Position numbers and translations under genes: made by a program. DNA of 37,897 nt, from NCBI GenBank assembly GCA_022509025.1, contig JAFLUB010000025.1, forward strand, positions 1 to 37,897, read 5' to 3'. This DNA comes from Oscillospiraceae bacterium. Lineage in GTDB: Bacteria; Bacillota; Clostridia; UBA1381. How positions within the stretch are numbered: position 1 is the stretch's first letter; the number at the start of each line of letters is the position of its first letter. Shown piece after piece: positions 1 to 37,897 of this stretch. The notes below the pieces were generated by a model, which saw nothing but the letters and a program-made list of their open reading frames with translations, did not search any database and was not told the DNA's origin.

Positions 1-126
1 CCATCGGTAGATGGCCGCCCGTGATAGTAATGCGATGTCAAATTTTCAATACCGCCTTTAGGGGGTAAGCAAGTGCTGCCCCTTCTAGGGGCTGAGCAAA
101 CCACCAGTTCACTGGTGGTTATGATT
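1..126 (+). mobile_element. Right end of an IS200/IS605-like element (copy A, cut by window edge)
   Basis: This segment is an inverted copy of 5005-5130, with only three mismatches over 126 bases that I could count. It contains two hairpins: GCCCC/GGGGC at 78-92, and a near-perfect palindrome at 99-120 (ACCACCAGT/ACTGGTGGT). Subterminal hairpins of this kind are the recognition structures of HUH single-strand transposases of the IS200/IS605 family. Similarity to the second copy stops after ATGATT at 126, which I take as the element boundary. Any transposase gene would lie upstream, outside the window. The hairpin may also serve as terminator for the convergent transporter gene. Confidence 0.7.
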
Positions 127-142
127 TCCTGAAAGTTTAATA

Positions 143-1495
143 TCAAAACTGAATCACACCGAGCGCACTGAGTATTGACGATACGAGAATAGCCACGATA
201 AACACAGGCGCAATATACTTTATCATCACATCAAACAGCTTCTTACGCTTGAATGCTGATGATTGTTCCACCTCTTTGTGAATCACGCTCACTCCGATTA
301 CATACGCTATGAATATACATGTCAGTAATGCGAGGATAGGCATAAGCACTGAGTTTGTTATAAAGTCCATCATGTCAAGTATGCTCATGCCTCCGATAGT
401 GACTCCGCTCCATGTGCTGTATCCGAGAATGGGCGGTATGCCGACAAGGAATGAGCCTATACCCGCGCCGATAGTTGTTTTCTTTCTGTCCCAGCCGAAC
501 TTATCGCATAATGATGAAACTATTGCCTCCATTATTGATATGGACGAGGTCAGAGCCGCGAGAAGAACAAGGATAAAGAACACTGAACCTATAACAGTAG
601 ACATACCCATGCTTTCGAATACCTTCGGAAGAGTTACAAACATAAGTCCGGGTCCTGCGCCAAGCGCTGTTTCATCACCGCCTGAGAATGCAAAGACTGC
701 CGGGATTATCATGAGTGATGCAAGAAGCGCAATGCCGGTATCAAAAATCTCGATGCGGCTGACATTTTTCTCCAAATCACTATTTTTAGGCAGATACGAA
801 CCGTATGCTACCATAATACCCATGGCAAGCGACAGGGAATAGAACATCTGACCGAGCGCTCCCAAAATTCCCGCTACTGAAAAATGTGAAAAGTCCGGTA
901 TAAACAAATATCTGAGTCCTATCGTTGCTCCCGGCAGAGTCACTGAGTAAATTGCAACGATTATGGCGAGCAGGATAAGCATCGGCATGAGTACGGTGCT
1001 GAATTTTTCAACGCCCTTCTGAACTCCGCGAAGAATAACAATTGTCGTTACAGCGGAGAATATAAACTGGAATAAAAGCTGTTGCCTGGGAGAGGCAAGC
1101 ATTTCATTGAAAAAGTTATCACCTGCCGCAGCGCTGTGACCGCCTGTTACGAATGTTAAGGCGTATTTTATAACCCAACCGCCTATTACATTGTAGTAGG
1201 GCTGAATAATCATTGGTATAATTGTTGCGATGATCCCGAGAAAAGCCCACTTTTTGCTTAGTTCGCCGAAAGCGCACAGCGCGCTTTTGCCTGTCTTTCG
1301 TCCTATTGCGTTCTCAGCCACCATAAGCGTGTAGCCGAATGTCAGAACAAGCAGAATGTAAAAAACAAGGAAAAGTCCGCCGCCGTATTTTGCTACGAGA
1401 TACGGAAAACGCCATATGTTTCCCAGACCCACCGCGCTGCCAGCCGCGGCAAGCACAAAGCCTAAGCCTGTTGAAAATGTGTCTCTTTTGTTCAT
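143..1495 (-). CDS. Sodium-dependent amino-acid transporter, NSS/SNF family
   Basis: This is a 450-residue polytopic membrane protein of the neurotransmitter:sodium symporter family (LeuT/MhsT/TnaT type), predicted to import an amino acid with Na+. The family signature is at the N-terminus: GSAVGLGNIWRFPYL in TM1, which holds the unwound sodium and substrate site. The length matches bacterial NSS members, which often have 11 rather than 12 helices. The start is supported by an AAGGGGGT ribosome binding site at 1503-1512 and a promoter just upstream. It is monocistronic, and its 3' end lies 17 bases from the IS right end at 1-126. The substrate cannot be read from the sequence; tryptophan, tyrosine or branched-chain amino acids are all known in the family. 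Confidence 0.93.
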   Translation of the reverse strand: MNKRDTFSTGLGFVLAAAGSAVGLGNIWRFPYLVAKYGGGLFLVFYILLVLTFGYTLMVAENAIGRKTGKSALCAFGELSKKWAFLGIIATIIPMIIQPYYNVIGGWVIKYALTFVTGGHSAAAGDNFFNEMLASPRQQLLFQFIFSAVTTIVILRGVQKGVEKFSTVLMPMLILLAIIVAIYSVTLPGATIGLRYLFIPDFSHFSVAGILGALGQMFYSLSLAMGIMVAYGSYLPKNSDLEKNVSRIEIFDTGIALLASLMIIPAVFAFSGGDETALGAGPGLMFVTLPKVFESMGMSTVIGSVFFILVLLAALTSSISIMEAIVSSLCDKFGWDRKKTTIGAGIGSFLVGIPPILGYSTWSGVTIGGMSILDMMDFITNSVLMPILALLTCIFIAYVIGVSVIHKEVEQSSAFKRKKLFDVMIKYIAPVFIVAILVSSILSALGVIQF

Positions 1496-1532
1496 AAATA
1501 AATACCCCCTTTGGTAAAATTTTTATAATATT

Positions 1533-1561
1533 AGTATAACCTAAGATACGACTATTTTCAA
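1533..1561 (-). promoter_or_regulatory. Sigma-A-type promoter of the NSS transporter
   Basis: On the minus strand TTGAAA (1556-1561) is followed after 17 bases by TATACT (1533-1538). The start codon is about 38 bases downstream of the -10 box. Confidence 0.7.
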
Positions 1562-1617
1562 GTAAAATATATAAATATGTAAAAACATAGTTTTTAATAT
1601 AAAAATGAAAAAAATAC

Positions 1618-1646
1618 TTGACAAATAATTTAAATAAGAGTATAAT
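1618..1646 (+). promoter_or_regulatory. Promoter of tRNA-Met
   Basis: A consensus TTGACA (1618-1623) and TATAAT (1641-1646) are separated by 17 bases. The mature tRNA begins 16 bases after the -10 box, as is typical for stable RNA genes. It diverges from the transporter promoter at 1533-1561. Confidence 0.85.
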
Positions 1647-1661
1647 ATTATTCGTTGTTAC

Positions 1662-1738
1662 GGCGGTATAGCTCAGCTGGCTAGAGCACACGGTTCATAC
1701 CCGTGGTGTCAGTGGTTCAAGTCCACTTACCGCTACCA
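1662..1738 (+). tRNA. tRNA-Met (anticodon CAT)
   Basis: A full cloverleaf can be drawn. The acceptor stem is GGCGGTA/TACCGCT, with a G-U first pair. The anticodon stem is CACGG/CCGTG around the loop TTCATAC, and the T-arm is AGTGG/CCACT around TTCAAGT. CCA is encoded at 1736-1738. The acceptor pairing starts with G-U and not the C-A mismatch of initiator tRNA. It is therefore more likely elongator tRNA-Met, or a tRNA-Ile2 whose C34 is modified to lysidine; I cannot separate these by eye. Confidence 0.95.
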
Positions 1739-1741
1739 CGT

Positions 1742-1771
1742 CGGAGCGAGCTTTGCTTGCTCCGTTTTTTT
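1742..1771 (+). terminator. Rho-independent terminator of tRNA-Met
   Basis: A ten-pair stem CGGAGCGAGC/GCTTGCTCCG (one G-U pair) with a three-base loop is followed directly by seven T residues. Confidence 0.9.
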
Positions 1772-1774
1772 GTG

Positions 1775-1925
1775 CCCAAAATCAGTCGCCCGCGCCGCTG
1801 CTCCTCCTTTTCCTCAAAAAGCCACGTGCGCGTCGCCTGTTCGCTTGCAAGCGCGCTCACGACGGCGCCCTGTCGCTACCGACTTTTTGCGGATAGCGCG
1901 CCTTCGGCGCGTAATTATGCGATTT
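1775..1925 (+). repeat. GC-rich, palindrome-rich spacer after tRNA-Met (possible interspersed repeat)
   Basis: This stretch is much richer in G and C than its surroundings and is full of short palindromes, for example CGCGCC-TTC-GGCGCG at 1897-1911 and CTTGCAAG near 1850. An open frame crosses it, but that frame begins inside the tRNA, has no ribosome binding site and a composition unlike neighbouring genes, so I do not call a gene. It could be an interspersed non-coding repeat; this needs a genome-wide nucleotide search. Confidence 0.35.
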
Positions 1926-2081
1926 TTTCACTAATGTTATAGAGAAGCTGGATGTTTGATAAAAAAGTATTGCGAAAATGCAACGGAAAAGTTAAGAATA
2001 GGTAACAAATATACGGCTGTTATTGACAGAAAATATGATATATGATAATCTATATATAATAAGGAGAAAGGGGGCGTTATT

Positions 2082-2552
2082 ATGACGTCAGAATTAATGA
2101 TGGAAGGCTCAAACACAGTTAGTTCGATTGTATCACTTATTATATGGGTGCTTACAATTATAGCAGAGTGGAAGATATTCACAAAGGCAGGAGAAAAGGG
2201 TTGGAAGGCAATTATACCAATTTACAGCGGTTACATACTTTTCAAGATTGTCTGGAAGACAAAGTGGTTCTGGCTTGGCTTAGTGGGTGCAGTTGTATTC
2301 TCAATCTTATATAGTGCAGCTCTCGGATTGATGATTGCATCATCTACGGTTGCCGGAGTTATTTTGATGATTATATCTATAATACTACTGATTGCTCTTA
2401 TAGTGTTAGGAATCAAGTTGTACGTTAATCTTTCGAAGGCTTACGGACACGGCGCAGGATTTGCCGTGGGATTGATTTTCCTTAATGTTATATTCATACT
2501 TATCCTTGGATTTGGAAGCTCACAGTATGTCGGCAATCCGGATAACAAATAA
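2082..2552 (+). CDS. DUF5684-type small integral membrane protein
   Basis: This 156-residue protein has about four hydrophobic segments, at roughly residues 12-28, 58-82, 84-112 and 120-145. The motif FTKAGEKGWKAIIPIYSGY after the first helix is typical of the DUF5684 (signal-peptidase-like, function unknown) group of Firmicutes and Actinobacteria. It is preceded by a long purine-rich ribosome binding region (AAGGAGAAAGGGGG, about 2061-2075). TTGACA at 2023-2028 lies upstream with an AT-rich -10 region. It is followed by its own terminator, so it is probably transcribed alone. No catalytic motif is visible and I cannot assign a function. Confidence 0.8.
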   Translation: MTSELMMEGSNTVSSIVSLIIWVLTIIAEWKIFTKAGEKGWKAIIPIYSGYILFKIVWKTKWFWLGLVGAVVFSILYSAALGLMIASSTVAGVILMIISIILLIALIVLGIKLYVNLSKAYGHGAGFAVGLIFLNVIFILILGFGSSQYVGNPDNK

Positions 2553-2563
2553 TTAAACAACCG

Positions 2564-2598
2564 AAAGCTCTGATTTATCCAAGTCAGAGCTTTTTTTT
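2564..2598 (+). terminator. Rho-independent terminator
   Basis: AAAGCTCTGA (2564-2573) pairs perfectly with TCAGAGCTTT (2584-2593), followed by a run of T to 2598. It closes the DUF5684 gene. Confidence 0.9.
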
Positions 2599-2599
2599 G

Positions 2600-2628
2600 T
2601 TGACTTTTTCATTTCTAATTGATAGAAT
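2600..2628 (+). promoter_or_regulatory. Promoter of the SGNH hydrolase-oxidoreductase pair
   Basis: TTGACT (2600-2605) and TAGAAT (2623-2628) are spaced by 17 bases. The -35 box begins directly after the T-run of the preceding terminator. Confidence 0.65.
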
Positions 2629-2655
2629 GAATAAAAAGACTTAAGGAGACCAACA

Positions 2656-3288
2656 ATGAAAAAAATACTTTGTTTTGGAGATTCTAATACATGGGGACAT
2701 GACCCTGTTGACTGTTCGCAGCTTCAGAGACCGTGGCCGGTAGTGCTAAGAGAACTTCTGCCTGAATATGAAATTGTTTCGGACGGACGCTGTGGACGCG
2801 CGACAAAGTTCGATGTTCCCAATATGCCGGATACTAATGGTATAGAGAAATTCCGTGAGAGGTATCTTACAGAGGATAATCACTTTGACCTTATTATAAT
2901 AATGCTCGGCACAAACGACTTATTAAACCATTTTGACTGTTCGCCGGAAGAGACTGCCGAAACGCTTAGCGCATATGTCAGGGAATGTCGCGAAAGATTC
3001 AAGGACCAAACACCCAGAATACTTCTTATGTCGCCGATAGAGGTAAAGGAAGATGTGACACGAAACCCTATTTTTAAAGACCAGTATGACATATCGGCTG
3101 TCGATAAATCAAAACGGTTTAAAGAGGCTATATCCGCTGTAGCTATGCGAGAGGGTACATTTTTTCTTGCCGCAGCTGATTTTGCTGAGGCGTCAGTGAT
3201 TGACGGTGTGCATATGGAGCCGGAGGAGCATAAGAAGCTTGCCGCGGCTGTGGCTGATAAAATCAGAACAATTTTCGGGAGCAGATAA
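2656..3288 (+). CDS. SGNH/GDSL-family esterase-type hydrolase
   Basis: This 210-residue cytoplasmic protein has no signal peptide and carries the SGNH hydrolase blocks in order. Block I is CFGDSNTWG with nucleophile Ser10. Block III is MLGTND at about residues 80-85. Block V is DGVHMEPEEH with Asp183 and His186. The family hydrolyses ester bonds such as acetyl groups on carbohydrates, aryl esters or thioesters; the GDSN variant resembles bacterial arylesterases and acyl-CoA thioesterases. The start is fixed by AAGGAG at 2643-2648, seven bases before ATG. The stop codon TAA is immediately followed by the ATG of the next gene, so the two are translationally coupled. The substrate is unknown. 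Confidence 0.88.
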   Translation: MKKILCFGDSNTWGHDPVDCSQLQRPWPVVLRELLPEYEIVSDGRCGRATKFDVPNMPDTNGIEKFRERYLTEDNHFDLIIIMLGTNDLLNHFDCSPEETAETLSAYVRECRERFKDQTPRILLMSPIEVKEDVTRNPIFKDQYDISAVDKSKRFKEAISAVAMREGTFFLAAADFAEASVIDGVHMEPEEHKKLAAAVADKIRTIFGSR

Positions 3289-4860
3289 ATGATAAGAATT
3301 TCAGACATAAAACTGGGACTTGATGATACAGAATCGGATTTAAGAAAAAAAGTGATGAAAAAACTGGGTGTGAATAACGTCAGATCGCTCAGGATATCTA
3401 AAAAGTCAATTGACGCGCGCCGTAAGCCGGATATATACTACGTCTATTCGGTTGATGTGGAGGCGGATAATGAAGAGAAGCTGGTTAAGAAAATCAGGAA
3501 CGCGCAGATTATTGAGAAAAAGCCATACGAATTTCCGAAAAATAACGGTACGGATAAAACTATTGTCATTGCCGGAACAGGTCCGGCGGGACTGATGTGT
3601 GGACTGACGCTTGCACAGAACGGTTTTAAGGTAATTCTGCTTGAACGCGGCAAATGTGCCGAGGACAGGAAAAAGGATGTTGATTTATTCTGGGAAACCG
3701 GTTCTCTCAACGCGGAATCAAATGTTCAGTTTGGTGAGGGCGGGGCAGGTACGTTCTCGGACGGTAAGCTGACAACGGGAATAAATGATTTTCGGATACA
3801 AAAGGTACTTGAGGAATTCCATAAGCATGGAGCGCCGGAAGAGATACTTTACAGCGCAAAGCCGCACGTTGGCACGGATAATCTGTACAATATGGTAATA
3901 TCTATACGTGAAGAAATAATACGTTTAGGCGGCGAAGTGCGGTTCTCCAATAAGCTTGTTAATATAAAAACGGATAACGGAACCGTATGCGCGGCTGTGG
4001 TACAGGGCATAGACGGTGAATATGAGATTGAAACAGAAAATATTGTCCTTGCTATAGGGCATAGCGCAAGGGATACGTTTGAAATGCTTCGTGATATAAA
4101 TATTAATATGGAGCAAAAGAACTTTTCCGTGGGTGTCAGAATAGAGCATATTCAGGAAATGATAAATAAGAGTCAGTACGGTAAGTCGCATAAGCGTCTT
4201 GGTGCAGCGGATTATAAAATGTCGGTGCATCTCGACAACGGCAGAGGTGTGTATACATTCTGTATGTGTCCCGGCGGCACGGTGGTTGCGTCAGCATCGG
4301 AAGAGGGCGGTGTGGTGACTAACGGCATGAGTTACTTTGCCCGCGACGGTAAGAATGCCAACAGCGCATTGCTTGTCGGTGTGACACCGGAGGATTTTAA
4401 ATCCTCAGACCCGCTTGCCGGAATGTATTTTCAAAGAGAAATTGAGCAGAAAGCATTCGGGATATGCGGCGGAAATTATAGTGCGCCGTGCCAGAAGGTA
4501 GGAGATTTTCTTGGAACAGAGAGCAATAAAGATGAAGTTTTGCCAACCTACCGTCCGGGTGTTGTATGGACTGATATGAGCAGTATTTTTCCGGAATTTA
4601 TAGTAGATTCCCTGCGTGACGCTTTGCCGTTAATGGATAATAAGCTAAAGGGCTTTGCAGATGCGAACGCAGTTATGACGGGACCTGAAACGCGTTCGTC
4701 ATCGCCGGTGCGGCTTGTACGCGACAAGAAAACAATGCAGTCAAATATAAAGGGACTGTACCCTTGCGGCGAGGGGGCAGGATATGCCGGCGGCATAATG
4801 TCAGCTGCTGTGGACGGAATAAAGATTGCGGAAATGATAGCTATCAATACTTCAAAATAG
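3289..4860 (+). CDS. FAD-dependent oxidoreductase, COG2509 type
   Basis: This 523-residue protein has an N-terminal extension of about 90 residues before the dinucleotide-binding Rossmann motif (AGTGPAG, residues 95-101, followed by LLERG). Later it has QFGEGGAGTFSDGKL, which resembles the FAD-contacting loop of this family, and a C-terminal FAD block GLYPCGEGAGYAGGIMSAA. This layout matches the widespread uncharacterised FAD-dependent dehydrogenases (COG2509) of Firmicutes. The physiological substrate is not known. The gene starts on the base after the hydrolase stop codon, with no other ribosome binding site, so it relies on coupling. A hairpin about 100 bases downstream probably ends the transcript. 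Confidence 0.9.
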   Translation: MIRISDIKLGLDDTESDLRKKVMKKLGVNNVRSLRISKKSIDARRKPDIYYVYSVDVEADNEEKLVKKIRNAQIIEKKPYEFPKNNGTDKTIVIAGTGPAGLMCGLTLAQNGFKVILLERGKCAEDRKKDVDLFWETGSLNAESNVQFGEGGAGTFSDGKLTTGINDFRIQKVLEEFHKHGAPEEILYSAKPHVGTDNLYNMVISIREEIIRLGGEVRFSNKLVNIKTDNGTVCAAVVQGIDGEYEIETENIVLAIGHSARDTFEMLRDININMEQKNFSVGVRIEHIQEMINKSQYGKSHKRLGAADYKMSVHLDNGRGVYTFCMCPGGTVVASASEEGGVVTNGMSYFARDGKNANSALLVGVTPEDFKSSDPLAGMYFQREIEQKAFGICGGNYSAPCQKVGDFLGTESNKDEVLPTYRPGVVWTDMSSIFPEFIVDSLRDALPLMDNKLKGFADANAVMTGPETRSSSPVRLVRDKKTMQSNIKGLYPCGEGAGYAGGIMSAAVDGIKIAEMIAINTSK

Positions 4861-4955
4861 TAATAAACAGAAATCGATAAATCATATCAGATTTCACGAA
4901 AGAGAAAAGTAGGCATACATGGGTATTGTAGGGCTTATTTTCCTGAAAAGCGCAT

Positions 4956-4995
4956 AACAGCGGCGTTTTTGATAAAACACCGCTGTTAAATTTTT
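4956..4995 (+). terminator. Probable terminator of the oxidoreductase transcript
   Basis: AACAGCGG (4956-4963) pairs with CCGCTGTT (4980-4987), extended by GTTTT/AAAAC after one mismatch and followed by a T-rich tract. It lies about 95 bases after the stop codon, right next to the IS end. Confidence 0.7.
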
Positions 4996-5004
4996 ATACA
5001 AGAG

Positions 5005-5420
5005 AATCATAACCACCAGTAAACTGGTGGTTTGCTCAGCCCCTAGAAGGGGCAGCTCTTGCTTACCACCTAAAGGCGGTATTGAAAATTTGACATCGCA
5101 TTACTATCACGGGCGGCCATCTACCGATGGCTGTCCTCTTTATTTGCCTTTCTTCTCTCCCGTAAATGGGTAAATATATTCTGCTGATATGCGTGCCTAT
5201 CAAATATCATTATTGCACTTTTACTCTTGATATACCCCATAGATTGTGATATACTTACATCTGTAGGTTGAATACTCTAAATGTTTTATTTCATCTTTCA
5301 CGTTAAAATCCTCCTGATATTTTTGTAATGCGATCGCCAAATCTCATTTCTATTATATCATGAGGTTTATTTATACTAAAGTTTTTTATCTACCACCAGT
5401 AAAACTGGTGGTTTAAATTA
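5005..5420 (-). mobile_element. Decayed IS200/IS605-like element (copy B)
   Basis: Read on the minus strand, the element begins with a left-end hairpin at 5392-5413 (ACCACCAGT/ACTGGTGGT). It continues through a ribosome binding site and a broken tnpA reading frame (5301 to 5140). It ends with the 126-base right end (5130 to 5005), nearly identical to 1-126. The right end carries the GCCCC/GGGGC and ACCACCAGT/ACTGGTGGT hairpins. The element is only about 415 bases, against 600-700 for an intact IS200-type element, so roughly a third of tnpA is missing. No tnpB is present. The exact left boundary, near TTTAAATTA, is approximate. Confidence 0.8.
5140..5301 (-). pseudogene. tnpA: tnpA remnant (IS200-type HUH transposase), internally deleted and frameshifted
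   Basis: Three TnpA fragments can be read in order on the minus strand in different frames. First, a GTG start at 5301 with AGGAGG upstream encodes VKDEIKHLEYSTYRCKYI (5301-5248). Second, MGYIKSKSAIMIFDRHA (5240-5190) corresponds to the conserved FMGYLKGKS-LMIFDRHA stretch. Third, EYIYPFTGEKKGK and a TAA stop (5181-5140) match the usual C-terminal tail of these enzymes. The HUH histidines and the catalytic tyrosine region are gone, so the product cannot be active. The family match is from memory of IS200 TnpA sequences. Confidence 0.75.
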
Positions 5421-5438
5421 CGCCTACTCGGCACCAAT

Positions 5439-5468
5439 AAAAAAATCCCCGATGGAAACCATCGGGGA
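5439..5468 (-). terminator. Rho-independent terminator of tRNA-Gly
   Basis: On the minus strand CCCCGATGG/CCATCGGGG with a three-base loop is followed by a run of T. It begins three bases after the encoded CCA of tRNA-Gly. Confidence 0.92.
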
Positions 5469-5470
5469 AA

Positions 5471-5545
5471 TGGAGCGGAAGACGAGATTCGAACTCGCGA
5501 CGTTCACCTTGGCAAGGTGACGCTCTACCACTGAGCCACTCCCGC
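5471..5545 (-). tRNA. tRNA-Gly (anticodon GCC)
   Basis: On the minus strand the sequence begins GCGGGAG and folds into a cloverleaf. The anticodon stem is CACCT/AGGTG around the loop TGCCA, with anticodon GCC. The T-arm is GCGAG-TTCGAAT-CTCGT and the acceptor 3' strand is CTTCCGC. CCA is encoded (5471-5473). The gene ends about 50 bases from the decayed IS. Confidence 0.95.
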
Positions 5546-5626
5546 ATTACTCAATGAGTATATCACAGTAAAAATGAATTGTCAAGACTTTTTTGAAAAT
5601 ATTTTTATGGGATATAGATAAAGTAC

Positions 5627-5655
5627 TTGTAAAAAATGAAAATATTTGCTATACT
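5627..5655 (+). promoter_or_regulatory. Promoter of trpB
   Basis: TTGTAA (5627-5632) and TATACT (5650-5655) are separated by 17 bases. The untranslated leader would be only about 30 bases, so there is no room for a trp leader, T-box or other attenuator. Confidence 0.75.
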
Positions 5656-5690
5656 ATACTTTGTACTAAACTTGAGAGGAGAAGAGAATA

Positions 5691-6881
5691 GTGGAAAGAA
5701 AGGGAAGATATGGAGAATACGGCGGACAGTATGCCGCTGAAACTCTTATGAACGCGCTTATAAGTCTTGAAGAGGCGTTCAATAAATATAAAAATGATGA
5801 AGAGTTTTTAAAGGAACTCAATTACTATCATAAGCAGTATACCGGCAGACCTTCCGTATTGTATTACGCGGAAAAAATGACAAAGGATTTAGGCGGCGCG
5901 AAGGTATATTTGAAGCGTGAGGATTTAAACCATACAGGCGCGCATAAAATCAATAACGTAATCGGTCAGTGTCTTTTAGCGAAAAGAATGGGCAAAAAAA
6001 AGGTAATTGCCGAGACGGGCGCAGGACAGCACGGTGTTGCCACGGCGACCTTTGCGACTGTTCTGGGTCTTGAATGCGACGTTTATATGGGCGTTGAGGA
6101 TACACAAAGGCAGGCTCTTAACGTATTCCGTATGAATCTCCTGGGTGCTACTGTGCATCCTGTTGAATCGGGTACGGGAACGTTAAAGGATGCCACAAAC
6201 GAAGCCATGCGCGCATGGACAGCGAATGCGGAGGATACATTTTATGTTTTAGGCTCTGCGGTAGGACCTCATCCGTATCCTGAAATAGTTAAATACTTCC
6301 AGAGCATAATAAGCATAGAGGCAAAAAAACAGCTTATGGAAGCTGAGGGACGTTTGCCGGACGCTGTTATGGCGTGCGTTGGCGGCGGCTCAAACGCGAT
6401 AGGTATGTTTGCTGATTTCATAGATGAGCCGTCAGTAAAGCTGTACGGCGCGGAGGCGGCGGGAGACGGCGTTGAAACGGGACGTCATGCCGCAACGATA
6501 ACCGGCGGAAGCGTTGGAGTGCTGCACGGTATGAAATCGTTGTTTTTACAGGATAAAGGCGGAAATATAATGCCTGTGTATTCGATATCCGCGGGACTTG
6601 ACTATCCGGGAATAGGACCGGAGCACGCGCATATGGCAAAGACCGGCAGGGCGGAGTATTATCCGATTACCGATAAGGAAGCGGTTGACGCGTTTATGTA
6701 TCTCTCGCAGATGGAGGGAATTATACCGGCTATAGAATCCGCTCACGCAATCGCTCTGGCGCGCAAGATTGTTCCGGAAATGAATAAGGACGAAATAATG
6801 GTAATATGCTTGTCGGGACGCGGTGATAAGGACGTGTATTCAGTAGCAAAGTATCTGGGCAAAGAAATTTCAGAAGACTAA
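5691..6881 (+). CDS. trpB: Tryptophan synthase beta chain
   Basis: TrpB condenses indole with L-serine to tryptophan using pyridoxal phosphate. The 396-residue length is standard for TrpB1. Visible motifs are [15 protein letters not shown] with the PLP-binding Lys86, [13 protein letters not shown] with the catalytic glutamate, and the phosphate-binding GGGSNAIG near residue 230. The start is GTG at 5691, after GAGAGGAGAAG. It is a single-gene transcript with its own promoter and hairpin, and no trpA, trpC or trpD is nearby. It may therefore salvage indole made by other microbes, or pair with a TrpA encoded elsewhere. TrpB1 features favour a normal synthase over a serine-deaminase TrpB2. Confidence 0.95.
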
Positions 6882-6929
6882 CAGAAGAACGGCACAAAAC
6901 GTGCCGTTCTTCTGTTCAGATGTATTTTT
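6880..6929 (+). terminator. Hairpin terminator after trpB
   Basis: A perfect 16-pair stem (6880-6895 with 6901-6916) has a five-base loop. The T tract is short and displaced (6926-6929), so termination may be inefficient. The stem could also act as an RNA-stabilising 3' hairpin. Confidence 0.65.
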
Positions 6930-6994
6930 GAAAAGTACGGCAATTTTAAAGCGTTTTTTAACCTCACGCCGAGTTCTCTCAAAAAATATTTCTT

Positions 6995-7174
6995 TCAATG
7001 CATCATACCGAGAGTTGTGTCAATAACAGAGCCTATATTTTTAAATATACCCTCGGTTTTCTTTGCTATTTTATGACGTTCACGATTTGTCATAGGATCT
7101 GTTATCATTGTGACAGCAGCGCCTACAACAAGTCCTGTTGCCATGCCTTTGAAAAATCCTGAAGCGTTATGCAT
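6995..7174 (-). CDS. Small YtxH-like membrane protein (59 residues)
   Basis: The gene encodes 59 residues starting MHNASGFFKGMATG. It has one glycine/alanine-rich hydrophobic segment at residues 7-27, then a charged stretch TNRERHKIAKKTEG and an amphipathic end. This resembles the short YtxH/general stress protein group, in which a glycine-rich membrane anchor is followed by a coiled-coil tail. I chose the internal ATG at 7174 over upstream in-frame starts because AGGAGG and a second GGAG lie immediately before it. It is divergent from the DUF1015 gene across about 210 bases. The function is unknown. Confidence 0.7.
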   Translation of the reverse strand: MHNASGFFKGMATGLVVGAAVTMITDPMTNRERHKIAKKTEGIFKNIGSVIDTTLGMMH

Positions 7175-7300
7175 CTCCTTAACCTCCTGTATTAATATTT
7201 GCAAACTTATTATTTGACGAAAACAGCGTATTAAAACATAAAAATAATGCCCCGAATTGAAAAAAAGACTGATGTAAAGAAAATTTAACAAAAAATATTG

Positions 7301-7327
7301 TTGACGAAATCGGAATAGTGTTATACT
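7301..7327 (+). promoter_or_regulatory. Promoter of the DUF1015 gene
   Basis: TTGACG (7301-7306) is followed by TATACT (7322-7327, 15-base spacer) or the overlapping TACTAT (17-base spacer). The region from here to the start codon is very AT-rich. Confidence 0.6.
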
Positions 7328-7385
7328 ATATAGAATAGTATAATAGGATATGTGTACATTTTTGAGAAAGGCTATGGTGATTGAT

Positions 7386-8717
7386 ATGGCTAACATAAAA
7401 CCGTTTTGCGGATATAGATATAATAACGAAAAATTTGAAACCTTGAGTTCAGTTGTTTCACCACCCTATTACGGTCTTACAGACGTAGATAAAGAAACGC
7501 TTTATGAAAAAAGTGATTACAACGCAGTACGTCTGTTTTCAGGCAAGAGGTTTGAGGATGATACAGCTTCAGACAACGCATTCACGCGCGCAAAGGGCTA
7601 TCTTGATAAATGGATTGAGGAGGATATCCTTGTCCGTGATGAAGAACCTGTTATATATATGTACGAGCAGACAATAGAAATAGGCGGTACTCTTTATTCA
7701 AATACAAGCTTTGTCGCGCTTGTCGAGCTTGAGGAGATAGGCAGCGGTATGATTATGCCGTGCGAAAAGCCGCATGAAGGCTCAATGAATGACCATTATG
7801 AGCTGCTTGCGACGACTAATGCGGATATCAGCATGATTAACTGTCTTTATATGGAACAGGAGAAGGAGTTGTATAATCTCATAAGCGAGCTTCAGGAGGA
7901 GGAACCTGATGTTGAGTTTTCATCAGAAGAAAAATCGGGCGAAAATGTTCATCAGAGATTATGGAAAATATCTTATCAACCGACTATTGATTTTATCGTT
8001 GAGCGGTTCAAGGACTTAACACTTTATATAACAGACGGACAGACGAGATATGAAACGTGCATGAAGTACAGAAATCATATGAAGGCGAATAATCCGAACC
8101 ACACAGGAAAAGAGCCATACAATTATATGATGATGGCGCTTTCCAACTCCAAGTCTGACGGTCTTGTGATTGTTCCTATGCATAGAGGCGTGAAAATGCC
8201 GAGAAAATTTAACGAGGCTATGTTCGTCGCTAATGCGCAGGATCACTTTAAGGTTGAGAAAATCATAGTAGACTCGAATGATGAGGAATTTGTTGATACC
8301 ATGCTCAAGCAGATTGTCACAACCAAACCTGAAACACGGATTGCGGCATATTGCGGCGGAGACTATTTTTACAGAATGATATTACAGGATAATGATTACA
8401 TAAAGAAAGAAGTTCATCCTGAAATGTCTAAGGAATACTGTCATCTCGATATAGTAGCGCTTAACAAGCTGATAATAGAGGATGCATTATGGATTGAGGA
8501 GGAAAAGTATGACGAGTGCGTAACTCCGTCAAGAAGCTACAGAGCTTGTTACAGAGGTGTGAATGACGGCAGCTATGATATCATGTTCCTTCTGAATTCC
8601 GTAAGAGTAGATCAGATTCGTAATATCACGGCGGTAGACGAGAGGCTGCCGGAAATGACTATAAGCGTGTTCCCGAAGCCGTCTGTGGGAATTATAATAA
8701 ACGTAAAAGAAGACTAA
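7386..8717 (+). CDS. DUF1015 family protein
   Basis: The 443-residue product starts MANIKPFCGYRYN, which matches the usual DUF1015 opening (M-x-x-I-x-PF...R). Next comes SSVVSPPYYGLTDVDKETLYEKSDYNAVRL, also typical of the family. Upstream in-frame ATGs at 7350 and 7374 exist, but GGTGAT at 7376-7381 best supports 7386. DUF1015 proteins are soluble, widespread in Firmicutes and Bacteroidetes, and have no proven activity. They often lie near serine or phosphoglycerate metabolism genes, which is not the case here. Confident as a gene and family member; no function can be given. Confidence 0.88.
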   Translation: MANIKPFCGYRYNNEKFETLSSVVSPPYYGLTDVDKETLYEKSDYNAVRLFSGKRFEDDTASDNAFTRAKGYLDKWIEEDILVRDEEPVIYMYEQTIEIGGTLYSNTSFVALVELEEIGSGMIMPCEKPHEGSMNDHYELLATTNADISMINCLYMEQEKELYNLISELQEEEPDVEFSSEEKSGENVHQRLWKISYQPTIDFIVERFKDLTLYITDGQTRYETCMKYRNHMKANNPNHTGKEPYNYMMMALSNSKSDGLVIVPMHRGVKMPRKFNEAMFVANAQDHFKVEKIIVDSNDEEFVDTMLKQIVTTKPETRIAAYCGGDYFYRMILQDNDYIKKEVHPEMSKEYCHLDIVALNKLIIEDALWIEEEKYDECVTPSRSYRACYRGVNDGSYDIMFLLNSVRVDQIRNITAVDERLPEMTISVFPKPSVGIIINVKED

Positions 8718-8725
8718 AAAAATAC

Positions 8726-8754
8726 TTGACAAGCCATGAATATTGTGGTAATAT
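8726..8754 (+). promoter_or_regulatory. Promoter of rplU-rpmA
   Basis: Consensus TTGACA (8726-8731) and TAATAT (8749-8754) have a 17-base spacer. It begins eight bases after the DUF1015 stop codon. Confidence 0.85.
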
Positions 8755-8757
8755 ACT

Positions 8758-8843
8758 ATGGTGACCGCATAGAATAGGTTTTAAATCTTTTTGAAAGTAC
8801 CTATGATAGCGTGTCCTCAGAAAATAAGAGGAGGTGTTTTAAG
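8758..8843 (+). promoter_or_regulatory. 5' leader of rplU, candidate L21 autoregulatory leader
   Basis: About 85 transcribed bases precede rplU. They contain ATAGGT (near 8774) paired with ACCTAT (near 8800) around an A/T-rich loop. A second small hairpin, CCTC-AGAAAATAA-GAGG, lies just before the AGGAGG ribosome binding site. Firmicute rplU genes commonly carry an L21 leader that binds L21 or another ribosomal protein to repress translation. The position fits, but I could not align this sequence to the family model by eye. Confidence 0.45.
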
Positions 8844-9155
8844 ATGTACGCAGTAATCGTAACAGGTGGTAAGCAGTATAAGGTTTCAGAAGGCGATACT
8901 ATTTTCGTTGAGAAGCTGGAAGTTGAGGAAGGTTCTTCCGTAACATTTGACCAGGTGCTTATAGCCGGTGAAGGCGAGGACGTAAAGGTAGGCGCTCCGA
9001 CAGTTCAGGGAGCGACAGTTGAGGCTAAGGTTGTAAAGAACGGCAAGGCTAAGAAGATTTACGTTTTCAAAATGAAGAGAAAGAAGAACGAGCGTAAAAA
9101 GAAGGGTCACAGACAGCCCTATACAAAGGTTGAAATCACAAAGATTAATGCCTAA
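8844..9155 (+). CDS. rplU: 50S ribosomal protein L21
   Basis: L21 is a 23S rRNA-binding protein of the large subunit. The 103 residues from [18 protein letters not shown] to VEITKIN match the family in length and ends, including the basic loop [19 protein letters not shown]. The start at 8844 was chosen over upstream in-frame codons because GAGGAGGTG lies eight bases before it and the family always begins MYAVI. It is the first gene of an rplU-rpmA operon. The small protease gene prp (ysxB), normally between rplU and rpmA in Firmicutes, is missing: the gap is only 42 bases. Confidence 0.97.
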
Positions 9156-9197
9156 ATTTTACGCATAACCATTTGATTGAAAAGCGAGGTGTTTTAA

Positions 9198-9452
9198 ATG
9201 GCTCATAAGAAAGGTATGGGTAGTACAAAAAACGGTCGTGACAGTGAGTCTAAGAGACTCGGTGCAAAGAGAGCAGACGGTCAGTTCGTTCTTGCCGGCA
9301 ACATTCTTGTCAGACAGAGAGGAACTAAGATTCATCCGGGCAACAATGTTGGCAAGGGCAGTGATGATACCTTGTTCGCACTAATCGACGGTAAGGTTAA
9401 GTTTGAAAGAAAGGGCAGAGATAAGACACAGTGCAGTGTTTATGCCGACTAA
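9198..9452 (+). CDS. rpmA: 50S ribosomal protein L27
   Basis: L27 is an 84-residue protein whose N-terminus reaches the peptidyl-transferase centre. The sequence opens [22 protein letters not shown], which is the mature form. The codon immediately before ATG is a TAA stop, so the short N-terminal extension found in most Firmicutes (cleaved by Prp after a FF motif) is absent. GAGGTG lies nine bases upstream. A strong terminator follows at 9466-9504. Absence of both the extension and prp is consistent, as in E. coli, where L27 needs no processing beyond Met removal. Confidence 0.97.
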
Positions 9453-9465
9453 TTTGACTTTTCAG

Positions 9466-9504
9466 GCTGTTTTGGAGCGTATAGACGTTCCAAAACAGCT
9501 TTTT
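9466..9504 (+). terminator. Terminator of rplU-rpmA
   Basis: A 15-pair stem (9466-9480 with 9485-9499, one G-U pair) is followed by five T residues. Confidence 0.9.
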
Positions 9505-9514
9505 CATTTGAAAA

Positions 9515-9570
9515 ATTAATAAAATCTTAAGAATTTAATTAATAAAATCATAAGAATTATCCGCTATACT
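9515..9570 (+). promoter_or_regulatory. Direct-repeat operator and -10 box of the two-component operon
   Basis: Two nearly identical 22-base repeats of the form TTAATAAAATCnTAAGAATT lie at 9515-9536 and 9538-9559, a period of 23 bases or about two helical turns. TATACT follows at 9565-9570. The second repeat covers the place of the -35 box, which has no good match to TTGACA. This is the arrangement expected for an OmpR-family regulator activating its own promoter. Binding is inferred. Confidence 0.55.
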
Positions 9571-9593
9571 ATGTTCTGAAGGGAGGGGATTTA

Positions 9594-10292
9594 ATGAAAA
9601 ATATCATATTGATAGTTGACGATGACAGGGAAATAGTTGAAAGCGTGTCAATATTTCTGAAAGCCGAGGGGTACGAAACTGAAAAAGCGCATAGCGGACT
9701 TGAAGCCTTAGACATAGTTATGTCAAAGGATATTCATCTCATCCTGCTTGATATAATGATGCCTGAGCTTGACGGAATACAAACTCTTATGAAAATACGT
9801 GAGAGTAAGAATATTCCCGTTATACTTATCAGCGCAAAATCCGAGGACAGCGATAAAATACTCGGTCTTAATATCGGCGCTGACGATTACGTGACAAAGC
9901 CGTTTAATCCTTCAGAGCTTGTGGCAAGAGTAAAGTCTCAGTTAAGACGCTATACGCAGCTTGGCGCGATGGAGATTAAGCAGAATACGCTGATAATAGG
10001 CGGACTTTCAGTGAATACCGAGTCCAAAACTGTAACGGTGGACGGAGAAGATGTACGGCTTACACCTATAGAATACAAAATACTTGAACTTCTGTGTAAA
10101 AATCCGGACAGAGTATTTTCATCTGATGAAATCTATTCACGGGTGTGGAATGAGGAAGCGGCGGTGAATGATAATACAATCGCTGTTCATATAAGGCATA
10201 TCCGCGAGAAGATTGAGATAAATCCCAAGGAGCCGCGCTATTTAAAGGTAGTGTGGGGAATAGGCTATAAAATTCAGAAGAAGGAAGGGTAA
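9594..10292 (+). CDS. OmpR/PhoB-family response regulator
   Basis: This 232-residue protein has an N-terminal receiver domain (residues 1-118) with the acidic pocket Asp9-Asp11, phospho-acceptor Asp53 in LLDIMMPELDG, and the conserved lysine of VTKPFNPSEL. A C-terminal winged-helix DNA-binding domain (about 132-230) contains the segments RLTPIEYKILELL and VHIRHIREKIE. It starts at ATG 9594 after GGGAGGGG. The cognate kinase gene begins five bases after its stop codon. Direct repeats upstream suggest autoregulation. The genes controlled elsewhere cannot be seen from here. Confidence 0.95.
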   Translation: MKNIILIVDDDREIVESVSIFLKAEGYETEKAHSGLEALDIVMSKDIHLILLDIMMPELDGIQTLMKIRESKNIPVILISAKSEDSDKILGLNIGADDYVTKPFNPSELVARVKSQLRRYTQLGAMEIKQNTLIIGGLSVNTESKTVTVDGEDVRLTPIEYKILELLCKNPDRVFSSDEIYSRVWNEEAAVNDNTIAVHIRHIREKIEINPKEPRYLKVVWGIGYKIQKKEG

Positions 10293-10297
10293 TTCTT

Positions 10298-12391
10298 ATG
10301 AAAAGGTTTTTGTGTTCAAGCGTAACAAAATTAATTGCGTTTATTCTGTGTTCGGTTTTTGCAGCGGCAAGCGCGTATTTATTTTGTATAGGGTTTATAA
10401 ACAGTAACGGAGTAGTTTATCTTTTTGAGGACAGCTACGAGGACAGCTTTATGGCGCGTCAAAGCCTTAAAATGGCTGTGAGCAAAATTGATTCTGTTGT
10501 GTGGCAGGCGGAACGTATGAGAGAGGGTTTAGTAGCGTCCGTTGACGCGCAGGAAAACCCTCACGGATACGAAACCGTGACCGAAGCTCCTGTTGTGACA
10601 CCATATCCGATTACCGCTGAGGAAGTACAATCACGCGTAGACGAGTATATCAAAAATGATATATACTTTCTTAAACAGAGAGAATGGGAGTATTACATTA
10701 AATATAACGGAAAAGAGTATGCCAATACATCCGACCGCTCATATGAAGCGTTTGATGGTGACCGAATTGCCTCAGGTGTGGTGTCGGATAGCACCAGATA
10801 TATGTACTTTTCAAATCCTGACCATGTCTATTTTAATACAGTTCCCATGGACAGATTTGTTATGTGCGTGAGAATGTCGGATAATGCTTTTGCGGAAAAT
10901 TCCGAGTTGTGGCAGGAGATGAAAGACAAGGGTGATAAAGCCGCGCCTAAGATAGTCGCTATGCTTATTGCACTTGTTACGCTTGCAGCATATTTGTTTA
11001 TCGTTGCGGGACGTAAAGCGGAGGACGATGAAATACACCTGATGCTTTTTGACCGTGTATTTGCGGAGATAACATTTGTGCTTTTTGCTGCGGGTGTAAT
11101 CGCAGAGGTGATGTTTAATATAGTTATATTTGAAGAGCTTATAATGTGGCAGGAAATAGGCGTTGGATATATTGGCATATTCGCAGTGACGCTTGCTATG
11201 TCGGCTATTGTTTTAGCGCTTGCACTGTCACTGGTACGAAGTCTGAAAGCGAAAGATTTTTTACGGCGTTCTCTTATATACAGATTTTGCAAATGGGCAT
11301 TAGGGATTATAAAACGTATTTTAGGTTGGCTTTGGCGGATTGTGAAATGGTTTTTGAAAAAGCTCAGAAATGCAAAAAGCTCAATAATGAGGTTCGCGAC
11401 AGGCAGAAAATCAAATATAGTGATTGCGGCGGCATTTTTGCTGTATAGCGGAGTAATATTTATAATTTGCACATTCTCAGGATTGGAGCGTATTGAAGCG
11501 GGGCTTGTTTTAGCGGTATTCTTAATTCTCATTGCATCAGTATTTGTAATGCGCCGTCTCAATGGATTTGAACGGCTCAGAGATGGGATATCAAAAATCC
11601 GCAATGGTAATACGTCACATAAAATTGAGGGGTGTCCTGACGGCGTATTATCGGCTATGGCGGATGATATAAACAGCATCGGCGACGGTATGCGCGAAGC
11701 GGTTAGTGAGCAGGTAAAGGCGGAAAGAATGAAATCAGAGTTAATAACAAATGTGTCTCACGATTTAAAAACTCCGCTCACGTCAATAATAAACTATGCA
11801 GATTTATTATGTGCCGAAAAGCTCACACCGGACGAGGCTAACGATTATGCGAAAATAATACGTCAGAAAGGCGAACGTCTCAAAAATCTGACATCGGATT
11901 TGTTTGATATTTCAAAGGTGCAGAGCGGTAACGAGGAATTTAATATTGAGGATATAGATATATGTCTTCTGATAAATCAGTCGATGGCGGAAATGAACGA
12001 GCAGATACAGAAATCAGGGCTTCAATTCAAGTTAAGCTGCGCGGATAAGGAAGTGTTTGTAAAAGCTGACGGCAGAAAGATGTCAAGAGTATTTGAAAAC
12101 CTTATAGTAAACTGCGTAAAGTACGCTATGAAGAACACGCGTGTATATATTGATATAGTAGATATGGAGCATGACGCAGTGGTTGAGATTAAGAACATAG
12201 CCGGATATGAGATGGATTTTGACGAAAAGGAAATAGCTGAACGATTTGTACGCGGTGACAGCGCGCGAACGAGCGAGGGCAGCGGTCTGGGACTTGCAAT
12301 AGTGAAAAGCTATGTCGAGGGCTGCGGAGGCAGTGTGGATATCAAGAAGGACGGAGACTTGTTCAAGGTAATAATACATTTTCTCAAATAA
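10298..12391 (+). CDS. Multi-pass membrane sensor histidine kinase
   Basis: This 697-residue kinase is the partner of the upstream regulator. One TM segment (about residues 10-30) precedes an extracytoplasmic region of about 180 residues. Three more hydrophobic segments lie at about 213-236, 250-275 and 286-312. A basic region follows, then another pair at about 374-417, a HAMP-like linker and the dimerisation domain with VSHDLKTPLTS, where His488 is the predicted phosphorylation site. The ATPase domain shows the N box (NLIVNCVKYA) and G2 box (GSGLGLAIVKSY). The extra membrane segments make it longer than the common VanS/PhoR types. No ligand can be inferred; the extracellular part has no motif I recognise. 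Confidence 0.93.
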   Translation: MKRFLCSSVTKLIAFILCSVFAAASAYLFCIGFINSNGVVYLFEDSYEDSFMARQSLKMAVSKIDSVVWQAERMREGLVASVDAQENPHGYETVTEAPVVTPYPITAEEVQSRVDEYIKNDIYFLKQREWEYYIKYNGKEYANTSDRSYEAFDGDRIASGVVSDSTRYMYFSNPDHVYFNTVPMDRFVMCVRMSDNAFAENSELWQEMKDKGDKAAPKIVAMLIALVTLAAYLFIVAGRKAEDDEIHLMLFDRVFAEITFVLFAAGVIAEVMFNIVIFEELIMWQEIGVGYIGIFAVTLAMSAIVLALALSLVRSLKAKDFLRRSLIYRFCKWALGIIKRILGWLWRIVKWFLKKLRNAKSSIMRFATGRKSNIVIAAAFLLYSGVIFIICTFSGLERIEAGLVLAVFLILIASVFVMRRLNGFERLRDGISKIRNGNTSHKIEGCPDGVLSAMADDINSIGDGMREAVSEQVKAERMKSELITNVSHDLKTPLTSIINYADLLCAEKLTPDEANDYAKIIRQKGERLKNLTSDLFDISKVQSGNEEFNIEDIDICLLINQSMAEMNEQIQKSGLQFKLSCADKEVFVKADGRKMSRVFENLIVNCVKYAMKNTRVYIDIVDMEHDAVVEIKNIAGYEMDFDEKEIAERFVRGDSARTSEGSGLGLAIVKSYVEGCGGSVDIKKDGDLFKVIIHFLK

Positions 12392-12395
12392 ACTA

Positions 12396-12425
12396 TTGAC
12401 ACTTCCGCCGACATAATGGTATTAT
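12396..12425 (+). promoter_or_regulatory. Promoter of obg
   Basis: TTGACA (12396-12401) and TATTAT (12420-12425) are separated by 18 bases, starting five bases after the kinase stop codon. It gives obg its own start, independent of the two-component operon. Confidence 0.75.
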
Positions 12426-12456
12426 AGCAGTAATAATTAAGAAACGGAGAACAATT

Positions 12457-13737
12457 ATGTTTACAGATACAGCTAAAATATTCATAAAGGCGGGCAAGGG
12501 CGGAAACGGCGCAATATCGTTCCGCAGAGAAAAGTATATCGCGGCAGGCGGACCTGACGGCGGAGACGGCGGCAAGGGCGGCGATGTGGTTTTTAAAGCT
12601 GAAACAGGCATGACAACGCTTATGGATTTTAAGTATAAGAGAAAATATGCCGCCGAGAGCGGTATGGACGGTGCCGGAAAGAGACAGAAAGGTAAAAAGG
12701 GCGAGGATATTATAATAAAGGTTCCTCAGGGTACGATAATCCGTGACGGAGAATCAGGACGTATTATAGCCGATATGTCTAATCCGGAAAGCCGGGTAGT
12801 AGCCGCGCGCGGCGGTAACGGCGGCTGGGGCAACGCGCATTTTGCAACAGCAGTGAGGCAGACACCGAATTTTGCAAAGAACGGTCAGCCGGGTGACGAG
12901 AGAGAGGTTTCGCTTGAATTAAAGCTTCTCGCGGATGTAGGACTTGTCGGTTTTCCTAACGTGGGTAAATCCACGCTTTTATCCATGACGACAAAGGCAG
13001 ACCCTAAAATTGCAAATTATCACTTCACTACGCTTGAACCTAATCTCGGTGTTGTCGATTTGGGAGACAGCAGAAGCTTTGTGCTTGCGGATATCCCCGG
13101 AATAATCGAGGGGGCGAGTGAAGGCGTAGGGTTAGGACACGAGTTTTTAAGACATATCGAGCGCACAAGGATTTTAATTCATGTTGTGGACGTATCAGGC
13201 ATAGAGGGAAGAAATCCGATTGAGGATTTTGATATAATTAATGATGAGCTTTCGAAGTATGACTTGGCGCTTGAAGAGCGTCCGCAGATAGTCGCGGCAA
13301 ATAAGACTGATATAATACAGGACGAGGATAGCTATAAGGCATTTTTAACTGAAATGGAAAAACGCGGTATTGAGGTCTTTGAAATCTCCGCGGCGACCAA
13401 TAAAGGAGTTACGGAGCTTATGCAGAAAACTTATGAGGAGCTTTCTAAGCTTCCGCCTATCATAGTATTTGAGCCTGAAATGGATATTGACGAGAAGGAA
13501 TATATCATGAAAGACGAAAAGGGCTATGAAATTACGCGCGATAATGAAGCGTATGTGATTTCCGGCTCATGGATTGAGGCTGTCGGCGGAAGCGTCAATT
13601 TCTCTGATAATGAGTCATTGCAGTACTTCCAGCGCGCATTAATTAACCGCGGTGTTATCGAGGAACTCATAGAAATGGGCATTCAGGAAGGACAGACAGT
13701 AAGAATCGGCGATTTGGAATTTGATTTTGTATTCTAA
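12457..13737 (+). CDS. obgE: Obg/CgtA GTPase
   Basis: Obg is an essential ribosome-associated GTPase acting in 50S assembly and stress signalling. The 426-residue protein has the glycine-rich Obg fold (1-158; repeated GGxGG motifs such as GGPDGGDGGKGGDVVF), the G domain (from about 159) with GFPNVGKST, DIPGIIEG and the specificity motif NKTD, and a C-terminal OCT domain (about 345-426) found in many Firmicutes. The start follows ACGGAGA. In Firmicutes obg usually follows rpmA, sometimes with spo0B between. Here a two-component system occupies that gap. A palindromic terminator follows. Confidence 0.97.
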   Translation: MFTDTAKIFIKAGKGGNGAISFRREKYIAAGGPDGGDGGKGGDVVFKAETGMTTLMDFKYKRKYAAESGMDGAGKRQKGKKGEDIIIKVPQGTIIRDGESGRIIADMSNPESRVVAARGGNGGWGNAHFATAVRQTPNFAKNGQPGDEREVSLELKLLADVGLVGFPNVGKSTLLSMTTKADPKIANYHFTTLEPNLGVVDLGDSRSFVLADIPGIIEGASEGVGLGHEFLRHIERTRILIHVVDVSGIEGRNPIEDFDIINDELSKYDLALEERPQIVAANKTDIIQDEDSYKAFLTEMEKRGIEVFEISAATNKGVTELMQKTYEELSKLPPIIVFEPEMDIDEKEYIMKDEKGYEITRDNEAYVISGSWIEAVGGSVNFSDNESLQYFQRALINRGVIEELIEMGIQEGQTVRIGDLEFDFVF

Positions 13738-13748
13738 TAATAACAATA

Positions 13749-13788
13749 CAGCAGGGACACTAAAAATTAGTGTCCCTGCTGCGATTTT
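13749..13788 (+). terminator. Terminator between convergent obg and aroK
   Basis: A perfect 14-pair stem (13749-13762 with 13768-13781) has a five-base loop. It sits between two convergent genes and probably serves both, although the T tract (13785-13788) is short and present on the plus strand only. Confidence 0.75.
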
Positions 13789-14296
13789 ATGTGTTATCTT
13801 CAACGATATTTAAAATCTCCATCGCATAAGAGCGTGGTGTTCTGCCGTTGATTATATGTATTTTATAATCACAGTTATCATAGAAAGGTTTTCTGTCGTT
13901 AAAGCGCTTTTCGATATTTTCAATGCTGTCATGTCTCAAAAGCGGACGTGTTTTTCTTGCTTCTTCAAGACGTTCTTTAATTACGGAGAAATCAGGGGAG
14001 AGATTAAATACCAGCCCTGTTTCTCTCAGCGCGTCAATATTTGCCTTGTTTAATACAACACCGCCGCCTGTGGCGATTACAGCATTGTCTGATTTAGCCG
14101 CCTCTAAAACCGCCTCATGCTCAACTTTTCTGAAATATTCCTCGCCGTATTTATCGAAAATCTCGTTTATGCTCATATTAAGCTTTTGGGTAATTAAATC
14201 ATCTGTATCAACAAGTGTATACTTTGATATTTCAGCGATAGCCTTGCTGATTTCTGTTTTTCCGGATGCCATAAAGCCTGTAAGGACTATGTTCAT
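13787..14296 (-). CDS. aroK: Shikimate kinase
   Basis: This enzyme phosphorylates shikimate at the 3-OH with ATP in the chorismate pathway. The 169 residues carry the Walker A motif GFMASGKT (residues 7-14), the shikimate-binding Asp-rich VDTDDLI (Asp32), Arg56 in EYFRKVE, ATGGGVV for substrate binding, and the lid arginine in TRPLL. The length is typical. It overlaps aroE by four bases (ATGA), indicating translational coupling within a two-gene aromatic biosynthesis operon. Confidence 0.95.
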   Translation of the reverse strand: MNIVLTGFMASGKTEISKAIAEISKYTLVDTDDLITQKLNMSINEIFDKYGEEYFRKVEHEAVLEAAKSDNAVIATGGGVVLNKANIDALRETGLVFNLSPDFSVIKERLEEARKTRPLLRHDSIENIEKRFNDRKPFYDNCDYKIHIINGRTPRSYAMEILNIVEDNT

Positions 14297-15150
14297 CTTC
14301 CGAACACCTCCTTTTTGATACGTTCCCCCATATCCTCAGGAAGAGTAACGCCCGTGAACAGCTCATAAGCGATAATTCCCTGATATATAAGCATTCCGAG
14401 ACCGTTAACGGTTTTTGCGCCTTGTTCGCGCGCCCTTTTGAGAAACAGCGTCTCGTCCGGGTTGTATATCATATCGACAGCCGCGGTATGTTTACCGATA
14501 AATGATAAATCGTCAATTTCTTCGATATTCTCAATCGGGAGCGCATTTTCCTGCGGCTCCATACCCGCCGATGTAGTGTTTATAACAATATCAAAATCGA
14601 AACTGCTGATTTCTGTATTCACTTTAAAATTCTTGCATTTTAAAATGTCCTCGCTAAGACTTACCGCTTTGGATTTTGTTCTGTTCACAACGGTAATCTC
14701 CGCCGCGCCGTTGTCTATAAGTCGTATTAGGGTAGGCCGCACAACTCCGCCCGCGCCGAGAATAAGGATGCGGCTATCCTTAATTTCTATGCCCGCTTTT
14801 TTGAGCGCCATGCAAAAACCGTCCGCGTCGGTATTATAGCCGTAAAGTTTTCCGTCACGGTTGACGACAGTGTTAACAGAACCAAGCTCCTTTGCAACAT
14901 CCGTTACAACATCAAGGTATTTCATAACCTCAACCTTGTGCGGAGCAGTGACGTTTATACCGCTTATTCCGAGCGCACGCATACCGTCTATTGCATTTTT
15001 CAGATTATCAGGGTGTACACACCATGCACTGTATACGTAATTATTATGTATCGTATCGGATATGAAGTTGTGCATAGCAGGTGAAAATGTATGCTCAACA
15101 GGATATCCGATGATTCCTAATTGTTTTGTGTGTCCGTTAATATCAAACAT
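14293..15150 (-). CDS. aroE: Shikimate dehydrogenase
   Basis: AroE reduces 3-dehydroshikimate to shikimate with NADPH. The product has 285 residues from the preferred start MFDINGHTKQLG. This start has ACGGAGAA eight bases upstream, whereas earlier in-frame ATGs at 15168 and 15186 do not. Visible features are the substrate loop GYPVEHTFSPAMHN, the catalytic lysine in NVTAPHKVEVMK (Lys72), NTDADGF, and the glycine-rich nucleotide motif LGAGGVVR followed by NRTKSKA, which favours NADP. It is the first gene of the aroE-aroK pair, transcribed from its own promoter just downstream of spoVAE. Confidence 0.95.
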   Translation of the reverse strand: MFDINGHTKQLGIIGYPVEHTFSPAMHNFISDTIHNNYVYSAWCVHPDNLKNAIDGMRALGISGINVTAPHKVEVMKYLDVVTDVAKELGSVNTVVNRDGKLYGYNTDADGFCMALKKAGIEIKDSRILILGAGGVVRPTLIRLIDNGAAEITVVNRTKSKAVSLSEDILKCKNFKVNTEISSFDFDIVINTTSAGMEPQENALPIENIEEIDDLSFIGKHTAAVDMIYNPDETLFLKRAREQGAKTVNGLGMLIYQGIIAYELFTGVTLPEDMGERIKKEVFGR

Positions 15151-15191
15151 CTGTTTTTCTCCGTTCATTTCAGATATATTTTGCATCTATA

Positions 15192-15200
15192 AGTATACCA
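15192..15200 (-). promoter_or_regulatory. Extended -10 promoter of aroE-aroK
   Basis: On the minus strand TGGTATACT forms an extended -10 element (TATACT at 15192-15197). The -35 region is weak (TGTTCA around 15215-15220). It lies in the 84-base gap between spoVAE and aroE. Confidence 0.55.
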
Positions 15201-15234
15201 TATATTTCACGGTTTGAACAGACTTTTTTTAAAA

Positions 15235-15591
15235 TCATTTCTTCGGCTTTGACCTGAAAATGACCGACACAAGAAAACCGAAAATCAGCGCCGCGGCAAT
15301 TCCTCCGGCGGATGATGTAAAGCCGCCTGTGAAAATGCCAAGAAATCCTTGCTCATCTACAGCCTTTGCCGCGCCCTTGCAGAGATTATAGCCAAATCCG
15401 GTAAGCGGTACTGTTGCGCCGGCCCCGGCAAAATCAACAAGCGGCTGATACACGCGTATAAGCTGCAGGAATACACCGAGTACCACGAAGGTCACGAGTA
15501 TCCGCGCCGGGGTAAGCTTTGTCTTATCGATAAGGATTTGTCCGACTACACATATAAGTCCGCCGACTATGAACGCTTTTAAGTAATCCAT
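15235..15591 (-). CDS. spoVAE: Stage V sporulation protein AE (SpoVAE/SpoVAEb)
   Basis: This 118-residue inner-membrane protein has about three to four hydrophobic segments and the conserved motif FAGAGATVPLTGFGYNL, shared with SpoVAC. It is part of the SpoVA channel that loads dipicolinic acid into the forespore and releases it at germination. The start follows TAGGAGGGATAAAACA, 16 bases after the spoVAD stop codon. It is the last gene of a spoVAC-spoVAD-spoVAE operon, the minimal clostridial set. The C-terminus is short and basic (FRSKPKK). Confidence 0.95.
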   Translation of the reverse strand: MDYLKAFIVGGLICVVGQILIDKTKLTPARILVTFVVLGVFLQLIRVYQPLVDFAGAGATVPLTGFGYNLCKGAAKAVDEQGFLGIFTGGFTSSAGGIAAALIFGFLVSVIFRSKPKK

Positions 15592-15607
15592 TGTTTTATC
15601 CCTCCTA

Positions 15608-16615
15608 TCAGTTTTCTATAGTTATGGCATGAGCAATCGCCGGTATACTTTCACCCTGTTCAACAGTCATCGGGTTCATTAAAGCGCCTGTTGCCATAAC
15701 GAGTATTTTACTGAGATTGTGCTTTTTCAGCTCATTGAATATATATCCGCAGAACACGCTCCCGCAGCAGCCGCAGCCGCTTCCGCCCGCGTGCACGTCC
15801 TGTGCCTCGATATCAAATATCAGCTTTCCGCAGTCACGGTGGTTCTTGCGTATGTCAAATCCCTCTTTAAGCATAAGCTCTGTCAATATATCAGAGCCTA
15901 TAACTCCTAAGTCACCGGTCAGAATCATGTCGTATTCCTCAGGCTTTATACCGGTTTCGTTAAAATGCGCTAAAAGCGTGTCTATAGCCGCCGGAGCCAT
16001 CGCCGCGCCCATGTTGCTTATATCTGTAACACCTTTGTCAATCACCTTTCCGGTTGTGACGTGCGTGATACGCGGCCCTGCCCCTGAAGCGGCAAGCACT
16101 GCGCAGCCTGCGCCCGTGACTGTCCACTGCGCTGACGGTGTGCGTTGTCCGCCGTATTCAAGAGGATTGCGGAACTGTCTTTCAGAGGAACAGAAATGAC
16201 TTGACGTAAGACACATCACATACTGCGCTCCGCCGCCTCCTATAAGCATACTGCCTATGGACATGCTTTCCGTCATGGTTGAGCACGCTCCGTAAAGCCC
16301 TAAAAACGGTATGTCAAGGTCGCGTACACTGTAGTGCGCGCCGACACACTGATTTAAAAGGTCGCCGGCGAGAATGTAGTCAATGTCGCTTTGTTTTAAC
16401 TGCGCTTTTTCAAGCGCCAATAGCGCGGTTTGTCTTTGCAAAGTGCTTTCAGACTTTTCCCATGACTTTTCACCTAAAGTATCGTCCGTCAGAATCTTGT
16501 CAAAGCTGTCCTTTAAAGGTCCTTGTCCTTCTTTCACGCCCGCGATTGACGCGGCGTTCAGAATAATCGGCGGATTTTCTATTTTAACAGTTTGTCTGCC
16601 TATTCTTGTGTTCAT
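15608..16615 (-). CDS. spoVAD: Stage V sporulation protein AD (SpoVAD)
   Basis: SpoVAD is the dipicolinate-binding, peripheral component of the SpoVA channel and has a thiolase-like fold. The 335 residues from MNTRIGRQTVKIENPP match its usual length. Recognisable blocks are FLGLYGACSTMTESM, the ILTGDLG region, and the C-terminal DVHAGGSGCGCCGSVFCGY, all well conserved among SpoVAD proteins. I chose ATG 16615 over 16642 because GGAG lies six bases upstream and SpoVAD proteins usually begin near the TRIG/VGKQT motif. A 163-base spacer rich in hairpins separates it from spoVAC. Confidence 0.95.
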   Translation of the reverse strand: MNTRIGRQTVKIENPPIILNAASIAGVKEGQGPLKDSFDKILTDDTLGEKSWEKSESTLQRQTALLALEKAQLKQSDIDYILAGDLLNQCVGAHYSVRDLDIPFLGLYGACSTMTESMSIGSMLIGGGGAQYVMCLTSSHFCSSERQFRNPLEYGGQRTPSAQWTVTGAGCAVLAASGAGPRITHVTTGKVIDKGVTDISNMGAAMAPAAIDTLLAHFNETGIKPEEYDMILTGDLGVIGSDILTELMLKEGFDIRKNHRDCGKLIFDIEAQDVHAGGSGCGCCGSVFCGYIFNELKKHNLSKILVMATGALMNPMTVEQGESIPAIAHAITIEN

Positions 16616-16633
16616 ATTAATCTCCATAGCCTT

Positions 16634-16772
16634 TCTGCCCACAAAAATACTTAAAACTAAATTTTAACGCTTTTATCGTGGGCAGATAAGGCGTTAAATG
16701 GAGATTATGCCCATGTGCGAGAAAATACTCGCACGGGCAATTAAATCGGATAACGTGATTTATCACGTTATC
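16634..16772 (-). repeat. Three palindromes in the spoVAC-spoVAD spacer
   Basis: Three stems fill the spacer. TCTGCCCAC/GTGGGCAGA pairs 16634-16642 with 16678-16686. TGCCC-GTGCGAG pairs with CTCGCAC-GGGCA at 16708-16739. A perfect 10-pair stem GATAACGTGA/TCACGTTATC lies at 16749-16772. None is followed by a T tract in the direction of transcription, so they are more likely RNA stability elements or a small inserted repeat than terminators. Confidence 0.6.
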
Positions 16773-16778
16773 ATCTCC

Positions 16779-17228
16779 TTAAAATAAACTAATAATCCAG
16801 TATACAATTCCGGCAATCCACGAGGCAAAAATACCATAGAGGATAACAGGCCCCGCGATTGTGAAAATCTTCGCGCCTACGCCCATAATCATACCTTCCG
16901 TTTTTGCCTCCAATGCGGGGGATACAACGGAATTTGCAAAGCCCGTTATCGGCACCACCGTTCCCGCGCCGGCAAATTTTGCTATTTTCGGATAAATATC
17001 AAGTCCGGTTAGCAGCGCGCCGAAGAATATCAGCGTGATTGATGTAAATGTTCCCGCGCTTTCCTCGTCCAACCCCCATTTCTTGAACAGCGTTAGAAGA
17101 CAATGGCCTATCACGCATATAATTCCTCCTGAAACGAATGCCTTTAAAGAATTAGAAAATATTTTGGAATTAGGCGTTTTGGTTTTTATATATTCGTTAT
17201 ATTCTTTGTTCGTCATTTCATGCTTCAT
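16779..17228 (-). CDS. spoVAC: Stage V sporulation protein AC (SpoVAC)
   Basis: This 149-residue membrane protein is the mechanosensitive channel subunit of SpoVA. It begins with a charged cytoplasmic stretch (KNEYNEY-like, residues 1-27). This is followed by hydrophobic segments at about 28-48, 62-80, 85-105 and 118-148, and the signature FAGAGTVVPITGFANSVVSPA. It heads the spoVAC-D-E operon and has a sigma-G-like promoter about 65 bases upstream. AGAAAG precedes the start; an ATG four codons downstream (17216) is also possible. Confidence 0.95.
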   Translation of the reverse strand: MKHEMTNKEYNEYIKTKTPNSKIFSNSLKAFVSGGIICVIGHCLLTLFKKWGLDEESAGTFTSITLIFFGALLTGLDIYPKIAKFAGAGTVVPITGFANSVVSPALEAKTEGMIMGVGAKIFTIAGPVILYGIFASWIAGIVYWIISLF

Positions 17229-17300
17229 CTTTCTTCACAGCCTTTCTTATCTTTACATCTTAAAATACGTGTAAGGAACCCGCATTTGTTTGTCTGAATT

Positions 17301-17329
17301 TAGCATTCCGAATAATTTATAAAATATGC
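17301..17329 (-). promoter_or_regulatory. Candidate sigma-G promoter of the spoVA operon
   Basis: On the minus strand GCATA (17325-17329) fits the sigma-G -35 consensus GHATR. After 17 bases, AATGCTA (17301-17307) matches CATnnTA except at its first base. In spore formers spoVA is transcribed by sigma-G in the forespore, so function and motif agree. No sigma-A-type promoter is evident in this interval on this strand. Confidence 0.55.
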
Positions 17330-17378
17330 CGTATTTGTGAACAAAAAATAAATTTTGCAAAAAAATAACCTACAGCGG

Positions 17379-17407
17379 TTGAATTTTACTTTGTTTTGAT
17401 ATATACT
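17379..17407 (+). promoter_or_regulatory. Promoter of the DUF5685-J-domain pair
   Basis: TTGAAT (17379-17384) and TATACT (17402-17407) with a 17-base spacer, about 36 bases before the start codon. Confidence 0.7.
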
Positions 17408-17442
17408 TATCGGGTACAGAATTTTTGCGGAGGCGCAAAGGA

Positions 17443-18306
17443 ATGTTTGGATATGTCACGATATGTAAGGAAAAGCTGAGCGAGGAAGGCTTTAATACGT
17501 TCAGAGCGTATTATTGCGGGCTATGTAAAGCGATAGGAAAGAGATGCTCGCATTCTGCCCGCATGGGACTCAGCTATGACATAACATTTCTTGCGATTAT
17601 TCTGTCCGCGGTTTACAAATCTGATGATGAAATAAAAAGAAAAAGATGTTTTCTTCATCCGTGGCGGAAAAATTCATGCGTCACAAACTGCGCGGCGCTT
17701 GATTATGCTGCAGACGCAGGCGTTATGCTTTCGTATCTTAAGCTTGTGGACGACTGGTATGATGACAGGAGCATAAAGTCACTTTTAGCAATGCCGCTGT
17801 TTTATTTCGGAATGAGAAAGGCAAAAAGACGTTTTCCTGATATTTATAACGGGATACAGACTTGTCTTGAAAAGCTCAGCAAACTGGAAAAAAACGGATG
17901 CCGGAATATTGACGAAACAGCGGATTGTTTCGCGAAAATTCTTGAAATCCTTTTTACGCCGGAGTTTATAGAAGATCCTTCTCAAAGGAGAATTCTTGCA
18001 TGGCTCGGGTATAATATCGGAAGATGGATATACGTTATGGACGCGTATAACGATATCGAAAAGGATATCAAGCATAATAATTACAATACGTTTTTAAAGG
18101 AATATGAAGGACAGAATGCCATAGAGCTAAAAAAAGCTCTTAAGGAAAAGCTTCATGTATCCATGACCTTCACGCTTGAAAATGCCGCTTCAGCGTATGA
18201 GCTGCTTGATGCGGTCAAGAACCGTGAAGTGCTGGATAATATAATATATATTGCACTGAAAAATAAACAGGACAGTATTTTAGGAGAAGAGAATGAATCC
18301 TTATGA
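17443..18306 (+). CDS. DUF5685 family protein
   Basis: The 287-residue product begins [18 protein letters not shown] and contains the family's cysteine-bearing motif [11 protein letters not shown]. Later conserved-looking segments include [27 protein letters not shown] and [18 protein letters not shown]. The many acidic and aromatic residues around DDWYDD and DAYNDIEKD suggest a helical fold with a metal or substrate site, but no activity is known. I chose ATG 17443 over a TTG at 17425 because GGAGGCGCAAAGGA lies just before it. It overlaps the following J-domain gene by 14 bases. This pairing recurs in Clostridia, as I recall it. Confidence 0.8.
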
Positions 18307-18892
18307 AGTTCTCGGCGTAAGCGAAGACGCCGACGAAGAAACAATAAAAAAAGCATACAGAGCGCTTGTTAAAAAATACCACCCCGACAAGTATGTAAAT
18401 AACCCGCTTGCCGACCTTGCAAGTGAAAAGATAAAGGAAATCAACAAGGCTTACGACATGATAATGAATAAAGCTTCAAGCGGACAGGGCAGTAGCTATG
18501 GTAGTCAGGGGAGTTACGGCGGACAGGGCGGATATGGTCAGCAGACATACAGCGGACAGGCGAGTTTTCAGAATGTGCGTATACTTATATCCCAGTCGCG
18601 TATTCCTGAGGCAATGGCGATGCTTGAGAAGCTTCCGAGAACCGCGGAATGGTATTATCTTTCAGGACGCGCGCGTATGCAGATAGGTTGGTACGATCAG
18701 GCGATATCTTTTTTTCGTACTGCGGTCAATATGGAACCGGATAATATGGAATACAGAAGCGCTCTTGAAAATGTGTTAAACAGAAACAGGACATATACAA
18801 GCGTAGGCACAGGCGGAAACCTTTCGGGCTGTTGCAGTCCGTGTAATATATGCACAGCGTGCATGTGTCTGGACTGCTTATGCTGCGGATAA
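18293..18892 (+). CDS. J-domain protein with TPR-like region and cysteine-rich tail
   Basis: This 199-residue protein has an N-terminal J domain (residues 1-62; helix II, HPD motif in KKYHPDKY) that would stimulate DnaK ATPase. A glycine/serine/glutamine-rich linker (about 63-88, [15 protein letters not shown]) follows, then a helical TPR-like segment (about 93-165, [25 protein letters not shown]). The last 21 residues contain nine cysteines ([21 protein letters not shown]). It lacks the zinc-finger domain of true DnaJ. Its start lies inside the end of the DUF5685 gene, with GGAG upstream, so the two are probably co-translated. The tail may bind metal, but this is not shown. Confidence 0.88.
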
Positions 18893-18902
18893 TACAGTGA
18901 AA

Positions 18903-18962
18903 AATATGCGTTGCATATTACCCTTTTTTGGAACCCCACGTATAAAAATACGTCGGTGTTCC
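18903..18962 (+). terminator. Two hairpins between the J-domain gene and DUF1385
   Basis: AATATGC/GCATATT (18903-18919, three-base loop) is followed by ACCC and six T residues, which is terminator-like. A second imperfect palindrome at 18930-18962 (GGAAC...ACGTAT/ATACGT...GTTCC) has no T tract after it. Whether transcription stops here before DUF1385 is uncertain. Confidence 0.5.
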
Positions 18963-19022
18963 TCAAAACGGCAATCTGCTTGCATCTTTTCCGCGTCAAA
19001 TGAAAATGGAAGGAGAATATAA

Positions 19023-19997
19023 ATGAGTAATAAAGAACAACATATAACATCAATAGGTGGACAGGCTGTAATGGAGGGCGTTATGATGCGTGGTCCGTAT
19101 AAAACTGCTGTTGCCGTAAGAAAACCTGACGGAGATATTGAATGTAAGGTAGAGGAAAACGGTACTAAAACAAGAAGCGCGTTTTTTAAGCTGCCTATAG
19201 TCAGAGGATGTGTAAACTTTATAGACAGCCTTGTTATCGGTATGAAAGCGCTGATGTACAGCGCCGAGTTTGTTGACCTTGAAGAGGAAGAGGGAGAGAG
19301 TGAGAGCAAGTTCGATAAATGGCTTGACGACAAATTCGGTGATAAGATAAAGGATATAGTGATATATGTTTCAATTGCTATTTCACTTGTGTTCAGCGTT
19401 TTGCTGTTTATGATTTTACCGACATTCCTCACAAGAGGCGCGGAAAAGCTGGGTTCGCTTTTGCCGGCAATATCAGCGTTTACCGATTCACATCTGTTCA
19501 CAAGCCTTTTCGAGGGTATTGTGCGTATGGTTATATTCATAGGCTATCTTGCGCTTGTGTCAAATATGAAGGATATAAAGAGAGTTTTCCAGTACCACGG
19601 CGCGGAGCATAAGACGATAGCGTGTTACGAGGCGGGAGAAGAACTGACGGTGGAAAACATAAAAAAATTTGAACGCTTCCATCCAAGATGCGGAACAAGC
19701 TTTTTGCTGTTTGTAATGATAGTGAGTATTTTGCTTTTCGCGCTTTTGCCGAGAGTTGATATGATTATTTTAAGAGTAGCAATGCGCCTTGCGCTTCTGC
19801 CTGTTGTAGCCGGTATTTCATATGAGATAATAAAGTGGGCAGGAAGAAGCAAAAATGTATGTGTAACTTGTCTTTCAAAGCCCGGACTGTGGCTTCAGAA
19901 GCTCACTACGCGCGAACCTGACGAAAGCATGATAGAGGTTGCGATAGCTTCTATGGAACCATGTATACCGGATAATAAAGAGGACGACAGATGGTAA
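19023..19997 (+). CDS. DUF1385 membrane protein (YqhQ-like)
   Basis: This 324-residue protein opens with the family signature SIGGQAVMEGVMMRGP. It has hydrophobic segments at about 115-140, 162-185, 235-255 and 258-275. Other conserved motifs are YHGAEHKTIACYEAGEELT and RFHPRCGTSFLLFV. The histidines and cysteines in these motifs suggest metal binding, but no biochemical function is established. In Clostridia it commonly lies just upstream of prmC and prfA. Here it overlaps prmC by seven bases. The start follows GGAAGGAG. Confidence 0.92.
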   Translation: MSNKEQHITSIGGQAVMEGVMMRGPYKTAVAVRKPDGDIECKVEENGTKTRSAFFKLPIVRGCVNFIDSLVIGMKALMYSAEFVDLEEEEGESESKFDKWLDDKFGDKIKDIVIYVSIAISLVFSVLLFMILPTFLTRGAEKLGSLLPAISAFTDSHLFTSLFEGIVRMVIFIGYLALVSNMKDIKRVFQYHGAEHKTIACYEAGEELTVENIKKFERFHPRCGTSFLLFVMIVSILLFALLPRVDMIILRVAMRLALLPVVAGISYEIIKWAGRSKNVCVTCLSKPGLWLQKLTTREPDESMIEVAIASMEPCIPDNKEDDRW

Positions 19998-20824
19998 TTA
20001 ATTCTCTTGTGCGTTTCGCTGAGGACGCTCTGACGGAAAATGCGCGCTATGAAGCGGAACAGATGGTTATGAGCGCGCTTGAAATATCGCACACGGAGCT
20101 TGTTCTGCATGGAAGAAATCGGGAAACGACCGATGTGGATTTTCAAGCCGTGGGCGAAATGGTTGAAAGACGCAAAAAAGGCGAACCGCTCCAATATATT
20201 TTAGGCGAATGTGAGTTTATGTCGCTTGATTTCTATGTTGAAAGCGGAGTGCTTATACCGCGAAGCGATACGGAAACGCTTGTTGAAACGGTAATAAACG
20301 CGGCGGCTAAAGACAAAAAGGCAGAAATTCTTGATATATGTACGGGTAGTGGATGCATAGGCATAAGTCTTGCCCGTTTTTTGCCGTATGCTGAAGTAGA
20401 TTTGATAGATATAAGCGATAAAGCGATAGAGGTCGCTTCAAAAAATATTATCAGGAATGATGTGTCTGACCGAGTAAAAGTAATAAAGAAAGATATACTT
20501 AACGAATATCCCGATAAACAATATGATGTTGTAGTATCAAACCCGCCATATATAGAAACCGATGTAATTGACACACTTCAGGCTACAGTCAAAGATTTTG
20601 AACCGCGCCTTGCGCTTGACGGGGGTGAGGACGGGCTTATATTCTATAGACGCATAGTATCCCTTGCTGATAAAATCATCCGTAAAAACGGAGTTCTTGC
20701 CTTTGAGATAGGCTATAATCAGGGCGAAGCGGTAAAGAAGCTTATGGAAGAAAAATTTACAGATGTGCGTGTGATACAAGATTTAAGCGGAAATAACAGA
20801 GTTGTGATTGGTATTTTAAAGTGA
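19991..20824 (+). CDS. prmC: Peptide chain release factor N5-glutamine methyltransferase
   Basis: PrmC methylates the glutamine of the GGQ motif in release factors RF1 and RF2, using S-adenosylmethionine. The 277-residue protein has an N-terminal helical domain (1-80) with GEPLQYILGECEFM and a Rossmann methyltransferase domain. SAM motif I is ILDICTGSGCIGISLA, and the catalytic NPPY lies in VVSNPPYIE. It starts inside the last codons of DUF1385 and ends in a terminator. The usual downstream neighbour prfA is not present; lonB follows. Confidence 0.95.
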   Translation: MVINSLVRFAEDALTENARYEAEQMVMSALEISHTELVLHGRNRETTDVDFQAVGEMVERRKKGEPLQYILGECEFMSLDFYVESGVLIPRSDTETLVETVINAAAKDKKAEILDICTGSGCIGISLARFLPYAEVDLIDISDKAIEVASKNIIRNDVSDRVKVIKKDILNEYPDKQYDVVVSNPPYIETDVIDTLQATVKDFEPRLALDGGEDGLIFYRRIVSLADKIIRKNGVLAFEIGYNQGEAVKKLMEEKFTDVRVIQDLSGNNRVVIGILK

Positions 20825-20846
20825 AAAAGCCGTATATGGCTTTTTT
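20824..20846 (+). terminator. Terminator of DUF1385-prmC
   Basis: AAAAAGCC (20824-20831) pairs with GGCTTTTTT (from 20838), and the T run forms the end of the stem. The hairpin begins on the last base of the prmC stop codon. Confidence 0.8.
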
Positions 20847-20925
20847 GTTTTCAAAATTTTTTCAGAATAACTAATAATCTCTTTGAAAAGAATATACATA
20901 TCTCGAAAAAGTGAGGAGTGAGATT

Positions 20926-22011
20926 ATGAGCGGAGCGATAATGATAACACAGCTTTTTTTCACGCTTATCATAGGTATGTATTTTCTTACAAAGCTCAAG
21001 GTGGAAAAATCGGATCTTAGAACAATAGAGGAACATTCCGCGAAGGAATCGGAGCATCTTAAGAATATGCGCCGCATATGTCTTTGCGAGCCCATGACAG
21101 AGGCGGCGCGCCCTGAGAACATGGATGAAATAATAGGCCAGCAGGATGGAATACGCGCTTTAAGAGCCGCGTTATGCGGTCCTGATCCTCAGCATATACT
21201 TATATACGGACCTCCGGGAGTTGGTAAAACAGCGGCGGCAAGGCTGGCGCTGGAATATGCTAAAGACAGCGAGGGTACGCCTTTTGGGAAAAACGCTAAA
21301 TTTGTTGAGGTGGATGCGACTATCATGCGCTATGACGAGCGTTCAATAGCTGACCCGCTCATAGGCTCTGTGCATGACCCAATATATCAGGGCGCGGGCG
21401 CATACGGAACAGCCGGAATACCGCAGCCTAAAGAGGGCGCGGTTTCAAAAGCGCACGGAGGAGTGCTTTTTATTGATGAGATAGGCGAATTACCGGCGTG
21501 TCAGATGAATAAGCTTTTAAAGGTGCTTGAGGACAGAAAAGTTATGTTTGAAAGCGCGTATTACAGCCAAGAGAATAAGAATATACCTGAATATATACAT
21601 GATATATTCAAAAACGGCATCCCCGCGGATTTCCGCCTTATTGGCGCGACAACGCGGAAAAGCGATGAGATTCCGGAGGCTATTCGCTCCCGGTGCGTGG
21701 AGATATGGTTTAATGAGCTTTCAAGGGACGATATAGAGAAAATAATCCTAAAGACGGCGAAACGTTTTTGTATACTCATGGACGATGGCGCTGTAAATAT
21801 TATGTCGCAGTACGCGAAAAGCGGACGCGATGCGGTAAAGCTTTTGCAAATGGCGAAAAATATCGTGTTTCTGGACGGAAGAAAACGCATAAGCACAGAC
21901 GACGCGGCATGGACTTTAAACGCGTGCCGTTATACGAACGGAATGTATTTTGACGGCGATGAAAAGATAATAGATATATCGGTTATAAAGCCAAAAGAAA
22001 AAAACAGTTGA
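20926..22011 (+). CDS. LonB-type AAA+ ATPase lacking the protease domain
   Basis: The 361-residue protein aligns over its whole length with the front part of sporulation LonB. It has an N-terminal membrane anchor (about residues 3-22, ITQLFFTLIIGMYF), then SEPLTE-like ICLCEPMTEAARP, Walker A GPPGVGKTAAA, RYDERSIADPLIGSVHDPIYQGAGA, Walker B GGVLFIDEIGEL, and an arginine finger in AIRSRC. B. subtilis LonB continues for about 190 residues with the Ser/Lys protease domain. Here the protein ends after WTLNACRYTN...ISVIKPKEKNS. The 59 bases before lon cannot hold that domain. The start was set at 20926 because GAGGAG precedes it. It may act as an unfoldase or regulator rather than a protease. Confidence 0.85.
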   Translation: MSGAIMITQLFFTLIIGMYFLTKLKVEKSDLRTIEEHSAKESEHLKNMRRICLCEPMTEAARPENMDEIIGQQDGIRALRAALCGPDPQHILIYGPPGVGKTAAARLALEYAKDSEGTPFGKNAKFVEVDATIMRYDERSIADPLIGSVHDPIYQGAGAYGTAGIPQPKEGAVSKAHGGVLFIDEIGELPACQMNKLLKVLEDRKVMFESAYYSQENKNIPEYIHDIFKNGIPADFRLIGATTRKSDEIPEAIRSRCVEIWFNELSRDDIEKIILKTAKRFCILMDDGAVNIMSQYAKSGRDAVKLLQMAKNIVFLDGRKRISTDDAAWTLNACRYTNGMYFDGDEKIIDISVIKPKEKNS

Positions 22012-22070
22012 AAAAAAGATAAAAAGATTATATAATTAATTCAGGTTATACATTATAGGAGGAATGTGTT

Positions 22071-24383
22071 TTGAATGAGGAACTGAAATATATACCTGTA
22101 GTGCCTATGCGTGGAATGGTGTTATTTCCGCACATGACGCTCAATTTCGATGCTGCGCGGGAAATGTCCGTAAAAGCGCTCGAGGCAGCCGCCGCGAATA
22201 AGTCTATGATACTGCTTGTGGCACAGAAGGATATAAATGTTGATAAGCCGTCCTTTGAGGATTTATATAATATGGGAACTTTAGCTATTGTTAATCAGCT
22301 GATGCGTATGCCGGGCGGAGTGACAAGAGTTATCGTGCGTGGGTTAAAGCGCGCTGTTATTGTTGACAGCAGTGTTGAAGGCGATTATCTGAAAGCCGGA
22401 GTTGTTGAGTGTGAAAACATATATGACAGTAATACTTTGATGAAAGAAGCCTATGCAAAAAGACTCAGGAAATCCTACGAGGAATATTTTTCTCAGAATC
22501 CGAAATTAAGCGCCGATAATTTTATGCGGGTAATGTCCGTGAGAGACCCCGGTGAATTATGCGATACTATTTCTGCGGATGTAGAGCTTGAGTTTGAGAG
22601 TAAGCAGAAAATTCTTGAGGAAGCGGAAGTTTATAAAAGGATTGAAATGCTGATAGTGGCTATTCAGAATCAGCTTGAAGTACTTCGTATTGAGCGGCAG
22701 ATTGCGCAGAAAGTCAAGGAACGCATAGATAAAAATCAGCGTGAGTATTACCTTAGGGAACAGCTTCGGGTAATCCAGGAGGAATTGGGCGATGGCGACA
22801 GCGTAAAGGAAGAAGCGGAGGAATATAAAAAGAAGATAAATAAACTCAAAACCTCAAAGGAGTCAAAGGAAAAACTTCTCAAAGAGGCTGACCGCTTTTC
22901 AAAAATTGCTCCCACATCTGCGGAGAGCACCGTTATCAGAAACTATCTTGATACTGTTCTCGAACTTCCGTGGAATAAAACATCAAAAGAGAACTTTGAT
23001 ATCGGTAACGCCCAGATGGTTCTTGATGAAGACCATTACGGACTTGAAAAGGTTAAGGAGAGGATTATTGAATATCTCGCAGTGAGGAAATTGACAAATG
23101 GCAGGAGCAGCACAATTCTTTGCCTTTCGGGACCTCCGGGTGTGGGAAAGACTTCAGTTGCAAAGTCGGTAGCAAGAGCTCTTAACAGAAAATACGTAAG
23201 AATTTCATTGGGCGGTATACATGACGAGTCAGATATACGCGGACACAGGAAAACGTATATCGGAGCGATGGAAGGAAGAATAATGGCGGCAATGAAAGAG
23301 GCAAAAACAAAAAATCCTCTGATATTGCTTGACGAGGTCGATAAGATGGGTGTTGACTATAAAGGCGATCCGTCCGCAGCGCTTCTTGAAGTTCTCGATT
23401 ATGAGCAGAACTCTTCTTTCCGTGATCATTACATAGAGGTACCGTTTGATCTGTCCGAGGTTCTGTTTATAACTACGGCAAACACGACCGATACAGTTTC
23501 AAGACCGCTACTTGACAGAATGGAAGTGATTGAGCTTTCGGGATATACGAGTAATGAGAAGTTCCATATCGCAAAGGATTATCTTGTCAGGAAAGCCGTT
23601 AAGAACAATGGCCTTGAGGAAAGCCAGATAAGCATTGCCGATACTGCGATAAAGCAGATAATCGAGCATTATACCCGTGAGGCAGGAGTGAGAAAATTAG
23701 AGCAGCATATAGGGAAAATATGCCGTAAAGCTGCCAAGCAGCTATTGGAAACAAAGAAAAAATCTGTAAAAGTAACCGCGAAAAATCTTGAGGAATATCT
23801 CGGCAAGGAGCGTTTCCACTTTGACGCGATGAATGAGCATGACGAGATAGGCGTTGCAAGAGGTCTTGCGTGGACATCTGTAGGCGGTGAAACGCTGTCT
23901 GTTGAAGTGAACGTCATGCCCGGAAACGGTAAGGTTGAGCTTACAGGTAAGCTTGGCGATGTTATGAAGGAGAGCGCAAGCGCGGCGATAAGCTATATCC
24001 GCGCCAATTCAAAGGAGCTTGGAATAAGCGACACATTCCATAGAACAAAGGATATACATATTCATGTGCCGGAGGGCGCGGTACCGAAGGACGGACCATC
24101 AGCCGGCATTACAATGGCGACAGCCGTAGTGTCCGCGCTTAAAGAAAGTCCTGTAAGGAACGATATTGCAATGACAGGAGAAATTACACTGCGCGGGCGC
24201 GTATTACCGATAGGCGGTCTTAAAGAAAAATCACTTGCGGCATATCGCGCGGGAATAACCGATATAATAATACCTGAGGAAAACAGACCTGATATTGATG
24301 ATATTCCGCAGGAGATACGGAAAAAACTGAATTTCATACCGGTAAGCAGTATGGATACGGTTTTAGAAAATGCCCTAAGATAG
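22071..24383 (+). CDS. lon: ATP-dependent protease Lon (LonA)
   Basis: Lon unfolds and degrades damaged and regulatory proteins in the cytoplasm. The 770 residues contain the N-terminal LON substrate domain (about 1-200; IPVVPMRGMVLFPHM), a coiled-coil helical region, the AAA+ module with GPPGVGKTS and LILLDEVDK, and the protease domain with PKDGPSAG and GGLKEKS. The catalytic dyad is Ser677 and Lys720. The start is TTG at 22071, seven bases after AGGAGGA; no ATG gives the LON-domain N-terminus. It sits between lonB and engB as in B. subtilis. Confidence 0.97.
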   Translation: MNEELKYIPVVPMRGMVLFPHMTLNFDAAREMSVKALEAAAANKSMILLVAQKDINVDKPSFEDLYNMGTLAIVNQLMRMPGGVTRVIVRGLKRAVIVDSSVEGDYLKAGVVECENIYDSNTLMKEAYAKRLRKSYEEYFSQNPKLSADNFMRVMSVRDPGELCDTISADVELEFESKQKILEEAEVYKRIEMLIVAIQNQLEVLRIERQIAQKVKERIDKNQREYYLREQLRVIQEELGDGDSVKEEAEEYKKKINKLKTSKESKEKLLKEADRFSKIAPTSAESTVIRNYLDTVLELPWNKTSKENFDIGNAQMVLDEDHYGLEKVKERIIEYLAVRKLTNGRSSTILCLSGPPGVGKTSVAKSVARALNRKYVRISLGGIHDESDIRGHRKTYIGAMEGRIMAAMKEAKTKNPLILLDEVDKMGVDYKGDPSAALLEVLDYEQNSSFRDHYIEVPFDLSEVLFITTANTTDTVSRPLLDRMEVIELSGYTSNEKFHIAKDYLVRKAVKNNGLEESQISIADTAIKQIIEHYTREAGVRKLEQHIGKICRKAAKQLLETKKKSVKVTAKNLEEYLGKERFHFDAMNEHDEIGVARGLAWTSVGGETLSVEVNVMPGNGKVELTGKLGDVMKESASAAISYIRANSKELGISDTFHRTKDIHIHVPEGAVPKDGPSAGITMATAVVSALKESPVRNDIAMTGEITLRGRVLPIGGLKEKSLAAYRAGITDIIIPEENRPDIDDIPQEIRKKLNFIPVSSMDTVLENALR

Positions 24384-24397
24384 AATGGAGGATAAAA

Positions 24398-25024
24398 ATG
24401 ATAAATATACATAATGCAAGTCTGACGATTTCGGCTGTACGCCCTAATCAGTACCCGACAACGGGATATATGGAGTTCGCGTTCGCGGGACGTTCAAACG
24501 TAGGAAAATCGTCAATGATAAATAAGCTGCTCAACAGAAAGTCGCTTGCGCGCGTGTCAGGAACGCCGGGCAAGACCGCAACGATAAATTTCTATAACAT
24601 AGACGATACGATTTATCTTGTTGACCTGCCGGGCTACGGCTATGCCGAACGCAGTAAGCAGGAGACAGAAAAGTGGGGCAAGATGATGGAGGATTATCTT
24701 AGAGACCGAGAAACGCTTGTTCAGACCATGCTTCTTGTTGACAGCCGCCATAAACCAACTAAGGATGATATTCAGATGGCGCAGTGGATAAGACATTATC
24801 ATGATAATCTTATTGTCATTGCCACGAAAATGGATAAGCTTAAGAAAAAGGAAATAGAGCCTAATTTAGAGAGAATATGGGAAACTCTTGAGATGGGCGA
24901 GGATGATTTGCTTGTGCCGTTTTCCACAAAGGATGACGAGGGCAAATATTCCGTATGGGACATGATAGAAATGATGCGCGAGGGAGTGCTGTACCCGTAT
25001 GAGGACGACAGCGAAACCGAATAA
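24398..25024 (+). CDS. engB: Ribosome biogenesis GTPase EngB/YsxC
   Basis: This 208-residue GTPase participates in late 50S assembly. Motifs: G1 GRSNVGKSS, G2 region with GTPGKTATINFY, G3 DLPGYGYAE, and G4 TKMDK. The C-terminus is acidic (EDDSETE). GGAGG lies seven bases before the ATG, and the gene begins 14 bases after lon, so the lon-engB order conserved in Firmicutes is kept. The next gene (SLH protein) starts only 28 bases downstream without an evident terminator. Confidence 0.97.
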   Translation: MINIHNASLTISAVRPNQYPTTGYMEFAFAGRSNVGKSSMINKLLNRKSLARVSGTPGKTATINFYNIDDTIYLVDLPGYGYAERSKQETEKWGKMMEDYLRDRETLVQTMLLVDSRHKPTKDDIQMAQWIRHYHDNLIVIATKMDKLKKKEIEPNLERIWETLEMGEDDLLVPFSTKDDEGKYSVWDMIEMMREGVLYPYEDDSETE

Positions 25025-25052
25025 ATTAAAAGGATAAAGGGAGGAAGACGCA

Positions 25053-27518
25053 TTGAAAAAAATAATAGCTTTTCTTGCGGTACTTTGCACTATAGGAGTA
25101 GGTGTAAGCGCTCTGGCGGCTGATATTAATTTTACGTCGGAGGGAAACGGAAAGTGGATTTATTGTAACAATCCCGAGGGGATAAGAAACTGTGACCTTA
25201 TGAACAGTGATGAAAATCCGCCTTCATACATAATGAATAATGAAAATCTCACACCTGACTTGTATGATTTTCTCATTTGTCATATGAATGCTACAGATAC
25301 TGATGACGGATACGGAAAGGGATATAATATAGAACTTGATGTTGAGCTCACAGCAGTTGAAAACAGCGAGATAACAATAAATAAAGCTTTTTTTGAAACT
25401 CCGCTTGACGACGCATATATTTATAGCGACGGAACATGGGCAAAGGTGATGAATAAGGTGGGATGCCTTAACGGTCTTGCATCGTTTCTCGGCGTAAATC
25501 TTGCTGAAATGAACGGCGCATGCCTGTATGAAGCGCAGAAATATGAGAGCGTGACTATAGAATTGGAAAAGGGTGAAACCATATGGCTCAGCAGCTATAT
25601 GGACGGATACAGAGCGGTGAACTGGGGGAAGCCCGTTCAGATAATGGGTGAGATTGAACTCACATCAGGCAAGCTGAATTTCAATGTCGCCGCGTTCAAG
25701 TCCGGTGAGGAAGTGGGCGACAGAAGCGGCTTTGACCCAGAAGCGAAGTTCGGGGAATATACGTATGACCGCATGCAAAAAGGTATTGCCGATTCTCTGC
25801 CTAAGGTCAGTGTTGATTTGGAGTATAAAATAGACTATTCATATAGAGACGGAGATTTGGTTAAAAATAAGGTTTATAACCAGTATGCAAAGAACGGAAA
25901 GGTCACCGATGTATGGTGTACGCAATTAAATCCGCAGGATGATTTGTGGTCAAAGACCATATCAGCGGAATCTGACCTTTTGTATTTCAAGTATACGGAT
26001 GATTCAAAGCTGACATATTACGGTTCATCAGTAAAAAGCAATAAAAAAGATAATATATGGCTGTTTGATCCTTTCCATAGTGATACGACTGATTATGACG
26101 GAGATGCAACGTGGTTTACCGCGGCTGAGTATATGCCGAACTATCAGCTGTCCGCAAGACGCAGCAACCAGGGTTATGCGTGCAGTATGGGTAATTACGG
26201 TGTGACGGAAACCTACAACCTGAAGGTGAAAAATATCACAAACCAGGATAAATACTTTGAATACGTCGTTGAAACCAGTTCAAACGTGGCTGTGTTCGTT
26301 GAGGATGAAGCCGGAAAGCACAGCGGTATTTTAAAAGGCGAGAAGTGGGGAGTGCCGGGAGAAGTTATGGCAAGCGTGCTTATTCCGGCAGGGGAAGAGA
26401 AGGAATTTTCCTTTAACCTTGTTCTTCCGATAAACTATGTGGGAGGCATAAGAAATTCCTTTATGGTATCTGACGAAAAGCATACCGGTAAGACTTATGA
26501 GGAGTTTTTAAGCAATCCTAAAGCAAAGACCGGACCTTCCACAAGGGGAATTATGGCATATGAGGTTAAGGACAAACTCCCTGACGAGGTTAAGGATATA
26601 ATCGACGGTGATTATGATTGCTATGAATTTGTAAAGTCTGAGAATGGTTATCTGATGCGCTGGATGGCATGGGATGGAAATCCATATTACTATACTGCCC
26701 GCTGGGATTTTGTCAAGACAATCTATTACCTTGACGAGGATTATAATATTGTTGACAGGTACACTCCCGAAAAAATTGCCCGCCTTGCTATGTTCTATGA
26801 CGGATATTATTATATAGAGGATGCGGATAGCGCGCGTTTTCGTTCGCTTGACGGACAGGAATGGGAGGAATACCCGCACCGTATGCCGCTTACAGACATA
26901 ACATTTGACGCGTCAAAGCCCTCCAAATGGGCTGAGAAGGAAGTAAAGCGCGCATATGAGATAGACATTGTATCTCATAGAATCAAAGATACTCTTGTAT
27001 ACACTGATAATATGACGCGTGGTATGTTCTGTGATGTGCTTGCCAATATGCTGAGATTGAAAAACATGCTTCCCGAAGTGGGAGAAATGACATTCAGCGA
27101 TACGGAAAGCGATAATGTTTCAAGACTCTGGAACGCAAAGATTATATCGGGATATGACGAAAGCACATTCGGACCTGACGATGCGATAACTCGTGAACAG
27201 GCGTCAATGCTTCTGTATAATACGGCTAAGTATATGGGTTACATTGAGGAGAACGAAAAGACTGCTCCAAAGGAAACTTCCAAGCCTACAGAAACGTCTG
27301 AGACACCGGCGCCGGAAGAAAATCCTGTTCCTGATGGAAAAGAGCAGTATAGATATGCTGACGATAATGATATCGGCGGCTGGGCAAAGAAGGCTGTGTA
27401 CCAAATGAACTCTATAGGTATCATGTCAGGCGTAGGGGATGATAAGTTTGCGCCACAGGATAAGTACACAAATGAACAGTCAATAGCAACAATAATGAGA
27501 CTGTATGACGCGTTTTAA
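25053..27518 (+). CDS. Exported SLH-domain surface protein
   Basis: This 821-residue protein has a Sec signal peptide (KKIIAFLAVLCTIGVGVSALA, cleavage near residue 22). About 590 residues of large, mostly beta-type sequence rich in aromatic and acidic residues follow; I do not recognise this part. The C-terminus has three S-layer homology repeats (about 617-672, 675-728 and 768-821), with motifs such as ISGYDESTFGPDDAITREQ and MSGVGDDKFAPQDKYTNEQ. A Pro/Thr/Glu linker (about 732-765) precedes the last repeat. SLH repeats bind pyruvylated cell-wall polymer, so the protein should be displayed on the surface. The start is TTG after GGGAGGAAGACGCA. It follows engB by 28 bases, an unusual neighbour, and ends at a strong terminator. 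Confidence 0.88.
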   Translation: MKKIIAFLAVLCTIGVGVSALAADINFTSEGNGKWIYCNNPEGIRNCDLMNSDENPPSYIMNNENLTPDLYDFLICHMNATDTDDGYGKGYNIELDVELTAVENSEITINKAFFETPLDDAYIYSDGTWAKVMNKVGCLNGLASFLGVNLAEMNGACLYEAQKYESVTIELEKGETIWLSSYMDGYRAVNWGKPVQIMGEIELTSGKLNFNVAAFKSGEEVGDRSGFDPEAKFGEYTYDRMQKGIADSLPKVSVDLEYKIDYSYRDGDLVKNKVYNQYAKNGKVTDVWCTQLNPQDDLWSKTISAESDLLYFKYTDDSKLTYYGSSVKSNKKDNIWLFDPFHSDTTDYDGDATWFTAAEYMPNYQLSARRSNQGYACSMGNYGVTETYNLKVKNITNQDKYFEYVVETSSNVAVFVEDEAGKHSGILKGEKWGVPGEVMASVLIPAGEEKEFSFNLVLPINYVGGIRNSFMVSDEKHTGKTYEEFLSNPKAKTGPSTRGIMAYEVKDKLPDEVKDIIDGDYDCYEFVKSENGYLMRWMAWDGNPYYYTARWDFVKTIYYLDEDYNIVDRYTPEKIARLAMFYDGYYYIEDADSARFRSLDGQEWEEYPHRMPLTDITFDASKPSKWAEKEVKRAYEIDIVSHRIKDTLVYTDNMTRGMFCDVLANMLRLKNMLPEVGEMTFSDTESDNVSRLWNAKIISGYDESTFGPDDAITREQASMLLYNTAKYMGYIEENEKTAPKETSKPTETSETPAPEENPVPDGKEQYRYADDNDIGGWAKKAVYQMNSIGIMSGVGDDKFAPQDKYTNEQSIATIMRLYDAF

Positions 27519-27548
27519 TACAATGACTGATTGAATTTATATGCAGAA

Positions 27549-27604
27549 CAGAAAAAACTCACCACTTGGAGTACGATGGTACTCTAAGTGGTGAGTTTTT
27601 TCTG
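27549..27604 (+). terminator. Strong terminator after the SLH gene
   Basis: A stem of about 25 pairs (27549-27573 with 27578-27604, one mismatch, GATG loop) contains six A and six T residues at its base. It can therefore work in both directions. It separates the housekeeping/SLH transcript from the secreted-protein operon. Confidence 0.93.
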
Positions 27605-27943
27605 CTATTGATAGCCAGATAGTATCAAGGGCAATTTTTATTGCTTTGAATGTAAATATAGAGAGGAATATATTAGTTATTCCTTAATTATAATTAACAA
27701 AAGCTTCTGTTGCAGATGACTAATTTTTACTAAAATAAATAGTAAATTTGTCAATAGAAAAAGTTGAAATATTATGATAAAATAACGTCATATACAAGAT
27801 GTTTAATCTCACATTAAAAATGTACATTATTTAAGCTTACATATAATGATAAAAAAGGGACGCAGTATATAAATATTGCAAATCCATAAAAATACACACA
27901 AGAAAAAGAACTAAAACACTAAGCGAAAAAAAGGAGGAGCAAA
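27605..27943 (+). promoter_or_regulatory. AT-rich spacer with likely promoter of the secreted-protein/RHS operon
   Basis: No gene is visible in these 339 bases. TTGTCA (27748-27753) followed after 16 bases by TATTAT (27770-27775) is the best promoter match. The composition is far more AT-rich than upstream genes. An AAGGAGGAG ribosome binding site at the end (27931-27939) belongs to the small ORF at 27944. Confidence 0.5.
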
Positions 27944-28075
27944 ATGAAAAGTATGAGACGAATGATAAGTGTATTAATATCATTGTCAATGATGCCAAGT
28001 ATAGCTTGGGCAAATGAAGCGAAGTTAGAGGGTTTTTTGGATGAATATGCACATCCTAATAATGTCAAAACATAG
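27944..28075 (+). CDS. Short ORF with signal peptide (43 residues)
   Basis: MKSMRRMISVLISLSMMPS-IAWA looks like a complete signal peptide with a cleavage site after AWA. It would leave the 20-residue acidic peptide NEAKLEGFLDEYAHPNNVKT. A strong AAGGAGGAG site lies four bases before the ATG. The signal sequence resembles that of the RHS protein downstream (MRKRIISLLMIFSTFSTMIP). It could therefore be either a real secreted peptide or the 5' scrap of a broken RHS-type gene. It precedes the next gene by 101 bases with an 8-pair hairpin (28103-28127) between. Confidence 0.45.
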   Translation: MKSMRRMISVLISLSMMPSIAWANEAKLEGFLDEYAHPNNVKT

Positions 28076-28176
28076 TATGACTTATCGCAGCATCATAAAT
28101 ATAACAGACTTGGCATAGTAGTCTGTTGTATTGGAATTCTAACTATGCAAATAATTATATCAAAGGATGAAGATTT

Positions 28177-29139
28177 ATGAAAAAGAAAAAAATTATAGCA
28201 TTATGCGCAGTAGCATTTATAGGTGCTACTGCCTTTATAGGTTCATTTGTTGTCAGAGGAGCAAATGTGTACTATGATTTTGAAAACGGGGTGTTTGAAT
28301 GGCAGTCTTTGTATGGTAATGCTGACTATGAATTTTTAACTGAAGATAGTGGCAACAAGTATTTAAAGCTTACCTATAACGGTAATGAAGGAAGAGACCG
28401 AACATATTTTGATGTTCCTGCATACAAAGGCACATATATAACAAGCAAAACCATACAAGCCACGTATGATGTGAAATATTCTGAGATAAAGTCATCAAGA
28501 AACGGTGAAATACAATTTAAAGAAAGAACCGGACCCGGCAGCAGCGAAACGACTATAGTTGCAAGAGTAGCAAAAGACCAAGGGTATTTTCAGGTAAGGG
28601 GTACTGGTTTCCAACGAATTAAAGATTTAAACGGACAATATTTGCCTGTCGAAGTAGATAGATGGTACACGATTAGAGTTGTTGTAGACCTTGCAAACCA
28701 TTTGCAAAGCGTATACATTTCTGACAGAGATACCGGCAGTCTTTTGGCTCTATATGAGAATTTTGCCACGAGCAGTGATATAGATAGCATCAATATGATT
28801 TCTTTTTCATCCACAACGGATATGTGTCTTGATAATGTAAAAATATATGAACCAAGCTGCGAGAGTGGATATATTTATGGAAATCCCTATATAAAGAAAG
28901 GTACTAAGTCAACCTTTTACTTCGTTGGACAAGGCAGTGACGGAGATGTAACCACTATGCCAACCGGAACAACGACATGGAGCTTAGAGAAGAGTAAAAC
29001 AGGCGTTTCTATTAATGGTACAACAGGTGTTCTGACCACGTCAAGCTCTATAGAACCTGGGATTGTAATTATTAAAGCGGAAAGAACTGTAGATGGTGTG
29101 AAATACGAAAATAAGTATGCTGTTAATATAACGAACTAA
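28177..29139 (+). CDS. Exported LamG-like/Ig-like beta protein
   Basis: This 320-residue protein has a signal peptide (KKIIALCAVAFIGATAFIGSF, cleavage near residue 29). The next roughly 200 residues look like a concanavalin/LamG-type jelly roll: YYDFENGVFEW, the DRWYTIRVVVDLANHLQSVYI pattern and FSSTTDMCLDNVKIYEP. The last roughly 90 residues resemble a bacterial Ig-like domain (TTTWSLEKSKTGVSINGTTGVLTTSSS). No catalytic site or cell-wall anchor is evident, so carbohydrate or protein binding is most likely. The start follows AAAGGATGA. The stop codon overlaps the ribosome binding site of the next gene (TAAGGAG), eleven bases before its ATG. Function is inferred from fold appearance only. Confidence 0.75.
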   Translation: MKKKKIIALCAVAFIGATAFIGSFVVRGANVYYDFENGVFEWQSLYGNADYEFLTEDSGNKYLKLTYNGNEGRDRTYFDVPAYKGTYITSKTIQATYDVKYSEIKSSRNGEIQFKERTGPGSSETTIVARVAKDQGYFQVRGTGFQRIKDLNGQYLPVEVDRWYTIRVVVDLANHLQSVYISDRDTGSLLALYENFATSSDIDSINMISFSSTTDMCLDNVKIYEPSCESGYIYGNPYIKKGTKSTFYFVGQGSDGDVTTMPTGTTTWSLEKSKTGVSINGTTGVLTTSSSIEPGIVIIKAERTVDGVKYENKYAVNITN

Positions 29140-29150
29140 GGAGAAAAATC

Positions 29151-30704
29151 ATGAAAAAATACATAGGGTTACTATTATCGATTATAATGATATGTTCAAT
29201 ATTGGATGTGTATGCCGAAAATGATGATGAGGCAATTATGTCTGTAGAGGTTATTCCGATTCAGAGTGATACTTCAGAATTTCAGGAAGCAATAGACTCT
29301 GAGGGTGAATTTCTTGATGAGCAGGTGGAGGGAGAGCAACCCGGGACAGAACCTGTAGAAGAGACGGAGGAAGTCAACGAGGAAATTAAGAAAGATGAAA
29401 ATAATGAGGCTGAACCGAATGATATAAATTTACTTGCGGGAGATGTATGGTCGGATGCAGGCTCTTTAACAGAAGGTCGGGCAGATTTTGATACGATAGT
29501 AATAAACGGAGACTTGTATGCTGTTGGAGGCTATGGTGACTCAGGCTATACATATTCAATTGAAAGATACAATGCAAGCATAGCAGCGTGGAGCATAGTC
29601 ACTTATATTCCGGATACAATAAACGGATTTGCTGTGGCGGGAGTTGATGATAAAATATACATCATCGGTGGATATAAGGATAACACATTTTTGAATGATA
29701 TTCAGATATATGATACAACCAGCAATACATGGACAACCGGTACACCGATGATAGAGCGTAGGGATAAAGCTGCAGCTATATATGTTGACAATAAAATCTA
29801 TGTGTTCGGCGGTAGAAATGCTAAAGGCATTGTAAGTAACTATGAGTATTATGACCTGTCAAGTAATACATGGAATAAAGTCACATCCGGATTTGATAAA
29901 TCTCTGATACGTTTAGGCGCAAAAGGAAAATATATCAACGGATATGTATGCATTTATGGTGGACTTAATCAAGATTATAAAAGCATGGGTGTAGATTTGT
30001 ATTCGGCATCGGATATGACGAATGTGACAAATATTCTGTCAAAAGGAAAAGAATATATTTCAATAGCCTGGGGGAATGATAAGGCTCTCATATTATCCTC
30101 TGCTGAAAATTCATCATCTTATACTGTAACAGAAATGGTGGTGGAAGACAATAATGCATATTCAGAAACATCAAGTTTATCGGCATACCCTGCTTCATGG
30201 TATACTCAGAATGTAATGTATAAAGGATATTTGTATTGTATAGGCGGATATAATCAGACGTCTAAAAGCTATAATACAAGCACATACCGATATTCCGTAT
30301 ATTATGGAGATTTTTCAACAGGTGACGGAACAATAGACAGTGAAACGACAGGTGACGGAACCACTATAACCTTTAATGCGGAGGTAGGAAAAGATTATAT
30401 TCTGATGATAAACGTAAAAAATATGACCACATTTAACGGATATACGTTTACTTTAGAGTATCCTGATAATAGCTTTAATGTAATTGATGGCTGTGCTTTG
30501 TCTGAGTCAAGAGATTGGAATAGTAGTCAAAATAATGCAGAAGGCACTGATATACGGATTACCTCAGTAGACTCCGATAGATTATCCTTTATATCTACAG
30601 AAGAAATTCCAAGCGGAAAGAAAGTTACAGAGACGGTTAATGCTGTAATCCTGAGAGCGAATTCATCAGGCCAACGCAGTATTACATACCGTATGACAAA
30701 ATAA
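29151..30704 (+). CDS. Exported Kelch-repeat protein with cohesin-like C-terminal domain
   Basis: This 517-residue protein has a signal peptide cleaved near residue 22 and a very acidic linker (about 23-95). Kelch-type repeats follow (about 100-385), each with a GG doublet and spaced aromatic residues: AVGGYGDSGYTYSIERY, YIIGGYKDNTFLNDIQIYD, YVFGGRNAKGIVSNYEYYD, YCIGGYNQTSKSYN. These would form a beta-propeller. The last roughly 125 residues (TITFNAEVGKDYILMINV... FNGYTFTLEYPDNSFNVID) resemble a cohesin or related beta-sandwich domain. No anchor is present. It lies 17 bases before the RHS gene and is almost certainly cotranscribed with it. The cohesin resemblance is by eye. Confidence 0.78.
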   Translation: MKKYIGLLLSIIMICSILDVYAENDDEAIMSVEVIPIQSDTSEFQEAIDSEGEFLDEQVEGEQPGTEPVEETEEVNEEIKKDENNEAEPNDINLLAGDVWSDAGSLTEGRADFDTIVINGDLYAVGGYGDSGYTYSIERYNASIAAWSIVTYIPDTINGFAVAGVDDKIYIIGGYKDNTFLNDIQIYDTTSNTWTTGTPMIERRDKAAAIYVDNKIYVFGGRNAKGIVSNYEYYDLSSNTWNKVTSGFDKSLIRLGAKGKYINGYVCIYGGLNQDYKSMGVDLYSASDMTNVTNILSKGKEYISIAWGNDKALILSSAENSSSYTVTEMVVEDNNAYSETSSLSAYPASWYTQNVMYKGYLYCIGGYNQTSKSYNTSTYRYSVYYGDFSTGDGTIDSETTGDGTTITFNAEVGKDYILMINVKNMTTFNGYTFTLEYPDNSFNVIDGCALSESRDWNSSQNNAEGTDIRITSVDSDRLSFISTEEIPSGKKVTETVNAVILRANSSGQRSITYRMTK

Positions 30705-30721
30705 TAAGGGGTGATATACAT

Positions 30722-33700
30722 ATGAGAAAAAGAATAATCAGTTTACTTATGATATTTTCGACATTTTCTACAATGATACCTGTGTTTGCGGATAATGAAG
30801 AAACAGCGGAAAATATTCCCGAAATTTCATGGAAGGAGGAAATCCAAGAGGAGGCACCAACTCCTATTCCGCAAAACGATGTGTATTACAGTGTCGAGGA
30901 GGGGCAGGAAATACCTGACCTTGAACCGAATATTCATACCGAGACTATACCGGACGACTTAGTTTTTCCGGAAGATGAATACAACATGATAGGAACAAGA
31001 CTACCCAGAGCTGACGAGCCTCAGACTTTTACTTCATTGACAGAGATTGACATTTCGTGGGATAATCTGTTTGCCAATCAGTTTGGTGACACCTATCTGA
31101 GACCTTATGCAAAGAAACAGGACGGACAAACAATATCCGGTAATACAAACCGCCTTACAATTGAGGAAACCGATTTATCATTAGCCGGTAAAAACGGACT
31201 TGACGTTGTAATCAAGAGAAAACATGATAATCAAGACTATAACGAATCCTATGCGCCTGTTCGTAATTCCGGAAAAGATAATACATACCAACGTAAATAT
31301 ATGTATGCATTTACAAATACGAGAACAAATGAAAGTGTGTACATAGCATTTTATACAGAAGATGAATTCTATATATATATGTATAATGGAGCATATATAA
31401 GAAATTTAGATAAAAATTACCTGAAAACTACAACCAAGGATAGTACGAAATATTCGTTTTATGATTTCGTATATGTATCAAACCAAATAACTACTGATAC
31501 ATCTTACGCCTACTATGTATATAATGCGGATATACCGCCAATATCATTTTTAGATAATACATTATATGACAATATGTATACAATACAGTCCTGGAGGACG
31601 CTTAGCCGCAAAAGCTATATAGGCGACAATTGGAGCCTTGTTATGCCTGAAGTGTATTTGTATAGATATATGTCAGAAAGAGATGGCAGTGGCACGACTA
31701 CGGATTATTATGGAGATTATATTGGTGCGTTTCGTGATATAGATGGAAATATTTTTAATATTGACGGATACGATCAATATACAATATACAAAACAAATCC
31801 GAATCGATATACATCGAGTTTTGAGTGTAAAAGCAACTATCATTTATCATTAACAAAAATGTTCTCCTCAGAAACATTAGATGACGGAACAAAATACAAC
31901 TTTACGATTAAAGATAGCAGAGGGCTTACATATTACTTCTTTTATCCTGTGACGAAGGAAGAAGGCAACATTAATAAACGGCAGTTTTTCAATATAGTAG
32001 CGGTTGAAGACCAATACGGAAATATGATTCGTTATAAATATGATAGCAGCCTTGAAAAAGTGACCCGAATTATAGATACATACGGCAGAGAAATTAATAT
32101 AGATTATACAGAATCACAAACCACCATTTCATACTATGATGATGTGGAACAAAAAACAAATAAAATAATATATACATTCTCAACATTGCCAAGCTCTGCT
32201 CTGGATAATGATAGTCCAATCAAACCTAAAGAAGTAAAAAGATTAACTGTTACAAATCAGCTCGGGGAAAAGACTATATATGATGCGAGAGAAACGCAGG
32301 TTATGTATGCCTATCAACAACCTTCCTCTGATATTAACGGATATCCTGATGTTAGTTATGAACACGCAGACGTTGCAAAAAACAGTAATATAGAACGTAT
32401 TATATATCCTACCGGAGCGGAAACACGATACAACTATAGACGTATTTATAAACATGATAGTTATAATAGAATTCTTAATGGAGTGTATGCTGTTTCAGCT
32501 TCCTATGACATAGTAGATGGAAAGGAAGTAAACAAAAATGAATATACATTCACTAATGATGGGAATAAAATAAAGATTATCAAAACAAGTGATGCAGCGC
32601 AGCAAAAAACAGTAAGCCAATATAATGAGAAAGGTCTGAAAACAAATGAAGAAATAACACCTATATCAAAGAGTGAACCGTATTTAAAAACGAAATATAC
32701 TTATAGCGGCAATAAACCGTCGACAGTTGAGGTAAATAACAATGGACTTAAGAATATAACAGAGTATTCATATTCCAGTTATTATCCTGACTTGCTCTTT
32801 AGTATAACTACAGATGACAGCAAGATAATCTATACCTATCACGATGTTACAATAATCAATGATGGAAATAGCAGTATTTATACCTCTGATAAGCTGAAAA
32901 CAGCCACATATCAGTATAAGTCGGGTAGTAAATATGTTACTGACTATGTGGTATCAACTGAGCTTACATCGGATGAAAAGGCTATCGAATATGAGCGGGT
33001 TACGCAGAATGATGTTATTAAGTCGCAGATTAAATATGAATATGACAGAGAAGGTAATGTGACTGCTCAAAAACAGTGGACAGGCGATACAAATGCCGAT
33101 GGCGCTCTGGACGAAAAAGACGCTTTTAACACTGTGTCCAACGCATATACTAATACAACGCAGAAAATAAAGAACGTAACCAGTAGCGCGACGAATATAA
33201 TAAATGCTGATGGTATTAACGAAGGCAGTATTACCAATACGTACAAACTGAATATATACGGCTCACCGACATATAAGAAGGACTCATATGGAACGGAAAC
33301 CACCGTAGAATACGATACGCTGAACCGTCCCGTAAAATACAATCTGCCGAACGGAGGCACGCAGACTGTTGAATACAACTCAGCCGAGAGCTACACGATA
33401 GTGACCGATGCGGCGGGAATAAAATATAAAAATATGTATGACGGACTTGGCAGAATAAAGAATAAATACCGCTCAGACGGTACAAAATGGATGCTTCTTG
33501 AGGAATATACATACGATAACGCAGGCAGGCTTGCTTCGAAACGCTTTGGACAAAGCGGAGCAAGCACGGTTACGGAATCATATACATATGACGCTCTTGA
33601 CAGACTTTCGACAAGAAAGGTTTATGAAAATATGTATACCCTATTGTATACTGAAAATTATACATACGGTAACGGATATATGACAGTAAAAACAACTGCC

Positions 33701-36559
33701 GCGGACGGAACAGAGACGGCAGATGTCAGAACAGACTTTGACCAATACGGACGCACAACGAAAACACAGGCGATAAGCGGCGATACAACGCTGACTACAA
33801 CGTATGAATATGATTACCAGAACCGCAAAACAAAGGAAACTGACCCGAATGGTAACATCACGTTATATGAATATAATTATGACGGACAGATTAGCAAGCA
33901 GACTGACGCGGCGGGAAACAGCGTCACGGCGCAGTATGACCTGGCAGGTCAGTGTATATCATCTACCGATGCAAAGGGTAACACAACTGTGACGGAGTAT
34001 GATAATATCGGACGTGCCGTTATGACCACTTCGCCGTTCAGTGATAGTGCGAATTCAATAGTCAAGACATACTATGATAAAAATTCAAATGTTATCAAAA
34101 CCTCAGTCAGAAAAGATGAAAATACATATCTGAATGAAGAATATAAATATGATAACATGGGCAATCTGATTGCGGCGATATCCGGTGACAGCGCTAATAA
34201 ATCTGTCACGCAGTATATGTATGATACCGGAAACCGAATGACGAAGATGATAACAGGTCTGACGTCGTACAGCGCTAACCCGTCAGGCGGCAATGTCACG
34301 ACGTATACATATGGTAAGGACGGCTATCTCTATAGATTAACCGATCCGATGGGTGAGAAAGAAGAATATTATTGCGATAATTACGGAAACGTAACGCAAA
34401 TATATGATAAAAGAGGAGATGTTCTTAACCGTACCTATGGAGCGTATGGAGTAAAATATGAAGGGTCACCTACTAACGGATACAAGACGTTTACATATAA
34501 CAGCATAGGACAACAGATGAAGGCTATTGACCAATATAGAGATAGAGCGGCGGCAGAAGAAAGCTATGAATATGATGCGTTCGGAAGAATGATATCATCA
34601 ACCTCATCAGACGGAACAGTGCAGACGTATACTTATGATGATAATTCAAATGTGTTATCATATGGCATGATAAAGGATGGAACGACCAAGAACAGTATAA
34701 CGTATCAGTATGACGAGCTGAACAGATTGACAAAGCTTACAAATGGTAGTAATATATTGTCATACAGCTATGATGCAAACGGTAATTTATTCGCGGTCAT
34801 AGATTCAGCAAAAAGTAATTTAGATTTGCACATAATGTATAACAAAGCTAATCTTCCAGTAGTATATAGAAGCCATTACGGTGGTACAAGCTACTCTTAT
34901 ACTATGTCATATTACCTGAACGGACAAAAATATCAGGAAAACGATAAATACAATAATACAAGTAAGGTATATGCATACAACGCTCTTGGACAGCTAACAA
35001 CGGAAAACGCCTCGCGAGAAGATGAAACTACGGCAAATATATCATACACATATGATGCAAGCGGGAACCGTACCAGAATGAGCGCGTATAACACGCAGAC
35101 AGGAAAAACAGATATAACAGACTATACATATGATGCGAATAACCGTATGACTTCACTGACTAACACTATCTCAGGCGGTATAACGGATATGACCCGCTAC
35201 TATTATGACGAAGCGGGAAATACAGTTGCAGAGCAGAAAAAGTTATATACAACAGGAAACGAAGCTTCAGATATGGCGCTTTCAGGACGCACAGGCAGCG
35301 GCACGTTAAAGCTGTATACGTACGACGTATTTAACCGTCTTATAAAGTACAACGACGCAGGAACGGAAGCGGCGTACTCATACAATGCAAATAACCTCAG
35401 AGCTTCAAAGACTGTGGACGGAGAAAAGACAGACTTCGTATGGAATGGTCAGAACCTTGCAGGAGAGATGACAAACGGCATAACAACTGCGTATACTTAT
35501 GATGTAACAGGAATAGCCTTTGCGCATAAGGACAATGATGACACAGTAAGATACGTCAAAGACCCGCATGGCAATGTTGTCGAAGCATTAAAGAATGGTA
35601 AAACCGTGGGTGAATACGACTATACCGCATTTGGTACACAGCTAAAGAATAGCTCCACCATCTCCAACCCGTTCCGCTATTGCGGGGAGTATTATGATTC
35701 GAGCAGTGGCTTGATTTATTTAAGGAATCGGTATTATGATCCGAGCATTGGCAGATTTATTTCAGAAGACCCGATTAAGGCAGGATTAAATTGGTATGTT
35801 TATGCTAACAACAATCCAGTAATGTACGTTGACCCACTGGGCGAAGATGCAATAATTATTACCAATAAAAATTCAGTTGGCGTTGAAGGCGTAGCAACTG
35901 CCGGTCATACATCCGCTATATACCAAGATGCCAATGGCGAATGGTATTATACTTATTGGGGCGATAAAGCAGCGGCTGTGATACATATTCCGAATACCTA
36001 TATAAAAGAATATCAAAGAGGAGGGGATGTAACAGCTAATAGCATGGATTCTTTAGGCAATTTTAATAATGTGCTAAATAGGATTTTATCTGCACATGGA
36101 TTTGAAAATATAACGTCCAATTATACAGATGCCACGTATATTGTAGGTGATTTTACGGCTTCTTTGGAAACAGCATATAATAATGTGAATGTAGCGGCAA
36201 AGAGTGAAAGCGGCAGTAAAAAAGCACTTGATGATGGCAGTGTGGTCTTTCAAGGAAAAAATAGTGCCTATGATTTATTTCTTGTAAATTGTTTCGATAT
36301 GACATATGCTTCATTATCTAAAGGAACATTAGCAAATGGTATGAATGCAGGAACCTATATGAAGAATTTAGGCTTTAATGGAGGCTGGGTGCCCAATAAT
36401 GCAATTCCTAAATTTAGTGAAGTATTCATGAATAGTTCGTTTACATATGCAGGAGCGTATTCATCTTTATTGAATTATGCGACACTCTATAAACAAGGAA
36501 GTCCATGGGCGCAAAAATGGTCAAAGGCTAATTATGCAAATGCTGTAGTAGGATGGTGA
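30722..36559 (+). CDS. Sec-exported RHS/YD-repeat polymorphic toxin (WapA-like), permuted papain-like tip
   Basis: This 1945-residue protein has a signal peptide cleaved after VFA (residue 23) and an acidic, proline-rich N-terminal region. From about residue 430 to 1680 it has dozens of YD/RHS repeats (YTYDNAGRLASK, YEYDAFGRMISS, YTYDANNRMTSL). The RHS core closes with GLIYLRNRYYDPSIGRFISEDP and the junction motif DPLG (1704-1707). The roughly 238-residue tip that follows has GHTSAIYQDANGEWYYTYWG (His1729) and LVNCFDMTYASL (Cys1857). The His-before-Cys order suits a permuted NlpC/P60 or papain-like hydrolase. An EF-hand-like DTNADGALDEKD lies at 789-800. Known RHS proteins encapsulate and deliver a C-terminal toxin; the tip activity is inferred. 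Confidence 0.9.
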   Translation: MRKRIISLLMIFSTFSTMIPVFADNEETAENIPEISWKEEIQEEAPTPIPQNDVYYSVEEGQEIPDLEPNIHTETIPDDLVFPEDEYNMIGTRLPRADEPQTFTSLTEIDISWDNLFANQFGDTYLRPYAKKQDGQTISGNTNRLTIEETDLSLAGKNGLDVVIKRKHDNQDYNESYAPVRNSGKDNTYQRKYMYAFTNTRTNESVYIAFYTEDEFYIYMYNGAYIRNLDKNYLKTTTKDSTKYSFYDFVYVSNQITTDTSYAYYVYNADIPPISFLDNTLYDNMYTIQSWRTLSRKSYIGDNWSLVMPEVYLYRYMSERDGSGTTTDYYGDYIGAFRDIDGNIFNIDGYDQYTIYKTNPNRYTSSFECKSNYHLSLTKMFSSETLDDGTKYNFTIKDSRGLTYYFFYPVTKEEGNINKRQFFNIVAVEDQYGNMIRYKYDSSLEKVTRIIDTYGREINIDYTESQTTISYYDDVEQKTNKIIYTFSTLPSSALDNDSPIKPKEVKRLTVTNQLGEKTIYDARETQVMYAYQQPSSDINGYPDVSYEHADVAKNSNIERIIYPTGAETRYNYRRIYKHDSYNRILNGVYAVSASYDIVDGKEVNKNEYTFTNDGNKIKIIKTSDAAQQKTVSQYNEKGLKTNEEITPISKSEPYLKTKYTYSGNKPSTVEVNNNGLKNITEYSYSSYYPDLLFSITTDDSKIIYTYHDVTIINDGNSSIYTSDKLKTATYQYKSGSKYVTDYVVSTELTSDEKAIEYERVTQNDVIKSQIKYEYDREGNVTAQKQWTGDTNADGALDEKDAFNTVSNAYTNTTQKIKNVTSSATNIINADGINEGSITNTYKLNIYGSPTYKKDSYGTETTVEYDTLNRPVKYNLPNGGTQTVEYNSAESYTIVTDAAGIKYKNMYDGLGRIKNKYRSDGTKWMLLEEYTYDNAGRLASKRFGQSGASTVTESYTYDALDRLSTRKVYENMYTLLYTENYTYGNGYMTVKTTAADGTETADVRTDFDQYGRTTKTQAISGDTTLTTTYEYDYQNRKTKETDPNGNITLYEYNYDGQISKQTDAAGNSVTAQYDLAGQCISSTDAKGNTTVTEYDNIGRAVMTTSPFSDSANSIVKTYYDKNSNVIKTSVRKDENTYLNEEYKYDNMGNLIAAISGDSANKSVTQYMYDTGNRMTKMITGLTSYSANPSGGNVTTYTYGKDGYLYRLTDPMGEKEEYYCDNYGNVTQIYDKRGDVLNRTYGAYGVKYEGSPTNGYKTFTYNSIGQQMKAIDQYRDRAAAEESYEYDAFGRMISSTSSDGTVQTYTYDDNSNVLSYGMIKDGTTKNSITYQYDELNRLTKLTNGSNILSYSYDANGNLFAVIDSAKSNLDLHIMYNKANLPVVYRSHYGGTSYSYTMSYYLNGQKYQENDKYNNTSKVYAYNALGQLTTENASREDETTANISYTYDASGNRTRMSAYNTQTGKTDITDYTYDANNRMTSLTNTISGGITDMTRYYYDEAGNTVAEQKKLYTTGNEASDMALSGRTGSGTLKLYTYDVFNRLIKYNDAGTEAAYSYNANNLRASKTVDGEKTDFVWNGQNLAGEMTNGITTAYTYDVTGIAFAHKDNDDTVRYVKDPHGNVVEALKNGKTVGEYDYTAFGTQLKNSSTISNPFRYCGEYYDSSSGLIYLRNRYYDPSIGRFISEDPIKAGLNWYVYANNNPVMYVDPLGEDAIIITNKNSVGVEGVATAGHTSAIYQDANGEWYYTYWGDKAAAVIHIPNTYIKEYQRGGDVTANSMDSLGNFNNVLNRILSAHGFENITSNYTDATYIVGDFTASLETAYNNVNVAAKSESGSKKALDDGSVVFQGKNSAYDLFLVNCFDMTYASLSKGTLANGMNAGTYMKNLGFNGGWVPNNAIPKFSEVFMNSSFTYAGAYSSLLNYATLYKQGSPWAQKWSKANYANAVVGW

Positions 36560-36936
36560 TGTTTATGTATTGGGTTTTAAATTTTATCCCTATATTAGTG
36601 CAGATGTACATATATATTACGGCTATATTCACTCATATTAATTATGATTTTAACTTTGCCACATATGCTTTATTAAATTTGCTTGGGATACCAATATACT
36701 TGTTAATTATAAATATAGTTTATCTCATGCGTAAAAGTATATCGTATAGATCAAGTATAATATGTATGTTGGCAACAATCCTTTTGAATGTCCTTGTTTT
36801 ATTGATAAGTCATAAGATAAAATATGGTGTATTCATTGGAGATGTGCCTGAGGGGATTTATTATGTATTAATTATTATACCATCAATTATTGTTCTGATT
36901 GGTATAGTTATTTTCTATTTTGTAAAAGGTAGATAA
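36553..36936 (+). CDS. Four-helix membrane protein, likely immunity protein of the RHS toxin
   Basis: The 127 residues are almost entirely hydrophobic, with segments at about 5-27, 36-59, 68-87 and 100-123, short loops and a basic C-terminus (VKGR). The gene overlaps the last seven bases of the RHS gene. A second start at 36559 would overlap the TGA by one base. Polymorphic toxin genes are nearly always followed by an immunity gene. A membrane protein in this position would fit a toxin acting at the envelope or entering through it. I recognise no family, so the immunity role rests on position and composition. Confidence 0.7.
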   Translation: MVMFMYWVLNFIPILVQMYIYITAIFTHINYDFNFATYALLNLLGIPIYLLIINIVYLMRKSISYRSSIICMLATILLNVLVLLISHKIKYGVFIGDVPEGIYYVLIIIPSIIVLIGIVIFYFVKGR

Positions 36937-36945
36937 ATAGTAAGA

Positions 36946-37016
36946 GGGGCTGTCGCACAAGCGATTTTGCGCAGGTGCGGCAACCCCGTGGGATTGCTAT
37001 TTTCGTAAGCAATCCC
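36946..37016 (+). repeat. Tandem hairpins after the immunity gene
   Basis: The first structure pairs GGGG-TG-CGCAC with GTGCG-CA-CCCC (36946-36987) and encloses a smaller GCG/CGC stem. The second is a perfect nine-pair stem GGGATTGCT/AGCAATCCC (36990-37016). No T tract follows. The GGGGCTGTCGCAC opening resembles termini of some insertion sequences, and the unit lies directly before the RAYT-associated repeat. It is probably a mobile or REP-like element that may also end the operon transcript. Confidence 0.55.
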
Positions 37017-37021
37017 AGAAT

Positions 37022-37040
37022 AGGACAGGGGGACGGTTCT
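37022..37040 (+). repeat. RAYT-associated 19-bp repeat, left copy
   Basis: AGGACAGGGGGACGGTTCT is the inverted counterpart (18 of 19 bases) of the two repeats at 37851 and 37870. It lies seven bases before the -35 box of the transposase promoter. Confidence 0.8.
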
Positions 37041-37046
37041 GTTGTC

Positions 37047-37075
37047 TTGACGAATGAGACTAGAAATGATATAAT
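37047..37075 (+). promoter_or_regulatory. Promoter of the RAYT transposase
   Basis: TTGACG (37047-37052) and TATAAT (37070-37075) with a 17-base spacer. Confidence 0.75.
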
Positions 37076-37094
37076 GTGGTTGAGGTGAAAGCTA

Positions 37095-37844
37095 ATGCCA
37101 AGAAAAGCACGAGTAAAAAGTGAGAGTGGAGTATATCATATAATGCTGAGAGGAATAAATCAGCAATTAATATTTGAAGAAAAAGAAGATTATTTAAGAT
37201 TTATAGAGACATTGGAGAAGTATAAGGCAATAAGTGAATATAAAATATTTGCTTATTGCCTCATGCCTAATCATATTCATTTACTGATAAAAACAGAAAA
37301 AGAGGATTTGGACTTAATTATAAAACGGATAGCAGGAAGTTATGTGTACTGGTACAATTGGACATATCATAGAATTGGACATTTATTTCAGGATAGATAT
37401 AAAAGTGAACCGATAGAAGACGACTCATACTTTCTTACAGTTTTAAGATATATACATCAAAATCCATTAAAGGCAGGTATAGTAAAAGAAATAGAAGAAT
37501 ATGAGTTTAGCAGCTATAACGATTATATAGGAAACAGAAGCGAACTGATTGATATAGATTTTACGTATTCTGTGATAAAAAAAGATAAGTTTATCGATTT
37601 TAATAAAGAAAATAACAACGATATATGTTTAGATATACACAAACAAGAGTTCCGGTTAAGTGATAAAGAAGCAAAAGAAATTATTAAAAAAATTACAGGG
37701 TATGAAAATGCTGTGGAAATTCAGTTGATAGATCAAAAGCAGCGTAATATGTATATAAAAGAAATAAAAAAAGAAGGGCTTTCGATAAGACAAATTAGTC
37801 GATTGACCGGAATTAGTAAAGGGATTGTAGAGAAAATCAAATAA
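37095..37844 (+). CDS. REP-associated tyrosine transposase (RAYT, Y1 HUH family)
   Basis: This 249-residue protein begins MPRKARVKSESGVYHIMLRGIN, a typical RAYT opening. It has the HUH metal-binding motif in MPNHIHLLIK (His-x-His) and the probable catalytic tyrosine in RIAGSYVYWYN. The characteristic GHLFQDRYKSEPIEDDSYFLTVLRYIHQNPLKAG follows. The C-terminal 60 residues end in a helix-turn-helix (GLSIRQISRLTGISKGIVEKI), as in Firmicute members. RAYTs cleave and join single-stranded DNA at REP-type hairpins and move those repeats rather than themselves. GAGGTGAAA precedes the start. The gene is bracketed by inverted 19-bp repeats, which fits this role. It appears intact. Confidence 0.92.
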   Translation: MPRKARVKSESGVYHIMLRGINQQLIFEEKEDYLRFIETLEKYKAISEYKIFAYCLMPNHIHLLIKTEKEDLDLIIKRIAGSYVYWYNWTYHRIGHLFQDRYKSEPIEDDSYFLTVLRYIHQNPLKAGIVKEIEEYEFSSYNDYIGNRSELIDIDFTYSVIKKDKFIDFNKENNNDICLDIHKQEFRLSDKEAKEIIKKITGYENAVEIQLIDQKQRNMYIKEIKKEGLSIRQISRLTGISKGIVEKIK

Positions 37845-37850
37845 GACGAT

Positions 37851-37887
37851 AGAACCGTCCCCTTGTCCTAGAACCGTCCCCTTGTCC
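37851..37887 (-). repeat. RAYT-associated 19-bp repeats, two direct right copies
   Basis: AGAACCGTCCCCTTGTCCT occurs twice in tandem (37851-37869 and 37870-37888), inverted relative to the copy at 37022-37040. A further partial ACGTCCCCT runs to the window edge, so the array may continue. Confidence 0.85.
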
Positions 37888-37897
37888 TACGTCCCCT

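Follow-up and report, generated by a model that had tools for sequence, protein, structure and literature searches.

How might an RHS toxin that lacks an anchor of its own be held in place and aimed? The question is raised by a locus in a 37,897-nucleotide contig of an Oscillospiraceae bacterium (JAFLUB010000025.1; "the window" below is this whole stretch of DNA), which an earlier note had read as a polymorphic toxin operon joining an RHS protein to two further exported proteins. The answer that we favor, and consider probable, is that the locus encodes an RHS polymorphic toxin exported by Sec, with its propeller made as a separate protein.

Results

The features of the locus and its borders are as follows.

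27555 to 27598, plus strand: intrinsic terminator at the left edge (20-pair stem and T tract)
27944 to 28075, plus strand: 43-codon ORF, candidate gene (strong ribosome site, signal-peptide-like start)
28177 to 29139, plus strand: 320-aa putative exported protein (ORF; relatives lie directly 5′ of Kelch-cohesin genes)
29151 to 30704, plus strand: 517-aa putative exported adaptor (Kelch repeats and cohesin-like C-terminal domain)
30722 to 36559, plus strand: whole 1945-aa RHS ORF (ORF list)
30722 to 35830, plus strand: RHS/YD-repeat part with signal-peptide-like start and core, residues 1 to 1703 (RHS_repeat, Rhs_assc_core)
35831 to 36559, plus strand: toxin-like tip of 242 aa, starting at a DPLG motif (His before an Asn-Cys motif)
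36553 to 36936, plus strand: 127-aa hydrophobic membrane protein, immunity candidate (homologues behind tip relatives)
36946 to 37016, plus strand: two strong hairpins, possible transcript end (fold of 36937 to 37050)
37021 to 37870, plus strand: Y1/IS200-like element (inverted repeats and Y1_Tnp match)

The genes for the 320-, 517-, 1945-, and 127-aa proteins form a predicted operon behind a strong terminator. The ORF coordinates agree with the previously noted spacing of 11 bases, 17 bases, and a 7-base overlap, the last placing the start of the 127-aa gene across the RHS stop codon. With a folding energy of −46 kcal/mol (z −10), the left terminator is the strong signal claimed for this side, and an SLH-protein gene (25053 to 27518) lies upstream of it. 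The right border stands in part: the hairpins are strong (−53 kcal/mol, z −6, for 36937 to 37050), but the folded segment takes in a third hairpin formed by a repeat of the neighboring transposase element. Inverted repeats at 37021 to 37048 and 37843 to 37870 flank this Y1 (IS200-like) transposase gene (37095 to 37844; Y1_Tnp, E 2.1e-15); the right edge of the operon is therefore partly that element, a neighbor at the border and outside the system. A consensus scan of the window gave 8 terminators against 5.5 ± 2.2 expected, which is no clear excess, and 64 promoter-like sites against 51 ± 7, so we claim no promoter.

The gene that had been proposed at 27944 is a 43-codon ORF whose ribosome site is good and whose status as a gene is unproven. 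It occupies the position where some relatives have agrD. As a candidate AgrD we rejected it, since it has no Cys and no agrB match was found in this genome. In related genomes, agrB adjoins six cohesin-adaptor operons, three of them with RHS; agr genes in the family also adjoin various proteins that, by eye, have export-like starts.

Signal-peptide-like starts were likewise read by eye on the 320-, 517-, and 1945-aa proteins. The C-terminal part of the 320-aa protein looks Ig-like by eye, and a LamG-like fold of this protein is only suspected: Pfam and PDB searches gave no significant match and lent the earlier LamG assignment no support. The 517-aa protein, by comparison, is the Kelch/cohesin-like protein it was taken for. 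Kelch repeats lie between about residues 100 and 375 (Kelch_1, E 4.4e-33), and by profile comparison the domain at about residues 376 to 517 is related to cohesins (PF00963), a profile of eight of its relatives matching cohesins in the PDB (best 3l8q, E 5.7e-8). Pfam Cohesin leaves the window domain itself unmatched and matches two of the eight family members weakly (best E 0.0011); an RCC1-cohesin protein from genome G219 scores 20.1 bits, below the cut-off of 24.1.

The arrangement recurs in relatives. The order 320-aa, Kelch-cohesin, RHS was found at all five full-length Kelch-cohesin loci, in four genomes, with Kelch-cohesin proteins 36 to 53% identical to that of the window. More broadly, 10 of 18 places in the family have a cohesin-tailed gene immediately 5′ of RHS. 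In the class outside the family, 10 of 39 fetched cohesin-tailed genes lie directly before RHS with gaps of 14 to 192 bases, these 10 cases coming from eight genomes and three families, with four of the genomes sharing one genus. The parts preceding the tail vary (Kelch, fn3, and CBM96 by Pfam; subtilisin plus RCC1-like by eye); what the RHS-linked adaptors have in common is the cohesin-like tail. Several contigs in the compared genomes end within RHS genes. Four of 12 examined RHS genes of the window's N-terminal type have no preceding cohesin-tailed gene (G023:C11, G029:C106, G029:C120, and G040:C16), and G023 (99% complete) and G029 (98%) have no match to the tail anywhere in the genome; the adaptor is therefore not obligatory. 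Adaptor types are also intermixed in a tree of RHS N-termini, which counts against the proposed partnership.

The proposal that both upstream proteins are dedicated partners largely holds but fares differently for each. Rather than occurring mostly without RHS, the full-length Kelch-cohesin protein had an RHS gene beside it at every locus found. Relatives of the 320-aa protein and Kelch proteins lacking the cohesin tail are also found without adjacent RHS (G014:C2 and G027:C83), and no 320-aa relative was seen at the cohesin-RHS loci G040:C53, G027:C186, and G028, from which it follows that the 320-aa protein accompanies the Kelch type only.

Such neighborhoods could also arise if genes were simply stacked in a surface-protein operon, sharing export or density-controlled expression, with adaptor and RHS protein not complexed. 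The existence of same-type RHS genes without the adaptor fits this account, as do the export-like proteins next to agr genes and the fact that 16 of the 39 class genes precede a different protein of 268 to 361 aa and 9 of 39 another gene or none. We nevertheless consider it unlikely, given that the adaptor gene lies directly 5′ of RHS across families, that the parts also occur fused in one chain, and that one group of the 268- to 361-aa proteins is related to the RHS N-termini of G001 and G013, whose RHS genes likewise follow cohesin-tailed genes. The fusions, from distant Clostridia, join S8 peptidase, Kelch, and RHS in single proteins, of 4762 aa in Formimonas and 4371 aa in Acetivibrio alkalicellulosi; two Vallitalea genomes and one Syntrophomonas have Kelch and RHS genes side by side.

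The same modules are known from another context. In the excerpted text of two reports, ScaO/ScaP of Acetivibrio cellulolyticus and Clostridium (Acetivibrio) alkalicellulosi are presented as "unconventional scaffoldins" (PMC6780208, PMC3413522), giant single chains with dockerins from cellulosome producers that, like our locus, variously combine subtilisin-like peptidase, PPC, cohesin, galactose oxidase (Kelch-type), and RHS modules. The window differs in its separate genes, the 320-aa accessory, the lack of a Pfam dockerin, and the tip with its immunity-like gene. That no system with this exact gene set had been described appears to hold for the split set, which our literature searches did not find, but the modules in one chain have been published (PMC6780208, in the excerpts). 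An agr system or a separate Kelch-cohesin gene beside RHS is undescribed in titles and abstract starts among the matches listed.

Could the window then encode a noncellulosomal scaffoldin or surface complex, its cohesin-like domain binding dockerin enzymes next to a structural or adhesive RHS protein? The relationship of the C-terminal domain to cohesins would suit this, as would the dockerin matches in 49 of 70 family genomes (two in this genome) and the excerpted finding that the dockerin module of one single-chain Acetivibrio relative bound cohesins (PMC6780208). Pfam found no dockerin in the window's operon proteins, however, and four genomes carry the cohesin-RHS pair with no dockerin match at all (G009, 97% complete; G040, 98%; G027, 98%; G028, 86%). 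Relatives of the tip and of the membrane protein also occur together behind other RHS genes, and we judge a scaffoldin quite unlikely. A calcium-loop-like motif at RHS residue 789 was rejected as the cohesin's partner: it is present in L071 and L077, which lack the adaptor, and unmatched in L065 and L067, both behind an adaptor gene.

The architecture of the 1945-aa protein makes it likely an RHS polymorphic toxin. It matches RHS_repeat (E 1.6e-36) and Rhs_assc_core (E 6.6e-25), and its tip differs among same-core relatives, L067 and L068 keeping the core with no tip match and with different downstream ORFs; this supports the earlier proposal of an RHS protein that ends in a toxin-like domain. 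No wall-binding domain was found in it, Pfam giving RHS_repeat alone at E up to 1. As a single query sequence minus its first residues, the tip found relatives in 6 of 391 class genomes, one of them the window's own, and a profile search of 398 genomes sampled from the phylum returned the window's genome alone. A related tip sits on a divergent RHS protein in G249, and G013 holds an additional weak relative.

In the tip family, Asn-Cys is conserved in 6 of 6 members and the His in 5 of 6, and the His preceding the Asn-Cys motif appears to resemble LRAT or permuted papain-like enzymes. Y(N/D)(L/I)...NC is common to the tip and the six best LRAT proteins compared, and the tip scored 26.6 against an LRAT profile versus at most 18.6 in 100 shuffles, but with a probability of only 18% over 18 columns. 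Pfam LRAT reached E 2.3 for one of six members; the window tip is unmatched in Pfam and NCBIfam and has no valuable PDB match. A lipid or membrane target may be envisaged for it.

The 127-aa product has about four hydrophobic stretches and looks like a four-helix protein by eye. A homologue immediately follows the same tip in G249 (26%, 6e-9), and another follows a remnant of the tip in G219 (43%, 2e-26). Relatives of the tip and of the membrane protein are thus paired after RHS tails in two further families, which supports the suggestion of an immunity-like gene after the toxin. For three of the six tip relatives outside this genome (G421, G389, and G013), the downstream gene is not recognizably of the same immunity family, and in a fourth (G054) it is only 19% alike. 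That the RHS protein instead serves adhesion or self-recognition, the tip being no toxin, would fit the putative nature of the tip's activity and the unmatched window tip, but is very unlikely in view of a tip that varies on a shared core, its conserved Asn-Cys and His, and an immunity-like gene that overlaps the stop codon and accompanies the tip elsewhere.

Discussion

In WapA-type toxins, the wall-binding domain lies within the toxin protein, and in TcB/TcC of Tc toxins, a propeller works together with an RHS shell. With the WapA type (Streptococcus suis, excerpts of PMC12704120), our system shares a predicted exported RHS shell, a polymorphic tip, and a downstream candidate immunity gene; it differs in that no wall-binding domain was found and in its separate propeller-cohesin partner. 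SpvB plus an integrin-like propeller is named as the Tc signature in the excerpted PMC3482391, whereas the window RHS protein has no SpvB match and the propeller family differs; compared with Tc toxins, bacterial targets seem the more likely ones. The teneurin-like polymorphic toxins (excerpts of PMC13018210) also pair a beta-propeller with a YD/RHS shell and have C-terminal toxins that vary, the Gram-positive ones being predicted to be Sec-exported and surface-anchored. Their NHL propeller, FN-plug, and YD shell share one chain; in the window, the RHS protein has RHS_repeat alone and the Kelch propeller resides on a separate, cohesin-tailed protein.

In the toxin with a separately encoded propeller that we propose, the RHS shell would carry the enzyme-like tip, and the Kelch protein would be its extracellular partner, the cohesin-like tail clasping the shell with no need of a classical dockerin. 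The propeller would hold or aim the shell, either at the cell surface or at a target, with the clasp replacing the covalent linkage found where subtilisin, Kelch, and RHS share one chain. The 320-aa protein would be an accessory to the Kelch type, and the 127-aa membrane protein would protect the producer from what may be an antibacterial weapon.

More tentatively, and with the odds somewhat against it, Clostridia may possess undescribed multiprotein extracellular toxin machines in which a noncellulosomal cohesin links interchangeable heads (Kelch or RCC1-like propeller, subtilisin, and fn3) to an RHS or other partner without a dockerin, part of the class being switched on with cell density by adjacent agr. 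If the clasp is real, it would explain how an RHS toxin without its own anchor is held and aimed, and cohesin modules would gain a role beyond cellulose degradation. The published "unconventional scaffoldins" would be recast as likely toxins, and some Clostridia may control toxin operons by cell density.

Organization of the operon and domains of its products

The operon lies on a contig that makes up the entire window (G000:C18) in a host genome of 2.49 Mb (85 contigs, 87.55% complete). A run of plus-strand genes had been described in the earlier note, and reading the ORFs recovered the same genes and spacing: 11 and 17 bases separate the first three, and the last two overlap by 7.

25053-27518, SLH-domain protein gene, left of the terminator
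27555-27598, strong terminator (fold z -10), between this gene and the operon
28177-29139, +, ORF of 320 aa
29151-30704, +, ORF of 517 aa
30722-36559, +, ORF of 1945 aa
36553-36936, +, ORF of 127 aa
37021-37889, Y1 transposase gene with an inverted repeat on either side, right border of the operon

The strong terminator proposed as the left border was confirmed. The hairpins proposed as the right border are present (z -6), but the folded stretch includes part of the transposase element. The inverted repeats of that element, which resembles a REP-associated element, carry the motif TAGGACAGGGGGACGGTTCT, and the contig ends immediately beyond its inverted repeat. From a consensus scan of the window, no promoter is assigned to the operon. 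The ORF at 27944, where the operon had been proposed to start, has 43 codons (27944-28075) and is a candidate gene at most; it has a strong ribosome site, lacks Cys and occupies the position of agrD in some relatives.

Pfam searches found Kelch repeats in the 517-aa protein (E 4.4e-33) and no meaningful match for its final ~142 residues searched alone. A profile of eight relatives of this C-terminal domain (Coh, residues ~376-517) matched solved cohesins (3l8q, E 5.7e-8; 1tyj, 9.7e-5). RHS repeats and an RHS-associated core were identified in the 1945-aa protein, whose 242-aa toxin-like tip begins at DPLG, residue 1704. Pfam and PDB searches gave no confident family for the 320-aa protein; the 127-aa product is membrane-protein-like by eye, and domain searches returned no family match for it.

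Co-occurrence of adaptor and RHS genes

Among 81 related genomes, 6 matched the 517-aa protein, 14 the 320-aa protein and 27 the RHS protein. Full-length Kelch-Coh genes occur at five loci (the window, G009 twice, G019 and G839, the last from the Coh profile search), and all five have a 320-aa relative immediately 5' and an RHS gene immediately 3'. The claim that the two upstream proteins are dedicated RHS partners thus largely holds, being borne out at all the full-length Kelch-Coh loci. Some 320-aa relatives and Kelch proteins lacking Coh, however, have no neighboring RHS gene (G014:C2, G027:C83) and adjoin VWA/SLH-like proteins by eye.

The Coh profile matched 14 of 70 family genomes at 18 places, 10 of which have RHS immediately 3'. 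Two others, both in G021, are followed by truncated ORFs weakly similar to the RHS N-terminus (E 1e-4 and 0.011), mostly in the signal-peptide region, and one (G026) by an ORF with the helical domain of the 268-361-aa partners described below; the remainder precede other ORFs with export-like starts (3/18), an unrelated gene (1/18) or a contig end (1/18). In 381 class genomes, 35 matched, four of them from the host's family. Sampling took the 35 class regions that cover matches beyond the family at an E of no more than about 2.5e-7, and these regions contain 39 Coh genes. Ten, spread over 8 genomes of three families with four of the genomes in one genus, lie immediately 5' of RHS; 16 precede a 268-361-aa protein, 4 another Coh gene, and 9 other genes or a contig end.

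The 16 partner proteins (L322, L324, L326-L328, L330, L333, L336-L339, L342, L343, L345, L346, L349) form three weakly linked sequence groups. The profile of one group picks up the N-termini of the G001 and G013 RHS proteins (whole-protein E 4e-7 and 2e-7, respectively); those of the other two give them a weak match or no match, and the window's RHS protein is matched by none of the three. By eye, these 16 proteins are helical; the five tested had no Pfam match.

The pairing is not obligatory. Four of 12 examined RHS genes of the window's N-terminal type have no Coh gene 5', and two genomes with such genes, G023 and G029, have no Coh match. In a tree of the 12 N-termini, adaptor types are intermixed: G839 does not group with the remaining Kelch-type loci, and G009:C28 branches together with a Coh-free gene.

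Kelch and RHS also meet outside the family, at five loci in a scan of named genomes (79 distinct loci from the best 80 of 138 relatives): as adjacent genes in two Vallitalea genomes and one Syntrophomonas, and in one chain with subtilisin in Candidatus Formimonas warabiya and Acetivibrio alkalicellulosi. Searches of the adaptor parts of Vallitalea, Syntrophomonas and Formimonas detected no cohesin; the Coh profile is marginal on the Acetivibrio chain (E 0.015). That chain is probably ScaP2, as it fits the layout tabulated for that protein (peptidase-Coh2-peptidase-XDoc2-GalOx-RhsA-unknown; PMC6780208).

agr genes beside Coh operons

agrB adjoins Coh operons at six loci, three with Coh-RHS (G009:C28, G839, G013; kinase and/or regulator genes recognized by eye) and three with Coh and a 268-361-aa partner (G369, G219, G177). 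An AgrD-like ORF is present at five of the six.

L065, 5767-8428, agrB beside a Coh operon
L114, 396-2591, the same
L191, 4644-7293, the same
L338, 3991-4605, the same
L343, 2817-3440, the same
L345, 8732-9316, the same

About 0.2 such neighbors would be expected, a rough figure computed with 44 AgrB from family density only. AgrB has 46 matches in 28 of 70 family genomes (43 above the cut-off) and none in the window's genome. Of 38 regions around AgrB places, some ending at contig ends, the one in G013 alone contained a Coh gene, and a single further region (G021:C59) contained an RHS core ORF; agr is thus not generally tied to RHS in the family.

Toxin-like tip and immunity candidate

The tip is rare: a sequence search of 391 class genomes matched 6, one of them the host, and a profile search of 398 phylum genomes matched the host alone. 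The relative in G249 (64-71% identical) is carried by a divergent RHS protein belonging to another family and has a homologue of the 127-aa gene directly behind it (26%, 6e-9). In G219, a second homologue of that gene (43%, 2e-26) follows a tip remnant that contains two stops. The toxin-like tip and immunity-like gene proposed in the earlier note are thus borne out, and the two appear to travel as a pair among part of the tip relatives. Different ORFs lie downstream in G421, G389 and G013, and in G054 a membrane-like ORF just 19% alike to the 127-aa protein. The RHS tail at L093 4882-7089 (G389:C2) has a dockerin-like stretch by eye, shortly before the core end, and carries a relative of the window's tip. 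At L073 (G013:C16), L081 (G008:C2) and L069 (G006:C46), truncated RHS tips are interleaved with proteins with export-like starts, some RCC1-like or SLH-like, in the positions expected of immunity genes.

Asn-Cys is kept in all six aligned tips and the preceding His in five. Y(N/D)(L/I)...NC is common to the tips and six LRAT proteins of the class; the profile comparison with LRAT scored above all 100 shuffles, yet at a probability of 18%. If the tip were a permuted papain-like enzyme that acts on lipids or membranes, a membrane immunity protein would suit it.

Discussion

Published work already covers RHS polymorphic toxins as well as chains that join RHS to a propeller or to a cohesin. The split operon, in which the adaptor ends in a cohesin-like tail, was not found in the part of the open-licence literature searched; nor were its reappearance across several families of Clostridia and its agr neighbors. 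Gene order and its conservation, module identity, the fusions and the joint occurrence of tip and immunity-like gene elsewhere are direct observations. A loop at RHS residue 789 was rejected as the Coh partner, as its distribution does not follow that of the Coh genes. Coh-RHS contact would probably require no classical dockerin, because G009, G040, G027 and G028 have no dockerin match. We propose that the cohesin-like tail of the adaptor binds the RHS shell, and that the Kelch propeller, through this tail, would hold or aim the shell, whereas in Teneurin-like toxins the propeller is in the same chain as the shell (PMC13018210).
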